This document shows positions 1-64,000 of a stretch of 64,000 nt of DNA, one piece after another. Origin of the DNA: Gluconobacter potus (GTDB taxonomy: Bacteria; Pseudomonadota; Alphaproteobacteria; Acetobacterales; Acetobacteraceae); assembly GCF_015244705.1 (NCBI RefSeq), contig NZ_JABCQF010000001.1, positions 620,001-684,000 of the forward strand, read 5' to 3'. Each line of letters begins with the position of its first letter. Position 1 is the stretch's first letter. The notes under the pieces are model-generated. The model made no database searches. It worked only from the letters and a program-made list of their open reading frames with translations, and was not told the DNA's origin. Position numbers and translations under genes: made by a program.

Positions 1-2
1 TG

Positions 3-173
3 GTCGATGCGGCAAAACGCCTCGTCGATCAGGGCGCGGACACAATCCTCATGGGCTGCGCGGGCATGGCACATTTCCAGCCCCATCTCGAAGACATCTG
101 CCAGCGCCCCGTCATCGAACCCACCCGCGCCGCCGTCGCCCTCCTGATCGGAGACCTCACCCTCAGGCCCTGA
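3..173 (+). CDS. Asp/Glu/hydantoin racemase-family protein, C-terminal part
   Basis: The window opens inside this gene; 56 codons and a TGA stop remain. The visible tail contains a short ILMGCAGMA segment followed by a PVIEP turn and a hydrophobic helix. This is the usual C-terminal signature of the Asp/Glu/hydantoin racemase superfamily, with the second catalytic cysteine in GCAGM. Known members racemise amino acids or hydantoins, or cleave maleate, in the cytoplasm. The substrate cannot be told from this fragment. It converges on the MFS gene and the two overlap by 11 bases at their 3' ends. Confidence 0.7.
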   Translation, partial: VDAAKRLVDQGADTILMGCAGMAHFQPHLEDICQRPVIEPTRAAVALLIGDLTLRP

Positions 174-1410
174 CGGGCCCTCGCACACAGGCCAGCGCCA
201 CAATCCCCGCCACCCCCAGAAACACCAGAATCCCGTCCGCCAGCCACCAGTTCCCCAGAAACGTCACACTCCACGACATGGCCAGCGGCACCACCGCAAT
301 GGACAGATTCCCCAGAAACTGTGTCCACGACGATACCCTCGCCGTAGATGCCCCGCCAAACTCCTGCACGCAGGACCAGATCGAGACCTGACCCAGCCCC
401 AGAAACGCTGCGGCAATAAGGGCGAGGGGAAGCATGGCTGCGCTGCTCGACGTCAGCAACGCCACGGCCAGAAAGGCGGTGCCTCCGCCCAATCCTGCGA
501 TCCCGAGTGGAACACGGGCGTGCCATTGCGACAGGCCCACGCGGAGCAGCATGTCTGAGGCAAAGCCTCCGAAAAGTTTTGAAAGCAGGATGACGAAATA
601 GGATGCGGAGACGTACCAGCCGACATGGCTCATATTCAGGTGGAATGTGTTTCGCAGATACAGGGGAAACAGCGCCAGGAAAAACCCTTCGACTCCCATC
701 AGGCAGAAATAGGCGCTCCCGATAGTGTACAGGCGTGACAGGGCGAATGGTTCTGTCAGGGCTGTTCCGTTCTGCGGCGCGGAAGGCTCTGCCACGCTCC
801 GGCTATAGGACAAAAGAATGCCGAAGAGCAGGATCCCGACTGTTCCATAGATCGCAAAACACAGACGCCATGACAGTGATGTCATGAGAAAGACTGAAAG
901 CGGCGCACCGATAACGGCTCCAAGAGACAGGGCTGCCAGCAGGATCGCGATGACGGAAGAGCGATGGATAGGCCTGAAACGTTGCTTCAGGGTGATGAGC
1001 GCGGCGGTCCAGTCAGGAGCCTGTCCGATGCCGAGGAGCGCGCGACACAGGATCAGCTCTGCGATTGTGCTGGCAAATGCTGTGGACAGCAGGGCTAGGG
1101 ACCAGAACAGGCAGGCCAGCGCATAGGTCCGGGCCGCTCCCAGCCTGCGGCAGACCCAGCCAGCCGGAAGCTGGCAGAGCGCGTAGGTGAAGGAATAAGC
1201 GGAAATGATATTGGTGATCTGGCCCAGACTGCAGCCGAGGCTGTTCTGGATGAGGGGCGCCATGACAACCATCGCCTGTTTGTCGATGGCCATCAGGAAT
1301 ATCGCCGGCAGAAGAACCAGTCCGAGAATGAGCCAGGGATTGCTCCAGTGCCTCCCCGCCTTCAGGTCTTGCCGGGCAGGAGAGAGGGCATCTGAAATCT
1401 GCATCGCCAT
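163..1410 (-). CDS. MFS transporter, organic/sugar-acid (ACS-like) type
   Basis: A 415-residue protein with about twelve hydrophobic segments, the usual MFS length. A basic loop between helices 2 and 3 (AGWVCRRLGAART) matches the MFS A-motif, and helix 4 carries RALLGIGQAPDW, resembling the anion:cation symporter group (hexuronate, galactonate and glucarate permeases). It probably imports an organic or sugar acid across the inner membrane. Its ATG overlaps the TAA of the upstream TonB receptor gene (TAATG at 1408-1412), so the two are translationally coupled and probably work as outer- and inner-membrane steps for one substrate. The substrate is inferred only. Confidence 0.85.
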   Translation of the reverse strand: MAMQISDALSPARQDLKAGRHWSNPWLILGLVLLPAIFLMAIDKQAMVVMAPLIQNSLGCSLGQITNIISAYSFTYALCQLPAGWVCRRLGAARTYALACLFWSLALLSTAFASTIAELILCRALLGIGQAPDWTAALITLKQRFRPIHRSSVIAILLAALSLGAVIGAPLSVFLMTSLSWRLCFAIYGTVGILLFGILLSYSRSVAEPSAPQNGTALTEPFALSRLYTIGSAYFCLMGVEGFFLALFPLYLRNTFHLNMSHVGWYVSASYFVILLSKLFGGFASDMLLRVGLSQWHARVPLGIAGLGGGTAFLAVALLTSSSAAMLPLALIAAAFLGLGQVSIWSCVQEFGGASTARVSSWTQFLGNLSIAVVPLAMSWSVTFLGNWWLADGILVFLGVAGIVALACVRGPVRA

Positions 1411-3803
1411 TAGAAATCGGAGCTCAGGGAGAAAGCAACCGCAAAATCGCCGCCGACGTAATAGGTTGGTGTCCCGGCGGCAATGGACGTTCCGAAAATA
1501 CCCTTCGTTGCGCGGGCATTCGTGGCGATACCGTTGACGCCGGACAGGTAGTGCTCGTCGCCGATATTCATCAGGTTGAGCTGGATCTGCGGATGCTGGG
1601 CCGGGCCGACTTTCTTGAAGCGGTAGCCGGCGGACAGGTTTGCCGTCTTGAACGCCGGAATGCTCTGGTCATCCATGAAGGTACTGTACTGAGAGTCCAC
1701 GTAATTGAAGGTGAAGTTTCCGAAGAAATGGGTGTCATCGTAGCTCAGGCCGATTGATCCGGTGAATTTCGGAGCAAGGACAGCGGCTTTCCCCTTGGTG
1801 GGCAGGTAATCGTTGCCGACCTGAATGTTATTGCCCATTTCGGAGTGGAGATACTGACCCGCAATATACGGGGAAAAGTGATGCCATGCAGGAAGGCTGA
1901 GTTCCGCCTGCACGCCGCGGATGGTCTGGCCGCCGCCATTCACCGAGAAGGACTGTGGGCTGTTATTGACATACACGATGCTGGAAATCTGGCGGTTAGT
2001 CAGATTGTAATTGAACGCCGCCGCCGAGAAGTTGACCACGCCGTAATGACGATATCCGATTTCTTCGGAGATCGAGTATTCCGGCTTGAGGTTGCTCGAA
2101 TGGCTGCTGGTCTTCTTTCCCGTTGTGGCACTGTAGATGTCGACATAGGCGCTCAGCGCGGCCGGTTCCTTGAAGGCGGTCGAAGCACTGAAATAGACCT
2201 GGTCATGAGGCGTGATGCGATAGCTGGCTGAAAGCTGTGGCAGGGGCTCGGCGTCATTCTTGTTGATGGCATAAGTCGGGCCGGGCATTGCGCTGGTGGC
2301 ATGGCGGGAAACCATGACTTCCTTGAAGCCGGCGTTCAGCACCAGGCGATCGTCGAGGAATTTCATCGTATCGTTGATGAAAAGGGCGTTTGTCTGCTGG
2401 ATGAGATGACCGTTATAGGTCCCGATGACCGCTCCTGAAGCGGTCTTGATCGGATTGCCGCCATACTCGTTCATCACGTTGCCGTTCGGTTCGACCGGTG
2501 TGTACGAGGTGTTTTCGTTGTGGTCGAAATAATCGTACCAGTAACCGACCTGAAGCGTGTTGAACTTGTGCTTCCATGTCAGGGTCGCGTTCTGTCCGCC
2601 CGCTGCCTGGGTATAGGCATCGACGTTTTCCACGGTCGCAACATTGTTGACGCTGTACGGAAGCTGCACCGTTCCGATGGACTGGTCTCCAACGAACATT
2701 GACTGTCCATTGACATTCGCACCGCTGTTAATGAAGCCACGCGTGTACATGATGTAAGGCGTGATCTTGAATGTCAGTTCCGGCATGAGTTCAAACTGCG
2801 TTGGAATGGCAGCGATGACGTTCTGCCGCTGGTTGAAGCGCAGTTTGTAATAATTGGACGTGCCGTAGGAGTATTTTCCTGCATAGTTGTAGGAAATTCC
2901 GTACTGATTCCACTGGCTGAGGGTGGGGTTTGTGTAGACGTCCGTACGCATCCAGTTCCAGGAGAAGAACGGCGCAATGCTGTTATGTCCCCATTCCTTC
3001 AGGAAATGGCTGTCGACATGGTAGCGCTTCGTATTGCCGGAGCCGCGCCAGTTGTTCACTTCCGTGTGGGAAAAAGACGTGTAGTTCCGAATACCGGTAT
3101 GTCCGATCTCGCCACTGTCGAGCCGGACGAACTGCCGGTTGAGGGATTTGTTGCCACCGCTCAGGTCAATGTACCCACCCGCCTTGTGGGAAGGCTGTCG
3201 CGCAGAGGCCCGGATCTGGCCACCGACTGAATTATAGACCGGGGCATCGATATCAGGCGAGCCCTGTGACACCTCGAGATGGCTGATGTTTTCCGTGTCC
3301 GACCATTCGGTTGCGAACGGCGTGTAATAGAGGCGGTCGCCGGCGGGCATGCCTTCATAAGTCGTTCCCAGCTCGGTCTGGTTCAGGCCGCGGATGGAGA
3401 CGTTCATGCGGTCGCTGAGGCCAAGGGGATCATTGGCTGCGACAACGACGCCGGGGCTCATCGCAAGGAGGGTAACGGCATTGGCTGTCGGCGACTGTTT
3501 GGCAATGTAATCCCGCGAGACGCCGCTGACGGATTTCGCTGCGCTCTGCACGGGCATCAGGCCGCCGCCCGGCGTGGTGTTCGTAACGCCGTTGGCGCCG
3601 ACAACCTGTTTGCGGACCGAGATATACTCGTCCTTGTGAGCGGGAACGGCTTTGGGGGCCGGATGGGCGGTTTCCCTGGTGCGGGGAGCATGATGTGTAG
3701 GGGCGGGTTTCCCGCTTGTCACGATGGATGCTGCCAGCGTTGGCTGAAAGTATAGCGCACAGCCCGACAGAAGAAGGATTTTATAACCGTTTTTCGTCAG
3801 CAT
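1410..3803 (-). CDS. TonB-dependent outer-membrane receptor (sugar/organic-acid type)
   Basis: About 797 residues from the chosen ATG at 3803, which is followed directly by a signal peptide (MLTKNGYKILLLSGCALYF, then a LAAS cleavage region). Upstream in-frame codons give an unlikely basic leader. A plug domain follows (VNS/SIRGLNQTELGTTYEG, SDTENISHLEVSQG), then a long beta-barrel rich in Tyr/Asn/Gly ending in Phe, as outer-membrane proteins do. It is a clear paralogue of the receptor at 29676-32117: both share a TNTTPGGGL motif near the mature N terminus and the DTENIS plug segment. It is coupled to the MFS permease gene. The ligand is unknown. Confidence 0.9.
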   Translation of the reverse strand: MLTKNGYKILLLSGCALYFQPTLAASIVTSGKPAPTHHAPRTRETAHPAPKAVPAHKDEYISVRKQVVGANGVTNTTPGGGLMPVQSAAKSVSGVSRDYIAKQSPTANAVTLLAMSPGVVVAANDPLGLSDRMNVSIRGLNQTELGTTYEGMPAGDRLYYTPFATEWSDTENISHLEVSQGSPDIDAPVYNSVGGQIRASARQPSHKAGGYIDLSGGNKSLNRQFVRLDSGEIGHTGIRNYTSFSHTEVNNWRGSGNTKRYHVDSHFLKEWGHNSIAPFFSWNWMRTDVYTNPTLSQWNQYGISYNYAGKYSYGTSNYYKLRFNQRQNVIAAIPTQFELMPELTFKITPYIMYTRGFINSGANVNGQSMFVGDQSIGTVQLPYSVNNVATVENVDAYTQAAGGQNATLTWKHKFNTLQVGYWYDYFDHNENTSYTPVEPNGNVMNEYGGNPIKTASGAVIGTYNGHLIQQTNALFINDTMKFLDDRLVLNAGFKEVMVSRHATSAMPGPTYAINKNDAEPLPQLSASYRITPHDQVYFSASTAFKEPAALSAYVDIYSATTGKKTSSHSSNLKPEYSISEEIGYRHYGVVNFSAAAFNYNLTNRQISSIVYVNNSPQSFSVNGGGQTIRGVQAELSLPAWHHFSPYIAGQYLHSEMGNNIQVGNDYLPTKGKAAVLAPKFTGSIGLSYDDTHFFGNFTFNYVDSQYSTFMDDQSIPAFKTANLSAGYRFKKVGPAQHPQIQLNLMNIGDEHYLSGVNGIATNARATKGIFGTSIAAGTPTYYVGGDFAVAFSLSSDF

Positions 3804-4140
3804 ATCGGCAGTTCCGTTCCAGCCATGGAATTTGGTGTGATGCTGAAACGATAAGGGATGCAAACAGCAGAATCTCGCTCTAAATCCATCATGATAATCA
3901 GAATTGGACCTCTTGGTATTTATTCGGCTTATACCCCTTGCCGGTCTGGAAAGAAGGATCAAAGGAAAGTTGCGTAGCGAAACGATCCGGAGTGATGCCG
4001 CTCGGGGAATACGGGATGGGTACGGGCTTGACAGCAGGAAGCCGGAGCGTCCGTACTGCCTTCGATGCAGCGGGCGATTATCTGAGGAATATCCTGAGGA
4101 TCGGTAATCGCATGCGGCCCAATGTGAATCCAGGACAGGA
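3804..4140. promoter_or_regulatory. divergent promoter region between TonB receptor and FAD oxidase
   Basis: About 340 bases with no convincing gene separate two divergent genes. The segment TCGCTCTAAAT at 3875-3885 is identical to one half of the operator-like palindrome at 11679-11693 in the porin/dehydrogenase promoter region. It may be a binding site for the same LacI-type regulator. No clear -35/-10 pair was identified. Confidence 0.4.
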
Positions 4141-5553
4141 ATGATGATGGAAATGGATGACCGTACACAGGCGATTCATGCTGGATTGCAGGCGATCGTC
4201 GGGTCAGACCAGATCTTTACGGGGGTAGCAACCGATCGTTGGTCACGGGACTGGACAGGCCAGTTCGAGGGTATGCCGCTTGCCGTTGTCCGTCCTGGAA
4301 CCTGTGAGGAAGTCGCCGCTATCCTGCGTCTTGCCGGGCAGTATCATGTTCCTGTCGTTCCGATCGCCGGGAATACGGGTCTCAATGGCGGGGCTTATGG
4401 AGCAGATTCCATTCTGGTGTCCATCGAACGGATGAACCGGATCCGCGAGATCAGGAGCGATGCTCGTGTGGCTGTGGTCGAGGCCGGTGTCATTGTGGCG
4501 GCGCTGGACTCTGCCGTCGCCCAGTATGGTCTGACGTTTCCGCTGACGTTCGGTGCGGCGGGGTCAGCAATGATCGGTGGTGTTCTCTCTACCAATGCGG
4601 GGGGCGCCAATGTTCTGCGTTACGGCAATGTGCGGGACCTTTGTCTGGGGCTTGAAGTCGTACTGCCGGACGGGCGCGTCCTCGACCTGATGACGGCCCT
4701 GAAGAAGGACAATTCTGGCTTCGATCTGCGTGACCTTATCATCGGTGCCGAAGGACAGCTCGGGATCATCACCGCAGCCGTACTGAAACTGCATCCCCGA
4801 CCGGTTTTTCACGCAACAGCGCTGGTGGCGCTAGAGGATCTGAGGGAAGCGCCGGTGCTGCTGAATGCCTTTCAGGATGCATCGGGCAATGCTGTTACGG
4901 CCTATGAATTCATGTCCCGCAGTTATGTTGCCGGGTATGAGAAACTCGTGCCGACGGTGCGTCGGTTCTTCGAGACTTCCTATCCTGCGGTTCTGCTCGT
5001 GGAGCTTGCGACCGTGCGGAACGAGGAGTTGGGGGAGCTTCTGGAAACAGTGCTGGGTGACGCCATGGAGCGGGGAGCCGTTGCGGATGCCGTAATCGCC
5101 CAGAGCGACATGCAGCGTCAGGAGATGTGGGCCCTTCGCGAGGCTGCCGCAGAACTTGCTTTTCAAAGGCATCCGGTCATCGACACCGATATTGCCGTAC
5201 CGCTGGACCGTATTGCTGAATATCTAGACCGTATTCCGGAAAGAATGGCTGTGATCGATCCCGGATTTACTGACATTGCCGTCGCGCATTTTGGTGATGG
5301 CAACATCCATTATACGGTGTGGCCTTCAAAAAATGATCCGGCAGTCGAAGCGGCCTTGCGCGCGGCCATCGATGGGCTCGCAGTGGAAATGGACGGGACC
5401 TTCTCGGCAGAGCACGGAATTGGTCTTTGCAAGCTGCCCTCCATGGCACGGCATAAAAACGCTTTTGCACTTGATATGATGCGGGCAATCAAGGCTGCTT
5501 TTGACCCAAAGGGTGTTCTGAATCCCGGCAAGACATTGCCTGGTGGGAGTTAG
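4141..5553 (+). CDS. FAD-linked D-2-hydroxyacid dehydrogenase (GlcD/D2HGDH-like)
   Basis: 470 residues, typical for the FAD-linked oxidase family containing glycolate oxidase GlcD, D-lactate dehydrogenase and D-2-hydroxyglutarate dehydrogenase. The FAD-binding PCMH fold is visible at about 45-220 (PIAGNTGLNGGAYG; GAAGSAMIGGVLSTNAGG; GAEGQLGIITAAVLKLHPRP). The C-terminal oxidase domain has the metal-site motif AVAHFGDGNIHYTVWP and the closing AEHGIGLCKLPSM. It should oxidise a D-2-hydroxy acid in the cytoplasm and pass electrons to an acceptor. Three ATGs stand in tandem; AGGAC at 4132-4136 favours the first or second. It is divergent from the receptor/permease pair, so the substrate may be what they import. 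Confidence 0.85.
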   Translation: MMMEMDDRTQAIHAGLQAIVGSDQIFTGVATDRWSRDWTGQFEGMPLAVVRPGTCEEVAAILRLAGQYHVPVVPIAGNTGLNGGAYGADSILVSIERMNRIREIRSDARVAVVEAGVIVAALDSAVAQYGLTFPLTFGAAGSAMIGGVLSTNAGGANVLRYGNVRDLCLGLEVVLPDGRVLDLMTALKKDNSGFDLRDLIIGAEGQLGIITAAVLKLHPRPVFHATALVALEDLREAPVLLNAFQDASGNAVTAYEFMSRSYVAGYEKLVPTVRRFFETSYPAVLLVELATVRNEELGELLETVLGDAMERGAVADAVIAQSDMQRQEMWALREAAAELAFQRHPVIDTDIAVPLDRIAEYLDRIPERMAVIDPGFTDIAVAHFGDGNIHYTVWPSKNDPAVEAALRAAIDGLAVEMDGTFSAEHGIGLCKLPSMARHKNAFALDMMRAIKAAFDPKGVLNPGKTLPGGS

Positions 5554-5952
5554 TCATCAGTGTGAGGATCAGCTTGAAAGGGAACTTTGTGTGTTTGCAC
5601 GAGATTGACATCGCGTCAGTGTAAATAAGGAGCTTCATGCAGACGAGATAGTAATCTTGGGTAATATGGCCGATCGTTTTTTTATTTATGGCTGGCCGTT
5701 GGGCAGTTTGCGTGTCCTATATTGCTTCGGATCACGTCCTTGGGAACATGGACGAAATCGCCACTGGACCATGTCCGAAGCTCTGAAAATGGCGCTGCCT
5801 GCCTTTCCACCAGTCTTTTACGGGTGTGTGGTTTACCCATACAATCAAGGGGCTCTGAGCTGGCCCTGAAAGTTAGGGAGGACAGGCCTCTCTGCTCCGC
5901 GCCAAGAGCAGCAAAAAGGAACACCCAACCAGAAAAATGTCTCTGGTTCCTG
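5554..5952. other. gene-free stretch of about 400 bases
   Basis: No open reading frame here looks like a protein. The base composition is uneven and the segment resembles a decayed insertion, but I could not match it to a transposase. Only the hairpin at its right end (5927-5948) is interpretable. Confidence 0.3.
5927..5948 (-). terminator. possible terminator of the dehydrogenase operon
   Basis: AACCAGA and TCTGGTT form a 7-bp stem just past the stop codon of the lactonase-like gene. On the minus strand a CCTTTTT run follows about ten bases later. It is short, so a weak candidate. Confidence 0.4.
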
Positions 5953-7098
5953 TTACCGTAGGGTTTTTTCGAGGTCGGCACCCCCTCCCGGAAGCGGGGT
6001 TTCGCCAGCCTTGCGGAGTTGCGTTCCGTCCCATGTCAGGGTCAGCAGACTACGGTCCATGACACCCTGGACCAGAATGTCATGACCATCTGGAGAGAAG
6101 GTCAGTCCCTGCGGCCAGAGTGTACCGGGAGCCTGTGCCAGTGGTGTCAGATGACCGTCACTGAATGAGAAAACCGTGACGATGCCCCGGTCATGATAGA
6201 GTGGAGAGGTAGGGGAAAGTGCGGAGCCGTTCTGGGAGACGACGGCGACATACTGGCCATCTGGAGAAATATCGAGCCCTTCCGGCGCGTTGGGGACGGG
6301 AGTGCGCTGGATTTCCCGGATTGGTTCGGCGCTCAGATCCAGAACCGAAAGAGCACCAGGCAACCCTTCACCATGGCCCAGCATTCCCATGACGGCGTAA
6401 TGCCCGTCCTTGCTCAACTGGATATTCCAGGGCCCGGGTTTGATGTTCAGAGGGTGAGGATCGACGGTAATCTGTTCGCCGTTGATATGGAGGGTATAGA
6501 CCTTGTCCGCCTGCCACAGGCTCACAAGGGCGCGCTTCCCGTCGGGAAGGATGGCGAGACCACCCGGAAAGCCGGAGACGGGCAGGGAAATCACACGCCG
6601 GTTGCTCAGGTTGTGTCCGTCAAACCTGAACCAGGTCAGAACGCCGGATTTGCCATTGGCGACGAGAAGGTGATGTCCGTCTGGCGTGAAGCGCAGGGTG
6701 GTTGCGCCGGGAGCAGATGCTACGCGCTGTATGATTTTCGGTTCTGCCCCGGAAATATCGATGACGGTGATCTCATCGTCCGGAACGATTTTCCCGGCTT
6801 CAGGATCAGGCTTCGAAGCAGCAGAGACGACGAGGATTTTGCCATCGGGACTGAAGGTAATGGCTGTAGGTGGCCCGATGACGCTGGTAGGCACGTTGAT
6901 GCTCGTCCGGACTTTCCAGGCGCCATCGGGTGTTCTGGCAAGAAACGACAGGGAGTCTGGTTTCAGGGGGTGTGGCAGAACCTGTACCCCGTTTTGAAGA
7001 ATGGAATGTGCATCATTCGCCGAAACCACAGTCTGGGCGTGGGTGGATGAAGCGAACGCAAGCAGTGCGGCACAGGAAAGCAGGCACAGTCTTTGCAT
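5953..7098 (-). CDS. secreted beta-propeller protein, lactonase-like
   Basis: 381 residues with a signal peptide (MQRLCLLSCAALLAFASSTHA, cleaved near Ala-Gln). The mature part repeats SPDGK/TPDGH/LPDGK blade motifs about six or seven times (for example FSPDGKILVVSA, FTPDGHHLLVANG, ISPDGQYVAVVS), as in seven-bladed 6-phosphogluconolactonase/YncE-type propellers. In the periplasm it could hydrolyse a sugar lactone made by the dehydrogenase encoded upstream, or act as a binding or scaffold subunit. It is the last gene of the operon, 43 bases after the cytochrome c gene. Lactonase activity is inferred from fold and context; such propellers also have other roles. Confidence 0.7.
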   Translation of the reverse strand: MQRLCLLSCAALLAFASSTHAQTVVSANDAHSILQNGVQVLPHPLKPDSLSFLARTPDGAWKVRTSINVPTSVIGPPTAITFSPDGKILVVSAASKPDPEAGKIVPDDEITVIDISGAEPKIIQRVASAPGATTLRFTPDGHHLLVANGKSGVLTWFRFDGHNLSNRRVISLPVSGFPGGLAILPDGKRALVSLWQADKVYTLHINGEQITVDPHPLNIKPGPWNIQLSKDGHYAVMGMLGHGEGLPGALSVLDLSAEPIREIQRTPVPNAPEGLDISPDGQYVAVVSQNGSALSPTSPLYHDRGIVTVFSFSDGHLTPLAQAPGTLWPQGLTFSPDGHDILVQGVMDRSLLTLTWDGTQLRKAGETPLPGGGADLEKTLR

Positions 7099-7141
7099 CT
7101 CTGGGGTCTCCTGGAGACGTTAGACGAAAGGGCGGAAAGCC

Positions 7142-8572
7142 TCAGGCCTTCGCCTTTCGGGAAAGTCGGATGAAGAAAAGAATGGCGACGGCGAGGATCA
7201 GGGCTGCTCCGATCATCGCGGGGACTGTGAAAGCGCCCAGCTGTGCAATAAGCGGCTTGGGACCACCGGAACGGATGAGCTTCACATCGTCAGGTGTGAC
7301 TTTGACATTCGGATTGCCGAAGCGCTGCTCGACGTAATTGCTGATATCGGCAATGTCCTGATCGGACAGGGAGTCCACATACGAACCTGGCCCAAATCCA
7401 GGCATATAGGTCGTATGACCGTTGACTTCCCGCCGGACCCCCATGAGGATCGTGGTGATCAGGTTATCGGCGATCGGGGCGCCCAGGGCCGTATTATGGA
7501 AAAGCTGCGGGTAGTACCCGTCCGGGCTGCCCTGGCCGGTTGGGCGGTGGCAGGCCGCGCACTCTCCCGAGAAGAGATATTCGCCGCGACTGATCCGGCT
7601 GGCGGGCAGAGCACGGTAGACGGATTCACGATCGGAAATTTTCCCATAGCTTTCGCGGGGGGCTTTGTCCTTGCTGTCCGAAATGGCCGGAACCTGCTTG
7701 ATGTAAGCAACCATGGCACGGATGTCGGCATCACTCAGATACTGGAAGCTGTGCTCGATGGCTTCTGCCATGGGGCCGCCTGCCTGAGCTTTTCCGGGAA
7801 CATCGCCGGTTTTGAGGTAGCGGAAAAGATCGTCGTTGCTCCAGCCGCCAATACCGCTGACAGGGTCCGAAGTCACATTCGGCGCATACCATGAGGACAG
7901 CGACGCACCGGCCAGAGGGCTGCTGCCCTTCTCCGCCATCATGGCGTTGCGGGGCGTGTGGCAGGTGTCACAATGCGCCAGGGCGTAGGACAGATAATGC
8001 CCGCGATTGACTTCCACGGATTTGGAAGGATCGGGCTTGAAGCGGGTATCATCCAGGAAAAGGGCATTCCAGATCGCCATGGAAGCCCGGATATTATAGG
8101 GGAAAGGCAGCTCGGTTTTTTGCGGGCTGCTTTCGACCGGTTTCACCGATGTCATGAAATAGACGTACAGGGCGTGGATGTCGTCGTCTGTCAGCTTGGT
8201 GTACGAGGTGTAAGGCATCGCGGGGTAAAGATGAGCCCCGTCGCGTCGGATGCCTTCTCGTAAGGCATGGGCGAACTCTTTCTCGGTGTAGTTCCCGATA
8301 CCGTATTCTTTTGAAGGCGTGATGTTGGTCGAATAGATCGATCCAAGTGGAGACGCGATGCCATACCCGCCGGCAAACGCTTTGCTGGAGCCGGGCGCCG
8401 TGTGGCAGGCCGCGCAGTCAGCGGCGATGGCAAGATAATGTCCGCGTTCGGCGACAGCCGTGTTGGGATCAGTGTCCTGCGCACGCGCAAATGTGCCGGT
8501 TCCAAGTCCGATTGCAGCGGAAAGGGCGAAATAGCCGGGAAGACCCAGGCTTTTCTGTCGTTTCTGTTTCAT
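7142..8572 (-). CDS. tri-haem cytochrome c subunit of membrane-bound dehydrogenase
   Basis: 476 residues from the ATG at 8572, which overlaps the TGA of the flavoprotein gene (ATGA) and is followed by a signal peptide. There are three CxxCH haem sites at about 53 (CAACH), 201 (CDTCH) and 338 (CAACH). A single C-terminal membrane helix (MIGAALILAVAILFFIRL) ends in a basic tail. This is the standard cytochrome subunit of FAD-dependent sorbitol, fructose and gluconate dehydrogenases. It anchors the enzyme to the outer face of the inner membrane and hands electrons to ubiquinone. An in-frame extension upstream is low-complexity and was not used. Confidence 0.92.
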   Translation of the reverse strand: MKQKRQKSLGLPGYFALSAAIGLGTGTFARAQDTDPNTAVAERGHYLAIAADCAACHTAPGSSKAFAGGYGIASPLGSIYSTNITPSKEYGIGNYTEKEFAHALREGIRRDGAHLYPAMPYTSYTKLTDDDIHALYVYFMTSVKPVESSPQKTELPFPYNIRASMAIWNALFLDDTRFKPDPSKSVEVNRGHYLSYALAHCDTCHTPRNAMMAEKGSSPLAGASLSSWYAPNVTSDPVSGIGGWSNDDLFRYLKTGDVPGKAQAGGPMAEAIEHSFQYLSDADIRAMVAYIKQVPAISDSKDKAPRESYGKISDRESVYRALPASRISRGEYLFSGECAACHRPTGQGSPDGYYPQLFHNTALGAPIADNLITTILMGVRREVNGHTTYMPGFGPGSYVDSLSDQDIADISNYVEQRFGNPNVKVTPDDVKLIRSGGPKPLIAQLGAFTVPAMIGAALILAVAILFFIRLSRKAKA

Positions 8573-10227
8573 GCCTGCCCCCGTGCGAAAGCGGCCTTGA
8601 TGGAATCGGCAGCTTTCAGACCGAGCGCTGCCATGCTGAGCGTGGTGTTGACGACGCTGGCAGACGGCATCGCGCCGCCGCCGGGAATCCACAGATTGGG
8701 GTGGTCATGGGCCCGGCAGTCTCCGTCTACGACCGAGTCCTTGGGGTCCCGCCCCATGATCGTACCGCCCATGATATGATTGTTGGCGTTATAGTCCGTC
8801 GTGATGCGGAGTTCAGTCCCGCCCAGCAGGCCGGCAATCTGCTTGACCTGCGTGTTGACTGCATCCAGTCCTTTGCGGACATAGTCGCCGACATCGTAAT
8901 GGATGTCGGGGCAGGCCAGCCCCAGAGGATCCTTGCGGGTTTTGCTCAGCGTCAGGCGATTTTCCGGATCAGGAAGCGGTTCAAGGCTGATGGAGAGGTC
9001 AACACCGCATGCTGCACGGCGGCGGATTTCGTCATCAAGCTCTTTGCCAACCAGACCCAGTTTGAGGGCCTGTTCCGTCGCAGGAGCGACGCGGCTGATA
9101 TTGTTGAGGATCATCTTGTTGGCTGAGTATTCCCGCCGGAAATCTCCGTCCCGGGGACCGACGATGCAGCTGCTCTGCGCTGGTCCGCGTCCGAACCAGA
9201 GAGGCTCGTTGGCCAGAAAGGATGCATGGACGCCCGAGTGGTCCATCATGTTGCGGCCCACCTGATCCGAGGAGTTGGCGATGCCGTTCGGGTTGCGTTC
9301 ATTCGCCGCCAGCAGCAGCAGACGCGGGGTTTCGATACCATTACAGGCGAGCACGAATGTCTTGCCTGTCGCCTTGTGGGACTGCCGGTGCGCGTCATAC
9401 CAGTGCACGGCCGTCACGCGGTTGTTTTCATCGGTATCAATACGATAGACGACCGCTTCGGCGATGGTGACAGCGCCTTTGGACTCAGCTTTTTCGATGT
9501 GCTGAATGCCATTGTACATGGCCCCGATGGGGCAGATGGGCTGGCAGTTGTTATTGCCACAGCAGGCGGGGCGCTCACCGTAAGGCTCGATACTCCGTCC
9601 CTGTGGAATGGGAACGAGATGAAAACCGTGGGGATTGACGATTTCAGCGACCCGACGGTCTCCATACCCGAACGGGATCATGTCCCGGGGGTAGGGGCGG
9701 CTCCGTTCCGGAGGGGACTGGAGAGATTTGTCGTGCGGGCCTGAAACTCCCATTTCCTCTTCAGCGCGGCAATAAAATGGCTCCAGATCATTGTAGGAGA
9801 TGGCCCAGTCGCGGCCGACGCCATAACGCGTTTTCATCTCGAAGTCGGAAGGAAGATGGCGCCAGCAGGAAGCGGCCCAGTGCCATGTCGTTCCGCCGAC
9901 AGTCCGAAGATAGCCCTGCTTGAACGCCGAGCCATTGGGGCCCGACAGGCCTACATAGTCATTGGGCGGAAAATATAAGGGAGCCTGAGCCAGCGGGGAC
10001 TGGGGATAAAGGCCCTGAAAATCCGAATGGAGCCGGTTGTGGAACGACATGTTGCGCCAGTTTTCCACATATTCTGCGCGTTTGAGGCGCAGTCCTGCCT
10101 CCAGAATCAATACGGAATGGCCAGCAGCAGCAAGTTCGTTTGCCACCATGCCGCCCACCACTCCGGAGCCGACGACAACGACATCCGCCGATACATCTCC
10201 AGAGGATGAAAAGTCCGGTTTGGCCAT
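8569..10227 (-). CDS. GMC flavoprotein, large subunit of membrane-bound polyol/sugar dehydrogenase
   Basis: 552 residues. The N-terminal dinucleotide-binding motif is DVVVVGSGVVGG (about 15-26). GGTTWHWAAS (about 111-120) is characteristic of the fructose/sorbitol dehydrogenase large-subunit family. A cysteine cluster CCGNNNCQPIC (222-232) matches the position proposed to hold a [3Fe-4S] centre in fructose dehydrogenase. The GMC active-site His (NNHIMGGTIMG, about 485) and Asn (VVNTT, about 528) are present. There is no signal peptide; export presumably rides on the Tat-targeted small subunit encoded 3 bases upstream. The family oxidises sugars or polyols in the periplasm. The exact substrate (sorbitol, fructose, glucose or another) cannot be fixed from sequence by eye. 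Confidence 0.9.
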   Translation of the reverse strand: MAKPDFSSSGDVSADVVVVGSGVVGGMVANELAAAGHSVLILEAGLRLKRAEYVENWRNMSFHNRLHSDFQGLYPQSPLAQAPLYFPPNDYVGLSGPNGSAFKQGYLRTVGGTTWHWAASCWRHLPSDFEMKTRYGVGRDWAISYNDLEPFYCRAEEEMGVSGPHDKSLQSPPERSRPYPRDMIPFGYGDRRVAEIVNPHGFHLVPIPQGRSIEPYGERPACCGNNNCQPICPIGAMYNGIQHIEKAESKGAVTIAEAVVYRIDTDENNRVTAVHWYDAHRQSHKATGKTFVLACNGIETPRLLLLAANERNPNGIANSSDQVGRNMMDHSGVHASFLANEPLWFGRGPAQSSCIVGPRDGDFRREYSANKMILNNISRVAPATEQALKLGLVGKELDDEIRRRAACGVDLSISLEPLPDPENRLTLSKTRKDPLGLACPDIHYDVGDYVRKGLDAVNTQVKQIAGLLGGTELRITTDYNANNHIMGGTIMGRDPKDSVVDGDCRAHDHPNLWIPGGGAMPSASVVNTTLSMAALGLKAADSIKAAFARGQA

Positions 10228-10230
10228 GGG

Positions 10231-10899
10231 TTAGTGCTCCTGACGGGGTTTGGGAACGTAAGGGGGAGAAGAGGGCGTGATGGGTTTCAGAGGCGGCGAC
10301 TGCGGCGGAGTTTTGCTTTCCACGCCGAGAGGGGCCGGGGCCGGTGGCGTCGCCGGAAGCGGAGCATGGATCGGAATGCCAAGTGCCGGCGGTGTCTCGG
10401 TCCACCATCCTGGACGTGCAAAACAGTAGGTTGGTACCGGCAGACCGTCTTTTGTGGGCTGGTACATGAGAGCATTGTAATAGGCGACCATGGGGGCGCC
10501 CGTTCTGTCCTCGACTGAGCCGGTGTACCAGGCGGCATTGAGGGCCAGAAAAGCCTTTTTCAGATCGCCGGAGCGCTCGAGAATTTCGCGGGGTTGCCCC
10601 CCTTGCGCCGTGACAGAGGCCAGAGCTTGGATTGTGCTTGCATAGCCAGGAAAAGTGGCCTGCATGGCCGCGCAGAGGCGGCTGCTGAGGACCGGATCGA
10701 GATCCTGACGCCCGGTGATCGCCCGTGAGATGGCCAGGAATGTTTCATCGAGTGGAGTGGCGGCAAGAGCGCCTGCCTTTCCAAGGACTGAATTGCCGAC
10801 AGCAACAGAAAGACTGCCCATGATGGTGCCGAGCAGCAGGGAGCGGCGTCCCAGGACAGACTGCTGAAAAGGAGCGGAAGGATGGCGGCCTTTGGTCAT
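10231..10899 (-). CDS. small subunit of membrane-bound FAD dehydrogenase (sorbitol-dehydrogenase type)
   Basis: 222 residues with a twin-arginine signal (SVLGRRSLLLGTIMG), so probably folded and Tat-exported as a hitch-hiker complex with the large subunit. The middle (FLAISRAITGRQDLDP; LNAAWYTGSVED; YNALMYQPTKDGLPVPTYC) matches the FAD-linked sorbitol dehydrogenase small-subunit family, which stabilises and co-translocates the flavoprotein. The C-terminal 50 residues form a Pro-rich tail. A good AAGGAG site precedes the ATG. It begins the S-L-C order seen in sorbitol and gluconate dehydrogenase operons, 43 bases after the GlcG-like gene. Confidence 0.88.
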   Translation of the reverse strand: MTKGRHPSAPFQQSVLGRRSLLLGTIMGSLSVAVGNSVLGKAGALAATPLDETFLAISRAITGRQDLDPVLSSRLCAAMQATFPGYASTIQALASVTAQGGQPREILERSGDLKKAFLALNAAWYTGSVEDRTGAPMVAYYNALMYQPTKDGLPVPTYCFARPGWWTETPPALGIPIHAPLPATPPAPAPLGVESKTPPQSPPLKPITPSSPPYVPKPRQEH

Positions 10900-10942
10900 G
10901 CCTTGGCTCCTTTTCCACGATGTTCCGCAACAGAGATCATTG

Positions 10943-11437
10943 TCATTTCAGAGCTCCTACCGCGGTATTGGCGGCATCGGCGTCCTGGGCATTGTTGCCT
11001 CCACTGACACCGATGCCGCCCACAAGCTGGGTATTACGGAAAATAGGGATCCCACCCCCTGCCGGCATGGCATGGGGAAGAGCCAGAACGGCCATTTTCC
11101 CGCCGCTCAGAGCCGCTTCGAAAGCGGCTGACGGGCGCTTGTAAAAGACAGCGCTGACCGCCTTGCGTTGGGAAAGGTCGATACTGGCGAGCTGTGCTCC
11201 CGCCATACGTTCGACCAGAATGGGTTGCCCCGAAGGATCAACCACAGTCACGACGATGCTCGTCTGGTTTGACGCAGCTCTCTTTTCAGCCGCCTGGGCC
11301 AGACGGCGCGCCTGAGAAAGGGAAAGGGGTGGGAAAGAGGCTTCTTCCGCTTGAACCACCTGCGGAATGACTCCAGCTCCGAGAATCACTGCACAACAGA
11401 TGCGTTGCAGGATTCCGCGAGCGTTCTTCGTGGACAT
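10943..11437 (-). CDS. periplasmic GlcG/HbpS-like protein
   Basis: 164 residues from the ATG at 11437, which has an AGGA upstream and begins a signal peptide (cleavage near VVQAEE). The core shows LSLSQARRLAQAAEKRA, VVTVVDPSGQPILVERMAGA and PAGGGIPIFRNTQLVGGIGVSGG, the hallmarks of the GlcG/HbpS fold, a small domain reported to bind or degrade haem in some members and of unknown role in others. It is the first gene of the dehydrogenase operon, whose cytochrome carries three haems, so a role in haem handling or complex maturation is plausible but unproved. Confidence 0.8.
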   Translation of the reverse strand: MSTKNARGILQRICCAVILGAGVIPQVVQAEEASFPPLSLSQARRLAQAAEKRAASNQTSIVVTVVDPSGQPILVERMAGAQLASIDLSQRKAVSAVFYKRPSAAFEAALSGGKMAVLALPHAMPAGGGIPIFRNTQLVGGIGVSGGNNAQDADAANTAVGALK

Positions 11438-11523
11438 ATTCCTGAATAGCAGCACGGGACGCGCCTTTCGGTCATATTTCGTAACGGCTAAACGGCATGT
11501 GCCATGAGAACCGAGAGTCCACC

Positions 11524-11535
11524 TAGATCGATCTA
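11524..11535. promoter_or_regulatory. perfect palindrome TAGATCGATCTA, likely LacI-family operator
   Basis: A 12-bp perfect palindrome with a central CG step, the usual layout of LacI-family operators. An identical copy lies at 13585-13596 and a one-mismatch relative at 11679-11690. A LacI-type gene is encoded 2 kb away. Confidence 0.55.
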
Positions 11536-11678
11536 ATTCACTATATTGTGACAAAGTATGGAAAAATCGGGGATTTGCCGCCGAGGAGAAAGCTGGGTTT
11601 TTGGCGCTCAATGATGATAAGGGCTGCTATCTCAATGAAAAAACGTTGTTTTTCCTAATTCGAAATCCCCGAAAATTT

Positions 11679-11690
11679 TAGATCGCTCTA
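11679..11690. promoter_or_regulatory. near-palindrome TAGATCGCTCTA, second operator candidate
   Basis: Differs from the 11524 palindrome at one position and sits inside the symmetric context TTTAGA...TCTAAA. It lies about 190 bases upstream of the porin start and 240 upstream of the GlcG-like start, spaced about 155 bases from its partner, so looping between the two is conceivable. Confidence 0.5.
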
Positions 11691-11877
11691 AATTCTTTTT
11701 TCAGGTTCTCAATGTCGTGAGGACGTCTTCACAGAATTCGTGATGAGTTCCGCTATGGGAAATGCGAAAATTATATGGCATGCCGCTTCCAGAGAATATG
11801 CGAAGTACTGATTCTGCTTTTTCTGGTTGGATAGAGTAGATTGGTAGATGCATGAAGTATGATTCACTGGAACGAAG

Positions 11878-13587
11878 ATGTTTAAGAATCGGCTTATAAT
11901 AAGCAATTCGACAGGACGCTCGTTTTATGCGCAAAGAATCTGTAAAAAAATCTTATATGTTTTTTTGATTTATTGCGTTTCTGGTGGATTCCCGTTTTTG
12001 TTTGCGAAAGGCCAGACCCAGACCCAGACCCAGACCCAGACCCAGACCCAGACCCAGACCCAGACCCAGACCCAGACCCAGACCCAGACCAAAGCCCAAG
12101 CCCAAGCCCAAGCCCAAGTCCAAGCCCAAGTCCAAGTCCAAGCCCAAGCCCAGAATTTGGGGCCGCAGCAAAATGCGTCAACGCCGTTGAATTCGGTTCA
12201 GCAGAATGCTCCGCCTCAGTCAGATATTGCTCCGGGTATTTTCACGACGTATCCCGCGCCGCCTTTGTCGCCTCCGAGTGCGGCGCCTTCTGCAATCACA
12301 GAAGGACCACCTTCCATTTTTCCGGACTTTTTCGGCATGACGCCCTGGCTTAGAAAACACGGTATCGGTTTTCATTTTGATAATACAAATGAGTATGCCG
12401 GGGCGCTTCAACACCCGACAAGAGGGCCGCATTACGGAAATTACAAGGACGGATCGAGTAATGCCGGTCAATATTCAGCAAATCTTATTGTTGACTGGGA
12501 GCATCTTGCGGGCATCAAGGGATTTGTGACTCGCATGACGACCGTTGGTCGCTATGGAACAACTGCTAATCGGATGTTCGGGGACTGGCTGGCGCATAGT
12601 TCTGAAATCTATGGCGGCGGAGGGAACGTGGTGGTTCATCTCGTCTCGTTGTATGGAGAAGAGAGCCTCTTTGGTGGCCGGTTCCTGATCGCGGGTGGGC
12701 GTATGTCCCAGATGTCCGATTTCGCATCGAGCCCTATTTTCTGTAGCTTTCAGAACAATTCTTTCTGCGGACGTCCAAAAGCGGCTGCGGATAGCACCTA
12801 TTATGGCAGCTACCCTGCGGCGACATGGGCTTTTCGCATGAAGGGCCGGCCCCGCAAGGATCTTTACATCCAGGCGGGTGTCTATTTCGCCGAAAACGGG
12901 ATCTATCAGAACTATCAGCACAGGACGGGATTTAAGTTCAACGGCGCCAATATCGTTGGATATGAAATCCCGATCGAAGCTCAGTGGGAGCCCCATTTCG
13001 GGCCTCATCATGATCTCCCGGGTCATTACAAGCTGGGATTTGTTTATGATGATGTGCGGCGTGCTGATAATTATTACAACACGGCTGGCCAGTCTTACTA
13101 TGTGTATGGCGGTAAGCAGTTGATGAGAAACTCTTCATGGCAAACATACTTCATGTTTGACCAGAAGTTGATGAACTATCCCGGAAGGCCAAAGTCTGCT
13201 GGTTTGACTTTCATGGGTGGTTATATTTACAACTCTCCCCATACTGCTGTTCGCGATTTCGAAGTTTACGGTGCTCTCATGAGCCAGGGACTTATTCCTG
13301 GACGTCCAGAGGACATGTTTGGCGTTGCTTTCTCCTATGTCAGCATCGCACCGGGAACGCGTGATACGACCATGGCCATGGTTGCTGCGGGGGATTATTC
13401 GGGCATGCCGAACCATGCAACCGGCGTGCAGACCAACGCCGAGGTTCTGGAAGTCGATTATTCCATAAATGTGATGCGAGGCGTAACGTTCCGGCCGGAT
13501 TTTCAGTATTATATCCATCCCAATGGACAGGTCGGGTTGCGTAATTCAGCGATGCTGGGATTTAAGTCCTATGTGTCTCTTTTTTAG
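11878..13587 (+). CDS. OprB-family carbohydrate porin with N-terminal QT/QA repeat
   Basis: 569 residues. A basic-hydrophobic leader (about 18-44) is followed by a strictly alternating QT stretch (46-71) and a QA/QV stretch (about 72-92), then a Pro/Ser linker and a long OprB-like beta-barrel (IFPDFFGMTPWLRKHGIGF; NLIVDWEHLAGIKGFVTR; terminal Phe). OprB porins let sugars and polyols cross the outer membrane. Here the partner is probably the dehydrogenase transcribed divergently, which needs its substrate in the periplasm. OprB proteins often have coiled-coil N termini facing the periplasm; this dipeptide repeat stands in that place. The stop codon lies inside a copy of the operator palindrome. 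Confidence 0.85.
   Translation: MFKNRLIISNSTGRSFYAQRICKKILYVFLIYCVSGGFPFLFAKGQTQTQTQTQTQTQTQTQTQTQTQTQTKAQAQAQAQVQAQVQVQAQAQNLGPQQNASTPLNSVQQNAPPQSDIAPGIFTTYPAPPLSPPSAAPSAITEGPPSIFPDFFGMTPWLRKHGIGFHFDNTNEYAGALQHPTRGPHYGNYKDGSSNAGQYSANLIVDWEHLAGIKGFVTRMTTVGRYGTTANRMFGDWLAHSSEIYGGGGNVVVHLVSLYGEESLFGGRFLIAGGRMSQMSDFASSPIFCSFQNNSFCGRPKAAADSTYYGSYPAATWAFRMKGRPRKDLYIQAGVYFAENGIYQNYQHRTGFKFNGANIVGYEIPIEAQWEPHFGPHHDLPGHYKLGFVYDDVRRADNYYNTAGQSYYVYGGKQLMRNSSWQTYFMFDQKLMNYPGRPKSAGLTFMGGYIYNSPHTAVRDFEVYGALMSQGLIPGRPEDMFGVAFSYVSIAPGTRDTTMAMVAAGDYSGMPNHATGVQTNAEVLEVDYSINVMRGVTFRPDFQYYIHPNGQVGLRNSAMLGFKSYVSLF
12013..12150 (+). repeat. in-frame hexanucleotide tandem repeat (CAGACC)13 then CAAGCC/CAAGTC
   Basis: Thirteen uninterrupted CAGACC units (12013-12090) encode Gln-Thr, followed by about ten degenerate AAAGCC/CAAGCC/CAAGTC units encoding mainly Gln-Ala and Gln-Val. 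Because the unit is 6 bases, slippage changes the length of the linker without shifting the frame. Confidence 0.95.
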
Positions 13588-13596
13588 ATCGATCTA
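13585..13596. promoter_or_regulatory. palindrome TAGATCGATCTA at the porin stop codon
   Basis: Identical to the 11524-11535 palindrome. Its first three bases are the porin TAG stop. It lies in the convergent space between porin and LacI genes, so it may be an auxiliary operator rather than a promoter site, or a chance copy. Confidence 0.4.
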
Positions 13597-13681
13597 TGGG
13601 ATCCGGAACATGAGCACTGCGCAGAAAACAACCGATCCGAGAATTTCCGCGGCTGGAAAGCTGTCGGAAAATCGCGATGGA

Positions 13682-14692
13682 TCAGGGAAGCTGGCCTCCA
13701 CAGCTCTGGCGGATCATCAACTGTCCGGAAACCAGGATACGGGTGCTGGAGGTGGTGGGGTTGTCGATCCTGTCAAGCAAAAGGCGTGCTGCATTGCGGC
13801 CAACGCCTACCGGGTCCGTCACGATGGTGGTCAGGGTCGGAAAAGACACGGCGCTTTGAGGCAGGTCGTCGGCTCCGATGACTGCAAAATCGCGTCCGGG
13901 CATTTTCCCTCTGGCCAGCAGATATCCCATGACGGACTGGGCAAGCATGTCATTGTAGCAGACAACGGCATCCGGCGGGGTGGAGGAGGCCAGGAGTTCC
14001 GGAAAACTGCCCAGATCGGAGAGGTTCTCCAGATGGGTCGGAATGATCAGGTCGTGTTCCAGCTTGTGTTTTTTCAGGGTCTTCCTGAAGCCATCGAGCC
14101 GTTCACGCGCAGCGGAATGCACCGGTCTGCCCCCAAGGAAGGCAATTTTCCGGCGCCCATGTCTGACGAGATGTGTGACGGCCAGGGAAGTTCCGTCCGC
14201 ATAGTCGGGGCCGACATAGTTGCCATTTCTCTGCGAGACGTGGCGGAGAACCTGAACGCAGGGCAGGTGAAGCCGCTCGATTTCAGACAGAAGGGCGTCG
14301 GAGCTTCCGGCAGCCGGACAGAGGATGAGGCCGTCCACGCCGTGTTCGCGCAGGCGGCGGATCTGTCGCAGCTGTCTGTCGGGATTTTCGGCGCTGTTGA
14401 CCAGAATGGCTACAATATTGGCGTCAACGATAACTTCGTCGATCCCCAGCATCAACTGGCTGTAGAACGGGCTGCCAATGTCACACAGGACCAGGCCGAT
14501 CGTGCCGGTTTTCTGGCCCCGCAGGTTCGCAGCGCCGCGATTGTAGATATAGCCCAGTTTATCCATCGCGCAGATGACGCGGTCTCTCGTCTCCAGCGAG
14601 ACAAGGGGGCTGTCCCGAAGCACAAGCGACGCAGTAGCGCGCGAGACCCCTGCTTCAACTGCCACAGAATTGAGGGTTACCGCTTTTTTCAT
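13682..14692 (-). CDS. LacI-family transcriptional regulator
   Basis: 336 residues, the standard LacI length. The N-terminal helix-turn-helix (VTLNSVAVEAGVSRATASLV) and hinge helix (NRGAANLRGQKTGTIGLVL) are clear. The periplasmic-binding-protein-like sensor domain (about 62-330) follows, with DGLILCPAAG and VVCYNDMLAQ segments. It probably binds a sugar or derivative and controls the porin, the two dehydrogenase operons, or both. It converges on the porin gene and is divergent from the second dehydrogenase operon, and CG-centred palindromes lie nearby. The ligand is unknown. Confidence 0.9.
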   Translation of the reverse strand: MKKAVTLNSVAVEAGVSRATASLVLRDSPLVSLETRDRVICAMDKLGYIYNRGAANLRGQKTGTIGLVLCDIGSPFYSQLMLGIDEVIVDANIVAILVNSAENPDRQLRQIRRLREHGVDGLILCPAAGSSDALLSEIERLHLPCVQVLRHVSQRNGNYVGPDYADGTSLAVTHLVRHGRRKIAFLGGRPVHSAARERLDGFRKTLKKHKLEHDLIIPTHLENLSDLGSFPELLASSTPPDAVVCYNDMLAQSVMGYLLARGKMPGRDFAVIGADDLPQSAVSFPTLTTIVTDPVGVGRNAARLLLDRIDNPTTSSTRILVSGQLMIRQSCGGQLP

Positions 14693-14875
14693 AACCCTCA
14701 GGCGGCCCTTACAAGCTGCAATATATTGGAACTATTCAAAAACGGACCTTTCGGAGAGCAGATATTCTTACCCGCGATCATTCCACACTTCCGGGTGGGC
14801 GGGAAGCGAAAAGGCTGAAGGGGCGATGGGCTGTTTTTCCATGTCGTCAGGTCATGTTTGTCATTGGAGCAAGAA

Positions 14876-15574
14876 ATGAAAATCCCCTCTTCGACGCGGC
14901 GTAATTTTACGGCCGGTCTTCTTGGGTCAGCGTCCTTCTGGATGTATGGCGGCCATAAAGTCTGGGCCGATGCTTTGCAGTCAGAAAGTGCGCAGTCGTA
15001 TAACCCTAAATATTTCAACCATGAGGAATGGCTGTTCCTGAATGCCGCCTGTGCGCGAATATTTCCTGCGGACGCTCATGGACCCGACGCGGCCCTGCTT
15101 GGAGCGCCTGAATTCATCGATCGACAGATGGATACGCCTTATGGACATGGAGAGTTGTGGTACATGTCCGGGCCGTTCAAGGAAGGTGCACCGAACCTGG
15201 GGTACCAGCTGTCCCTGCCGCCGCGTGACCTCTATCGCCAGGCTATTGCCGCGGCAAATGCCTATGTCCGCGATCATCATCAGGGCCAGACTTTCGCTCA
15301 GCTGGCCATTCCGGAGCAGATCGCACTTCTCAAGGTGTTCGAGCAGGGCAAGATGGCCCTTGGCGCGGTTCCTGCCCACACCTTCTTCGAGCAGTTGCGT
15401 CAGAATACGCTCGAGGGTGTTTTTTCCGATCCCCTTTACGGCGGCAACAAGGGCCTGGCGGGATGGACACTGCTCGGCTTTCCCGGCGCGCGCGCCGATT
15501 TCATGGACTGGGTCAATCAGAAGGGAGCGCCGTATCCGTTCGGGCCTGTTTCCATATCTGGCGAAACCGCCTGA
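14876..15574 (+). CDS. gluconate 2-dehydrogenase-type small (gamma) subunit
   Basis: 232 residues from the ATG at 14876, preceded by GGAG at 7 bases; an earlier TTG at 14858 is less likely. Tat signal: STRRNFTAGLLGSASFW. The rest (FNHEEWLFLNAACARIFPAD; GAPEFIDRQMDTPYG; LSLPPRDLYRQAI) is the gluconate 2-dehydrogenase subunit 3 family. That family forms the small subunit of membrane-bound gluconate or 2-ketogluconate dehydrogenases and carries the flavoprotein through the Tat pore. First gene of an S-L-C operon divergent from the LacI gene. Confidence 0.92.
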   Translation: MKIPSSTRRNFTAGLLGSASFWMYGGHKVWADALQSESAQSYNPKYFNHEEWLFLNAACARIFPADAHGPDAALLGAPEFIDRQMDTPYGHGELWYMSGPFKEGAPNLGYQLSLPPRDLYRQAIAAANAYVRDHHQGQTFAQLAIPEQIALLKVFEQGKMALGAVPAHTFFEQLRQNTLEGVFSDPLYGGNKGLAGWTLLGFPGARADFMDWVNQKGAPYPFGPVSISGETA

Positions 15575-15587
15575 GGATTTTTGAATT

Positions 15588-17366
15588 ATGTGTGCGAAAA
15601 AAGTTGATGCCATCGTCATCGGTGCGGGTTGGGCTGGTTCCATCCTGGCCAAGGAACTCACGGAGGCAGGACTTTCGGTTGTCATGCTCGAACGTGGTGA
15701 CGAGCGTGCTACGGCAGTCGAGGGCGATTACCCAAGCTCCATTGACGAGTTGAGAGGAGCCATCCGTCACCGGCTTTTCCAGAACCTGTCCCAGTCCACG
15801 GTTACGATACGGAATACGCTGGATCAGGAGGCCCTGCCTTACCGGCGTCTGGCGGCCTTCCTTCCCGGTGAGGGCGTGGGAGGAGCGGGGCTGCACTGGT
15901 CGGGCGTTCATTTCCGTGTTGCTCCGGATGATCTGGCCTTGCGCACCAATGTTGTCGCCCGGTACGGAAAGAATTTCATTCCTGAAGGGATGAATCTTCA
16001 GGATTACGGCGTGACTTATGAGGAACTTGAACCGTTTTTCGATAAGGCGGAAAAAGTTTTCGGTACGTCCGGAGAACCTTACACTATCAAGGGAAAGATC
16101 GCTGGAAACGGTAACCGTTTTGCCCCCGATCGTTCCGATGTGTTTCCGCTGCCAGCGATGGGAGAGGTCTATTCTGCCAGCCTGTTCCGATCGGCTGCCG
16201 CGAATGTAGGCTATCATCCCTATGCGCTTCCTGCCGCAAATGCTTCTGCGCAGTATACCAATCCTTACGGAGTGCAGATGGGGCCATGCAATTTCTGTGG
16301 ATATTGCAGTGGCTATGACTGTTACATGTATTCCAAGGCTTCTCCCAACGTGAATATTCTGCCCGCTTTGCGGCAGGATCCGAAATTCACGCTGATTACC
16401 AAGGCACATGTTCTCAAGGTCAATCTCGACGCCGACAAGAAAAAGGCGACGGGTGTGAGTTACCTGGATCTGCGTACCAAAAAGCAGGTCGAGCTGGATG
16501 CCGATCTGGTCATTATCAGCGCCTTCCAGTTTCACAACGTCCATCTCATGCTGCTGTCCGGGATCGGCCAGCCTTATGATCCGCAACAGAACACCGGAAC
16601 GGTGGGGCGGAATTTCGTTTATCAGACGATCACGACGTCCCGGGCGTGGCTGTCACCCAAGCAGTACACCAATCTCTTCGTTGGAGCCGGCGGCGCAGGT
16701 GTCGCCATCGATGACTTCAACAGCATGAACTTCGATCATGGACCGCTTGGCTTTGTGGGTGGGTCGCCTGTCTGGGTCAATCAGGCGGGTGTGAAGCCGA
16801 TTGCGGCTGCTACTGGCGGCCCTGGCGGCAAGGCGCCGACGTGGGGGGAAGGGTACAAGGAGGCCATGGTCGATACCTATCGTCATTCCCTGACCATCGA
16901 CGCGCACGGCAGCAATATGGCCTACAGGGATGTTTATCTGGATCTCGATCCCACCTACAGCAATGCCTACGGTCAGCCTTTGCTCCGGATGACGTTCAAC
17001 TGGAAAGACAACGATATCCGGATGAACCAGTATGTGGTGGGCAAGATCGAACCCATCATCAAGGCAATGGGGGCCACCAAGTATTCTCTGGGAATGCTGA
17101 AGGACGGAGAGGTTTTCGATACCCGCCGGTATCAGACCACGCATCTCGGCGGTGGGGCCATCATGGGAACCGATCCCAAGACAAGTTGCGTCAACCGATA
17201 TCTGCAGAGCTGGGACGTCTCGAATGTTTTCGTGATCGGCGCCAGCGCATTCCCGCAGGGGATGGGATATAACCCGACCGGAATGGTCGCAGCCCTGGCA
17301 TACTGGGCCGCTTATCATATCCGGACGACCTATCTGAAAAACCCAGGTCCGATGGTGCAGGCATGA
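15588..17366 (+). CDS. GMC flavoprotein, gluconate/2-ketogluconate dehydrogenase large subunit
   Basis: 592 residues. FAD motif DAIVIGAGWAGSILAKEL (about 7-24); GEGVGGAGLHWSG (about 94-106) typical of the gluconate dehydrogenase branch; cysteine cluster CNFCGYCSGYDC (234-245), a probable Fe-S site; active-site region TTHLGGGAIMGTD and C-terminal FPQGMGYNPTGMV. Oxidises a sugar acid at its C2 or C5 side in the periplasm, feeding electrons to the cytochrome subunit. The family includes both gluconate 2-dehydrogenase and 2-ketogluconate dehydrogenase, and I cannot separate them here. Encoded 13 bases after the small subunit. Confidence 0.9.
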   Translation: MCAKKVDAIVIGAGWAGSILAKELTEAGLSVVMLERGDERATAVEGDYPSSIDELRGAIRHRLFQNLSQSTVTIRNTLDQEALPYRRLAAFLPGEGVGGAGLHWSGVHFRVAPDDLALRTNVVARYGKNFIPEGMNLQDYGVTYEELEPFFDKAEKVFGTSGEPYTIKGKIAGNGNRFAPDRSDVFPLPAMGEVYSASLFRSAAANVGYHPYALPAANASAQYTNPYGVQMGPCNFCGYCSGYDCYMYSKASPNVNILPALRQDPKFTLITKAHVLKVNLDADKKKATGVSYLDLRTKKQVELDADLVIISAFQFHNVHLMLLSGIGQPYDPQQNTGTVGRNFVYQTITTSRAWLSPKQYTNLFVGAGGAGVAIDDFNSMNFDHGPLGFVGGSPVWVNQAGVKPIAAATGGPGGKAPTWGEGYKEAMVDTYRHSLTIDAHGSNMAYRDVYLDLDPTYSNAYGQPLLRMTFNWKDNDIRMNQYVVGKIEPIIKAMGATKYSLGMLKDGEVFDTRRYQTTHLGGGAIMGTDPKTSCVNRYLQSWDVSNVFVIGASAFPQGMGYNPTGMVAALAYWAAYHIRTTYLKNPGPMVQA

Positions 17367-18691
17367 AGTACGGTTTGTTCACCCGCGCAACGTTTTTTGG
17401 CGTTGCCGCTCTGCTGGCAGGTTCGGTTTCTGAACTGCGGGCCGAGGATACGAGTGCCCTGATCGCTCAGGGAAAATATGTCGCGGAAGCCTCCGACTGT
17501 AGCGCATGCCATACTGTCCGGGGCAGGGGCGAGTTCGCAGGGGGAATGGAATTCAAGCTTCCCATTGGATCGATCTACTCATCCAATATTACGCCTGATC
17601 CTACCCATGGCATTGGGGCTTATTCTGAAGCGGAATTCTCCCGTGCAGTGCGTGAAGGCGTACGTCGGGACGGGGCAAGCCTTTATCCGGCCATGCCGTT
17701 TCCTTCGTATGCCCGTATGAGCGACGGCGATATTCACGCCCTGTATGTCTATTTCATGAAGGGTGTGCAGCCAGTTGCGCAGGCAGCTCCGCCCAACGGC
17801 ATTCCGTGGCCTTTGTCCATCCGTCTGCCAATGACCATCTGGCGAGCGGTATTTTCTCCTTCCGTTGTCGCGGCCCAGAAGGATGTCAACCGGTCTCTGC
17901 CTGATGATGGAATAGGCCGTGGGGCTTATCTGGTCGAGGGGCCAGGGCATTGCGGGGCATGTCATTCACCCCGCGGCATGGCCTTGCAGGAGAAAGCTCT
18001 TTCAAATAGCAGCGGATCGCTTTTCCTTTCGGGCGGCGCTGCAATCGATGGCTTTGTACCGACAAGTCTGCGGCAGGATCAGCGTACCGGACTGGCGGGA
18101 TGGTCTGAAGACGATATCGTGCAGTTCCTCGCCACAGGCCGTAACCGGCGCGGCGAAGCATTTGGGGGCATGACAGATGCCATTTTCCATGGAACGCAGC
18201 ATCTGACGGATGCGGATCTCCATGCGATGGCACGGTATCTGCTCTCCTTGCAGCCCCATCAGCCCACGCTCTCGGCATGGCATTATGATCCGTCAGCTGC
18301 CACTGCGCTGCAGGCGGGAGATGCGTCGGCGCAGGGTGCCAAGGTTTACGTGGATCACTGCGAGGCCTGTCACCGTTCCGATGGCCGTGGATATGCCCCC
18401 GCCTTCCCGCCCTTGGCCGGGAATCCTGTTCTCATGAGTGATGATCCAGCGTCTTTGGTGCATGTAGTCCAAAGTGGTGCGGTTCTGCCGGGCATGACCA
18501 AAGCGCCGTCTGCCTTCGCCATGCCCGCATACTCAGGCATACTGAGTTCGCAGCAGATTGCGGATGTCGTCACTTTCATCCGTAAGGCTTGGGGCAATAA
18601 TGCTGCTCCGGTCACTGCTGCAACGGTGGAAGAGCTACGAAAATCGGCACCAGAGCCTACAATTCAAAAAGGTATTATTCCTTTGAATTAA
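17363..18691 (+). CDS. tri-haem cytochrome c subunit of gluconate-type dehydrogenase
   Basis: 442 residues. Signal peptide (MKYGLFTRATFFGVAALLAG, cleaved near LRAED). Three CxxCH sites at about 46 (CSACH), 197 (CGACH) and 333 (CEACH). It is paralogous to the cytochrome at 7142-8572 (shared GSIYSSNITPDPTHGIG and YPAMPF segments) but lacks that protein's C-terminal membrane helix, so membrane attachment must be by another surface. ATGA overlap with the flavoprotein gene. Passes electrons to ubiquinone at the periplasmic face. Confidence 0.92.
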   Translation: MKYGLFTRATFFGVAALLAGSVSELRAEDTSALIAQGKYVAEASDCSACHTVRGRGEFAGGMEFKLPIGSIYSSNITPDPTHGIGAYSEAEFSRAVREGVRRDGASLYPAMPFPSYARMSDGDIHALYVYFMKGVQPVAQAAPPNGIPWPLSIRLPMTIWRAVFSPSVVAAQKDVNRSLPDDGIGRGAYLVEGPGHCGACHSPRGMALQEKALSNSSGSLFLSGGAAIDGFVPTSLRQDQRTGLAGWSEDDIVQFLATGRNRRGEAFGGMTDAIFHGTQHLTDADLHAMARYLLSLQPHQPTLSAWHYDPSAATALQAGDASAQGAKVYVDHCEACHRSDGRGYAPAFPPLAGNPVLMSDDPASLVHVVQSGAVLPGMTKAPSAFAMPAYSGILSSQQIADVVTFIRKAWGNNAAPVTAATVEELRKSAPEPTIQKGIIPLN

Positions 18692-18721
18692 CAGACTTCA
18701 TAAGTCCAAATAATGCGCAGG

Positions 18722-18756
18722 GAAAATGGCTGAAAAGAAGATTTCCGGCCATTTTC
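18722..18756 (+). terminator. terminator-like hairpin after the second dehydrogenase operon
   Basis: GAAAATGGC and GCCATTTTC form a 9-bp stem 30 bases past the stop of the cytochrome gene. The 3' side ends in a short T-rich run, so moderate support for intrinsic termination. Confidence 0.5.
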
Positions 18757-18839
18757 TTTGGAGAGTGTGACAGCACACTTCGTGTCAAAGGCGTAGGATG
18801 GTGTGAGCATGCTCATCAGCCAAAGCACAATTTCTTAAT

Positions 18840-19172
18840 TGTCTTTGAAGCCACAGTGCGCCGTAACGTGTCAGTACTTCCTGGAGCGCCTCAATGCAGA
18901 ATGCCACGTCCATCGTGTTCGATGGGCATCAGGCCAGAACCCTGCGTGTCGTCCAGTCCATGATCACCGTGAGGCATAATACTGCGCTTCCAGGAACTGT
19001 GCGTCGATCAACCACATCAACTTCAGATTGGCGTCGCTCTGCGGCACAGGCCGATAGCAGAGTCTGACCGGTTGTTAAGCTGAAGCAGCGTGTATTGCCG
19101 CACCATCGAAAGCTGGGATCGTTTCAGGTCGGATTATAGCTTATCGTCTTGTCCGAAGATCCGGGAACACCT
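18840..19172 (-). mobile_element. decayed IS3-family relic (orfB fragments and one end)
   Basis: On the minus strand, broken frames still read LMWLIDAQFLEAQYYASR, MDWTTRRVLA and SNTMDVAFCIEALQEV, which are consecutive but partly deleted pieces of an IS3-family orfB transposase with its DDE region. A frameshift separates the last two. Upstream, AGGTG...GGACAAGACGATAAGCTATAATC (rc of 19128-19172) matches the end at 20837. OrfA is missing. Non-functional. Confidence 0.75.
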
Positions 19173-19407
19173 CTTGGAGACGCGTTGCAACACGCTACGA
19201 CAGATGTCCAACCGGCTTCTTCTCGGCCATCTGTCTTGCCGCAACCGTCATGTTCTAGCTATGAGGCCTGAGCCTAGAGATGCAGATATGATGTTCCTTC
19301 AACACCGTGTTTTATAAACCCGCATGCAAGTTGCAGTTTTCTATGGTTGTGTGCCCGCTCACAGAACGGATTTCCTGTATTTCTGCGTTCCAAAAAAACT
19401 AGCAGCG

Positions 19408-20151
19408 TCATCTCGTTGTCCGCTTCCAGTCACTGGCTGCGGCAGTGTCCAGAATGATCGTGGCGTTATCATGAAGACGGATCGCGGAGGCACTTACGGC
19501 CTCGCTTATGGGGCCGTTCAGAGCTTCATTGACGATTGCCGCCTTGCCTTTCCCGACAGCTACCAGCACAAGGCGCCTTGCATCAAGGATCGTGCCCACT
19601 CCCATGGTCAGGGCGTGGGAAGGGACACGGTCTGGATCATTGTCGAACATGCAGCTGTTCTGGCGTCGTGTGACCTCATCAAGATGTACAACCCGTGTCC
19701 GGCTGTCAAACGCAGACGGGGGCTCGTTGAAACCAATATGACCGGTCTCGCCAATGCCCAGGAGTTGCAGGTCAATGCCACCTGCCGCATGGATAGCCGC
19801 TTCATAACGCGCACATTCCATCTCCAGATCCGGTGCAATGCCGTTCGGAACATGCGCCCGATTTGCCTGCATATTCACATGAGCGAACAGATGATTCTGC
19901 ATGTAGTGATGGTATGAATTCAGATCCGTAGGCGCCAAGCCAACATATTCGTCCAGATTGAAAGAGGTCGTATCGGAAAAATCCAGTGCGCCTGCTTTAT
20001 GCTGTTGCACCAGAAGCCGGTAGATATTTTCCATTGTACGGCCTGTCGCCAAGCCGAGAACAGGTGTGGAAGATCTGCGAATCTCATTCGCGATCATATC
20101 GGCGATGCACTGGAAGGCCTGCTCGGGGTTGTCGGTGACGATGACATTCAT
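19408..20151 (-). CDS. nagB: glucosamine-6-phosphate deaminase
   Basis: 247 residues, close to the family's usual 245-266. Conserved sites are intact: LGLATGRTMENIY (phosphate/sugar binding; usual G(S/T)P region varied), SFNLDEYVGL with the catalytic Asp/Glu pair, LLGIGETGHIGFNEP with the active-site His, and ALTMGVGTIL. Converts glucosamine-6-P to fructose-6-P and ammonia in the cytoplasm. It stands alone between IS relics, separated from nagA by 1.5 kb of debris. A decayed transporter gene of the same strand lies just upstream, suggesting that the two once formed an operon. The start codon abuts a run of seven C. Confidence 0.93.
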   Translation of the reverse strand: MNVIVTDNPEQAFQCIADMIANEIRRSSTPVLGLATGRTMENIYRLLVQQHKAGALDFSDTTSFNLDEYVGLAPTDLNSYHHYMQNHLFAHVNMQANRAHVPNGIAPDLEMECARYEAAIHAAGGIDLQLLGIGETGHIGFNEPPSAFDSRTRVVHLDEVTRRQNSCMFDNDPDRVPSHALTMGVGTILDARRLVLVAVGKGKAAIVNEALNGPISEAVSASAIRLHDNATIILDTAAASDWKRTTR

Positions 20152-20158
20152 GGGGGGG
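20152..20158 (-). repeat. seven-base homopolymer (C7 on coding strand) directly before nagB ATG
   Basis: The nagB start codon is immediately preceded by CCCCCCC on its own strand, displacing any ribosome-binding site; the nearest purine-rich motif (AGGA) lies further upstream than usual. Confidence 0.6.
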
Positions 20159-20290
20159 CATCAATCCTGTATGATGTATCACGCTTGGCGCTCTGCGTTG
20201 ATCCAGACTTTTATGACCTGAAATCCGCCAGCAGAACTGGTGCAATGATGCTCTGGTTACGCAGGACGCGCCTGCTATCAGGATGTGACA

Positions 20291-20833
20291 TCATGGTTTC
20301 TGATCCAGAGGCAAGAGGCCAGTCTGACCATAACGTCGCGAATAGATCAGAATGGCAAGATAGGATGGCAGAACAAGTAGTGCAAACATCGCCTGAAACC
20401 CGATCACGGATTTCATGGCGACATAAATCTGCGGAATGACGGCCCTGCAGCTATCCGCCATGGATTGCAATCGAGAAGATCGTGGGTATCAGCATGGTAT
20501 TGGCTGCTCCGAGAAGAGCCACGCAGAGTACAGAAACATAACCATGCGTCAGGAAGGTTGCGGTCGTGAGCAGTCTTCCCAGAACGCAGGTTCCATGAGC
20601 CGTTCCTACTTCAGAATGCGTGGAACAATCACAAAACCGGCCACGTATCCCCCAACATTGCGGTGAGGGTCAGGGTCAGAGAGGTGAAGAAGCGGGTCTG
20701 GCTGAGTGGCAGACCGAAGCCCTGTCCATAAGTGCCGATGATATTCTCTGCCATGACTTCAACGCCGACATACAGGAGCATGGCGGCAATTCCGAAAAAT
20801 ACGCCCACTACTTTCCCGCGGGGCCGCCACTCC
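20291..20833 (-). pseudogene. C-terminal half of an FHS-type sugar MFS transporter, decayed
   Basis: Minus-strand fragments read GVFFGIAAMLLYVGVEVM, ENIIGTYGQGFGLPLSQTRF and finally YGQTGLLPLDQKP before a TGA. They are near-copies of residues about 250-431 of the intact transporter at 22779-24074. Frameshifts interrupt the reading and the N-terminal half is gone, cut off at the IS3-like element starting near 20834. It probably preceded nagB in an operon before the element inserted. Confidence 0.85.
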
Positions 20834-21186
20834 GAACAGAGGTGGGCCCCGTTTTTTGGACAGGGCGATAGGCTATAATCTGACCTGAGAGAGGGCGGGT
20901 TTATGGGCAAGGTTATGCGGAAACGGTATTCGGGTGCGTTCAAGTCGCAGGTTGCGCTGGAGGCGGATCCGAGGTGAGTAGATGCTGGCGGAACTGGCGT
21001 CAAAGTACGGCGTGCGTCGGACGATGATCGGCCAATTACTGGTAGAATGTGATTTTGGTGCGAGGCCTCTGTTCGGTTGGGCGCGGGCGAGGGCCAACAG
21101 CAGTGCCATCAGAAGGGCGGCATAACGACACCCGGGTATAGCTTATCAAGCCCACAAAACTGTCCGAACGGACGGGGCCACCTCTG
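20834..21186 (+). mobile_element. internally deleted IS3-like element with both ends (about 350 bp)
   Basis: Ends match as inverted repeats: CAGAGGTGGGCCCCG at the left and CGGGGCCACCTCTG at the right, with inner GGACAG and GATA(A/G)GCTATA segments on both sides. Inside, an orfA start (GKVMRKRYSGAFKSQVALEA, from 20902) runs into stops, then resumes MLAELASKYGVRRTMIGQ. The rest of orfA and all of orfB are missing, so it cannot move itself but might be mobilised by a full copy. Confidence 0.7.
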
Positions 21187-21189
21187 GGG

Positions 21190-21400
21190 GCGTGGCTGCC
21201 GTCCGGCGCAAGACAATCATCTGTATTTCGAAGACATGGTGTGGATTGCCCGCACCGGATCGCAGGGGCGCCACCTGCCTGATGATTATGGCGAGTGGAA
21301 CAGCGTGTTCCGATACCGCCTATCGCTCAAAAGCCAATGAAGCCTTCATGGAAAAGCATGGCTTAATCCGCTTCATCTGGCGCTCTGACAGCAAAAATAC
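21190..21400 (+). mobile_element. IS5-family transposase relic
   Basis: Reads FEDMVWIARTGSQGRHL, PDDYGEWNSVFR, then after a frame change DTAYRSKANEAFMEKHGLI. These are an N-proximal and a C-proximal piece of an IS5-family transposase joined by an internal deletion. No complete reading frame remains. Confidence 0.7.
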
Positions 21401-21550
21401 ATCACTCACAGGACTACCTTCCATCGTAGGCCTGGGAATCACAATAACTCTCTCTCATCTCAATGAGTTAATAGGTCCTAAAAAATTACCATATGAATAT
21501 TAACGTGAAGTAACCATAATAATATCTAATTTTACTACGCTAGTTCTCCT

Positions 21551-21581
21551 CCATCCTGATGCTGCCGACGCTTCAGGATGG
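21551..21581 (+). terminator. isolated strong hairpin
   Basis: CCATCCTGA and TCAGGATGG pair perfectly over 9 bp, with CTCC/GGAG possible beyond; TTTTCTTT follows on the plus strand. It resembles an intrinsic terminator, but no plus-strand gene precedes it other than IS debris. About 140 AT-rich bases without a gene lie just upstream. Confidence 0.45.
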
Positions 21582-21621
21582 CGCGGAGGTTTTCTTTAGA
21601 TCTATGGAAAAATGTTCTGAT

Positions 21622-21648
21622 AAAAAAACGTTCTGAATCCTGTGGTTC
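21622..21648 (-). terminator. probable terminator of the nagA operon
   Basis: On the minus strand, GAACC...GGATTC forms a short imperfect hairpin about 25 bases past the nagA stop, followed by a run of seven T. Confidence 0.45.
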
Positions 21649-21672
21649 GGAGAAAGGATAATTACGGCCCTG

Positions 21673-22782
21673 TCAGGCGGTGCGCTGACCGTTGACCCAG
21701 ACTTCTGTGACCGCGAGGGAGGCGTCGAGAACCGTGAAATCCGCAAGAAGGTCAGGCGTCAGGGCACCACGGTCATGAAGACCCAGATATCTCGCCGCGT
21801 TGGTACTGACGAGTTTTGCAGCATCTGGCAGGGATGTACCGGCCTGTATGGCGTTGCGCAGGGCCTGATCCAGGGTAAGGATACTGCCCGCAAGAGACCC
21901 GCCGGGAAGACGCACCGTGCCATTGCTGATGACGACGTCCTGTCCACCAAGCTGACTGGGGCCTTCCGGCCCACCTGTGCCGCGCATGGCGTCCGTCACG
22001 AACAGCAGGCGACTGTTCATCAGGCGTGAGGCCAGGCGGAAGCTGGCCGGATGGACGTGGTGTGTGTCGAAGATCATTTCGGCATAGGCGACATCACTGC
22101 ACATCAGGGCCGTAACGGGGCCAGGTCTGCGGCCTTCGATCGGAGACATGGCGTTGAAGAGATGGGTGGCGCCGATCGTGCCACCCGCTGCACAGACCAC
22201 GCAGATGGCGCGCTGGGCTCCGTCGTAATCGGTTGTGGTATGGCCGAGACTGACACGCACTTCCGCTTCGGCGAACTGGCGCATGGCGGTTTCCGCGTGC
22301 TCCAGTTCCGGAGCGAGGGTCACAACGCGGACACAGCCCGTACTGATGGCCTCGCTGACCCTGTCAGGGCTTGGCGCAATATTGAAGGGCGGCTGCGCGC
22401 CGAGCTTGTGCGGACTGACGAACGGTCCTTCCAGATGGGCGCCATGAATCCGGGGACCTTTGTCGATCCCGGTCCTGCGCACTTCGGCCACGGCATGAAG
22501 GGCGTTCATCACGTCCTCCCATGGAGCCGTAATGGTGGTGGGGAGGATCGTGGTCGTGCCATGCGCCATGTGAAAGCGCGAGAGCGTTCGGATGGCGTCG
22601 GCACCATCCATCGTATCGGCGCCGTCACCACCATGCACATGGCCATCTACGAAACCGGGGAGGATATATCGGTTCGGGGGCGCCGTGACGGGATCGATGG
22701 CGCGGATATGGGTATCAAAAGTGATGCGACCGGGAAGGACCCGGTCGGGAAGGACGAGATTGCCGTCGAGATAGTGTGTCAT
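21673..22782 (-). CDS. nagA: N-acetylhexosamine-6-phosphate deacetylase (NagA/AgaA type)
   Basis: 369 residues, family length about 380. Metal and active-site motifs: LPGFVDGHVHGGDG, GAHLEGPFVSPHKLGAQ, VSLGHTTTDY, THLFNAMSPIEGR and FVTDAMRGTG. Removes acetate from N-acetylglucosamine-6-P, or from the galactosamine form in Aga-type enzymes, in the cytoplasm. Its ATG overlaps the TGA of the transporter gene (ATGA at 22779-22782). Whether it prefers GlcNAc-6-P or GalNAc-6-P is open; the neighbouring agaS-like gene makes the latter possible. Confidence 0.92.
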   Translation of the reverse strand: MTHYLDGNLVLPDRVLPGRITFDTHIRAIDPVTAPPNRYILPGFVDGHVHGGDGADTMDGADAIRTLSRFHMAHGTTTILPTTITAPWEDVMNALHAVAEVRRTGIDKGPRIHGAHLEGPFVSPHKLGAQPPFNIAPSPDRVSEAISTGCVRVVTLAPELEHAETAMRQFAEAEVRVSLGHTTTDYDGAQRAICVVCAAGGTIGATHLFNAMSPIEGRRPGPVTALMCSDVAYAEMIFDTHHVHPASFRLASRLMNSRLLFVTDAMRGTGGPEGPSQLGGQDVVISNGTVRLPGGSLAGSILTLDQALRNAIQAGTSLPDAAKLVSTNAARYLGLHDRGALTPDLLADFTVLDASLAVTEVWVNGQRTA

Positions 22783-24074
22783 GGGGTCCGATCCAAAGGA
22801 AGAAGGCCGGTCTGCCCATAACGACGGGCATAGAAAAGGATCGCAAGATAGGACGGAATGACCAGCAGTGCGAACATGGCCTGAAAACCCACGAAAGGCT
22901 TCAGGGCGACATAGACCTGCGGCACGATCGCCCCGCCGCTATAGCCCATGACGATCAGCGCCGAGGCCAGGGGAGTCCAGGGGCCGGCGCCGCGGATGGC
23001 AATCGGAAAGATCGTCGGCATCATCATGGCATTGGCGGCGCCGAGCAGCGCGACACAACCCACCGAGACGTACCCGCCGGTCATGAAAGCCATGAAAGTG
23101 AGGCCGATGCCGCCGATGCAGGACAGTTCGAGGAAGCGTTCCTGCGTGATGATGCGCGGAACGATGACAAACCCGAGCAGATAGCCGAACAGCATGGCGG
23201 CAAGGGTGAGCGACGTGAAGAATTTCGTCTGGCTCAGGGGCAGTCCAAACTGCTGCCCGTAGGTGCCGATGGCATCTCCGGCCATGACCTCGACGCCCAC
23301 GTAAAGGAACATGGTCAGGATGCCGAAAACCAGATGCGGACGGAAGATCCGGGTGCCGCTATCCGGAAGGCCGGGGATGGGGGGGGCCTGAAGGTTCGGC
23401 AAGGGACAGAACGCCACGCCGACGGACGCCATGAGCAGGAGGACGGCCATGCCCATATAGGGGGCATAAATGGCCTGGACGAAGGCATTGAGAACGGCAT
23501 TGCGGGTCGCGGCATCGGGCGCGGACTGTACGCTCTGGGCGACGTGGTCGATGTCCCCCATCACAACGGTTGCCAGGACAATCGGTGCGAGAATGCCGGC
23601 ACATTTGTTGCAGACCCCCATGATGGCGATCCGCTGCGCGGCACGATCTGGCGGCCCGAGAAGACTGACGAGCGGATTGATGACGACCTGCATCAGCGAA
23701 AGCCCGGCCCCCAGGATCAGCAGCCCGGTCAGGGCACCGCCATAGAGGCGCATGGAGACAAACTGTCCGAAAACGGCCACGCCAAGCGCGCAAAGCAGAA
23801 GCGCCCCCGAAAGGCCCTGACGCAGGCCGAGGCTGCGCGCCAGAAAGGATGCCGGGATCGAGAAAATAAAATACGACACATAGAAAACGAGCGGCACCAT
23901 GAAGGCGGCGACGTCTCCGAGCGAGAAAGCAACCCGCACGAAGGAAATGAGCGGCCCGTTCAGCCACGTCACGAACCCCATCAGGAAAAAGATGGCCGCA
24001 GCAACGCCCAGCGGTCCCGGCCCATAAGGGGCTGTCAGCGTGCCTGAGGAAGTGGAAGCCTGAAAGCGTGCCAT
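22779..24074 (-). CDS. MFS amino-sugar/sugar transporter (FucP/NagP-like, FHS family)
   Basis: 431 residues with about twelve membrane segments. Markers of the fucose-galactose-hexosamine:H+ symporter group: FFLMGFVTWLNGPLI in helix 1, SLMQVVINPLVSLLG, and YVGVEVMAGDAIGTYGQ at the start of the C-terminal half. It probably imports N-acetylglucosamine or N-acetylgalactosamine across the inner membrane. Encoded between the kinase and nagA genes, coupled to the latter. Its C-terminal half is duplicated in decayed form at 20291-20833. Confidence 0.88.
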   Translation of the reverse strand: MARFQASTSSGTLTAPYGPGPLGVAAAIFFLMGFVTWLNGPLISFVRVAFSLGDVAAFMVPLVFYVSYFIFSIPASFLARSLGLRQGLSGALLLCALGVAVFGQFVSMRLYGGALTGLLILGAGLSLMQVVINPLVSLLGPPDRAAQRIAIMGVCNKCAGILAPIVLATVVMGDIDHVAQSVQSAPDAATRNAVLNAFVQAIYAPYMGMAVLLLMASVGVAFCPLPNLQAPPIPGLPDSGTRIFRPHLVFGILTMFLYVGVEVMAGDAIGTYGQQFGLPLSQTKFFTSLTLAAMLFGYLLGFVIVPRIITQERFLELSCIGGIGLTFMAFMTGGYVSVGCVALLGAANAMMMPTIFPIAIRGAGPWTPLASALIVMGYSGGAIVPQVYVALKPFVGFQAMFALLVIPSYLAILFYARRYGQTGLLPLDRTP

Positions 24075-24154
24075 GTCAGGAGGTTTCCATGAGCCGGTGG
24101 CCCGGGACGTTGAAAAGAAACGGGAAAAAGCCGCAGAACCGGCATACGCACATC

Positions 24155-25114
24155 TCAGTTGCCAAGGCCCGCATGCTCTAGCGTGGCAGCAAGCCTGTCA
24201 ATCCAGTCCGCATCCACAGACCAGCCGGCCAGTCTGGCCGCTGAGAGCAGCCCCCCGCCGATGGGGGGAAGGCGCGGCGCAACGGGGGTGCCGCAACTTT
24301 CTGAAATGGCTTCGCGCAGGAAGCAGCTCTGAAGGGTTCCGCCCGCATAGCTCCAGGGCAGTTCGGGGCGGCTCAGCTTACGGCGGGCTGTCTGAATATG
24401 GGCGGCGAGCTGCGTTGCGGCTTCACGCATCATGCGGATAGCGGCCGGGCAGTCCTGCTCTGCCAGCCGGGCGACAATCCGCGCCAGGGCGGCGACGGCG
24501 GAGCGTTCATGCGTCAGGTTGCCGTACCACTCCAGCAGGGCCGGACCGCAGCGCGTGAGGTCGGACGGAAGGTCCAGCGCTTTCTGGAAGGGTTCCAGAA
24601 AGGCAATATCCTGCGTGTTGCGGCCATCCAGCAATTCTGTCACCAGACCAAGGGCTTTTCGGCCGATCCAGAAGGCGCTCCCCTCGTCTCCGAACAGCGA
24701 ACCCCAGCCACCCACCCGGCAATGATGGCCCTGTCCGTCCGTCGCCCAGGCCATGGAGCCGGTTCCCGAAAGCAGCAGCACACCCTTCTGCCCCGCAAAG
24801 GCCGCCGTGCAGGCCATGTCCACATCGTTGGTCAGGGACAGCGGGATGTTTGGCAGGGAAGCGCTGATCAGGGCGCGTTGGCGCTGGTTGAGCGTCGAGC
24901 TTTCACCGAAACCCGCGAGACCCAGGCCGGCAGCGCGGGTTTCAGGGGGGAGGCGCGCAAACAGGCCCGAGAGGGTTTCACGCCACAGCGGCTGGTCGAA
25001 TGGATTGGAACCTCCGGCACGACCGATATCGGCAATCGCTCCATCCTGCCGCAGAACGACCAGAAGGGTTTTGCTGCCGCCCCCATCCAGAGCCATGATA
25101 GAGGACTGGGTCAT
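24155..25114 (-). CDS. N-acetylhexosamine kinase (BadF/BcrA ATPase fold)
   Basis: 319 residues. ASKHA phosphate motifs: MALDGGGSKTLLVV at the N terminus, LTNDVDMACTAAF with the catalytic Asp, LLSGTGSMAW, then GGWGSLFGDEGSAFWIG typical of the eukaryotic-like N-acetylglucosamine kinase family, and PPIGGGLLSA at the end. Phosphorylates GlcNAc or GalNAc at O6 after import. First gene of the kinase-transporter-nagA operon, 80 bases ahead of the transporter gene. The order kinase, permease, deacetylase fits a PTS-free amino-sugar pathway. Confidence 0.87.
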   Translation of the reverse strand: MTQSSIMALDGGGSKTLLVVLRQDGAIADIGRAGGSNPFDQPLWRETLSGLFARLPPETRAAGLGLAGFGESSTLNQRQRALISASLPNIPLSLTNDVDMACTAAFAGQKGVLLLSGTGSMAWATDGQGHHCRVGGWGSLFGDEGSAFWIGRKALGLVTELLDGRNTQDIAFLEPFQKALDLPSDLTRCGPALLEWYGNLTHERSAVAALARIVARLAEQDCPAAIRMMREAATQLAAHIQTARRKLSRPELPWSYAGGTLQSCFLREAISESCGTPVAPRLPPIGGGLLSAARLAGWSVDADWIDRLAATLEHAGLGN

Positions 25115-25220
25115 GAAAATAGTCTCGAAAACCGCTGATCAGATAGCATAGTAACTTTTATATGGATGCACATCGGTTTCTGACAGGACCCTTTAGAAGG
25201 CATGAAGCATATCATTGGTC

Positions 25221-26264
25221 TCAGCTGCCGGTATCGGAATATGAGCACTCTCGAATGTCTTGGGCCAGCTTTTCAATTCGGTTCCTGTCGGCATCCCATG
25301 CAAACATGAAGCGGGCAGCGCCGCCTATGAATTCGTAAAATAACCAGCCGCGACTTCTCAGTTTCAATCCAACATCGGGCGGCATGGAAATGAAAACGGC
25401 ATTGGCTTCAACAGGATAAACAAGCTGAATGCCATCGACATCCTGAAGAAGTCGGCTCAGCAAACGAGCGGAACTGTTGGCATGTCGCGCATAGTCAAGC
25501 CAGCGTCCTTCTTGCAGCATTCCAACCCAAGGGGCAGCGAGAAAGCGCATTTTTGATGCCAATTGACCGGCCTGCTTGCAGCGATAATCAAATCCCCGTG
25601 CCAGGTCACGGTTAAAAAACAGAACAGCTTCTCCGATCCCCATGCCACCTTTGGTTCCACCACAGCATAGGACATCAACGCCCACCCGCCATGTCATGTC
25701 CGCAGGCGAACAGTTCAGGGCAGCCACTGCATTCGCGAAACGTGCACCATCCATGTGCAGTTTCAGACCCAGTTCTCTGCAGGTCGTACTGATGGATTGA
25801 ATTTCATCCAGGGTATAGAGGAGGCCAGTTTCAGTCGGCTGCGTAATGGTGACTACTGCAGGTCGTGGAAAATGAATGTCATTCCGGCTTTCCGTAATGG
25901 TCCGGATTGCCAAGGGACTCAGCTTGCCATTTTGGGTCGGAACAGTAAGAATTTTCGCTCCATTCGAGAAGAACTCTGGAGCCCCGCATTCATCGGTTTC
26001 GATATGTGCGAAATCCGCTGCGATAATACTTTCGTAAGATCGACACAGGCTGGCAAGCGCGAGAGAATTTGCAGCTGTTCCGTTAAATACGAAATACACA
26101 TCGGCATCGTGCTCAAAAGCACGGCGCAGCGCATCCGCAGCGCGGGATGTCCAGTTATCCTGTCCGTAGGAGACAGCCGATCCTGAGTTGGCTTCCATCA
26201 TCGCGTTGAAAGCTGCGGGGCAGATCCCCGCATAGTTGTCGCTGGCAAACTGCTGCGCTGTCAT
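25221..26264 (-). CDS. low-specificity threonine aldolase-like PLP enzyme
   Basis: 347 residues. N terminus FASDNYAGICPAAFNAMMEAN; active-site stacking region AHIETDECGAPEFF; KLHMDGARFANAV; PLP lysine in CCGGTKGGMGIGEAV. This is the beta-eliminating lyase/threonine aldolase family, which cleaves beta-hydroxy-alpha-amino acids such as threonine to glycine and an aldehyde. ATGA overlap with the GatZ/AgaZ-like gene puts it in the aga-type operon, an unexpected partner. It might act on Thr/Ser released from glycopeptides (speculation). Confidence 0.87.
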   Translation of the reverse strand: MTAQQFASDNYAGICPAAFNAMMEANSGSAVSYGQDNWTSRAADALRRAFEHDADVYFVFNGTAANSLALASLCRSYESIIAADFAHIETDECGAPEFFSNGAKILTVPTQNGKLSPLAIRTITESRNDIHFPRPAVVTITQPTETGLLYTLDEIQSISTTCRELGLKLHMDGARFANAVAALNCSPADMTWRVGVDVLCCGGTKGGMGIGEAVLFFNRDLARGFDYRCKQAGQLASKMRFLAAPWVGMLQEGRWLDYARHANSSARLLSRLLQDVDGIQLVYPVEANAVFISMPPDVGLKLRSRGWLFYEFIGGAARFMFAWDADRNRIEKLAQDIRECSYSDTGS

Positions 26265-27550
26265 TGTGCTCTCCCGGGCGTGCAGGCGGAACCGTAATCA
26301 TCGAGAACATCTTCCACAGCTGCGAGAAGTATCGCCATGCCTTCACGAGGAATCTCACCGCTTCTCACCCGTTCGTAGAACCTGGGCAAAAACTGGCTGA
26401 CTAAAGGATCGGGGAGGCCTGTGCTTTTCAGAACGTCCAGAAGGTCACTCACTGCACGCTGAATGCCGGGACGTGACCAGTAATAGCGAATGCGATCACT
26501 ATAGCCATAAAGGCGCAGCATGTCGGCTTTTTCTGGATCATAATGCCCTTTCCAGAAAGAGGGCGCAGCCTGCATCTCATTTTCTAGGACCTGCATGAGT
26601 GATAAGCGACCTGGCCGGAGAACCAAGGCTAGTTCATCAAGGCTGAAGAGAGCTTCCCGAAGTGCAAAAGTCAGGGCTGGCCCAACTTTGAGTATTGAAA
26701 ATCCGTCTTCGACAAGCGCACGGAGATGACTGACTGTCTGGTAGTCTGTTGAATGAGCTTCGAAAACCATACCGGGAAAAGAGGCCAGTGTAGCAACAAG
26801 CCCGCAGGCTTTCGCGGGCTGATAAAAGACAGTTTCCTCTGCGCTGAACTCGACGCCGGGTTGCACGACGAGCGCAATAACCCTGCTCCAAACCTCATCG
26901 GACAGTGTCCTGGAAAAAATCTTGCGGGTCATTGCTGCTGTAGAACAGGCGGCTTGCCCTGTGGTAGGGATGAGATGATCCAGTGTCTCCAACGCACCAC
27001 CCGGCACAGGGACTTCGGTTCCGACAACATAGACCGGCATTCCTGGTGCTACGGCTTCAGCCCGTGCTGCCAGAATAGCGGCCCGCTCGGCAACAACTGC
27101 GTCCGCAAGAACTGCAGGTTCGCCAGCACATCCCATGCTCGTGTCGAGATGCAGCTTGCGGAAACCGGCGGCGGCATAGGACGCGACCATGTCCCCCGCG
27201 CGTGCCATGGCCTCTTCGGCTGGAAGATGTTTCCAGGGATTGGGGCCCAGATGATCTCCGCCCAGAATAATGGCCTCCATCGGACAACCGACCTTGACCG
27301 CAATTGAAGCAACAAGACTGCGGAAGTCCGCCGGGGTCATCCCAGTATAGCCGCCTTCCTGATTGACCTGATTGCAGGTCGCTTCAATCAGGACCGGAGT
27401 TCTGTTGCTCGCGGCTCGACGCAGGGCGGCTTCCAGGACGATGGGATGCGCAGAGCAGACAGACGTGATGCCATATCGCTCGTGCTTGGGAATGGCCGGA
27501 TCATGGACCTGTTTCACCAGGTCCTTCAGAATGGCCGTCGGCTCACGCAA
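26261..27550 (-). CDS. GatZ/KbaZ/AgaZ-like tagatose-phosphate pathway protein
   Basis: 429 residues. Typical family segments: GITSVCSAHPIVLEAAL, LIEATCNQVNQEGGYTGMTP, ILGGDHLGPNPWKHLP and HLDTSMGCAGE. Members are called the non-catalytic subunit of tagatose-1,6-bisphosphate aldolase, or in Aga systems a predicted tagatose-6-P kinase. Either role belongs to galactosamine/galactitol breakdown. The start is TTG at 27550, overlapping the agaS-like stop by 8 bases; no ATG fits better. No catalytic partner (GatY/KbaY) is found in the window. Confidence 0.88.
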   Translation of the reverse strand: MREPTAILKDLVKQVHDPAIPKHERYGITSVCSAHPIVLEAALRRAASNRTPVLIEATCNQVNQEGGYTGMTPADFRSLVASIAVKVGCPMEAIILGGDHLGPNPWKHLPAEEAMARAGDMVASYAAAGFRKLHLDTSMGCAGEPAVLADAVVAERAAILAARAEAVAPGMPVYVVGTEVPVPGGALETLDHLIPTTGQAACSTAAMTRKIFSRTLSDEVWSRVIALVVQPGVEFSAEETVFYQPAKACGLVATLASFPGMVFEAHSTDYQTVSHLRALVEDGFSILKVGPALTFALREALFSLDELALVLRPGRLSLMQVLENEMQAAPSFWKGHYDPEKADMLRLYGYSDRIRYYWSRPGIQRAVSDLLDVLKSTGLPDPLVSQFLPRFYERVRSGEIPREGMAILLAAVEDVLDDYGSACTPGRAQ

Positions 27551-28496
27551 CAGTCACGACCTTTGTGAGGTGGCGTGGAGCCAGCGTGTCCAGTCCCTTC
27601 ATTCTGGCGACGTTTTCGCCCAGAAGCTGAAGGAGTGGCAAACAGACCAACGGTTCCGTAAGTGGCTCTCCCTTCACGTCAAGCGACACATCTCCGGGGC
27701 CGCCCAGTCCCAGCACGCGTGCGCCCTTGCTCTGAACATCTGCAACAACGGCAGCCTCTTCGGAGGTGGTATCTGGATGATAGAGCATGACGACCAGTGA
27801 ACGATCATCGATCAGGCTGATGGGGCCGTGGCGGTATTCAAGCGGATGATGAGCCTCGCTCTGGCTGAGGCTCATCTCCTGCATTTTCAGCGCCGCTTCG
27901 CGTGCTACGCCATACAGGCTGCCGCCACCGAGAAAAACGAAATGCGTCCGGCCCGCAATCAGCTCAGGTAGAAATTTCTCCCCGGTTGCCAGAAGTTTCT
28001 CAGCTGCGGCAGTCGTCTGCGGACCAACTGAAACACCAGCATATCGAAGTCCCATCAGCAACATCAGGCTCGCAGAGGCTGTCATGACAATCCCCTCTTC
28101 GGGATGTGTCTTTGCTTCCACCAGCCTGTCTGCCTCGTGGCATAAGGAACTGCCAGGAGCGCATGTGAAGGCAACCACCGGAATCCCATTCAGGTGGCTT
28201 TTACGGGCTGCTGCAACTGTCTCCGTAGATTCCCCACTTCTGGATAAGGCGATGACTTCGACAGGGACTGACGGTGGCGCATAGTTGTCCGCGCGGACAG
28301 TCCACTCGTTACCTGGAACGGCCCGTGCCAGATGGCCCTGAATATTGAGGGTCGCTGCGATGGAATCTGCGATGTGAACAGATGTGCCGCATCCGATAAC
28401 AATCTGCATTCTGCCGGGCTCTAGGCGAACGTCTTTAAGGTCAAGTTCGTTCCAAAGGGAGAACTGTTCGCGTATCCCGCGTTCTGTCGCATTCAT
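27543..28496 (-). CDS. agaS: SIS-domain sugar-phosphate isomerase/deaminase, AgaS-like
   Basis: 317 residues from the ATG at 28496, chosen because AAGGAA stands about ten bases upstream; an ATG 11 codons earlier lacks a site. Two SIS domains: VIGCGTSVHIADSIA with ALSRSGESTETVAA (first) and FLGGGSLYGVAREAALKMQE with SEAHHPLEYRHGPISLI (second). This matches AgaS, which turns galactosamine-6-P into tagatose-6-P and ammonia; GlmS-like isomerases share the fold but carry an extra glutaminase domain, absent here. First gene of the agaS-agaZ-threonine aldolase operon. Confidence 0.85.
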   Translation of the reverse strand: MNATERGIREQFSLWNELDLKDVRLEPGRMQIVIGCGTSVHIADSIAATLNIQGHLARAVPGNEWTVRADNYAPPSVPVEVIALSRSGESTETVAAARKSHLNGIPVVAFTCAPGSSLCHEADRLVEAKTHPEEGIVMTASASLMLLMGLRYAGVSVGPQTTAAAEKLLATGEKFLPELIAGRTHFVFLGGGSLYGVAREAALKMQEMSLSQSEAHHPLEYRHGPISLIDDRSLVVMLYHPDTTSEEAAVVADVQSKGARVLGLGGPGDVSLDVKGEPLTEPLVCLPLLQLLGENVARMKGLDTLAPRHLTKVVTVA

Positions 28497-28578
28497 GGCT
28501 GTATTTTCCTTACCAGGAGAGACGGGCATCCGGTTCGCTCAGAATTTGATGTAGGCATGTGAAGCAGTAGTGATTGGG

Positions 28579-29376
28579 CTAGATATCTTCGTTTTCATCA
28601 TGCAAGCTTGTTCCGGAAACATAGCTGCAGGACAATTCCGTCTGAGCCAGACGGGACATCCATTCTTCGTCCAGATGATCATCTGTGATGACATGGGTGA
28701 CATCGTCGAGCGTCCCTACTCGAAATGTTGAATGCTTGCCGAATTTTCTGCTGTCCATCAGCAGAAAGCGCATTGTTGAGTGACGCAGCATGGCGGCATT
28801 GAGGCTGGCTTCATCACTGTCAGGGGTTGCAATACTGCCGTCCGGCTGTACGGCGCTCGCGCCGAGGAATAACTGGTCGAACCACAGGGCCTCGATGCTG
28901 CGCTCAGCCAGAGGGCCAACAATACTGCGGTTCTCGTTGCGGACCCGCCCCGCCAGAAGTGTCAGTTGGATTTTGGGGGTATCGAGCAGCGCATCAACAA
29001 TTGCCACGCTGTTGGTGAATACAGTCAATGGGATAGGGTGCAGTCGTAGACGCTTTGCAAGCTGCAAGACTGTCGTTCCAGAATCCAGAAAGACCGATGT
29101 GTTCTCGATCAGTTGTTCATAAGCTGCGTCGGCAATCGCCCTTTTGGTGGTCAGGCGATGGCTTTCACGGGCCTGGAACCCGACTTCAGCGTTACCCGAG
29201 CCAATAATTTCAGCGCCCCCATGTGTCCGGCGGACATATCCCTGTTCCTCAAGGCGCTGTAAGTCCCGGCGAATGGTTGCGACTGAACTTTCTACCACTT
29301 TGGCCAGCTCCGTCACGCTTGTTACCCCATGGCGATAGAGATGATGGCGAATCTGGGCGAGGCGATCGGGCTGCAT
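28579..29376 (-). CDS. DeoR-family regulator (AgaR-like)
   Basis: 265 residues. N-terminal winged helix (HHLYRHGVTSVTELAKVVESS, then TIRRDLQRLEEQGYVRRTHGGA) and C-terminal sugar-phosphate sensor domain (FLDSGTTVLQLAKRL; FLGASAVQPDGSIATPD; DSRKFGKHS). DeoR regulators of this type respond to phosphorylated sugars. It sits between the agaS operon (same strand, 82 bases downstream) and the divergent receptor-glycosidase operon, the place of AgaR in known Aga clusters, so it probably represses both. Candidate operators are at 29468-29503. Confidence 0.9.
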   Translation of the reverse strand: MQPDRLAQIRHHLYRHGVTSVTELAKVVESSVATIRRDLQRLEEQGYVRRTHGGAEIIGSGNAEVGFQARESHRLTTKRAIADAAYEQLIENTSVFLDSGTTVLQLAKRLRLHPIPLTVFTNSVAIVDALLDTPKIQLTLLAGRVRNENRSIVGPLAERSIEALWFDQLFLGASAVQPDGSIATPDSDEASLNAAMLRHSTMRFLLMDSRKFGKHSTFRVGTLDDVTHVITDDHLDEEWMSRLAQTELSCSYVSGTSLHDENEDI

Positions 29377-29467
29377 AGGAACTCCGGTTCAGAACGGACC
29401 TGATAGTGGCACCGTTTCCGGCGGCTCTCAAATTCCTCTCTAAACTACGATCATGTCAAGATCGAAA

Positions 29468-29485
29468 TTGATCGATATCGATCAA
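29468..29485. promoter_or_regulatory. perfect palindrome TTGATCGATATCGATCAA
   Basis: 18-bp perfect dyad 92 bases upstream of the DeoR start. Candidate operator for that regulator; its size and place fit an autorepression and divergent-control site. Confidence 0.5.
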
Positions 29486-29490
29486 CGAAA

Positions 29491-29503
29491 TCTCGAATCG
29501 AGA
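29491..29503. promoter_or_regulatory. inverted repeat TCTCGA-A-TCGAGA
   Basis: Perfect 6-bp arms around one base, six bases from the larger palindrome. Second operator candidate in the same divergent region. Confidence 0.45.
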
Positions 29504-29675
29504 CTCTAATTTTTTTTCATCAGGGGGAATATGGCGAAAACCCCTGAAAACCGAGCTATCTAGACAAAAATAACGTTCAAAATAAGATTTTTCTTGATCG
29601 TTTATGAACGTTTTGTTGTTGCAATCATAATCCGCTGCATGTTTATCCTGAGGGCACCATCAATGGAGTGGTCCA

Positions 29676-32117
29676 ATGCGTTCTCCTCTCAACTCCCTGA
29701 CACTTCCCGGATCAACGGTGCGTCGTCTCTTTCAACTGACTGGCATGACACTCCTGTGTTCGACCGTTCTGACAGCGCCAGGTTTTGCTGAGACGACGAC
29801 ATACAAACCTCTACACAACAAGGCCGGTCCAGCCCTGAAATCTGCTTCCAAATTGTCGAAGGCATCTCTTAAAAAGCAGGCGCTAAATGCCAATGCTTCT
29901 GAAAATATTCATGTCGTTGCCGCTGCTACATCCACCGGGGTCACGAATACGACCCCGGGTGGAGGCCTCCTGCCGCCAGAAACTGCGGCAAAGGCCCAGC
30001 AGTCAGTTACGCGGGATTTTATTGCCAAACAGGCGGCAACCAGTAATCCGATCTCACTGGTTCAATATACACCGGGAATAACGCTTTCAAATGCTGATGC
30101 TTTTGGTCAGTCCGATCAGAGCAGTTTTTATATGCGAGGTATGGGACAGACCTCTGTTGGATATACATTTGAAGGGATTCCGATCGCTGATCCCTCTTCT
30201 TATGCGCCTTTTACGTCTGAGGCCTCTGATACGGAAAATATCAGCAAAATTACTGTGCAGCAGGGTGTGGCTGACATCTCTTCTCCGGTCTACAACTCAG
30301 TTGCCGGTGCCATCAAACAGTACTTGTCCGATCCGGAGAGCCATCTGGGTGGCAAGGTGAATGTATCCTATGGCAATCATCAGCTCGCGCGCGAGTTCGT
30401 GCGATTTGATACGGGGGAGATCGGCCATAGCGGTGTGAAGGCGTTTGCATCATATTCCTATGGAACCAATGCGCAGTGGCTTGGTCCGGGTCGGGACCGC
30501 CGCTCTCACGTTGATGCCAAAGTGATGAAAGAATGGGGGGAGGGGAACAGTGCGCGCGTGTTCATGACCTGGACCGAGCAGAGTTTTCCATTCCTGATGA
30601 GTATTTCCAAATCACAGTGGAAACAAAATGGGCGCTCGGCAGCCTATTATGATCCGACTTATACTCCAGGCGACGTCAATTATTATAAGTTGAATTCAGA
30701 GGAACGTCATTCGGTTGTTATCGGCGCGCCCTTGGTTTTTAACCTGGGGCATGGACTGACATTCACCAGTGAACCTTATTACGTCCATCTGCATGGTGCA
30801 GGAAACAATGGTCAGGATCAGGCTGAGGAAGGCTATAACGGGACCCGGCCGACAGGAAATCTAAATATCCCTGGTGCTGTTGACGGTTCGGCCGCCGTAC
30901 AGGCCGTGGATAATTTCAATCAGCATACGGCCGGATTTAATAACGTCCTTTCCTGGAAGGCAGGGCATAATGAATTGCAGGCCGGGTACTGGTACAATTA
31001 TTATAATCAGACGGAGCAGGCGCCGTTTTCAGTCATTGGGCCGAATGGAACGGCTGAAAATTTCTGGGGGAAATATCCAATTAAGGATCAATATGGTGAT
31101 GCAGTCATGCAGTTCAATATCCATCTGATCCAGCAGCTGAATTCGCTTTTCCTGTCTGATACCTACAAGATGTTCAATGACAAGCTGACTTTGAATGCAG
31201 GACTGAAGTTTGTCATGATGTCTTACAAGTCCACGAATCTCATTCCAGGTGATAACTATAACTACGGCCGCAGTGATGCCCAGCCGCTACCTCAGATTTC
31301 GGCATCCTATCAAATCACGCCTCATGACCAGATTTATTTTGACGCTGCAACGGCCTTCCGTGAACCGTCCGGCATTTTGGTGTATGGTAATTACTGGGAT
31401 GCGGGTGCTCCTCAAATCGACCTAGCGCATTCAACCGGTCTGAAACCAGAATATTCGATTTCGGAGGAAATCGGTTATCGTCACACCGGTCTGATCAATA
31501 TTACGGCATCCCTGTTCAACTATAATATGACCAACCGTCAAAGCTCAGTGACAGCTTATACAGGAGGGCGTCTCGTCTCGCAGTATATCAATGCAGGCGG
31601 CCAGACTTCACGTGGCGCACAGCTTGCAATCGGGCTGCGCCCCTGGCACGGCTTGAGCCCCTATGCCTCTTTCCAGTACTTGCATGCGACGATGGATAAC
31701 AATCTCCCGGACGGCACAGACTATATTCGAAGCGCGGGCAAAATCGCCATTAACAGCCCTGCATATACGGCGAATTTCGGTCTTTCTTACGACGACGGCC
31801 ATTTCTTTGCTAATGGCTACATGTCTTACGTCGGAGCGCAGTATTCAACGTTCATGAATGATGAAAAAATGCCAGCATATGCGATTGGCAATGCGACGCT
31901 TGGTTACCGGTTTAAAAAAATCTGGTTTGCCAAATCGCCACAACTTCAGGTTAACGCTCTGAACCTGACAGATAACAAATATCTTGCCTCTGGCGGGGGC
32001 GCCTTCAATGCCCATCCGGTCAAAGGAGTGTTCGGCTCGACGCTTAAGGGAAGCTCACCGCTTTATACTGTGGGGGGTGGCTTTGGTCTTGTCTTTTCGA
32101 TGTCTTCAGGTTTTTGA
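29676..32117 (+). CDS. TonB-dependent receptor for glycans/amino sugars
   Basis: 813 residues with a signal peptide (basic start, then LFQLTGMTLLCSTVLTAPGFAET). Plug domain: GVTNTTPGGGLLPPETAAK, SSFYMRGMGQTSVGYTFEG, SDTENISKITVQQG. The barrel ends in SSGF with terminal Phe. Paralogue of the receptor at 1410-3803. First gene of a three-gene operon with two secreted glycosidases 3 and 7 bases apart, so it most likely brings an oligosaccharide or glycopeptide into the periplasm, where the enzymes trim it. Confidence 0.92.
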   Translation: MRSPLNSLTLPGSTVRRLFQLTGMTLLCSTVLTAPGFAETTTYKPLHNKAGPALKSASKLSKASLKKQALNANASENIHVVAAATSTGVTNTTPGGGLLPPETAAKAQQSVTRDFIAKQAATSNPISLVQYTPGITLSNADAFGQSDQSSFYMRGMGQTSVGYTFEGIPIADPSSYAPFTSEASDTENISKITVQQGVADISSPVYNSVAGAIKQYLSDPESHLGGKVNVSYGNHQLAREFVRFDTGEIGHSGVKAFASYSYGTNAQWLGPGRDRRSHVDAKVMKEWGEGNSARVFMTWTEQSFPFLMSISKSQWKQNGRSAAYYDPTYTPGDVNYYKLNSEERHSVVIGAPLVFNLGHGLTFTSEPYYVHLHGAGNNGQDQAEEGYNGTRPTGNLNIPGAVDGSAAVQAVDNFNQHTAGFNNVLSWKAGHNELQAGYWYNYYNQTEQAPFSVIGPNGTAENFWGKYPIKDQYGDAVMQFNIHLIQQLNSLFLSDTYKMFNDKLTLNAGLKFVMMSYKSTNLIPGDNYNYGRSDAQPLPQISASYQITPHDQIYFDAATAFREPSGILVYGNYWDAGAPQIDLAHSTGLKPEYSISEEIGYRHTGLINITASLFNYNMTNRQSSVTAYTGGRLVSQYINAGGQTSRGAQLAIGLRPWHGLSPYASFQYLHATMDNNLPDGTDYIRSAGKIAINSPAYTANFGLSYDDGHFFANGYMSYVGAQYSTFMNDEKMPAYAIGNATLGYRFKKIWFAKSPQLQVNALNLTDNKYLASGGGAFNAHPVKGVFGSTLKGSSPLYTVGGGFGLVFSMSSGF

Positions 32118-32120
32118 AAC

Positions 32121-34130
32121 ATGGCTACTTTTTTCAGGAACGCGCTTGTCGCGACCCTTCTCACAACCAGTATTCTTGCACCGGCGCGTGCTGCCAGACA
32201 GGAGGCAGCCATCCTCTCACCAGGACCCACATCCTCTGATACGACCAATAGCATTAACTCATTAGGCAATGACGTCGTCCGCCTCTCATGGCATCAAAAT
32301 AATAAAACTCTGGATCAGGCGAGTTTTATCGATGTCGTTCATGGGCGAACAGTTCCACTGTTTTCGCTTTTCACGATTACTTTAGCGAACGGCGAGAAGA
32401 TCTCGAACGAAAATCTTCATCAGATGGATCGGCCACATGAGGAGGCTCTCTTACCTGTTTCGGGAGCAGCGCGGGCAGCGGATCATCGGGATGGAAAGAC
32501 GGTTGTTACGCATTTTTCCGATCTTAAAGGTCGTTTTACTGCGGCGTGGCGTGTTGAGCAGCGGAATGGTTCACCTTACCTGCGCCAAATTCTGACCGTT
32601 ATTCCGGTGAAGAGCGCTCTTCACCTGAAAGCTATTTCGCTCTTTGACGCCCATACTGATGTCGGTGAAGTCATCGGAGACGTGCAAGGGTCTCCTGTTG
32701 CGATCGAAGACAGCTATTTTGGTATTGAGAACCCGCTCGCGGATAGTCTCGTATTCAACGGGCGCTCACATCTCAGCCTTTCGCAGGTTCTCCCTGTTCC
32801 TGCGGGGCATGAACTAACGGTTTCCGCTGTGGGTGGCATCGTTCGGCACGGGCAGATGCGCCGGGATTTTCAGATTTATGTCGAACGGGAGCGTACACAT
32901 CCTTACCGACCGTTCCTGAACTACAATTCTTGGTACGATATCGGCTATTTCACGCCTTATACGCAGAAAGATGCAGAAAATCGCATCAGTCGAATCGGCG
33001 AAGAACTGGTCCGCAAACGTGGTGTCCAGCTCGATTCATTTTTGTTCGATGATGGCTGGGACGACAGAAGTGGCCAGTGGAATTTCAGTGGTGACTTTCC
33101 CGAAGGCTTTCGTCCCTTGTGTGCTCTTGCGTCATCTTACGGGGCAGCTCCGGGAGTGTGGCTCTCGCCGTGGGGAGGTTATGGTAATCCCAAGGAGATA
33201 CGGGTAGCTCGTGGCCGCAAGTTGGGTCTGGAGACGCAGGACGGAGGGTTTGATCTGTCCGGACAGCGTTATTACGCTGGGTTTCACAAGGCAGTAATGA
33301 CGCTTCTGACGCAGGAGTGTATCAATCAGTTCAAATTCGATGGGACGGGGAATGCAAGTCAGGTTGCCAAGAACAGTGTCTTTAACAGTGATTTTGATGC
33401 AGCAATCCACCTCATTGCTGATATCTATAAAACCAAGCCTGATACGTTTATTAACCTGACAACTGGCACCTACCCATCTCCGTTCTGGTTACGTACGGCA
33501 GACTCAATCTGGCGCGGTGGTGAAGATGATATGCTTCGAGGTGTCGGAACCAAGCGTCAGCGCTGGATTACATACCGTGACTCCGACACCTATCATAATA
33601 TCGTGGTCAAGGCGCCGCTTTTTCCCCTGAATTCCCTGATGCTGCACGGCGTCATCTACGCACAGAAAAACCAACGTCTGAACGACGATCCTGGACATGA
33701 TTTTGCTGACGAGGTTCATTCGTTTTTCGCGACGGGTACCGATGAGCAGGAACTCTATGTAACTCCGGATCTTCTGAAAGCCGAAGATTGGGACGTTATT
33801 GCGGACACGGCAAAATGGGCACGAGCCAATGCGGAGACGCTGAAAGACAGCCATTGGGTCGGTGGTGATCCGGGGCGATTGGAGCCCTATGGGTGGGCCG
33901 CTTGGACGCCACAAAAAGCATTTCTGACCCTGCGTAATCCAGATCAGAAGCCTCGTGCGATACTTATCGAGCCACGGAATGTGCTGGAACTTCCTGCGGA
34001 TGCTCCGACACGTTATGCCGTACATGCACTGTGGACAAAATCTGTCGTACCCAAAAGCCTAGATGCCGATCATCCACTTATGATCCAGTTAGCGCCTTTT
34101 GAGGTGATGACACTCGAACTTACACCATAA
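32121..34130 (+). CDS. secreted clan GH-D-like alpha-galactosidase / alpha-N-acetylgalactosaminidase
   Basis: 669 residues. Signal peptide (LVATLLTTSILAPARAA). An N-terminal beta-rich domain to about 260 is followed by a TIM barrel with YNSWYDIGY (about 270), FLFDDGWDD, GVWLSPWGGYG and QFKFDGTGN, the last being the usual place of the nucleophile Asp (KxDG) in GH27/GH36-type enzymes. RDSDTYHNIV may hold the acid/base Asp. A C-terminal beta domain ends the protein. It should remove alpha-linked Gal or GalNAc in the periplasm. The match is to the clan, not to a defined family; related proteins are sometimes labelled enterotoxin-like. Context with amino-sugar genes favours GalNAc. Confidence 0.7.
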   Translation: MATFFRNALVATLLTTSILAPARAARQEAAILSPGPTSSDTTNSINSLGNDVVRLSWHQNNKTLDQASFIDVVHGRTVPLFSLFTITLANGEKISNENLHQMDRPHEEALLPVSGAARAADHRDGKTVVTHFSDLKGRFTAAWRVEQRNGSPYLRQILTVIPVKSALHLKAISLFDAHTDVGEVIGDVQGSPVAIEDSYFGIENPLADSLVFNGRSHLSLSQVLPVPAGHELTVSAVGGIVRHGQMRRDFQIYVERERTHPYRPFLNYNSWYDIGYFTPYTQKDAENRISRIGEELVRKRGVQLDSFLFDDGWDDRSGQWNFSGDFPEGFRPLCALASSYGAAPGVWLSPWGGYGNPKEIRVARGRKLGLETQDGGFDLSGQRYYAGFHKAVMTLLTQECINQFKFDGTGNASQVAKNSVFNSDFDAAIHLIADIYKTKPDTFINLTTGTYPSPFWLRTADSIWRGGEDDMLRGVGTKRQRWITYRDSDTYHNIVVKAPLFPLNSLMLHGVIYAQKNQRLNDDPGHDFADEVHSFFATGTDEQELYVTPDLLKAEDWDVIADTAKWARANAETLKDSHWVGGDPGRLEPYGWAAWTPQKAFLTLRNPDQKPRAILIEPRNVLELPADAPTRYAVHALWTKSVVPKSLDADHPLMIQLAPFEVMTLELTP

Positions 34131-34137
34131 GGCCATC

Positions 34138-35985
34138 ATGTATCTTACTCGCCGCTCTGCCTTTGCTTTGGGCTTTTTTTCTTTTGGTCATCACCTGATC
34201 AAGCCTGTCTGTGCGGCGGAGGGCCGGGAGCTATGTCCAGACGGGCAAGCGCATAGCTTTACGCTTCATCCAGAAGGTTTTCGTCTGGATGGAGTACCAA
34301 TGCAGATTCGATCAGGTGAAATGCATCCTGCGCGTATTCCGCGAGAAGAGTGGTCAGCCCGCATCGCAATGGCAAAGTCCATGGGCCTGAATACAATCAG
34401 TATTTATGTGATCTGGAATATTCTTGAGCGTTCACCCGGCCATTTTGACTTTCACACCGACAGATGTAATTTCCCGGCCTTCATACAACTCTGCCAGGAT
34501 GCTGGTCTTTGGGTTTTCCTTCGTCCCGGTCCCTATATCTGCGGGGAGTGGGACCTGGGTGGTCTCCCGGCTTATCTTCTTTTTGATGAAGATATCCCGT
34601 TACGAACGCGCGATCCGCGCTTTCTGAAAGCCAGCCAACGCTATATCACAGCGATCGCCTCTTCTATCAGACCGTATATGGCTGTGAATGGTGGCCCTAT
34701 CATCATGATACAGGTTGAAAATGAATATGCGTCTTTCGGAAACGATAGGACATATATGGCCTGGATCAGGGAGGCGTGGCTTCAGGCCGGTATTTCCGGC
34801 CCGTTCTCAACGGCAGATGGCCTGCCCCAACTTACTGAAAAACGTACCGCCTTGTCTGGATGTGCCATTGGTCTGGATGGAGAAGACGACATTTCAGGAG
34901 TAAAGAATATTAGTGCACAGGATCCCGCCTGGATCAGTGAAGCCTATCCTGGATGGCTGACGCACTGGGGAGAAAACGACCTGGCACGTGTGGAATTCAC
35001 CAAAGACTTTTCTGCAATAGTGGCGAAGGGTCTGTCATTCAATCTGTACGTTGTACATGGTGGAACTAATTTCGGCTTTGGAGCAGGCGCCAATGCCCAT
35101 CGGGATGGTTCGGGATTCCAGCCGGTCATTACAAGTTACGACTATGATGCGCCTATTGATGAAGCTGGACGTCCGACGAAGAAGTATTACACTTTCCGCA
35201 ATCTTCTGATCAGCGCTGGGGTTTGCAAGGATCTGACAGTTCCTGAACTTCCTCCCATGACAGAATTCAAACCTGTAAAGGCGTATCGTGCCGGATCTTT
35301 GTGGGAAGGCCCGGGTATAGCAGTAGTCTGCGAGAACCCCGTTTCGATGGAGAGAGCCCTTCATCAGGGGCAGGGGATGGCACTTTACCAGACCACTATT
35401 CCTGCCGGGATGAGCGGAATGCTTGAATTGCCGGCTGTACATGATTACGCACGGTTTTTTCTGGATGGAGCAGATATTGGGACGGTTTCACGCACAAATC
35501 CACGCAAAGCTAGCTTCGTAATTTCAGAAGCCGAAAGGCCGAGGCAACTTGATATCCTCATCGATACGTTCGGCCATATTGGCTATGGAGCTGCCCTCGG
35601 TGACCGAAAAGGTCTGGAAGGGCAGGTGTCCCTCGGCGGAAAGCCGTTACGAAACTGGATCATAACGGGTTTCCCTCTGGACGATAGTCATGTTTCAGCC
35701 CTGCGCGCGTTGCCGGATCAAACCACCCGCTACGGTTTTCTTTTCAAAGCTTATTTTGATCGTCCTTCTACGGGCGGGGTTTATATCGATATGAGTGCCT
35801 GGAAGAAGGGATATGTGTGGGTCAATGGCCATGCACTTGGGCGCTTTTGGGAGATGGGTCCGCAGTATCGCCTATTTTGCCCAGCATCCTGGATGCGTTC
35901 CTCGGGGAACGAGGTGCTAATTCTCGATTATCATCAGGAAAACCCTGCCAGTGTTAGGGGGTATAAGACCCTGACCGGCCTTTAG
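34138..35985 (+). CDS. GH35 beta-galactosidase, exported
   Basis: 615 residues with a Tat-like N terminus (TRRSAFALGFFSFG, then VCAAEG). GH35 signatures: IRSGEMHPARIPREEW, LRPGPYICGEWDLGGLPAYL, acid/base Glu in MIQVENEYASFG, nucleophile Glu in ISEAYPGWLTHWGE, and VHGGTNFGFGAGAN. C-terminal jelly-roll domains finish with KKGYVWVNGHALGRFWEMGPQ. Releases terminal beta-galactose (often beta-1,3 in this family) from glycans in the periplasm. Last gene of the receptor-glycosidase operon; IS debris follows directly. Confidence 0.93.
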   Translation: MYLTRRSAFALGFFSFGHHLIKPVCAAEGRELCPDGQAHSFTLHPEGFRLDGVPMQIRSGEMHPARIPREEWSARIAMAKSMGLNTISIYVIWNILERSPGHFDFHTDRCNFPAFIQLCQDAGLWVFLRPGPYICGEWDLGGLPAYLLFDEDIPLRTRDPRFLKASQRYITAIASSIRPYMAVNGGPIIMIQVENEYASFGNDRTYMAWIREAWLQAGISGPFSTADGLPQLTEKRTALSGCAIGLDGEDDISGVKNISAQDPAWISEAYPGWLTHWGENDLARVEFTKDFSAIVAKGLSFNLYVVHGGTNFGFGAGANAHRDGSGFQPVITSYDYDAPIDEAGRPTKKYYTFRNLLISAGVCKDLTVPELPPMTEFKPVKAYRAGSLWEGPGIAVVCENPVSMERALHQGQGMALYQTTIPAGMSGMLELPAVHDYARFFLDGADIGTVSRTNPRKASFVISEAERPRQLDILIDTFGHIGYGAALGDRKGLEGQVSLGGKPLRNWIITGFPLDDSHVSALRALPDQTTRYGFLFKAYFDRPSTGGVYIDMSAWKKGYVWVNGHALGRFWEMGPQYRLFCPASWMRSSGNEVLILDYHQENPASVRGYKTLTGL

Positions 35986-36040
35986 GCGACATGGATGAAT
36001 CGGTTGACGCAGGGCGAAAGGGTTAGTTCAAGGCTTCCTT

Positions 36041-36230
36041 TTGGAGGCAGGGTTGTGGCGAGGCGATCTGAGTGAAGCGGAGTGGCGTGTTTTAAAGGCC
36101 TTGCTGCCGATTGAGGCGGCGAACCGGGGACGTGGCCGTCGTCCGGAACGTAATCGCTCAATTATTAACGGCATACTCTGGCGCCTCTACTGCGGCGCGC
36201 CGCGGCATGATGTTCCGCCACGACTTCGAC
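36041..36230 (+). mobile_element. IS5-family (IS427-like) transposase N-terminal fragment
   Basis: Reads LSEAEWRVLKALLPIE, RGRRPERNRSIINGILWRL and GAPRHDVPPR, the N-terminal third of an IS5-family orfA, then departs from the family at about 36225 where a second, opposite IS fragment joins. Confidence 0.75.
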
Positions 36231-36239
36231 CAAAGCCCT

Positions 36240-36420
36240 CCTTATGTGTCCCCCCGGGCAACCGACACGCAGGACATAAAGCATTCCGTTGAGAAACAGA
36301 CGGTTATCCTGTGCCGGGCGTAACCAACGGCCACGTTCAGGTGGTGGCAGGCCGCCAATGATCGCCCATTCCTCGTCCCTCACGTCGCTACGCATCTACG
36401 GGTCTCCGCAAAGACCAGCT
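36240..36420 (-). mobile_element. IS5-family (IS1031-like) transposase N-terminal fragment
   Basis: On the minus strand from the ATG at 36395: MRSDVRDEEWAIIGGLPPPE, PAQDNRLFLNGMLYVLRVGC, then the frame is lost. A GGTCT...AAGACC end lies just outside at 36406-36422. It is joined head to head with the plus-strand fragment and has cut the integrase gene. Confidence 0.75.
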
Positions 36421-36861
36421 TTGAATCACATCTCCAACAACCTGAAAAGGTCTTTTGTAAACAGAACCTAACCAAAACTGGTCTTGACGATTCTTGGTCG
36501 CCTTAAGCTCTCCAAGACGTCGAAGGCTGCGAATGAAAAGCTCGGTGAATGAAGTCGGTTGTTTCGCCAGCTCGTCAGCGTGGTCCTGCAAGAACTGCCG
36601 GAGTTCCGACAATGGTCGCTTGTCGTTCTTCACGCCAGTAATGAGTTCAAGGGCCTGGCGTCTGATGCTCATAAATATCCCGTCCAGTGATGCGGCCATT
36701 CCCAGCGCGCGGGCTTGGGCGGTGGATTTATCGCTGGTGCGGAGCGAACGGACAAGATGCTCACCCAAGATGGGTCGGATGTCGGACGGGATACGGATTT
36801 TCAGATACCAACCGGAGCCCCGGCGGGTCATGTAAGGCGTTGCCACGCAATGTCTTCCCAT
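36388..36861 (-). pseudogene. truncated tyrosine integrase (N-terminal part)
   Basis: 157 residues in an uninterrupted frame; the more likely start is the ATG at 36831 (MTRRGSGWYLKIRIPSDIRP). The opening strand pattern, LVRSLRTSDKSTAQARAL and an alpha-helical stretch match the arm- and core-binding N terminus of phage/island integrases with a DUF6538-like start. The catalytic domain (R...HxxR...Y) is missing, replaced by an IS5 fragment. It reads away from the 3' end of tRNA-Glu 67 bases off, the normal position for an integrase of an element inserted in that tRNA. Confidence 0.75.
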
Positions 36862-36927
36862 GTGTCACGGTTATGTGCCACACGCCGAAACCTGCATAAA
36901 AATTGTATGAAAAATTAATTAAAGCCA

Positions 36928-37003
36928 TGGCGTCCCATAGGGGATTCGAACCCCTGTTGCCGCCGTGAGAGGGCGGTGTCCTAGGCCTCTAGACGAATGG
37001 GAC
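36928..37003 (-). tRNA. tRNA-Glu (CUC)
   Basis: 76 bases including an encoded CCA. Acceptor GTCCCAT pairs with ATGGGAC, anticodon stem CCGCC/GGCGG encloses CTCTCAC giving anticodon CUC, and the T arm has GGTTCGAATCC. Probable old attachment site for the island to its left. Confidence 0.95.
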
Positions 37004-37051
37004 GAGGCGAGGGGCTTGATAGTCGGCCCTTCGGGTCTTGGCAAGTGTTAT

Positions 37052-37420
37052 TTAGGAAGTTTTTTGTGTCAGCAGGGGGCCGAGGGCGGCGCCGCCGAAC
37101 AGATGGACGTGAAAGTGGGGGACTTCCTGCCCAGAATTGGGGCCGGAATTGCTGATGAGACGGAAACCTTCGCGGGTGAGGCCCTGCTCTTTGGCAATTT
37201 TCGAGACAGCGCGCCAGAAGCCCGTGATTTCGTCGGGAGAAGCTGTTGCGCCGAAATCAGCGATGGAGACGTAGGGTCCCTTGGGGATGACCAGAACGTG
37301 GAGCGGGGCCTGTGGGGCAATGTCGTGGAAGGCGAGTGCGAAGTCGTCTTCATAGATTGTTCGGGCCGGGATTTCCTTGCGCAGGATGCGGGCGAAGATG
37401 TTGCCGGGATCGTAGGTCAT
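37052..37420 (-). CDS. HIT-family hydrolase
   Basis: 122 residues from the ATG at 37420 (MTYDPGNIFARILRKEIPA). Carries the histidine triad HFHVHLFGG near the C terminus and the DFALAFHDIAPQAPLHVLVIPK segment. Such proteins hydrolyse nucleoside phosphoramidates or dinucleotides. It is the last gene of the his cluster, 14 bases after hisE, a common neighbour in Alphaproteobacteria. Confidence 0.93.
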   Translation of the reverse strand: MTYDPGNIFARILRKEIPARTIYEDDFALAFHDIAPQAPLHVLVIPKGPYVSIADFGATASPDEITGFWRAVSKIAKEQGLTREGFRLISNSGPNSGQEVPHFHVHLFGGAALGPLLTQKTS

Positions 37421-37434
37421 GGTCTGCTTCCTGT

Positions 37435-37836
37435 TCAGCCGAGCTTTTCCTTGGGGCGTGCAGCCTTCTCGGCAATGCCACTCGTGCCTTCGCGGCGCTT
37501 GAGCTCCGTCCAGACGTCTTCGGGAGAGACGCCGGCGTCCACCCACATGACGATCAGGTGGTACAGCACGTCTGCGCTTTCCCCGATCAGTTCCTTGCGG
37601 TTGCCGTTGACGGCTTCGATCAAGCATTCGACCGCTTCCTCGCCGAATTTCTGGGCGATCTTGTTGCGGCCACGAGCCATCAGACGTGCGGAATGGCTGA
37701 GGGACGGGTCAGTGCCACGGCGGGACTGGACCGTGTCATACAGGCGCTGGAGAACCAGTTCCTGCTGAAGGTCGGACTTCTTGTCGTCCTGCTGCTTCGA
37801 AGGCTTCGGGGCCGGTTTGGTAGCGGGTTTTCCCAT
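37435..37836 (-). CDS. hisE: phosphoribosyl-ATP pyrophosphatase
   Basis: 133 residues from the ATG at 37836 with GGAGAG 7 bases upstream. A Lys/Pro-rich leader precedes the core: [20 protein letters not shown], then [17 protein letters not shown], the all-alpha NTP-pyrophosphohydrolase motif. Second step of histidine synthesis. Only 4 bases separate it from hisF. Confidence 0.93.
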
Positions 37837-37840
37837 GGTC

Positions 37841-38602
37841 TTACTCTCCAAGCCTGACCGGCAGTCCGGCCTTGTTCAGCGCGTTCTTGACTTCATCGAT
37901 ACGGAACTGGCCGAAGTGGAACACACTTGCCGCCAGAAGGCCACTTGCGCCGACTTCCGCGCCTTCCACGAAATGCTGCAGTTCGCCCACACCTCCCGAG
38001 GCCACGACAGGTACCGTAACAGCGCCACAGACTGCGCGCAGCAGATCCAGATCAAAGCCTGCACGCGTGCCGTCGCGGTCCATGCTGGTCAGCAGGATTT
38101 CGCCCGCTCCCAGATCCTGCATTTTCCGTGCCCATTCCACGACGTCCAGACCCGTGGGCTCGCGGCCGCCCTTGGCATAGACTTCCCAGCCGCCCTTGCC
38201 GTCGGAACGGGCATCAATGGCGACAACGATGCACTGGCTGCCAAAGCGTTCGGACGCTTCGCGGATCAGGCTGGGGTTTTTGATGGCGGCGGAATTGACG
38301 GCGCATTTGTCCGCACCGGCCAGAAGCAGGCGGCGCATGTCTTCGCAGGTGCGGACACCGCCGCCGACAGTCAGAGGCAGGCAGATGGCTTCGGCCGTGC
38401 GGCGGACGACATCGAGGATGGTGTCGCGGTTTTCGACACTGGCCGTGATGTCGAGAAAGGTGAGTTCATCGGCACCGGCGGCGTCATAAAGCTTGGCCTG
38501 CTCGACCGGATCGCCAGCATCGCGCAGGGAGACGAAGTTCACTCCTTTGACGACGCGGCCATCCTTGACGTCCAGACAGGGAATAACGCGGAGTTTCAGC
38601 AT
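37841..38602 (-). CDS. hisF: imidazole glycerol phosphate synthase, cyclase subunit
   Basis: 253 residues, a complete TIM barrel. [19 protein letters not shown] with catalytic Asp, [24 protein letters not shown] with the second Asp, and [12 protein letters not shown]. Uses ammonia from HisH to form IGP and AICAR. Overlaps the hisA fusion gene by a few bases. Confidence 0.97.
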
Positions 38603-39954
38603 GAGCCGAGGACGTCCAGAGCGTCTTTGAGCTTGATACGGCCATCATACAGGGCACGGCCGACGATGGCGCCGGAAATGCCCGGAACGTCGCGAGCGAC
38701 ATCGCGAAGGGCCTTGAGATGCTCCAGACTGCCCACGCCACCGCTGGCAATGACAGGGATAGAAAGACGACGGGCCATGTCCGCAGTCTGTTCAAGGTCC
38801 AGTCCGGCCAGCATGCCGTCCCGGGTGATTTCGGTGAAGATCACGGCCGCAACACCGGCATCTTCCATGCGCAGGGCGAGATCGTTGGCTTCGAGTTCGG
38901 ACACTTCGGCCCAGCCTTCCGTCGCGACACGCCCCTGTCGGGCGTCAATACCGGCGACGATCCGACCCGGGAAGGCGCGGGCGGCCTGACGGACCAGTTC
39001 GGGGTCCTTGACTGCCACAGAGCCGAGAATGACGCGTGAGACGCCAGCTTCAAGCCAGCGTTCAATGGCGGCCATGTCCCGGATGCCACCACCGAGCTGC
39101 ACGGGCAGGTTCGTGGCTTTCACGATGGATTCAATGGCCGGAATGTTGGTGGAACGACCGGCAAAGGCGCCGTTCAGGTCCACGACATGCAGGTGACGGC
39201 AGCCGGCTTCCGCGAACAGCTTGGCCTGTGCACCGGGATCATCGGAATAATGGGTGGCATCTTCCATTTCCCCACGACGCAGACGGACGCAAGCGCCGTC
39301 CTTGAGGTCGATTGCCGGGTAGAGCGTCAGGCCATGTGCCGGCGCGTTGGCTTTCGGTTCAGGAGCCGTGCTTGAAGCCGAGCCGCTGGCGTCAGGCATG
39401 GCGATGTTGGACTGCCAGCGGGCGGCCTCATTCTCGTTTGCCAGAAGTTTCGAGAGAAAAAGTCCGCGCACCGTCTGCCCTCCGATCCGTGCATAATAGG
39501 GATGGGTCCCCCAGTGTTCGAATTCGAACGACCGGAACAGCCCGATAGCGGCGACATGCGTTTCGCGGATGTCGCAGTTTACAACCTTGCAGCCAATGGC
39601 CTTCGCGCCCTTGAGCATGGCTTCCAGCAGCGCGCGTCCCAGACCGCGGCCACGGGCATAGGGGGCCACGAAAAAGCCGGTCAGATTGGCGGTGGCGGCA
39701 TGGGCTTCATAACTCGCCGGGGGACGCACGAGCTGCCCCGCGCCGCAGATCACGCCGTTCTCACGCACCACATAGAAGCTACGCTCCGGCACCAGCAGCA
39801 GGCCTTCGAAATAGCGGGCCAGAGCCTGATGGCCGGGAGGCTGGAGCCAGCCGAAGCCGCCGCCGTCCAGAATGCCGGCGGACGTGGCTTCGATCAGCGC
39901 GTCCAGATCTTCGGGCGGAAGCGGCGAGACGACGCGTTCACAGGTGATGGTCAT
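38596..39954 (-). CDS. hisA: GNAT acetyltransferase-HisA fusion protein
   Basis: 452 residues from the ATG at 39954, which overlaps the hisH TGA (ATGA). Residues 1-172 form a GNAT domain (acetyl-CoA loop [23 protein letters not shown] strand before it). About 35 residues of Ser/Ala/Pro-rich linker follow, then a full HisA barrel at about 209-452 ([52 protein letters not shown]). HisA isomerises ProFAR to PRFAR. HisA is normally about 245 residues, so the fused acetyltransferase is unusual. An internal ATG at 39399 before the HisA part could allow a separate product but has no evident Shine-Dalgarno site. Confidence 0.93.
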
Positions 39955-40589
39955 GAGGTCCACCGCAGGAAATTGCCGAGGATCGTCAGGCCGACATCCT
40001 GGCTCTTTTCAACGTGGAACTGCGTGCCGCAGCGGTTGCCGCGTGCGACGATGGCCGGAACCTGCGTGCCATATTGCGCGGTTGCGACCAGATCGCTGTC
40101 CGCACCGTCATGCAGCGCATAGGAATGGACGAAATAGCCGTGATTGCCGGGTGTGAGGCCATCCGTCAGCAGATGCGCACCGGGCGTGAAGTCGAGTGTG
40201 TTCCAGCCCATGTGCGGCAGGCGCAGGCCGGCACTGGCGGCTTCGTCCATGCGGCGGATATTGCCCGAAATCCAGCCCAGACCCTCAGTGCGGCCATGTT
40301 CGAGACCGTATTCGCACATAAGCTGCATGCCGACGCAGATGCCGAGAAACGGTGTGCCATTGGCAGTGGCGGTTTCGAGCATGTTGCGCAGTTCGGGGCC
40401 AAGGCCTTGTGCGCAGTCGGCGAAAGCGCCCTGTCCGGGGAGGATCAGGCGGTCGGCATTCAGGATGTCGGTCGCGTCGCGGGAGATGACGACGTCGGCT
40501 TCAATCCCCTTGCGGGTAGCGGCCTTGCGGGCTGCCTGTGCGGCCGAGGCGAGATTGCCGCCATTGTAGTCAATTACGACGACGCGCAT
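39951..40589 (-). CDS. hisH: imidazole glycerol phosphate synthase, glutaminase subunit
   Basis: 212 residues from the ATG at 40589. Class I amidotransferase: MRVVVIDYNGGNLASAAQ, nucleophile Cys in FLGICVGMQLMCEYG, GWNTLDF and FHVEKSQ with the catalytic His-Glu. Supplies ammonia to HisF. Overlaps the upstream DUF2628 gene by 16 bases. Confidence 0.96.
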   Translation of the reverse strand: MRVVVIDYNGGNLASAAQAARKAATRKGIEADVVISRDATDILNADRLILPGQGAFADCAQGLGPELRNMLETATANGTPFLGICVGMQLMCEYGLEHGRTEGLGWISGNIRRMDEAASAGLRLPHMGWNTLDFTPGAHLLTDGLTPGNHGYFVHSYALHDGADSDLVATAQYGTQVPAIVARGNRCGTQFHVEKSQDVGLTILGNFLRWTS

Positions 40590-40978
40590 GGAAACTCCGG
40601 AGATGTGCTGCCGTAAGGGGCGGCGTAGTGCTGCTGGTCCATCCAGCGCAGGAGAGCGATGTCCCGGCTGGGGGCTGCGATCGGCGTGCCGGTAACGCGG
40701 CCGTTCAGTCGCTGTTCCCACAGGCGGATCTCAGCCGTGAAGCTGGCAAGAACGGCATGGATGGCTACAATCAGGTCAAGCCGGGACCAGAAACCCATGA
40801 AAATATGCAGCGTGATCATGGTGGCGGCTGCGGCCAGCAGGGCGGAGATCCATGCGCCGTAGGTCAGAAGGCCAAACCAGCCAAAGAACAGGACGCGCCA
40901 TGAAAATCCGTCCTGCACCATAACGGGCATCTGCGGTTCCGCGGCGTCCGGTTTCGTGCAGGGAATATAAAGCTTCAC
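40574..40978 (-). CDS. small membrane protein, DUF2628-like
   Basis: 134 residues from a GTG start that overlaps the hisB stop (GTGA at 40975-40978). PVMVQDGFSWRVLFFGWFGLL followed by two hydrophobic helices and LRWMDQQHYAAP resembles the DUF2628 family of unknown function, often found inside his clusters of Alphaproteobacteria. It is translationally coupled on both sides, which argues for co-expression, but its role is not known. Confidence 0.75.
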   Translation of the reverse strand: MKLYIPCTKPDAAEPQMPVMVQDGFSWRVLFFGWFGLLTYGAWISALLAAAATMITLHIFMGFWSRLDLIVAIHAVLASFTAEIRLWEQRLNGRVTGTPIAAPSRDIALLRWMDQQHYAAPYGSTSPEFPCASS

Positions 40979-41571
40979 AGCACGCCTTTGGTGGAGGGGA
41001 TGGCACCAGCCGAGCGGGGATCGTGCGAAACAGCGACCTTCAGGGCGCGGGCAACGGCCTTGAAGCCGCTTTCGGCGATGTGGTGAGCGTTGGTGCCGGC
41101 TTTGCAGGTCAGGTGCAGGGCGATATGGGCGGACATGGCGAAGGCGCGGAAGAACTCTTCGAACAGTTCCGTGTCCATCGTGCCGATCTTCTCGCGCGGA
41201 AAGACGACGTTCCAGGCAAGGTAGGGTCGGCCGGAAATATCAACGACCGCCTCACACAGGGCTTCGTCCAGCGGCACGAGGGCATGGCCGAAACGCTCGA
41301 TACCACGCTTGTCGCCAATGGCCTGACGGAAGGCCTGCCCGAAGACGATGCCGACATCCTCGACCGTATGATGGCCATCAATATGCAGGTCGCCCTTGGC
41401 TTTCAGCTCAAGGTCAAAACCACCATGCCTGGCGAGTGCCGTTAGCATGTGGTCGAAGAAACCGATGCCGCTGTCCACGTCGGAGCGGCCCTGGCCGTCG
41501 AGTGTGAGGGCAAGGGTGATGTCGGTTTCGCTGGTGGCGCGATGCAGGCGGGCGTGGCGGCTTTCGTTCAT
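40975..41571 (-). CDS. hisB: imidazoleglycerol-phosphate dehydratase
   Basis: 198 residues, the monofunctional length. GIGFFDHMLTALARHGGFD and DGHHTVEDVGIVFGQA, with the repeat half FFRAFAMSAHIALHL and NAHHIAESGFKAVARAL, give the manganese-binding His/Glu sites. First gene of the his cluster here; the longer upstream frame is not part of the protein. Confidence 0.96.
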   Translation of the reverse strand: MNESRHARLHRATSETDITLALTLDGQGRSDVDSGIGFFDHMLTALARHGGFDLELKAKGDLHIDGHHTVEDVGIVFGQAFRQAIGDKRGIERFGHALVPLDEALCEAVVDISGRPYLAWNVVFPREKIGTMDTELFEEFFRAFAMSAHIALHLTCKAGTNAHHIAESGFKAVARALKVAVSHDPRSAGAIPSTKGVL

Positions 41572-41781
41572 GTTCTTCCTGCTACACCAGCACGACGCGG
41601 ATTTCCACGCTGTCTGGCAAAGATGTCTGCAAAATACGTTGGCAGACAGGGAGAAAATCCGGGATGGAGAGGATGCCGAACCATATCGACCGGCATGAGG
41701 GAGCGTCACTATTCCTTGAGAATGGCGGAGTCTGGAAATTGCCCTTGGCGGAGAGAGGAGATCGGGCCATATTTCCTGATT

Positions 41782-42384
41782 ATGGCACATCATCATTCCC
41801 CCCTCGACGTCCTTCTCTCCCGCGCTTCGACGGACCATCTCGTCGAGCCCCCGCCGAAGGGGGATGAGCTCCGAACCATCCTGTCCGCTGGCCTGCGGGC
41901 TCCGGATCACGGCAAGATGCGCCCCTGGCGCTATACGGTGATCAAGGGGAAGCACCGCGAGGCGTTTGCCGATCTCGTGGTGGAAGCGATGGGTCGGCAG
42001 GAGCCTGACGCGCCAGAAGCCAAGAAGACCAAGCGCCATCACCGCTTTGCCAACATGCCGATGATCATTGCTCTGGGCATGCATCTGCAGCCGGAGGGGA
42101 AGATCCCGGTGATCGAGCAGGAAATGGCTGTGGCGGCAGGGGCGATGAACGTCCTGAACGCGCTGCATGCTGCCGGATTCGGCGGCATGTGGGTAACGGG
42201 GCCGTTCTGTGAGGACCGCGTGCTTCTTGAGGCGCTGGGTCTGCCCGAGCCGCATCGTCTGGCCGGTTTCCTGTTCGTCGGAACGCCTGCCAAGCATTCG
42301 GACGAGCGCAAGCGGCCCGAGATCGATGATTACATGGCCGTCTGGAAAGGGGATGCCATCACGTTCGCCGCGGACGCCGGTTGA
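41782..42384 (+). CDS. nitroreductase-family protein (YdjA-like)
   Basis: 200 residues. GLRAPDHGKMRPWRYTVI is the FMN-binding signature of the short nitroreductases such as YdjA, and AAGFGGMWVTGPF and VGTPAK follow. Probably an NAD(P)H-dependent FMN reductase of nitro compounds or quinones. No clear ribosome site precedes the ATG at 41782; an ATG at 41722 is an alternative. Ends 4 bases before the hydroxylase gene. Confidence 0.85.
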   Translation: MAHHHSPLDVLLSRASTDHLVEPPPKGDELRTILSAGLRAPDHGKMRPWRYTVIKGKHREAFADLVVEAMGRQEPDAPEAKKTKRHHRFANMPMIIALGMHLQPEGKIPVIEQEMAVAAGAMNVLNALHAAGFGGMWVTGPFCEDRVLLEALGLPEPHRLAGFLFVGTPAKHSDERKRPEIDDYMAVWKGDAITFAADAG

Positions 42385-42388
42385 GCTG

Positions 42389-43573
42389 ATGCGTTACGAC
42401 GTCATTGTTGCGGGCGGCGGCCCTGTCGGTCTGGCCTGCGCTATTTCGCTTGGACGCGACGGGCGGAAAGCCTGTGTGGTCGAGCGGTCGCCGATGGACG
42501 TGCTGGCTGATCCTCCGTTTGATGGTCGTGAAATCGCGCTGACGCATCATGCATCGGAATGGCTGAAGAGTGTCGGCGCGTGGGATGAGATCCCCGCCGG
42601 TAATGTCTGCCCGATGTACACGGCGCGCATTGAGACAGGAAAGTCCGGCAGCCCGCCGCTTCTGTTCGATGCACCTTCCGATGGCCCCGATGCACTGGGA
42701 CACATGGTGGCGAACCACCTGATCCGCCGTGCCCTGTATCGTGTCGCTTTGCGGACGCCGGGCGTTGACGTCCGGGCCGGGGAAGGCATTGCCAGTTCGT
42801 GGCATGATACCCGATCGGCTGGTGTTGTATTGGCAAATGGGAAGCGGATCGAGGCGGATCTTCTGGTTGCGGCGGATGGGCGGTTTTCGCGCCTGCGGGC
42901 CGAAGCGGAGATTGGTGCGATCGTGCATGATTTCCAGCGCAACATCATGGTCTGCCGCATGCGGCACCCGGAGCCTCATGCCAATACGGCGCTTCAGTGG
43001 TTTGACGAAGGACAGACGATTGCCCTTCTGCCCGTCGCACCTGACGACCGGCCGGGATCATGCTCGTCGCTGGTTCTGACGCTGGAGCCGGATGAAATCG
43101 CGCGCCTCAAGGCGCTTGATGGCAAGGCTTTCAGCGAGGACATCACGGCCCGGACGCAGGGACGTATGGGGCAGATGACGCTGGAAAGCGCACGCTGCGT
43201 CTATCCACTCAAGGCGGTCTATGCGCACCGTTTCCAGGCGCCCCGTCTGGCGCTGATTGGTGATGCGGCCGTTGGCATGCATCCGATTACGGCGCACGGG
43301 TTCAATCTGGGCCTGAAGGGGCAGGAAGTTCTGGCCCGGGCGATTGCCGATGGTCCGGGTGATGCGGGTGATCCGTCCGTTCTGTCGCGTTTCGAACGCA
43401 CGCATCGCCTGGCAACGGCGCCGCTCTTTGCCGCGACCAATGCGATCGCGACGGTTTATACGCGCGATGAACCACCGTTCCTGATGGCGCGGCGGGCCGG
43501 GCTGGCAGTGGCCAACCGTCTGCTGCCATTCAAGGCGGCGGTGACGAACATGCTGATGGACCGTCACGGCTGA
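42389..43573 (+). CDS. UbiH/UbiF/COQ6-family FAD monooxygenase
   Basis: 394 residues. Rossmann FAD motif YDVIVAGGGPVGLACAISL at the N terminus, the DG motif LLVAADGRFSRLR, and the second FAD motif ALIGDAAVGMHPITAHGFNLGL, all typical of ubiquinone-ring hydroxylases. Acts with O2 and NAD(P)H in ubiquinone synthesis, membrane associated. Which ring position it hydroxylates cannot be told. The start is close behind the nitroreductase stop, suggesting co-transcription. Confidence 0.87.
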   Translation: MRYDVIVAGGGPVGLACAISLGRDGRKACVVERSPMDVLADPPFDGREIALTHHASEWLKSVGAWDEIPAGNVCPMYTARIETGKSGSPPLLFDAPSDGPDALGHMVANHLIRRALYRVALRTPGVDVRAGEGIASSWHDTRSAGVVLANGKRIEADLLVAADGRFSRLRAEAEIGAIVHDFQRNIMVCRMRHPEPHANTALQWFDEGQTIALLPVAPDDRPGSCSSLVLTLEPDEIARLKALDGKAFSEDITARTQGRMGQMTLESARCVYPLKAVYAHRFQAPRLALIGDAAVGMHPITAHGFNLGLKGQEVLARAIADGPGDAGDPSVLSRFERTHRLATAPLFAATNAIATVYTRDEPPFLMARRAGLAVANRLLPFKAAVTNMLMDRHG

Positions 43574-43614
43574 CCTCTCTGGCAGCGCTCATTCTGGGTT
43601 AGGAGATTTCTCCC

Positions 43615-44628
43615 ATGAAGGCTTTCGGGCACAGACGCGCAACCCGCATGGACGACACCGATGCGCTGGTCGAACTCGACATTCCGACCCCTGTTCCGGG
43701 GCCGCGGGATGTCGTTGTGGAAATCCGGGCAGTTTCGGTCAATCCTGTCGATACCAAGCTGCGGTCGATGGACCCGCCTGGTGATGAGCCACGGGTTCTG
43801 GGATATGACGCGGTCGGAACTGTTGTTGCGACGGGTGGTCAGGTCCGGGGTTTCCGGGCCGGGGATCGCGTTTTCTATGCAGGCACTGCCAACCGGCAGG
43901 GGAGCGACGCGCGGTTTCAGGCTGTTGATGAACGCCTGATCGCGCTGGCTCCGAAAAGCCTGTCCGATGCCGAAACCGCAGCCTTGCCGTTGACTGCGCT
44001 TACGGCCTGGGAATTGCTGTTCGACCGGCTGGGCGTCCGGCTGGGTGAGATGGACAATCCGGATGCGATCATGATCATCGGCGGTGCCGGTGGCGTGGGT
44101 TCGATCCTGACGCAGATCGCGCGCCGTCTGACGGGGCTGACGGTCATTGCTACGGCATCGCGTCCGGAGACGATGGACTGGTGCCGTGAGATGGGCGCCC
44201 ACCACGTCATCGATCATCGTCGGCCGCTCGATCAGGAACTGGCACGGATCGGAATTCCGCAGGTGCGCTATGTGGCTGGTCTGACCGCATCCGGCGAGCA
44301 CAGGGATGCAATCGTGCGCTCTCTCGCGCCGCAGGGGGCGCTGGCCCTGATCGACGATCCGGGCGAGTTCGACATCATGCCCTTCAAGCGCAAAGCCCTC
44401 TCCGTCCATTGGGAATACATGTTCGCACGTCCGATGTTCGAGACGCCGGACATGCCCGCACAGGGCAGGATTCTGGCGCAGGTGGCATCGCTTGTGGATG
44501 CCGGTCTTCTGAAGACGACCCTGCATGAGATGCTGGGGCCCATCACCATTGCCAATCTGCGCCGGGCGCATGAACTGCTCGAAAGCGGCAAGGGTATTGG
44601 AAAGGCCGTGCTTTGCGGCTTTGAGTAA
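43615..44628 (+). CDS. zinc-type alcohol dehydrogenase-like / quinone reductase (MDR)
   Basis: 337 residues with AGGAG before the ATG. MDR layout: GroES-like N-terminal domain (SVNPVDTKLRSMDPP, VLGYDAVGTVVATG), then the nucleotide-binding motif IIGGAGGVGSILTQIAR. Structural-zinc cysteines are absent, as in quinone-oxidoreductase-like members. Likely an NADPH-dependent reductase of quinones or activated alkenes. It may share a transcript with the two upstream genes; the hairpin at 44636 ends it. Confidence 0.87.
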   Translation: MKAFGHRRATRMDDTDALVELDIPTPVPGPRDVVVEIRAVSVNPVDTKLRSMDPPGDEPRVLGYDAVGTVVATGGQVRGFRAGDRVFYAGTANRQGSDARFQAVDERLIALAPKSLSDAETAALPLTALTAWELLFDRLGVRLGEMDNPDAIMIIGGAGGVGSILTQIARRLTGLTVIATASRPETMDWCREMGAHHVIDHRRPLDQELARIGIPQVRYVAGLTASGEHRDAIVRSLAPQGALALIDDPGEFDIMPFKRKALSVHWEYMFARPMFETPDMPAQGRILAQVASLVDAGLLKTTLHEMLGPITIANLRRAHELLESGKGIGKAVLCGFE

Positions 44629-44635
44629 GAACTGT

Positions 44636-44667
44636 CAACTGACGGGCGGGATATGGCCCGTCAGTTG
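44636..44667. terminator. bidirectional terminator hairpin between convergent genes
   Basis: CAACTGACGGGC and GCCCGTCAGTTG form a perfect 12-bp stem with an 8-base loop. It overlaps the stop codon of the minus-strand HTH gene and lies 7 bases after the MDR gene. Shared by both converging genes. Confidence 0.8.
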
Positions 44668-45146
44668 AAATGCGCCCGGAGCAGCGGGGTGGACGAGATG
44701 CAGAGCATGATCAGTCCGAACAGCGCCATGACCTTGATGACAAAAAAGCAGGCGTGCTGTCGCGCATCTGCGCCAGTGGCCAGCATCATGAACGGATCAG
44801 GATCGGGAAAGCCCGTTTTGCTGCCGATCTGGACGAGTTCCAGCGCCCGCTGACGGCTGGCCGCGGCCTGGGCGCGGCGGCGCATCATTTCCGTGCCGGA
44901 GATATCAGCCTTTTCGTGCAGGGCTGTGAGATAGAGTTCCAGATCCTCGCGGCGATACGCGATTTTCCCATCCGGTGCCTGCGTACGTGCCGGTCCCGTG
45001 CCGAGCATGGCGAGCAGCTTCATCCGACGTTCCGGCAGCCCGAGATGAACCGCGGCTTCCGCCATCGAGAGCGTCTTGGAGCGGACAGGCAGGTGAAAAA
45101 CCTGACCCGGCGTCTTGTCTCCGGAAATCTGTGTCGGGGATGGCAT
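44661..45146 (-). CDS. HTH (MerR/excisionase-like) protein with C-terminal membrane helix
   Basis: 161 residues from the ATG at 45146. A winged-helix core SMAEAAVHLGLPERRMKLLA, then the beta-wing AYRREDLELYL, resembles excisionase/MerR-type DNA-binding domains. An Arg/Ala-rich helix (TEMMRRRAQAAASRQRALEL) and a single C-terminal hydrophobic segment (FFVIKVMALFGLIMLCIS) follow. It appears to be a membrane-tethered DNA-binding protein of unknown target. It lies downstream of the MscS gene on the same strand, 94 bases apart. Confidence 0.6.
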   Translation of the reverse strand: MPSPTQISGDKTPGQVFHLPVRSKTLSMAEAAVHLGLPERRMKLLAMLGTGPARTQAPDGKIAYRREDLELYLTALHEKADISGTEMMRRRAQAAASRQRALELVQIGSKTGFPDPDPFMMLATGADARQHACFFVIKVMALFGLIMLCISSTPLLRAHFN

Positions 45147-45240
45147 CGGTCTGGATCCTGGCCTCTCTGGACGGACTGACCTTAGGACCAGTCCGTCTGG
45201 AAATCGAGTATTGCGCGGAGTCCCGGAAAGTATTTTCCGA

Positions 45241-47664
45241 TCAGGCTGTTGTGATGGCGACATCCTCGGCATGGAAACGGCGGAAGACGTCAAAAAGAAT
45301 GGCGTCCTGCACACTGCCGCCGTCACGGGCCGAGATGAGGGCGACGCTCAGGGTCATGGTCAGACTGTCATCGGCAATCGCGCTCACCCGGACTTTCGGT
45401 GATGGCGTGGCGAGCACTTCGTCACGATGGGCCGCGACTTCCAGCAGCATGGCCTTTGCCTTCTCGGGATCCGTCGTCAGCGGGATCTTGAACGTCAGGG
45501 TCAGGACGCCGGTGGCACCGCTCAGCGTCGCGTTCTTGATGCTGGTCGTGATGAACTGGGAGTTCGGGACGATCATGGTCGAGCCATCGCTCAGGCCGAT
45601 ATCGGTAGCGCGGATGCTGATGCGTTTGACGTCACCGCGCGTGCCGGCGATTTCGACCATATCGCCGACGCGAACGGGGCGTTCGGCCATCAGGATCACG
45701 CCGGAGACGAAGTTCTGCACGATGGATTGCAGGCCGAAACCGATACCGACCGAGAGCGCGCTGACCACCCAGGTCAGGTTCTGGACCGAGACACCCGCGA
45801 TGGACAGGATGCCGAGACCGACGAGGATCCAGGCGCAGTAGGTGAAGATGCTGAGGATTGAGGTGCGACTGCCGATATCGAGGCGCGTGGTAGGGAAGAA
45901 GCGGTCCCGTAGCCAGCCGCGCGTCTGACGGATCGCGTAATAGGCCACCACCAGCAGAACGATGGCCAGCACCACGGTATCGAGCGAGATCTTCACACCG
46001 TGGATAGTATTGCCGACGAACAGCAGCCAGAGTCGGTTCGTGATGTCAGCGACGCTGAAGCTGCCATCCGTCTGTGCGATGGAGAACAGGAGCAGCAGGA
46101 GCAGGACGTTGCCGAGCCCCGAGAGGATCACGCCAATCTGTGACAGGCGGCGCTGCGTCAGGCCGAGCTGGACCAGGCGCAGGCTGAAGAAGCCGCCTTC
46201 CGAAAACAGCCGGTCCAGTACGTCGCGCCAGCACAGGCCCAGAAGCGTCACGATGGCAACACCCGTACCCAGCGAGAGCAGCCAGCCATTGAGCGTGAAG
46301 GCAAAAGCCACATAGCCCAGCAGGATGGAGATGACCGTCACCGCCAGAAGCAGGCTGGAAACACCCAGCGCGGAAGGTGCGAAGCCACGGGTATCGTTCT
46401 GGTTGCCAAGCCTGCGGAACGTGTCCACGGCGCACAGGCCGATGGCGATCGAGAACGCGATTTCCAGCAGAAGCTGAAGTGTCTGGCCAAAGGCGTCCTG
46501 AGCCTGAAAGGCCCGCAGCAGGTCCAGCAGAAGGATGCTGATGGCAAGGATCCAGTCCACGCCCCGCAGCGCCTTGCGTTCGCCCGGATTGCCCTGTGCG
46601 AGAACGCCGCTGCGCCCGAAAATCGGCAGGCCGGCGCCGATGATGAAGCCACAGACAGGGACGGTCTCGCCAATGATCGCACCGATCGGGCCGCCCCCGT
46701 CGGGAAGGGCTGCCGCCGCCCAGATGAACCAGACAAGTGTTGCGAGTAGGGCCTCGAGCGCGCCGTTAAGCGTGATGGCGATGATGCTGCCTGAGAGGGC
46801 TTCCTTCACGCTGTCTTCGGTAGCGGGACGGAAATGGGCACCGCAGCGTTTGAGCAGACGTAGAATCAGCGGTGAACTGAGGCCAATGGCCGCGAAGGTG
46901 ATCGCGCAGCCGATCAGGAGATAGAGCCAGTCGGACAGCACGCCACCGGCATGGAGCGAATAGCGGTTCTCAGCACGCTCGGTAAGGAGCGTGTTCCAGA
47001 AGCGCGGGGCGAGGGGCGAGACCGTCCGTTCGGACAGGGCCGCGTGTTGCAGGCGTGTGCGCCGTGCATTGATGGCCGTGTTGAGCTGCTGGGCCTGAAG
47101 ATTATAGAGCTTGGCCCGCATCAGTGCCGATTTCACGGACTGCGAGTTCTGCTGCATCCGCTGGCGTTGTGCGGTGACGGACGCGTCCTCGTTTTCCGCG
47201 GCCTTCGGGCCAAGGATTTTCAGGAAGGATTCGGTGATGCTGTCATAGGACTGGATCTGTGTGACCGCGTCCTGGGTGTTCTGCTGGACCTTCTGGATCT
47301 GGGCCGACAGGGCATCGAGTTCGTTATTGCCCGTGTTGACGTCCTTCCGGTTCAGCGTCGCGAAAACCTGCTGCAATACTGCGGCACTGTCATCGAGCTG
47401 ACGGCTGATGGAGGCGGACACTGCGTTCCAGCCAAGGCCGGAATTGGCGGGATCTGACTGCTGGGTCTTGTCAGCATCTTTGGGCGCGTCCTTGATCGGG
47501 GCTGCCGCCGGCTGTGCCGCGGCTGCCAGCGCAGGAGGTGTCGTCACACCTGCGCAGAGCAGACCGAAAGCGAGGAACAGAGCGCCCAGCATGGATCCAC
47601 AGGTCGTTCCGGGGCGCGGGCTGCGGAGATGTGAAAAGGCGCGCGCGGGAGGCCGTGTGGTCAT
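45241..47664 (-). CDS. DUF3772-type mechanosensitive channel (MscS family)
   Basis: 807 residues from the ATG at 47664; the longer frame starts with TTG. Signal or anchor segment, then a periplasmic helical domain with QN-rich coiled coil (about 80-220, DUF3772-like), about ten membrane segments, and the MscS pore and beta domain: NLTWVVSALSVGIGFGLQSIVQNFVSGVILM, AERPVRVGDMVEIAGTRGDV and RATDIGLSDGSTMIVPNS. Opens on membrane stretch to release solutes during osmotic down-shock. Large MscK-like members may also be regulated by ions through the periplasmic part. Confidence 0.9.
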   Translation of the reverse strand: MTTRPPARAFSHLRSPRPGTTCGSMLGALFLAFGLLCAGVTTPPALAAAAQPAAAPIKDAPKDADKTQQSDPANSGLGWNAVSASISRQLDDSAAVLQQVFATLNRKDVNTGNNELDALSAQIQKVQQNTQDAVTQIQSYDSITESFLKILGPKAAENEDASVTAQRQRMQQNSQSVKSALMRAKLYNLQAQQLNTAINARRTRLQHAALSERTVSPLAPRFWNTLLTERAENRYSLHAGGVLSDWLYLLIGCAITFAAIGLSSPLILRLLKRCGAHFRPATEDSVKEALSGSIIAITLNGALEALLATLVWFIWAAAALPDGGGPIGAIIGETVPVCGFIIGAGLPIFGRSGVLAQGNPGERKALRGVDWILAISILLLDLLRAFQAQDAFGQTLQLLLEIAFSIAIGLCAVDTFRRLGNQNDTRGFAPSALGVSSLLLAVTVISILLGYVAFAFTLNGWLLSLGTGVAIVTLLGLCWRDVLDRLFSEGGFFSLRLVQLGLTQRRLSQIGVILSGLGNVLLLLLLFSIAQTDGSFSVADITNRLWLLFVGNTIHGVKISLDTVVLAIVLLVVAYYAIRQTRGWLRDRFFPTTRLDIGSRTSILSIFTYCAWILVGLGILSIAGVSVQNLTWVVSALSVGIGFGLQSIVQNFVSGVILMAERPVRVGDMVEIAGTRGDVKRISIRATDIGLSDGSTMIVPNSQFITTSIKNATLSGATGVLTLTFKIPLTTDPEKAKAMLLEVAAHRDEVLATPSPKVRVSAIADDSLTMTLSVALISARDGGSVQDAILFDVFRRFHAEDVAITTA

Positions 47665-47773
47665 GCGAAGGTGTTCCGTCCAGTGTCTTGATGGGGTTTT
47701 CAACGGCTTGCGGCCGCAGGGGTTCGATTTCCGCCCTGGAGCGCTTCATTGCGCGGGGCGGATGGATACGAAA

Positions 47774-47805
47774 AGGGCATCTTCCCCCAAAGGGAAAGAT
47801 GCCCT
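47774..47805 (-). terminator. intrinsic terminator after pyrD
   Basis: AGGGCATCTT-CCC pairs with GGGAAAGATGCCCT with one bulged base; on the minus strand TTTT follows. Located 22 bases past the pyrD stop. Confidence 0.75.
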
Positions 47806-47827
47806 GAGACGGGAACTTACAGGTCCG

Positions 47828-48901
47828 TCAGTTCGGCCGGTCAATGCCATGGGCATCGGCGATCGTCTCGAACCCGTCGCGACGCATGGCGTCGAGCAGT
47901 TCCGTCTTCATACGGGCCAGGATGCCGGGTCCCTGAAGCACGAAAGACGAATAGATCTGTACCATATCCGCACCCATGCGGATGCGGGCGAGGATGTCTT
48001 CGCCGGTCTCGATGCCGCCACACGAAATCAGCGCCAGGCGACCTTTGTTCAGCCCCGAGACGATCCGCAGGACATCCCGGGAACGCGGTGCGAGGGGGCG
48101 GCCGGAGAGGCCACCGCTTTCGCGGGCCGCCGGGTCACGCAGGGTTGCAGGACGGGCGATGGTCGTGTTGGTCAGGATCAGGCCCTGCGCACCGCCTTCG
48201 ATCGCGGCTTCAAGGATCGGCTCGTAGGAGCTGTCATCCAGATCGGGTGCGAGCTTGACCAGAAGCGGCGGGCGCTCCGGATTGCGGGTATTGATGGCGT
48301 CCAGAAGCTCTTTCAGCATCGTTGCCGACTGGAGATCCCGCAGACCCGGCGTGTTGGGCGAGGACAGGTTCATCGTGATGTAATCGGCATAGGGGCGCAC
48401 GCGGGCCACGAGGTCCGGATAGTCGCGCAGCGGGTCGGAGCCGGTCTTGTTGATCCCGATATTCACGCCAAGCGGGACGGTCGGGCCGCGCATCCTGCCA
48501 TTGGGCATCGGGCGGTGCAGGCGGGCGAGACGACGGCAGAAGCGGTCCACACCGCAGCCATTGAACCCCATGCGATTGATGATCGCGCCGTCCTCGACCA
48601 GCCGGAACAGGCGGGGGCCGGGGTTGCCGGGCTGGGGGCGAGGCGTCACGGTTCCGGCCTCGATATGGCCGAAGCCCAGCTTTGCCAGCGGACGGATGGC
48701 GCGGGCATCCTTGTCAAACCCGGCGGCCAGGCCGATCGGGTTGGGAAAGCGCAGGCCGAGCGTGCGGGTCGAGAGGGCCGGCACATCCTTTGGCGCCTGG
48801 CCGCCAAGGCCGAGGGCAAGGGAGTGAATGGCGAGTTCGTGCGCCGTTTCGGTGTCGAAGCGGTGCAGGAGCGGAGTGACGAGCGTTCCGAGATCGATCA
48901 T
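47828..48901 (-). CDS. pyrD: dihydroorotate dehydrogenase (quinone), class 2
   Basis: 357 residues. N-terminal helical extension (RFDTETAHELAIHSLAL) marks the membrane-associated class 2 enzyme. FMN and substrate residues: PIGLAAGFDKDARA, INRMGFNGCG, NIGINKTG, NLSSPNTPGLRDLQ (catalytic Ser), and SCGGIETGEDILARI. Oxidises dihydroorotate to orotate, reducing ubiquinone. Confidence 0.96.
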   Translation of the reverse strand: MIDLGTLVTPLLHRFDTETAHELAIHSLALGLGGQAPKDVPALSTRTLGLRFPNPIGLAAGFDKDARAIRPLAKLGFGHIEAGTVTPRPQPGNPGPRLFRLVEDGAIINRMGFNGCGVDRFCRRLARLHRPMPNGRMRGPTVPLGVNIGINKTGSDPLRDYPDLVARVRPYADYITMNLSSPNTPGLRDLQSATMLKELLDAINTRNPERPPLLVKLAPDLDDSSYEPILEAAIEGGAQGLILTNTTIARPATLRDPAARESGGLSGRPLAPRSRDVLRIVSGLNKGRLALISCGGIETGEDILARIRMGADMVQIYSSFVLQGPGILARMKTELLDAMRRDGFETIADAHGIDRPN

Positions 48902-49025
48902 GAGTCGTTTCCATACCCTAATCCGCGGTGTGGCGCATCAGCTTCGCGCGTCTGGCTCACCCCCGGAGTATATCTGATGGCGTTTTGTCTTGGCGGTGGC
49001 GCAGGGACGCGATAGACGCGAACTC

Positions 49026-49265
49026 ATGTCCGACGCATCCGCTGCTGAATCCTATGACGAGCCTTATCTGGAGACGTGCTGCCGCTCGACGCTGCACCGG
49101 CTTTTGCTGTGTGCGTCGACGGGGCGACCGACAGGGCTGAAAGACCAGCCCTGTCTTGAGCGGCTGGAACGGCTCGGCCTGTCAAAACTGCGCGATGACG
49201 GGCGTTTCGTGATCACGCAGGATGGTCTGAAACGGCACCGTCAGGAAATCGGCCCGATTGACTGA
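49026..49265 (+). CDS. hypothetical small protein, 79 aa
   Basis: Starts at the ATG at 49026 (MSDASAAESYDEPYLETCC). The rest has LERLERLGLSKLRDDGRFVI and TQDGLKRHRQEI, a pattern like a small winged-helix with a final helix. I do not recognise a family. Codon use resembles its neighbours. It lies alone between the divergent pyrD and the convergent isomerase gene, which it nearly touches (3 bases). Confidence 0.6.
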   Translation: MSDASAAESYDEPYLETCCRSTLHRLLLCASTGRPTGLKDQPCLERLERLGLSKLRDDGRFVITQDGLKRHRQEIGPID

Positions 49266-49268
49266 AAA

Positions 49269-50120
49269 TCAGGCGTCGCCACGCCAGGCCTGATCCAGCC
49301 CCTCCCGGCAGAAGCGGATGACGTCGCCCAGATCACGGTCATAAAGGCTGTCCGGCACGTCTGACGAAAAGATCTCGACCGTGCAGGCGCCACGAAAGCC
49401 CGCATCCCATGTGGCATGCAGCATTTCATGAAGCGGAATGCAGCCATCGCCGGGGATCAGGCGGTCGGTCGCGGAATAGGGCGTGCGCCAGTCGCTGACC
49501 TGCAGGACGTTGATTTTGCTTCCCGCAGCACGGATAGCCGCGCAGACATCCTTCTGCTGCCAGATGTTCCAGTAATCCAGACACAAACCCATTGCCGGAT
49601 GGCCGACGCCGTCAATGATGTCCATGGCCTGCTCTATGGTCCAGATGGCGCTTTCGGTGTTCACGGAGGTCGGGTTGAGCGGCTCCAGCGACAGGGAAAC
49701 ACCCAGATCCTCGGCCAGGGGACAGAGCTCCTTCAGGTAACGCACCGTCTCGTCCATGGTACGGCGCATGTTACCCTTGGGTGGCGCGCCGGTATTGGTC
49801 ACAAAGACGCTGCCGGGGACATGAGGTGCGAGCGTTTTCAGGCTTTGGGCAAGACGTTTGACGCGGGCTTCAGTCGCTTCAGGTTCGGGGACCATCGCGC
49901 TTCCGAAGAAGGTCCGTACCAGCGGCTGGACCGCACTGACACTCAGCCCGCTCTCCCTGACGAGGCGCATCTGCTCCTCAATGCGGTCCGGATCGAGCTT
50001 GGCTTCACAGATCTCGATCGCATCCACGCCGAGGTCGCGGTAACGCGCCACGTCTTCCTCGAACGACCAGGGCTGGGTCGTGAATTCGTTCATGCCGAAA
50101 GGGAAGGGGAGTTTCGTCAT
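49269..50120 (-). CDS. sugar phosphate isomerase/epimerase-like TIM barrel
   Basis: 283 residues with GAGGTGA before the ATG. Xylose-isomerase-like/AP-endonuclease-2 fold: YRDLGVDAIEICEAKLD, LGVSLSLEPLNPTSVNTE with metal-binding Glu, GLCLDYWNIWQQ, VLQVSDWRTP and CTVEIFSSDVPD. Members isomerise or epimerise sugars, inosose or hydroxypyruvate, using a divalent metal. Exact reaction unknown. Starts 4 bases after the hydrolase gene, so a two-gene operon. Confidence 0.83.
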   Translation of the reverse strand: MTKLPFPFGMNEFTTQPWSFEEDVARYRDLGVDAIEICEAKLDPDRIEEQMRLVRESGLSVSAVQPLVRTFFGSAMVPEPEATEARVKRLAQSLKTLAPHVPGSVFVTNTGAPPKGNMRRTMDETVRYLKELCPLAEDLGVSLSLEPLNPTSVNTESAIWTIEQAMDIIDGVGHPAMGLCLDYWNIWQQKDVCAAIRAAGSKINVLQVSDWRTPYSATDRLIPGDGCIPLHEMLHATWDAGFRGACTVEIFSSDVPDSLYDRDLGDVIRFCREGLDQAWRGDA

Positions 50121-50124
50121 GGGA

Positions 50125-50934
50125 TCACCTCTTCAGGAAGTCGAGAACGGTGCGGTTGAACTTTTCGGTCTCGTCGAGAAAGACCATGTGCGCGCTGTCC
50201 TCGAATTCCACGCCGGTGCAGTTGGGCATGTGCTGCGCCACCCAGGCGGGGCCGTCCGGATTCAGAACTTTGTCCTTGCGGGCGATCATCATGAGGGCGG
50301 GGAGCGTGAAGCGGGGCAGGACGTCGCGCCAGTCCTGAGTGGTGTGGTCCGCCATCATTGCGCTTCGGGCATGAGCGGGACTTTGCGCCATTTCCCGGAG
50401 CAGGAGCGCTTTCTCGTCTTCGGGCAGGGGGTGGCAGATGCAGCTTTCCAGATTGCCTCTGTCGAACTCGTCCGGCGTCAGGGTGAGCTGCTGCTGCACG
50501 GCTGTCAGCCCGGCCTGATCGAAACAGGCGGCGTGGCCGAGCTTCCAGTCAGCCGAATAATACTGCTTCGGGGTCTGCTGGACGAAAATGGCGTTGCGGA
50601 TGCGCTCTGACCCGAACAGCTCCAGATACGACCAGATGATGGGGCAGCCGATCGACCAGCCCAGAACCGTCACGTCCTGAAGGTTCAGCGCGACCAGAAG
50701 ATCCCGCAGATCGGCGGCCAGACGGGAAATCCGATAGCCATGCTGCGGCTTTTCGGAACGTCCGTGTCCCCGCAGGTCCACGGTGATGACGCGGGCCTGT
50801 TCCGAGATCGGCCCGACATTGCGGTGGAAGAAGCGTCCCGAGAACGTCCAGCCATGAAGCATGACGAGAGGGCGTCCGTGTCCCTGTTCCTCGTAATGGA
50901 TACGTGTTCCGTCGCTGGTCGTGATGTGCGGCAT
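50125..50934 (-). CDS. alpha/beta-fold hydrolase
   Basis: 269 residues from the ATG at 50934, preceded by GGAGAAG; an ATG 4 codons upstream is weaker. Oxyanion segment LVMLHGWTFSGRFFH, VDLRGHGRSEKP, nucleophile elbow VLGWSIGCPI (Ser), Asp in MMIARKDKVLNP and His in FEDSAHMVFLDE. Soluble esterase- or lactonase-like enzyme of unknown substrate. Pairs with the isomerase-like gene. Confidence 0.87.
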   Translation of the reverse strand: MPHITTSDGTRIHYEEQGHGRPLVMLHGWTFSGRFFHRNVGPISEQARVITVDLRGHGRSEKPQHGYRISRLAADLRDLLVALNLQDVTVLGWSIGCPIIWSYLELFGSERIRNAIFVQQTPKQYYSADWKLGHAACFDQAGLTAVQQQLTLTPDEFDRGNLESCICHPLPEDEKALLLREMAQSPAHARSAMMADHTTQDWRDVLPRFTLPALMMIARKDKVLNPDGPAWVAQHMPNCTGVEFEDSAHMVFLDETEKFNRTVLDFLKR

Positions 50935-51064
50935 GCTCTTCTCCATGAAGGGATGGTGGAAGTGGCGTGAAGACTGTCGGAGGAATAGCGCACGGACAGG
51001 GGGCGGGGTTGCGTGCAAAGGAGCGTTTGCGCTTGCGGAGACGGGCCGCTAAATTGATCCTGCC

Positions 51065-52180
51065 ATGACTGCTTCCGCTCCTTCCGCCGCCCCTGATGCG
51101 CCTGCCGCAGCACCCCCGAACCGTGTCCTGAAACCCATCGACCTGGGGCAGGGCGTAGTGATCGAGGAACCGGTGATCCTTGCTCCGCTTTCGGGTGTCA
51201 CGGATCTGCCGTTCCGTCAGCTTGCCCGCGATCTCGGGGCAGGGCTGGTCGTGTCGGAAATGATCGCCTCCTGGGCGATGATCCGCGAGAATGAAAACAC
51301 CATGCGCATGGCGCGGATGGCCGAGCGCGGGCCGAATGCGGTCCAGCTTGCCGGATGTGATCCCGAGGCCATGGCGCAGGCTGCGAAGATTTCGGTGGAT
51401 GGGGGCGCGAACCTCATCGACATCAATTTCGGCTGCCCGGTGAAGAAAGTCGCGATTGGGCAGATGGCCGGATCGGCGCTGATGCGGGACGAGGTTCTGG
51501 CCGGAAAGTTGCTCGAAGCGACCGCACGGGCCGTGAATGTGCCCGTGACACTCAAGATGCGCATGGGCTGGGACCACAATTCGCTCAATGCGCCGCGTCT
51601 GGCGAAAATCGCGGAAGAGAGCGGCATCCGGCTTGTGACGGTTCACGGTCGCACGCGGCAGATGTTTTATAACGGTACGGCGGACTGGCGTTTCGTCAAA
51701 ACGGTGAAGGATGCGGTGTCGCTGCCAGTCATTGTCAATGGCGATATCAACACCATCCGCGACGCACGTGAGGCGCTGCATCAGTCTCAGGCCGATGGCG
51801 TCATGATCGGGCGCGGCTGTTACGGGCGGCCCTGGTTCACGGCGCAGGTGGCGCAGTCCCTGCGGACCGGCGAGGATGTGCCTGACCCGGATCTGGCGAC
51901 CGAAAAGGAAATCGCCTTGCGGCATTACCGGATGATGCTTGATCATTTCGGTGAGCGGCCGGGCCTGCGTCTCGCGCGCAAGCATGTGTCCTGGTACTCC
52001 GCCGGGCTGCCGGGGTCTGCGACGTTCCGCTCCACCATCAATGGTGTGGAAAGCGCCGCCGAGGCCATCGCTCTGCTAACTGCGTTCTACGATCGCCATA
52101 TCGACGCCGGTGTCGTGCGCAACCGTGAGGCCGGCCCCACGGGCAGTCTGAGCCGCGACGGCACGCGTGAAGCGGCCTGA
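51065..52180 (+). CDS. dusB: tRNA-dihydrouridine synthase (NifR3/DusB)
   Basis: 371 residues after an Ala/Pro-rich leader of about 20. [38 protein letters not shown] with the catalytic Cys (about 124), [18 protein letters not shown] and [13 protein letters not shown] are the FMN and tRNA-binding motifs. Reduces uridine in tRNA D-loops. The order nifR3-ntrBC-ntrYX-hfq-hflX is classical for Alphaproteobacteria, but ntrB is missing here. Confidence 0.94.
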
Positions 52181-52204
52181 GGGTGTGAGCCGGCCAGCGC
52201 TTCC

Positions 52205-52945
52205 ATGGCAGCCATGACGGAGCCGTCCGCTTCAGGTCTGGTCGAACAGGGTTGCCATCCGGTTTTCCTGTATGGCGCGTCCCGGCTGGACCGGCAGGAC
52301 GTCGCCCGGCGGCTTCACAGTCATAGCCCGCGGGCACAAAATCCGTTCGTGATTGCCGCCCTGACCGCCACTCCGCGTGCGCTTCGTGAGGCGGCTCTCT
52401 TCGGCAACGGCGAGGCTGGCTGGATCCAGCAGGCTCAGGGCGGAACGCTGCTGCTGGATGAGATCGACTGTCTGTGCCCGCTGATGCAGGATCGGTTCAT
52501 GGACTGGCTGGCCCAGGATGAGACGGATCTGCGTGTGATCGCGGGGAGCCGTCATGATCCTGTTCTTCTGCTCCGGCAGGGAGGTCTGTCCGCTGCCCTG
52601 CATCGCTGGCTGTCGGCGCTGCCCTCTGCCCAGCGGCTGGGGCCGGAGCGGATCAGCGCGGTCTGTCGCCTGGCGGCAGGTACGGGCACGGCGCGTCCCC
52701 GCGGGCTGGAACGCGCGCTGGAACGGCCGCTTGCTGAATATCTTGAGGGCGATCTGGAAAACGGGGCGGGCGATCTGCATGCCTGTGTGGTGGGTGAGGT
52801 CGAGCGGCCGCTGATCACGATGGTTCTGCGCCGGACCTGCGGCAACCAGTTGCGCGCTGCCGCCATTCTGGGTGTAAACCGCAACACCCTGCGCAAGCGC
52901 ATCCGTGAACTGGATATCACGATCCCGAAAGGCATCGACGAGTGA
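52205..52945 (+). CDS. degenerate NtrC-like protein (no receiver, broken AAA+)
   Basis: 246 residues at the position of ntrC. It keeps a shrunken sigma-54-activator-like ATPase (VFLYGASRLDRQDVARRLHS; Walker B in GGTLLLDEID) and a Fis-type helix-turn-helix at the end (NQLRAAAILGVNRNTLRKRI). The Walker A lysine is replaced, the GAFTGA loop has become FGNGEAGWIQQA, and there is no receiver domain. It therefore should neither hydrolyse ATP nor contact sigma-54 normally; it may be a DNA-binding relic with a new role. The start may be 52205 or 52214. ATGA overlap with ntrY. Confidence 0.72.
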   Translation: MAAMTEPSASGLVEQGCHPVFLYGASRLDRQDVARRLHSHSPRAQNPFVIAALTATPRALREAALFGNGEAGWIQQAQGGTLLLDEIDCLCPLMQDRFMDWLAQDETDLRVIAGSRHDPVLLLRQGGLSAALHRWLSALPSAQRLGPERISAVCRLAAGTGTARPRGLERALERPLAEYLEGDLENGAGDLHACVVGEVERPLITMVLRRTCGNQLRAAAILGVNRNTLRKRIRELDITIPKGIDE

Positions 52946-55341
52946 GACTTCCTTCCCTGAGGCGCCTGTTTGCAAGGCTGACGAGTGCCAATGGGGCGGT
53001 TCTTCTGACAGTCATGGCGCTGGTGCTCGCCTTTGCGACGTTCGTCGTACTGTCGGGGGGCATGTCTCTGGCGCATCGCCCGCAGGTGCAGGCGATTGTC
53101 TTCCTGCTCGACTTCATCATGCTCATGCTGATCGCGGCAGCGGCCGTGGTGCAGATCGGGCGGATGCTGGCCGAACGCAGGCTCGGTCTGGCCGGTGCAC
53201 GCCTGCATGTGCGGCTTATTACACTGTTCGGCATCGTGGCGGTCGCTCCGACCATCGTGGTGGGCGCGGTGGCGACGCTGTTCTTCCATTATGGCGTGGA
53301 AATCTGGTTCTCCAACCGCGTGAATGATGCGCTGAACGAGGCGCGTTCGGTCGCGGTCGGATATCTGCGCGAACACAATGACAATGCCCGGACAGAGGCT
53401 TTCGCGCTCGCGAACACACTGATCACCGTCCAGAACGATGAACTGTTCTCGCGTGGGACCGATCTTTTCCACGACCCCGCACGTCTTCAGGAATTCCTGG
53501 ACGATGAAGTCACCGAGCGTGGCCTGACGGATGCGGAAGTCTTCGATCCGCTGACGTACAAGGTTCTGGCGGTCGGTGGTCTTCTGGGCAGCGACGCGGA
53601 TATGACGACGGCGCCACCTCTGCCGCCGAAATCGGTTGTCGAACTGGCCCAGCATGGCGAGGCGGTCATCCTTGACCGGCCGGATCAGCGGAAAGTGCGC
53701 GCCGTGGTGGCGCTGGGGGGCAATTCGGGCCTCATGCTGGTCATCACGCGCCCGGTCGATCCGGATGTCGTGGAACACATGCGCCGCACGGATACGCTGG
53801 TGGCGGATTACCAGCGGCTGATTACCAATCGCGGCAAGACGCAGGTCCTGTTCGCGGTCATTTTCGCCCTGATGGGGCTGCTGGTTCTGGCCGTCGGGAT
53901 GCTGACCGGGCTGGCGCTGGCCAATCGTATCGCCAACCCGCTCGGATTGCTCATTTTGGCAGCCCAGCGGATTTCCAAGGGCGATCTGGGTGTGCGGGTT
54001 CCGGTCCCCGACGATGCGGGGCAGGACAAGGACGATGAAGTGACGGGCTTGTCCCGCGCTTTCAATAGCATGACGGACCAGCTCGAAAGCCAGCGCTCCG
54101 AACTGATGCAGGCCTATGACCAGATCAACGAGCGCCGGCGCTTTACCGAGACCGTGCTGGCAGGCGTTTCGGCTGGTGTGATCGGGCTGGACCGGATGCA
54201 GGTCATCGAACTGCCCAATCGCGCGGCGTCCAGCGTGCTCCAGCGCGATCTCCAGCCGGCCATCGGGATGAAGCTGACGGATCGGGTTCCGGAGTTCTCG
54301 GGTCTTCTGGAAGCCGCGCGCATGGCGCCGGAACGCGTTCATACCGCTGAAATCCAGGTGGACACGGAGGGCGCGCAGCGTCCGGGTGGACCGGGTGAAG
54401 GCGCGGGGGCGGGGGCGGGGCGGACGCTTCTCGTGCGGGTCGTGGCGGAGCTGCGGGGGCAGGACGTCGCGGGTTATGTCGTGACCTTCGATGACATCAC
54501 GGATCTTCAGTCCGCACAGCGTAAGGCCGCCTGGGCGGATGTGGCACGGCGTGTGGCGCATGAGATCAAGAATCCTCTGACCCCGATCCAGCTTGCTGCG
54601 GAGCGTCTCAAGCGACGATTCCTCAAGGAAATCCACTCCGATCCCGAGACCTATACCCAGCTTGTGGACACGATCGTGCGGCAGGTGGGCGATATCGGAC
54701 GCATGGTTGACGAGTTCTCGGCGTTTGCGCGGATGCCGCAGCCCGTCATGCAGCCGGAAGACTTCTCGCGCCTGTGCCGGGAGGCGCTGGTGCTCCAGCG
54801 GAACGCTCATCCCGAAATCGTGTTCGAGACGAGTGGACTGCCCCCTTCAGGGCCGATCGTGCGCTGTGACCGGCGACTTATCAGCCAGGCCCTGACAAAC
54901 CTTCTGCAGAATGCCGCTGATGCCATTAGTATGGCAGGCCGCGGAAAACCGGGAGAAAATGCGTCCGGGCAGCCAGCGGGACAGGTAGTGCAGCCAATTG
55001 GACACATTGTGGTGGGCTTGCACATTCACGGCGGGCATGTCCTGCTAGACATAGAAGATGACGGGATCGGCCTGCCGACGGTGGAACGCCACCGGCTGAC
55101 CGAGCCTTATGTAACCCACAAGGCGAAGGGCACCGGCCTCGGCCTTGCGATCGTCAAGAAGATCATGGAGGACCATTCCGGGATGCTTCAGCTCACTGAT
55201 CGGGAACCAGACCAGTCCCGCGGCGCCTCGCCCAGGCAGCGGGGAACGCGTGTCACCCTGTCCCTGCCGTTATGGGAGCAGGAGAGCCATGTTTTGGGCG
55301 GAATGGACCTTCAGACCATGAGGATAGCAGATGGAACATGA
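52942..55341 (+). CDS. ntrY: sensor histidine kinase NtrY
   Basis: 799 residues. Three or four N-terminal membrane helices flank a periplasmic loop (about 100-300), then a HAMP segment (NRIANPLGLLILAAQRISKG), a PAS-like region, the H-box VAHEIKNPLTPIQL with His about 540, and ATPase boxes (LISQALTNLLQNAADAI; DDGIGLP; GTGLGLAIVKKI). Membrane kinase for NtrX, linked to nitrogen and redox status in other Alphaproteobacteria. A Gly-Ala rich insertion (about 485-495) comes from GC-rich repeats. Overlaps ntrX by 11 bases. Confidence 0.93.
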   Translation: MRLPSLRRLFARLTSANGAVLLTVMALVLAFATFVVLSGGMSLAHRPQVQAIVFLLDFIMLMLIAAAAVVQIGRMLAERRLGLAGARLHVRLITLFGIVAVAPTIVVGAVATLFFHYGVEIWFSNRVNDALNEARSVAVGYLREHNDNARTEAFALANTLITVQNDELFSRGTDLFHDPARLQEFLDDEVTERGLTDAEVFDPLTYKVLAVGGLLGSDADMTTAPPLPPKSVVELAQHGEAVILDRPDQRKVRAVVALGGNSGLMLVITRPVDPDVVEHMRRTDTLVADYQRLITNRGKTQVLFAVIFALMGLLVLAVGMLTGLALANRIANPLGLLILAAQRISKGDLGVRVPVPDDAGQDKDDEVTGLSRAFNSMTDQLESQRSELMQAYDQINERRRFTETVLAGVSAGVIGLDRMQVIELPNRAASSVLQRDLQPAIGMKLTDRVPEFSGLLEAARMAPERVHTAEIQVDTEGAQRPGGPGEGAGAGAGRTLLVRVVAELRGQDVAGYVVTFDDITDLQSAQRKAAWADVARRVAHEIKNPLTPIQLAAERLKRRFLKEIHSDPETYTQLVDTIVRQVGDIGRMVDEFSAFARMPQPVMQPEDFSRLCREALVLQRNAHPEIVFETSGLPPSGPIVRCDRRLISQALTNLLQNAADAISMAGRGKPGENASGQPAGQVVQPIGHIVVGLHIHGGHVLLDIEDDGIGLPTVERHRLTEPYVTHKAKGTGLGLAIVKKIMEDHSGMLQLTDREPDQSRGASPRQRGTRVTLSLPLWEQESHVLGGMDLQTMRIADGT

Positions 55342-56743
55342 GATCCTGATCGTCGATGACGAACCGGACATCCGGTTTCTCATCGAGGGCATTCTGAACG
55401 ACGAGGGCTACAAGACCCGCACGGCCGCCAATTCAGATCAGGCGCTCGAACTCTTCCGTGCGCATTGTCCGTCGCTGGCGATTCTGGATATCTGGCTTCA
55501 GGGATCCCGGCTGGACGGGATCGAACTGCTCAAGATCTTCCAGACCGAGGAGCCGGGTCTGCCGACGCTGATGATTTCGGGTCATGGAACCATCGAGACG
55601 GCGGTGTCCAGCCTCAAGCTCGGGGCCTATGATTTCATCGAGAAGCCGTTCCAGTCGGACCGGCTTCTGGTCGTGGTGCGCCGTGCGCTGGAAGCCGCGC
55701 GTTTGCGGCGGGAAAATGCGGAACTGCGTCTGCGGGCCGGTCCGGAGACGACGCTGTCGGGGGACGGCGCCGTCATTTCGGCCGTTCGCGCCCAGATCGA
55801 GCGTGTTGCCCCCACCAATTCCCGCGTGCTGATCAGCGGTCCGGCCGGATCGGGCAAGGAAGTCGCGGCCCGCATGATCCATGCGCGCTCCCGCCGTGCG
55901 GAAGGGCCCTTCATTGCCCTGAACTGCGCAACACTGGCACCGAACCGCTTTGAAGAAGAACTCTTCGGCCTTGAAGGCGAAGACGGCCAGCCGATGCGCC
56001 GCGGCGTGCTGGAGCGGGCCCATCGCGGGACGCTTCTGCTGGACGAGGTCGCGGATATGCCGCCCGAGACGCAGGGCAAGATCGTCCGTGCGCTTCAGGA
56101 CCAGACATTCGAGCGTCTGGGCGGCAATACGCGGGTGAAAGTGGACATCCGTGTCATCGCCACCACCAACCGGGATCTCCAGTCGGAGATCGCCGCGCAC
56201 CGGTTCCGCGAAGACCTGTATTACCGCCTTGCGGTTGTCCCTCTGCGCATTCCGTCCCTGCGCGAACGGCGCGAGGATATTCCCGGTCTGGCGCGGCACT
56301 TCCTGGAGCGTTGCGCGCAGTCTTCCGGCCTTCCGGTCCGGGAGCTTTCCGTGGATGCGCTTGCCGCGCTGCAATCCTATGAATGGCCGGGCAATGTGCG
56401 TGAATTGCGCAATCTGATGGAACGGCTGCTGATCATGATGCCGGGGACGGGCAACGATCCGATCCGGGCGGACATGCTGCCGGCCACCATCAGCCAGGGT
56501 GCGCCCTCGATGACGCGTCTCAATTCCGGAGCGGATGTCATGAGTCTGCCGCTGCGGGAGGCGCGGGACCTGTTCGAGACGCAGTATCTTCAGGTGCAGC
56601 TCATGCGGTTTGGCGGCAATATCAGCCGGACGGCCAGCTTCGTCTGCATGGAGCGCAGTGCGCTGCACCGCAAGCTCAAGCAGCTTGGGGTGACGACGAA
56701 TGAAGAGCGCAATGCCGCATCTTCCACCCCGGTGAGTGGCTGA
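55331..56743 (+). CDS. ntrX: response regulator NtrX
   Basis: 470 residues. Receiver domain with phospho-acceptor Asp53 (LAILDIWLQ), AAA+ domain with intact Walker A (ISGPAGSGKEVAARM) and Walker B (GTLLLDEVADMPP), and a Fis-type C terminus (GGNISRTASFVCMERSALHRKL). The GAFTGA loop for sigma-54 contact is absent (LFGLEGEDGQPMRRG), as is common for NtrX proteins, so it probably does not activate sigma-54 promoters in the standard way. Partner of NtrY. Confidence 0.93.
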   Translation: MEHEILIVDDEPDIRFLIEGILNDEGYKTRTAANSDQALELFRAHCPSLAILDIWLQGSRLDGIELLKIFQTEEPGLPTLMISGHGTIETAVSSLKLGAYDFIEKPFQSDRLLVVVRRALEAARLRRENAELRLRAGPETTLSGDGAVISAVRAQIERVAPTNSRVLISGPAGSGKEVAARMIHARSRRAEGPFIALNCATLAPNRFEEELFGLEGEDGQPMRRGVLERAHRGTLLLDEVADMPPETQGKIVRALQDQTFERLGGNTRVKVDIRVIATTNRDLQSEIAAHRFREDLYYRLAVVPLRIPSLRERREDIPGLARHFLERCAQSSGLPVRELSVDALAALQSYEWPGNVRELRNLMERLLIMMPGTGNDPIRADMLPATISQGAPSMTRLNSGADVMSLPLREARDLFETQYLQVQLMRFGGNISRTASFVCMERSALHRKLKQLGVTTNEERNAASSTPVSG

Positions 56744-56791
56744 GATGTCGAACCCTCTTTTTCCCTTTTCCTTCTCTCGACTGTTAACAGC

Positions 56792-57046
56792 GTGACTTCA
56801 GAACTTTCCTCTTCTGCCGGCTCCCGTGCCGTGCAGGAGGTTTTCCTCGACCATCTGCGCAGAACCGAAGCGTCCGTGACCGTCTTTCTGGTCAACGGCG
56901 TGAAGCTTCAGGGCATCGTTGCCCAGTCCGATGCGCACACCCTGCTGCTCCGTCGTGATGGCCATGTGCAGCTTGTCTACAAACACGCCGTCAGCACGAT
57001 CATGCCGGTGGCGGCCATGTCCCATTTTGTGGAAGAAGAACTTTGA
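56792..57046 (+). CDS. hfq: RNA chaperone Hfq
   Basis: 84 residues from a GTG at 56792. Sm1 and Sm2 motifs: [39 protein letters not shown] and the signature YKHAVSTI. Forms a hexamer pairing small RNAs with mRNAs. There is no long C-terminal tail. HflX begins on the overlapping TTGA, so the pair is coupled. Confidence 0.95.
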
Positions 57047-58356
57047 GCGGTTTCGACACCAAAAAACCCGCAACCCGTGCGGCCGTCATCCTGCCCTGGG
57101 AGAAGTCGGGACCGCAGGAGGAAATCCGCGCGGCCGATGCGCGGCTTGAGGAAGCGGTCGGGCTGACGGCATCGATCGGGCTGGTCGTGGTGCGTCAGGC
57201 GGCCATTCTGCTGCGCGCGCGCCGTCCTGCCACCCTGCTGGGAAGCGGTCAGGTCGAGCAGCTGGCCGAGGCGGTCAAGCTGGATAACGTGGATGTGGTC
57301 GTCATTGATGCGCGTCTCTCTCCCGGTCAGCAGCGCAATCTCGAAAAGGCTCTGGGCTGCAAAGTTGTGGACCGGACGGGGCTGATTCTGGATATCTTTG
57401 GTGCGCGCGCGGCAACCCGTGAAGGTGTGCTTCAGGTCGAGCTGGCCCATCTGGAATACCAGCGCTCGCGGCTTGTGCGGCTGTGGACCCATCTTGAGCG
57501 TCAGCGCGGTGGTTTTGGCTTCCTTGGTGGTCCAGGTGAAACGCAAATGGAAGCGGATCGCCGGATGCTGGCCGAGCGGATCGGCAAGATCAAGAAAGAA
57601 CTGGAACAGGTGCGCCGGACGCGCGGACTGCATCGTGACTCCCGCAAGCGCGTGCCGTTCCCGGTCGTGGCCCTTGTGGGCTACACCAACGCCGGCAAGT
57701 CCACGCTGTTCAATGCCCTGACGGGTGCATCCGTCCATGCGCAGGACCAGCTTTTTGCCACGCTGGACCCAACCATGCGCGGACTGCGCCTGCCATCGGG
57801 TCGTAATGTGATCCTGTCCGACACGGTGGGGTTCATCAGTGAACTGCCAACAGAACTGATCGCGGCCTTCCGTGCGACGCTCGAAGAAGTGGCGCAGGCC
57901 GACGTGATCCTCCATGTGCGTGACATTTCACATCCTGACAGCGCAGCCCAGCGTGCGGATGTGCTTAACGTGCTGGACGGCATGGTGCGCGACGGGATGC
58001 TCGACGCGCACTGGCCGGACCGCACGATTGAAGTGCTGAACAAGGCCGATCTGGTCGGCGGTGTCGAGGCCGTGCCGAAGCGTGAGAATGCTGTGGCGAT
58101 TTCCGCCATCACGGGCGAGGGACTGCCGGATCTGTTCGAGATTCTGGACCAGTATCTCACGCGATCGATGAAGTCTGTGGATGTGCGTCTGCCGATTACG
58201 GATGGCGCGGCACTGGCGTGGCTTTACCAGCATGGTGAAGTGGTCGGGCGGACGGATCGGGAAGATGGGATGGACGTGCAGGTCCGTCTTTTTTCGGCGG
58301 ATCTGGAGCGGTTCGAACTGCTGCACCCGGATCGGCTTGTGCCGCCGGAAGCCTGA
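57043..58356 (+). CDS. hflX: ribosome-associated GTPase HflX
   Basis: 437 residues from a TTG that overlaps the hfq stop. N-terminal HflX domain ([56 protein letters not shown]) then a G domain: [25 protein letters not shown] and NKADL. Binds 50S or 70S ribosomes and rescues stalled ones after stress. Confidence 0.96.
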
Positions 58357-58363
58357 AAACCCT

Positions 58364-59524
58364 CTATCTGGGCGCTGGCACCGCGGGTGCCGCGCCTGAA
58401 GAGACACGGGCCGCTTTGGCGCGCTGGCGGGCGCGATCCAGTGGCACGGCCAGCGCATAGGTCAGCCCGAGCCCGACCACGTTCATGACGAGCTGCTCCC
58501 AAAGATTAATGCCAAAGCTGGCGAACATCAGCCGCCCCAGCAGGTCCAGCACCGTGCTGCAGGCGAACACCTCCAGTGAGTTCCGGCCCAGCAGGGCCAG
58601 GCTCTGGCCTACCCGGTCGGCGGAAATGCGACGCAGGGCCTTGGAAGACTGCACCAGATAGAAGATCGCCATGATGTCCAGCAGGCGCCAGATGGCCAGC
58701 GTGGATTTGCCCGTATTGGGTGGAGCGGGGAAAATCCTCAAGAACGGCATGTGCCAGTATTCGTATGGGAAACACAGCACGAAAGCGCCGGCGAGATAGG
58801 CCAGACACACGGCTTTGGCCCATGGACGATAGGGCAGATCGCCGTTGTTTTTTGAGGCCCAGACGGCACCCAGAATTCCCAGAATGTACAGGAACTGCCA
58901 GCCGAACGGATTGAGATACCAGCCCGTGGGATCAAGCCAGTTGGGGATGGTGATATGGGGATCAAGATTGGCGACGGCCCAGATAGCCACGCTGAGAGCG
59001 ACAAGCAGCCACAGACTGCGCTTCAGAAGCCAGTAGATCACCGGAAACAGTGCCAGAAGCACGACATAAAGCGGCAGGATGTTCAGATAGCTCGGCAAGG
59101 CGTCGAAGGTCAGGATGCGCCACAGCCAGCTATAACCGTGCGCGAGCTGGGGTTCGATCGTGTATTCGGGCAGCGGTTGGTAGTGCCGCCACTGGCGAAC
59201 GGTCCAGACGAAGACCAGCGTCATGCCGGTTTGGTACAGATACAGTCTGAGGCATCGGGCCAGGATACGATGGATGCCGGTTTTCCAGCCCTGACGGTCG
59301 ATCAGGCGCCCATAGGCCAGATAGGACGCATAGCCCGCCAGCATGACGAAGATCTCAGCCGCGTCCGCGAAGCCGAAATTGCGGATGGTGATGCGGTTGA
59401 GCAGATCATCGGGAACGTGATCCACGAGCATCATCAACAGGGCGATGCCGCGCAGCGCATCCACGCGGTGGTCGCGGGAGCTCTTGCGCGCTAAAGTTGA
59501 TGGGGGCTGTTGGGGCGGCTCCAT
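58364..59524 (-). CDS. OpgC-like membrane acyltransferase
   Basis: 386 residues with about ten membrane segments. DHRVDALRGIALLMMLVDHVP at the N terminus and FGFADAAEIFVMLAGYASYL match the OpgC family, which succinylates osmoregulated periplasmic glucans in other bacteria. The glucan synthesis genes are not in this window, so the acceptor may differ. Converges on hflX with 7 bases between. Confidence 0.85.
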   Translation of the reverse strand: MEPPQQPPSTLARKSSRDHRVDALRGIALLMMLVDHVPDDLLNRITIRNFGFADAAEIFVMLAGYASYLAYGRLIDRQGWKTGIHRILARCLRLYLYQTGMTLVFVWTVRQWRHYQPLPEYTIEPQLAHGYSWLWRILTFDALPSYLNILPLYVVLLALFPVIYWLLKRSLWLLVALSVAIWAVANLDPHITIPNWLDPTGWYLNPFGWQFLYILGILGAVWASKNNGDLPYRPWAKAVCLAYLAGAFVLCFPYEYWHMPFLRIFPAPPNTGKSTLAIWRLLDIMAIFYLVQSSKALRRISADRVGQSLALLGRNSLEVFACSTVLDLLGRLMFASFGINLWEQLVMNVVGLGLTYALAVPLDRARQRAKAARVSSGAAPAVPAPR

Positions 59525-59598
59525 GACCTCTTCTTATCGTCAGTGCGGGGGCAGGGGTATGTGTGACAGGTTACGGTCAGATTAAAGATTGGACGGAA

Positions 59599-60234
59599 TT
59601 ACAGACTGTGGCTGTCCGTCTCCGAATGATGCAGGCCCGGGTTCATTCCGCCCTGCACACCCATGCCTCCACCCCCGTCACCCCCTCCGCCGCCGCCTTT
59701 TCCGCCTTCCTTGCCATCTCCCTTGTTTCCGCCGTTTGAGGAGGGGCGGGCAGGCCCCTGTTCAGGCAAGACGAGATCGGAGGGCAGGCTTTCAAGGTCC
59801 AGGGCCTTGCGGATGAAATTGCGCAGGGACACCACCAGATCATGGGTAGGGACAGGGCGTCCGGCCACAAGCTCCGCCGCTGCGCGGCCCGCCAGCCGGA
59901 CCTGTTCTTCCGTTCCAAGCAGGATGATGTCGGACAGCGCGGCTTCGACGGTATCGCGGATGCGGCGGTTGCGATCCGAGCCGGAAAGCTGGTCAGGTCC
60001 CAGATCCCGCTTGTGCGTCGGATCCACAAGCAGAGTGCCGGTGAACGAACCGCCCAGCGTGCGATAGGCGCCCATCAGCACGCGGAGCCGCTCGTTGATC
60101 TGGCGATTCATCCGCTCCCGGCGCTGCTGGATGGTCAGCATCGTCAGCAGACGGATGCCGACGCCAATCAGCGTGAAAAGCGCCAGCCCGATCAGGGTGG
60201 CGAGCAGGCTGTGCCAGGAACTGAAATCAATCAT
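59599..60234 (-). CDS. hypothetical membrane-anchored protein with Gly-rich tail
   Basis: 211 residues from the ATG at 60234. One N-terminal membrane helix (LLATLIGLALFTLIGVGI), a basic helical part (RRERMNRQINERLRVLMGAYRTLGGSF), a conserved-looking core (RIRDTVEAALSDIILLGTEEQVRLAGRAAAELV cut here to its sense: helical, about 90-125), and a C-terminal Gly/Asn/Lys-rich tail of about 50 residues ending in His/Ser. Function unknown. It does not share an operon with either neighbour. Confidence 0.6.
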   Translation of the reverse strand: MIDFSSWHSLLATLIGLALFTLIGVGIRLLTMLTIQQRRERMNRQINERLRVLMGAYRTLGGSFTGTLLVDPTHKRDLGPDQLSGSDRNRRIRDTVEAALSDIILLGTEEQVRLAGRAAAELVAGRPVPTHDLVVSLRNFIRKALDLESLPSDLVLPEQGPARPSSNGGNKGDGKEGGKGGGGGGDGGGGMGVQGGMNPGLHHSETDSHSL

Positions 60235-60325
60235 GCTGCGCAATGCGTCTCTCCGGGCCGCTCGGGGATGCCGCTATAACAGTCAGGCATCCGCACGGTT
60301 TCGCGATTTCAGCTCCCGCTGAGCC

Positions 60326-61780
60326 TTACAGTGCGAGCAGGCTCTCATTCGACTGCGTGGCGATGATGCCGTGCTGGTCGTGATGAAGCCCCGTGACTTC
60401 GACTGTATGGCCGTGAGACTGGAGCTTGCCGATGATCTTTTCCAGAACCTGCACCGAGGTGATGTCCCAGAAACGGGCATGGCTCAGGTCGAGAACCACG
60501 GTTTTTGCATCCGTATGGTAGTCGATGGCATCGGACAGGCTGTCTGCGGATGCGAAAAAGACCTGTCCGGAGGCCCGGTATGTCAGTGTCTCGCCCGACC
60601 GCTCTTCTGTGACGCGCAGGAGCTTTGCGGCATGCCAGGCGAAGAATACGCCCGAGAGCATGACACCAACTGCCACGCCTGCAGCCAGATCGTGGGTCAT
60701 GACAACCACGGCGACGGTGACGAGCATGGTCAGGCTGGACAGGCGCGGATGGCGGGTCAGATCGCGCAGGCTGCTCCAGGAGAACGTGCTGGCGGAAACC
60801 ATGATCATGATGGCGACGAGGGCCGCCATCGGAACCTGCCCGACCCAGCGATGCAGCAGCACCATGAGGGCCAGCAGGAACGCGCCTGCCGTGAAGGTGG
60901 ACAGGCGTCCGCGACCACCATAGCGCAGGTTGCCGACGGTCTGACCGATCATGCCGCAGCCCGCGATGCCGCCAAATGCGCCGACGAGAATGTTGGAAAT
61001 ACCGAGGCCCGTGCATTCCATGCGCTGGTCGCCATGGGTGTCGGTGATGTCATCGACAACAGAAGCCGTCATCATGGATTCCAGCAGGCCCACGGCAGCC
61101 ATGGCCAACGCGTAAGGCAGCACGACCGACCATGTGGTCCAGTTCAAGGCGATATGCGGGGAGGTCAGGCCGGGCAGTCCTGTCGGCAGATCGCCGAGAT
61201 CAGAAACCGTATGAACCGGCATCGGGTGGAGCATCGTGATGGCGGTCAGAATGACGATGCAGATCAGCGGCGAGGGGATGGCATCCGACAGACGGGGCAG
61301 CAAATAGATGATGACAAGGCCCAGCGCGATCAGAGCATAGGTGTGCCAGGTCACGCCCAGCATCTGCGGCACCTGTGCGGAGAAGATCATGATGGCCAAA
61401 GCATTGACGAAGCCGGTGCGGACTTCGGCTGGCACGAACCGCATGACGGCCTGAAGACGCAGCAGCCCGAACACGACCTGAAAGGCACCGGCCACCAGCG
61501 TAGCGAGCAGCATGGCTTGTACGCCGTGAGCGTGCACCAGCGGTGCCGCGACCAGAGCCACCGAACCGGCCGCACCGGAAATCATGCCCGGACGTCCGCC
61601 GAAAATGGCAATCGAGACCGAAATGACGAAGGACGCGAACAGCGAGACGGCCGGGGAGACGCCGGCGATATAGGAGAAGGCAATGACCTCGGGGATGAGG
61701 GCAAAGGTGCCGACCATCCCGGCCAGCACTTCGCGCAGCGGGTTCTGTGCCCACTGGCGACGATAGAGAGCGGGGGTCAT
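60326..61780 (-). CDS. SulP-family anion transporter with STAS domain
   Basis: 484 residues. Ten or more membrane segments with the SulP signature at the start (LAGMVGTFALIPEVIAFSYIAGVSP) and GGMPGMISGAAGS-like region (GGRPGMISGAAGSVALV). From about 400 a STAS domain follows (KTVVLDLSHARFWDITSVQVLE). Family members move sulfate, bicarbonate or dicarboxylates. The substrate is not evident. Confidence 0.88.
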   Translation of the reverse strand: MTPALYRRQWAQNPLREVLAGMVGTFALIPEVIAFSYIAGVSPAVSLFASFVISVSIAIFGGRPGMISGAAGSVALVAAPLVHAHGVQAMLLATLVAGAFQVVFGLLRLQAVMRFVPAEVRTGFVNALAIMIFSAQVPQMLGVTWHTYALIALGLVIIYLLPRLSDAIPSPLICIVILTAITMLHPMPVHTVSDLGDLPTGLPGLTSPHIALNWTTWSVVLPYALAMAAVGLLESMMTASVVDDITDTHGDQRMECTGLGISNILVGAFGGIAGCGMIGQTVGNLRYGGRGRLSTFTAGAFLLALMVLLHRWVGQVPMAALVAIMIMVSASTFSWSSLRDLTRHPRLSSLTMLVTVAVVVMTHDLAAGVAVGVMLSGVFFAWHAAKLLRVTEERSGETLTYRASGQVFFASADSLSDAIDYHTDAKTVVLDLSHARFWDITSVQVLEKIIGKLQSHGHTVEVTGLHHDQHGIIATQSNESLLAL

Positions 61781-62003
61781 GAAGGATCCTTGCAGGCAGG
61801 GCGTGAACAGGGTGCGACGTATTCAGGCCCGGCGCGGCAATGGTGAACCCAGTGTAACCCGGCTCGGTTCAGGATTGAAGGTCTGGAATGAACCTGAAGT
61901 GGAAGGAATGGGCTTCGGAGGGGGATGTTCTCCGCGCGAATTGAACAGCGGGCAACGTTTTTGCGTTGGGGTGGAACAGATCTTCCTTCATCCGGAGCAT
62001 ACC

Positions 62004-62867
62004 ATGGCCAACTATCCCGCGCCGCCGTTCAACACCCCGCATCAGGATCATATTCCCGGCCAGACATCCCTCATGACGCCGAAGCCCGACCATGGTGAGC
62101 AGAGCTATGTCGGCCATGACCGTCTGCGCGGAAAGATCGCGATCATCACGGGTGGGGATTCCGGTATCGGCCGGGCTGTTGCGATCGCGTTTGCGCGGGA
62201 AGGCGTGGATGTCGTTCTGTCGTTCCTGCCTGAGGAAATGGACGATGCCCGTGAAACCGAATCCTGGATCCGCAAGGCGGGACGGCGCGTCCTCCTTGTT
62301 CCCGGCGACCTGCGGGATAGGGATGTCTGCGCCGAACTGGTGGACCGGACGGTCGCTGAGTTCGGACAGATCGACATTCTCGTGAACAACGCGGCCTTTC
62401 AGATTGAACGGTCCTCACTGGCGGATGTCAGTGAGGAGGAATGGGACAAGACGTTCGATATCAATGCCGGCTCTGCATTCCGCCTGTCGCGTCTGGCCCT
62501 GCCGCACATGCCGCGGGGTGGGGCGCTGATCCATACGGTTTCGGTCAATGCCGATCAGCCCAAGCCGAAGCTTCTGGCCTATTCCGCAACCAAGAGCGCC
62601 ATCCAGAACTTCAGCGGCGGTCTGGCCCAGCTGCTGGGTGAGAAGGGAATTCGTTCCAACGTGGTCGCTCCCGGCCCGATCTGGACACCGCTGATTCCTG
62701 CGACCATGGATGTCGAACACGTGGAACGCTTTGGCGCTGATACGCCGATGAAGCGTCCGGGGCAGCCCGCGGAACTAGCCGGGGCATATGTTTTCCTGGC
62801 CAGTGATGACGCCAGCTACGTCTCGGGCGCCACGATTGCCGTCACCGGGGGCACTCCGATAATCTGA
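62004..62867 (+). CDS. short-chain dehydrogenase/reductase (YghA-like)
   Basis: 287 residues from the ATG at 62004 with CGGAG upstream. N-terminal extension of about 45 residues, then the NAD(P) motif AIITGGDSGIGRAVAI, NNAA, catalytic Ser/Tyr-Lys (VSVNADQPKPKLLAYSATKSA) and VAPGPIWTPL. The extension and GGDSGIG form fit the group of general aldehyde/ketone reductases like YghA. Stress or oxidative role is inferred only. Confidence 0.9.
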   Translation: MANYPAPPFNTPHQDHIPGQTSLMTPKPDHGEQSYVGHDRLRGKIAIITGGDSGIGRAVAIAFAREGVDVVLSFLPEEMDDARETESWIRKAGRRVLLVPGDLRDRDVCAELVDRTVAEFGQIDILVNNAAFQIERSSLADVSEEEWDKTFDINAGSAFRLSRLALPHMPRGGALIHTVSVNADQPKPKLLAYSATKSAIQNFSGGLAQLLGEKGIRSNVVAPGPIWTPLIPATMDVEHVERFGADTPMKRPGQPAELAGAYVFLASDDASYVSGATIAVTGGTPII

Positions 62868-62967
62868 GCCGGAACGGGTTTGCCAGAAAAATCCGTGGCG
62901 TAAAAAAAATTGCGTCAAAGGACTGGACGACAGCCCCAACCTTCCTCTAGAGAATGCGTCGCTGTGT

Positions 62968-63044
62968 GGCGGATGTAGCTCAGTTGGTAGAGCGCCGGTT
63001 TGTGGTACCGGTTGTCGCGGGTTCGATCCCCGTCATTCGCCCCA
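62968..63044 (+). tRNA. tRNA-His (GUG)
   Basis: 77 bases including the extra 5' G (-1), acceptor GCGGATG/CATTCGC, anticodon stem CCGGT/ACCGG around TTGTGGT (anticodon GUG), T arm GGTTCGATCCC and encoded CCA. The discriminator C73 and G-1 agree with histidine identity. Confidence 0.96.
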
Positions 63045-63077
63045 GCAATCCTTTCCCAGAAAAACTGAATATTGCCC

Positions 63078-64000
63078 TCAGGGTTTTGCGACATCAGCCC
63101 GCTGGTGATGTCTGTGTTCCCAGTGTTCTTCCAGCGCCATACGCTCGAAGCGCAGTTTCTGGCGGATCCAGTTCAGCATGCCCGAGAGCGTGACGACCAC
63201 AATCCCCACGAAAGTCCAGTTGTCCAGCGGCTGCTTGAACAGCAGGTAGCTGAACGCCACCGCCCAGACCATCTGGCTGTATTGCGGGAGTGCCACACGG
63301 TTCGCAGGGGCGACGGCTGTGGCCATCATCATGAAAAGCTGACCCAGGGCGGCGAGAAAACCGTAGCCGAACAGGATGGACCAGACTTTCCAGCCATGGG
63401 GCCAGGATGCATGGGCGATCATGAGCAGTCCGTCGCCGATCAGCGGGCCGAACAGGCTTGATCCGAACAATGAAAGTCGGGCGCTCCCATCTCCCGCCAG
63501 CCGGTAGGCCACGACGCTGCTGGCATTGGCGAGGGCTGCGACGATGGCGCAGGCATGGCCCAGATGGAACGTCCGTGCGCCGGGTCGCAGGACGATCAGC
63601 ACACCGAGAAATCCGACCGCGACGGACAGCCACGTCCAGAACGAGACCTTTTCCTTGAGGATCGTCACGGAGATGATGGTGACGAAGAAGGGCATCAGGA
63701 ACATGAGCGAAAGGGCTTCTGGCATTGGCAGCAGCATGAAGGCCATGACGCTCGCGGCCGTCGAGACGAATGTCGAAACCGCGCGCAGAATCCACATCCC
63801 CGGGCGGGTCGTCGCGAAAATGTCGGAATAGGGTTCGTCAGGGCGGCGAATGAAAGGCAGGAGAATGAATCCGAAGACGCCGCCTGAAAACGCGACTTCA
63901 AAAGGATCCAGATGCCCCGCAAGTCCTTTTGAGCAGGCATCGCTGATAGAAAAGGCGGCATAGCCCAGGAGCGCCAGAAGAATACCGGAGGAGAAAATAT
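63078..64000 (-). CDS. EamA-family (DMT) permease, partial
   Basis: At least 307 codons, open to the window's right edge, so the N terminus is missing. The frame remains open upstream of the ATG at 63797 (ILLALLGYAAFSISDACSKGL), which is clearly protein of the first EamA repeat, so the shorter start is wrong. Later segments show FLMPFFVTIISVTILKEKVS and LPQYSQMVWAVAFSYLLFKQ, each an EamA motif. Likely a metabolite exporter of the inner membrane; substrate unknown. Confidence 0.85.
   Translation of the reverse strand, partial: IFSSGILLALLGYAAFSISDACSKGLAGHLDPFEVAFSGGVFGFILLPFIRRPDEPYSDIFATTRPGMWILRAVSTFVSTAASVMAFMLLPMPEALSLMFLMPFFVTIISVTILKEKVSFWTWLSVAVGFLGVLIVLRPGARTFHLGHACAIVAALANASSVVAYRLAGDGSARLSLFGSSLFGPLIGDGLLMIAHASWPHGWKVWSILFGYGFLAALGQLFMMMATAVAPANRVALPQYSQMVWAVAFSYLLFKQPLDNWTFVGIVVVTLSGMLNWIRQKLRFERMALEEHWEHRHHQRADVAKP

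Follow-up and report, generated by a model that had tools for sequence, protein, structure and literature searches.

A reduced NtrC between dusB and ntrY in Gluconobacter and its place in a graded series of NtrC forms in acetic acid bacteria

Fis is a textbook nucleoid protein, and its origin from NtrC was reportedly proposed by Morett and Bork in 1998. In E. coli K-12, fis lies directly after dusB. According to the available part of one study, the full-length NtrC of Caulobacter, which lacks GAFTGA, both activates and represses, and its authors inferred action at sigma70 promoters (PMC10274813). The same part of that source relates its ChIP motif to the E. coli motifs for Fis and NtrC, and reports that the protein needs its Walker residues and that engineered versions deleted for the receiver or the AAA domain were worse than a null mutant in complex medium, being perhaps dominant-negative in the authors' view (PMC10274813). 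For Rhodobacter capsulatus NtrC, phosphorylation and ATP binding are described there as necessary (PMC10274813). Therefore, loss of GAFTGA alone leaves NtrC dependent on ATP. In the accessible portion of another study, ntrBC was in the same locus at 674 of 917 ntrYX loci, so ntrYX loci lacking ntrBC are already known as such (PMC9409073). No published reduced NtrC from acetic acid bacteria was found in a literature search by titles and abstract openings.

The reduced ntrC gene of the Gluconobacter locus

The window analyzed here is a stretch of 64,000 nucleotides from Gluconobacter potus. Its genes of interest follow the order dusB, the reduced ntrC (referred to as the relic henceforth), ntrY, ntrX, hfq, and an hflX-like open reading frame (ORF), with hflX assigned by eye (Table 1). 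The earlier note had claimed that a 246-residue protein stands alone at the usual ntrBC position and is coupled to ntrY; indeed, a single ORF separates dusB from ntrY, and its stop codon overlaps the ntrY start by four bases (GTGA). That the gene is still expressed, as the earlier note put it, is presumed from this overlap. We infer that dusB, the relic, ntrY, and ntrX form one operon. The gap between dusB and the relic is 24 bp, compared with 25 bp between dusB and fis in E. coli K-12. Because this spacing is so short, no receiver is concealed upstream of the relic, and a hidden receiver or frameshift 5' of the gene was ruled out. The start may lie three codons further on (52214), as some orthologues open with MTE. 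At the protein level, the counterparts from G. vitians, G. oxydans, and G. roseus were 98% identical to it.

Table 1. Features of the dusB-ntrX region, in window coordinates
Feature	Coordinates	Strand	Evidence
dusB / nifR3, tRNA-dihydrouridine synthase B	51065..52180	+	TIGR00737 383 bits, cut-off 293
Reduced NtrC ("relic"), 246 aa	52205..52945	+	ORF; Pfam; TIGR01818 ntrC 96 bits vs cut-off 558.6
AAA+ core remnant, residues 14-140, without lid or arginine-finger region	52244..52624	+	Alignments; AF2 model
Former Walker A, GASRLDRQ, Lys to Arg30	52274..52297	+	R30 invariant, 24/24 aligned short forms
FGNGEAGWIQQA, site of deleted L1/GAFTGA loop, new invariant Trp73	52400..52435	+	Alignments; GAFTGA in 0/46 short loci
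Walker-B-like LLLDEID	52448..52468	+	Glu86 invariant, Asp85 22/24
Dimerisation and DNA-binding domain of Fis/NtrC type (residues 168-240)	52706..52924	+	HTH_8 46 bits; NCBIfam Fis 54.7 bits
Helix-turn-helix GNQLRAAAILGVNRNTLRKRIRE	52841..52909	+	NRNTLRK in 46/46 short and 33/33 full loci
GTGA overlap of ntrY start and relic stop	52942..52945	+	Sequence
ntrY sensor kinase, start GTG	52942..55341	+	NtrY_N 119 bits
ntrX response regulator, likewise without GAFTGA	55331..56743	+	NF051870 691.6 bits, cut-off 600; sequence

In Pfam searches, relic residues 18-106 partially matched Sigma54_activat (47.2 bits) and residues 197-235 matched Fis HTH_8 (46 bits against 22). Response_reg gave nothing up to an E of 1; the receiver region was a gap in every short row of the NtrC alignment. 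The GESGTGKE of full NtrC reads GASRLDRQ in the relic, which departs from the Walker A pattern GxxGxGK and places Arg30 at the lysine position. NRNTLRK, the recognition helix, is intact. Thus, as predicted from the sequence beforehand, the receiver, the Walker A lysine, and GAFTGA are missing, and Walker B and an intact-looking helix-turn-helix are present. The AF2 model reached a pLDDT of 81-94 per ten-residue block across residues 21-150, and its best PDB match by Foldseek was NtrX (5m7n, E 5e-10). With 96.3 bits for TIGR01818 ntrC and 54.7 bits for NF001659 Fis, the relic scored under both cut-offs (558.6 and 99, respectively). Its gene has the position described for fis, directly after dusB; its 246 aa exceed the single domain of about 98 aa described for Fis.

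Six Sigma54_activat matches were found in the genome, namely the relic, NtrX, a PspF-like activator adjoining a PspA gene, and three Clp-type AAA_2 ATPases; with all six assigned, no further NtrC was found. No NtrB orthologue was detected in the genome either: the best match, within an open frame of 681 aa, scored 77 bits, and three genomes possessing NtrB gave 243-816 bits. The absence of NtrB stated in the earlier note therefore stood, and a search for a complete ntrBC pair elsewhere in the genome found none. The PspF-like gene (G000:C1:11290-11775, L001) was the sole GAFTGA-bearing activator seen in this genome and may be the reason why rpoN was retained there.

Conservation of the relic and the series of NtrC forms

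Relic orthologues were present in 26 of the 26 genomes of the genus searched (E 2.4e-50 or better), all as matches without internal stops, and in 21 loci beyond the window the gene was seen to lie between dusB and ntrY. dN/dS was calculated as a ratio of sums over the 190 pairs of 20 Gluconobacter sequences, after pairs with dS outside 0.1-1.5 had been dropped. Values were 0.076 for the AAA+ remnant (90/190 pairs usable), 0.080 for the middle part, 0.065 for the Fis part (158/190), and 0.092 for the whole relic; ntrY, at 0.066 (163/190), was close to the AAA+ remnant, and dusB was at 0.044 (144/190). Random decay of the relic was ruled out by these ratios, and the comparison of orthologues that had been proposed thus revealed purifying selection. 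An alignment of 24 short forms (13 belong to the genus) showed no variation in Arg30, in Trp73, which stands where the L1 loop was deleted, in Glu86 of Walker B, or in NRNTLRK. Given the low dN/dS and the invariant Arg30, Trp73, and Glu86, the AAA+ remnant is a retained, altered domain. The earlier description of the AAA+ domain as broken overlooks what matters most, namely that the protein represents one step in a conserved staircase leading from NtrC towards a Fis-sized protein.

This staircase was read at the dusB-ntrY slot of 84 loci, comprising 60 genomes of the family and 24 further loci; the 60 had been picked from the 385 of 397 genomes with an ntrY match, for the most part because their NtrY was closest to that of the window. 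The steps run from a full NtrB-NtrC pair through a degenerate NtrC with NtrB, a form of 309-349 aa without NtrB and receiver, a form of about 245 aa, to which the relic of the window belongs, and a 95-aa protein consisting of the Fis domain only, to no gene at all. Full-length NtrC (459-531 aa) was found at 33/84 loci and a short form (95-349 aa) at 46/84, 25 of those outside the genus. The short form of L113 measures 207 aa by its first start; because its NtrC match begins 5' of that start, it probably belongs among the 309-349-aa forms. At 2/84 loci (L127, L128), dusB directly preceded ntrY with no relic. In L147 (G280) and L148 (G068), ntrY had neither dusB nor NtrC as a neighbour within the sequence read; these are either rearranged loci or further losses. 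L089 had no ntrY (1/84). GAFTGA was intact in 20 of the 33 full loci and in none of the 46 short ones; the Walker A lysine was kept in four 309-349-aa forms (L098, L105, L107, L114). The degenerate step is exemplified by G121 (L115), in which NtrB is present; the receiver of its NtrC is trimmed, and the Walker A lysine, GAFTGA, and Walker B are all missing.

Two side observations concern the ends of this series. GAFTGA was lost in 13 of the 33 full NtrC proteins (L115, L122, L126, L129-L132, L137, L138, L140, L142-L144), and the two genomes without the gene (G188 and G054, for L127 and L128) are small and sit on long branches, with a very divergent P-II upstream of amtB in G054.

A FastTree phylogeny of DusB plus NtrY was built from 66 sequences and 1075 columns, leaving out 17 of the 24 further loci as well as L147 and L148, and entering L124 without DusB. 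In this tree, the NtrB-less forms made up one clade, with a local support of 0.97 and G121 as its sister, which supports a single origin of the NtrB-less form. One of its subclades keeps the lid (309-349 aa) and includes the 95-aa form of G050; the other holds the forms of about 245 aa, including Gluconobacter, together with the two gene-loss genomes, whose exact place is weakly supported. Because the short clade in its entirety represents a single lineage, counts of genomes within it are not independent.

At the Fis end of the series, G050 carries dusB followed by the 95-aa Fis-domain protein, and ntrY is kept. This protein matched E. coli Fis at E 5.5e-12, compared with 1.5e-4 for the DNA-binding domain of E. 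coli NtrC. The 31 best PDB matches of its AF2 model (pLDDT 83) were all Fis, at TM 0.59-0.77 and with Foldseek E of only 1.6e-3 to 2e-2. It has the size of Fis, and its NF001659 Fis score of 62.7 bits is below the cut-off of 99. As a control, the C-terminus of a full NtrC from a relative (L116) was compared with wild-type Fis and matched it at 4.1e-17 and 65 bits, better than the G050 form did (49 bits). Fis-likeness was therefore inherited from this kind of NtrC, which rules out that the 95-aa protein acquired its resemblance to Fis only once erosion had taken place.

When the 95-aa protein was used as a query against 385 genomes of the class, matches were obtained in 295. Among the matches listed, 70 genomes were picked, mostly small or weaker-matching ones plus three with short frames; in this selection, which does not represent the class fairly, the matching frame measured at most 160 aa in 51 genomes, 161-400 aa in 3, and more than 400 aa in 16, with some frames touching contig ends. 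In the best 30 loci read, dusB lay directly upstream of an 88-156-aa ORF in 17; with G076 and G108 added, the dusB-Fis order was seen in 19 genomes from 15 alphaproteobacterial families beyond Acetobacteraceae. The remaining 13 of the 30 included seven full NtrC genes and one locus at a contig end (L288). dusB was absent from L296, L303, and L312, and L315 had a dusB fragment 1.1 kb upstream. The last of the 13 was L286 of G465, from another alphaproteobacterial family (f58), where a reduced NtrC of 363 aa comes immediately after dusB, possibly a second staircase. E. coli DusB (L316) grouped with DusB of L286, L302, L308, and L309, which are Fis-only or mid forms, at a support of 0.97 in a midpoint-rooted tree with a single gammaproteobacterium, which is too weak to speak on the independence of the dusB-Fis families outside Acetobacteraceae.

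Sigma54, P-II, and the glnK-amtB promoter

The sigma54 DNA-binding domain was found in 45 of 80 genomes searched. It was missing in 20/51 relic-bearing genomes (5/26 of the genus and 15/25 others), and the relic is thus kept in the absence of sigma54. Among 26 full NtrC loci with a known rpoN state, GAFTGA was intact in 10/14 with rpoN and 3/12 without, counts that are uncorrected for relatedness. L121 (G449), L123 (G417), and L125 (G206) combined an NtrC with intact GAFTGA and a genome in which the sigma54 DNA-binding domain was not found.

P-II gave one match in each of the 22 relic-bearing genomes examined; of 23 NtrB-bearing genomes, 18 had two or three matches. In the genome of the window (G000), the P-II gene precedes amtB. 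One P-II gene, at G437:C1:1790769-1791994, gave matches in two different frames and seems to be disrupted.

The glnK promoter of G034, which has a full NtrC and rpoN, contains a perfect sigma54 site, TGGCACGAAAATTGCT. Upstream of P-II in 24/28 relic genomes, a block near CRTTATGARACTGGCAYGA was present with at most four mismatches, the exceptions being G004, G207, G133, and G142. Such a block was found in 0/44 P-II upstream regions of 23 NtrB genomes (fewest mismatches, 6), regions that mix glnB- and glnK-type genes and include one of only 75 bases, and in 0/1 genome without the relic. The block and the sigma54 -24 element have TGGCACGA in common, and the -12 element is erratic. On our reading, the glnK-amtB promoter may have switched from a sigma54 to a sigma70 form, and the correlation with the relic makes it a candidate target of the protein. 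However, the block was defined on the relic clade itself, in which it is shared by descent, and it may simply be the promoter. Promoter scoring consisted of home-made consensus counts without controls, and its sigma70 calls were not relied on.

Further occurrences of the block were also sought. Its 22-base form had no match in the window at three mismatches. A 19-base form gave 104 matches in 26 genomes, against 52 for the pattern read backwards, and the excess was seen in genomes without the relic too. All six zero-mismatch matches (G000, G008, G011, G033, G047, G220) and the single one-mismatch match (G050) lay upstream of P-II or amtB, as did only 2/7 of the matches with two mismatches. Because so few of the latter fit and relic-less genomes share the excess, a wider regulon reached through this block was dropped and none is claimed. 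By eye, the block bore no convincing resemblance to the classical Fis or NtrC consensus, and no conserved operators were seen upstream of dusB, just sigma70-like promoters.

Proposed role and comparison with known systems

The relic occupies the place of ntrBC, has lost the motifs listed above, is under purifying selection, descends within one clade, and stands in a graded series that leads to a Fis-sized protein. On balance, we think it probable that it is an in-place remnant of ntrC whose product is constitutively able to bind DNA and operates at sigma70 promoters, independently of phosphorylation, ATP, and sigma54. After loss of ntrB, the receiver, the ATPase motifs, and the sigma54-contact loop, ntrC would have been reduced in place, with selection keeping a DNA-binding domain of the Fis/NtrC type and, attached to it, a compact AAA+ core that is probably non-catalytic. 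The protein would act at sigma70 promoters as a repressor or architectural factor; DNA binding, dimerisation, the promoters, and repression are all predictions. Its output would follow its own level, as set by the dusB-relic-ntrY-ntrX operon, rather than phosphorylation or ATP. The AAA+ remnant may serve as a structural or protein-contact module, and a model of DNA binding only undersells it, because selection constrains it almost as strongly as the Fis part. An ATP-free mode of action would differ from that of Caulobacter NtrC, which needs its Walker residues. Most likely, the relic is a natural intermediate between NtrC and Fis.

The earlier note had offered two roles, a repressor or an accessory partner of NtrY/NtrX. 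A sigma54-independent DNA binder, for example a repressor, fits the 20/51 relic genomes without the sigma54 domain and the NRNTLRK found in 46/46 short forms, whereas the accessory role is weakened and now seems unlikely to us. There, the AAA+ remnant would pack with NtrX or tune NtrY, and the Fis domain would guide the complex to DNA. The four-base overlap with ntrY, the presence of ntrY after the relic in 19/19 Gluconobacter loci found through the relic itself, and the invariant residues within the AAA+ remnant all speak for such a partner. So does the top Foldseek match to NtrX, although shared AAA+ ancestry would produce this match anyway. However, ntrY persists without the relic in G054 and G188 (L127, L128), and G050 keeps ntrY though the AAA+ part is gone. 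Moreover, no ntrY match followed dusB-Fis within 1.5 kb at L305 and L311 or within 3 kb at L284, where a divergent or more distant ntrY is possible.

Two further explanations dispense with a retained ntrC function or with a local ntrC origin. If the relic were a selectively neutral leftover, a mere translational spacer for ntrY, the lost AAA+ motifs and the complete loss of the gene in two relatives (L127, L128) would be accounted for; the dN/dS of about 0.08 for the AAA+ remnant and 0.065 for the Fis part, the stop-free matches, and a helix-turn-helix kept across genera make this highly improbable, and we strongly disfavour it. The small Fis-like proteins could instead represent a horizontally moved fis rather than an eroded local ntrC, which we regard as quite improbable. 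It would agree with the collection of no graded series outside Acetobacteraceae except the 363-aa L286, and with the grouping of E. coli DusB with the DusB of four of those genomes (0.97, midpoint root, one gammaproteobacterium), but the intermediates of acetic acid bacteria occupy the same dusB-ntrY slot, and G050 is nested in a clade of forms retaining the AAA+ and lid parts.

Beyond the in-place remnant acting at sigma70 promoters, we tentatively entertain a broader possibility. Erosion of dusB-ntrBC to dusB-fis in place could have been repeated in Alphaproteobacteria, with acetic acid bacteria keeping the whole path. The conserved pseudo-AAA+ core of the relic, with its invariant Arg, Trp, and Glu, might then be a new domain, and the Fis domain might act alone without phosphorylation, ATP, or sigma54. 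Along this path, the glnK-amtB promoter would have lost its sigma54 form and might now be served by the reduced protein.

The series places graded NtrC intermediates in one genomic slot, beside dusB, the gene that precedes fis in E. coli, and so offers extant stages of a route by which Fis may have originated. How the losses were ordered, when sigma54 dependence ended, and where a signal-driven activator turned into a constitutive DNA-binding protein can now be tested in harmless organisms that are already available. For annotators, it is a warning that Gluconobacter, which is used industrially, lacks NtrBC.

The relic resembles NtrC NR(I) (TIGR01818) in the dusB-ntrBC-ntrYX locus, the traces of an AAA+ core, and the C-terminal Fis-type helix-turn-helix, but it has no receiver, NtrB, Walker A lysine, GAFTGA, or lid, is half as long, and scores far under the cut-off. 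With the GAFTGA-less NtrC of Caulobacter and Rhodobacter capsulatus it shares the deleted L1 loop, and the available part of the source reports or infers sigma70-type regulation for those proteins (PMC10274813); in contrast to them, as described there at full length and phosphorylated, the relic has lost the receiver, and its motifs are either absent or altered. Fis of E. coli and Pseudomonas is approached in the sequence of the helix-turn-helix and dimer helices, in the fold (for the 95-aa form), and, for E. coli, in the gene position right after dusB; unlike Fis, the relic still has about 125 aa of AAA+ remnant, and it stays below the NCBI Fis cut-off. The direction from NtrC to Fis is the same as that reportedly proposed by Morett and Bork (1998), whose title names horizontal transfer, whereas here the intermediates are in place and point to erosion in place.
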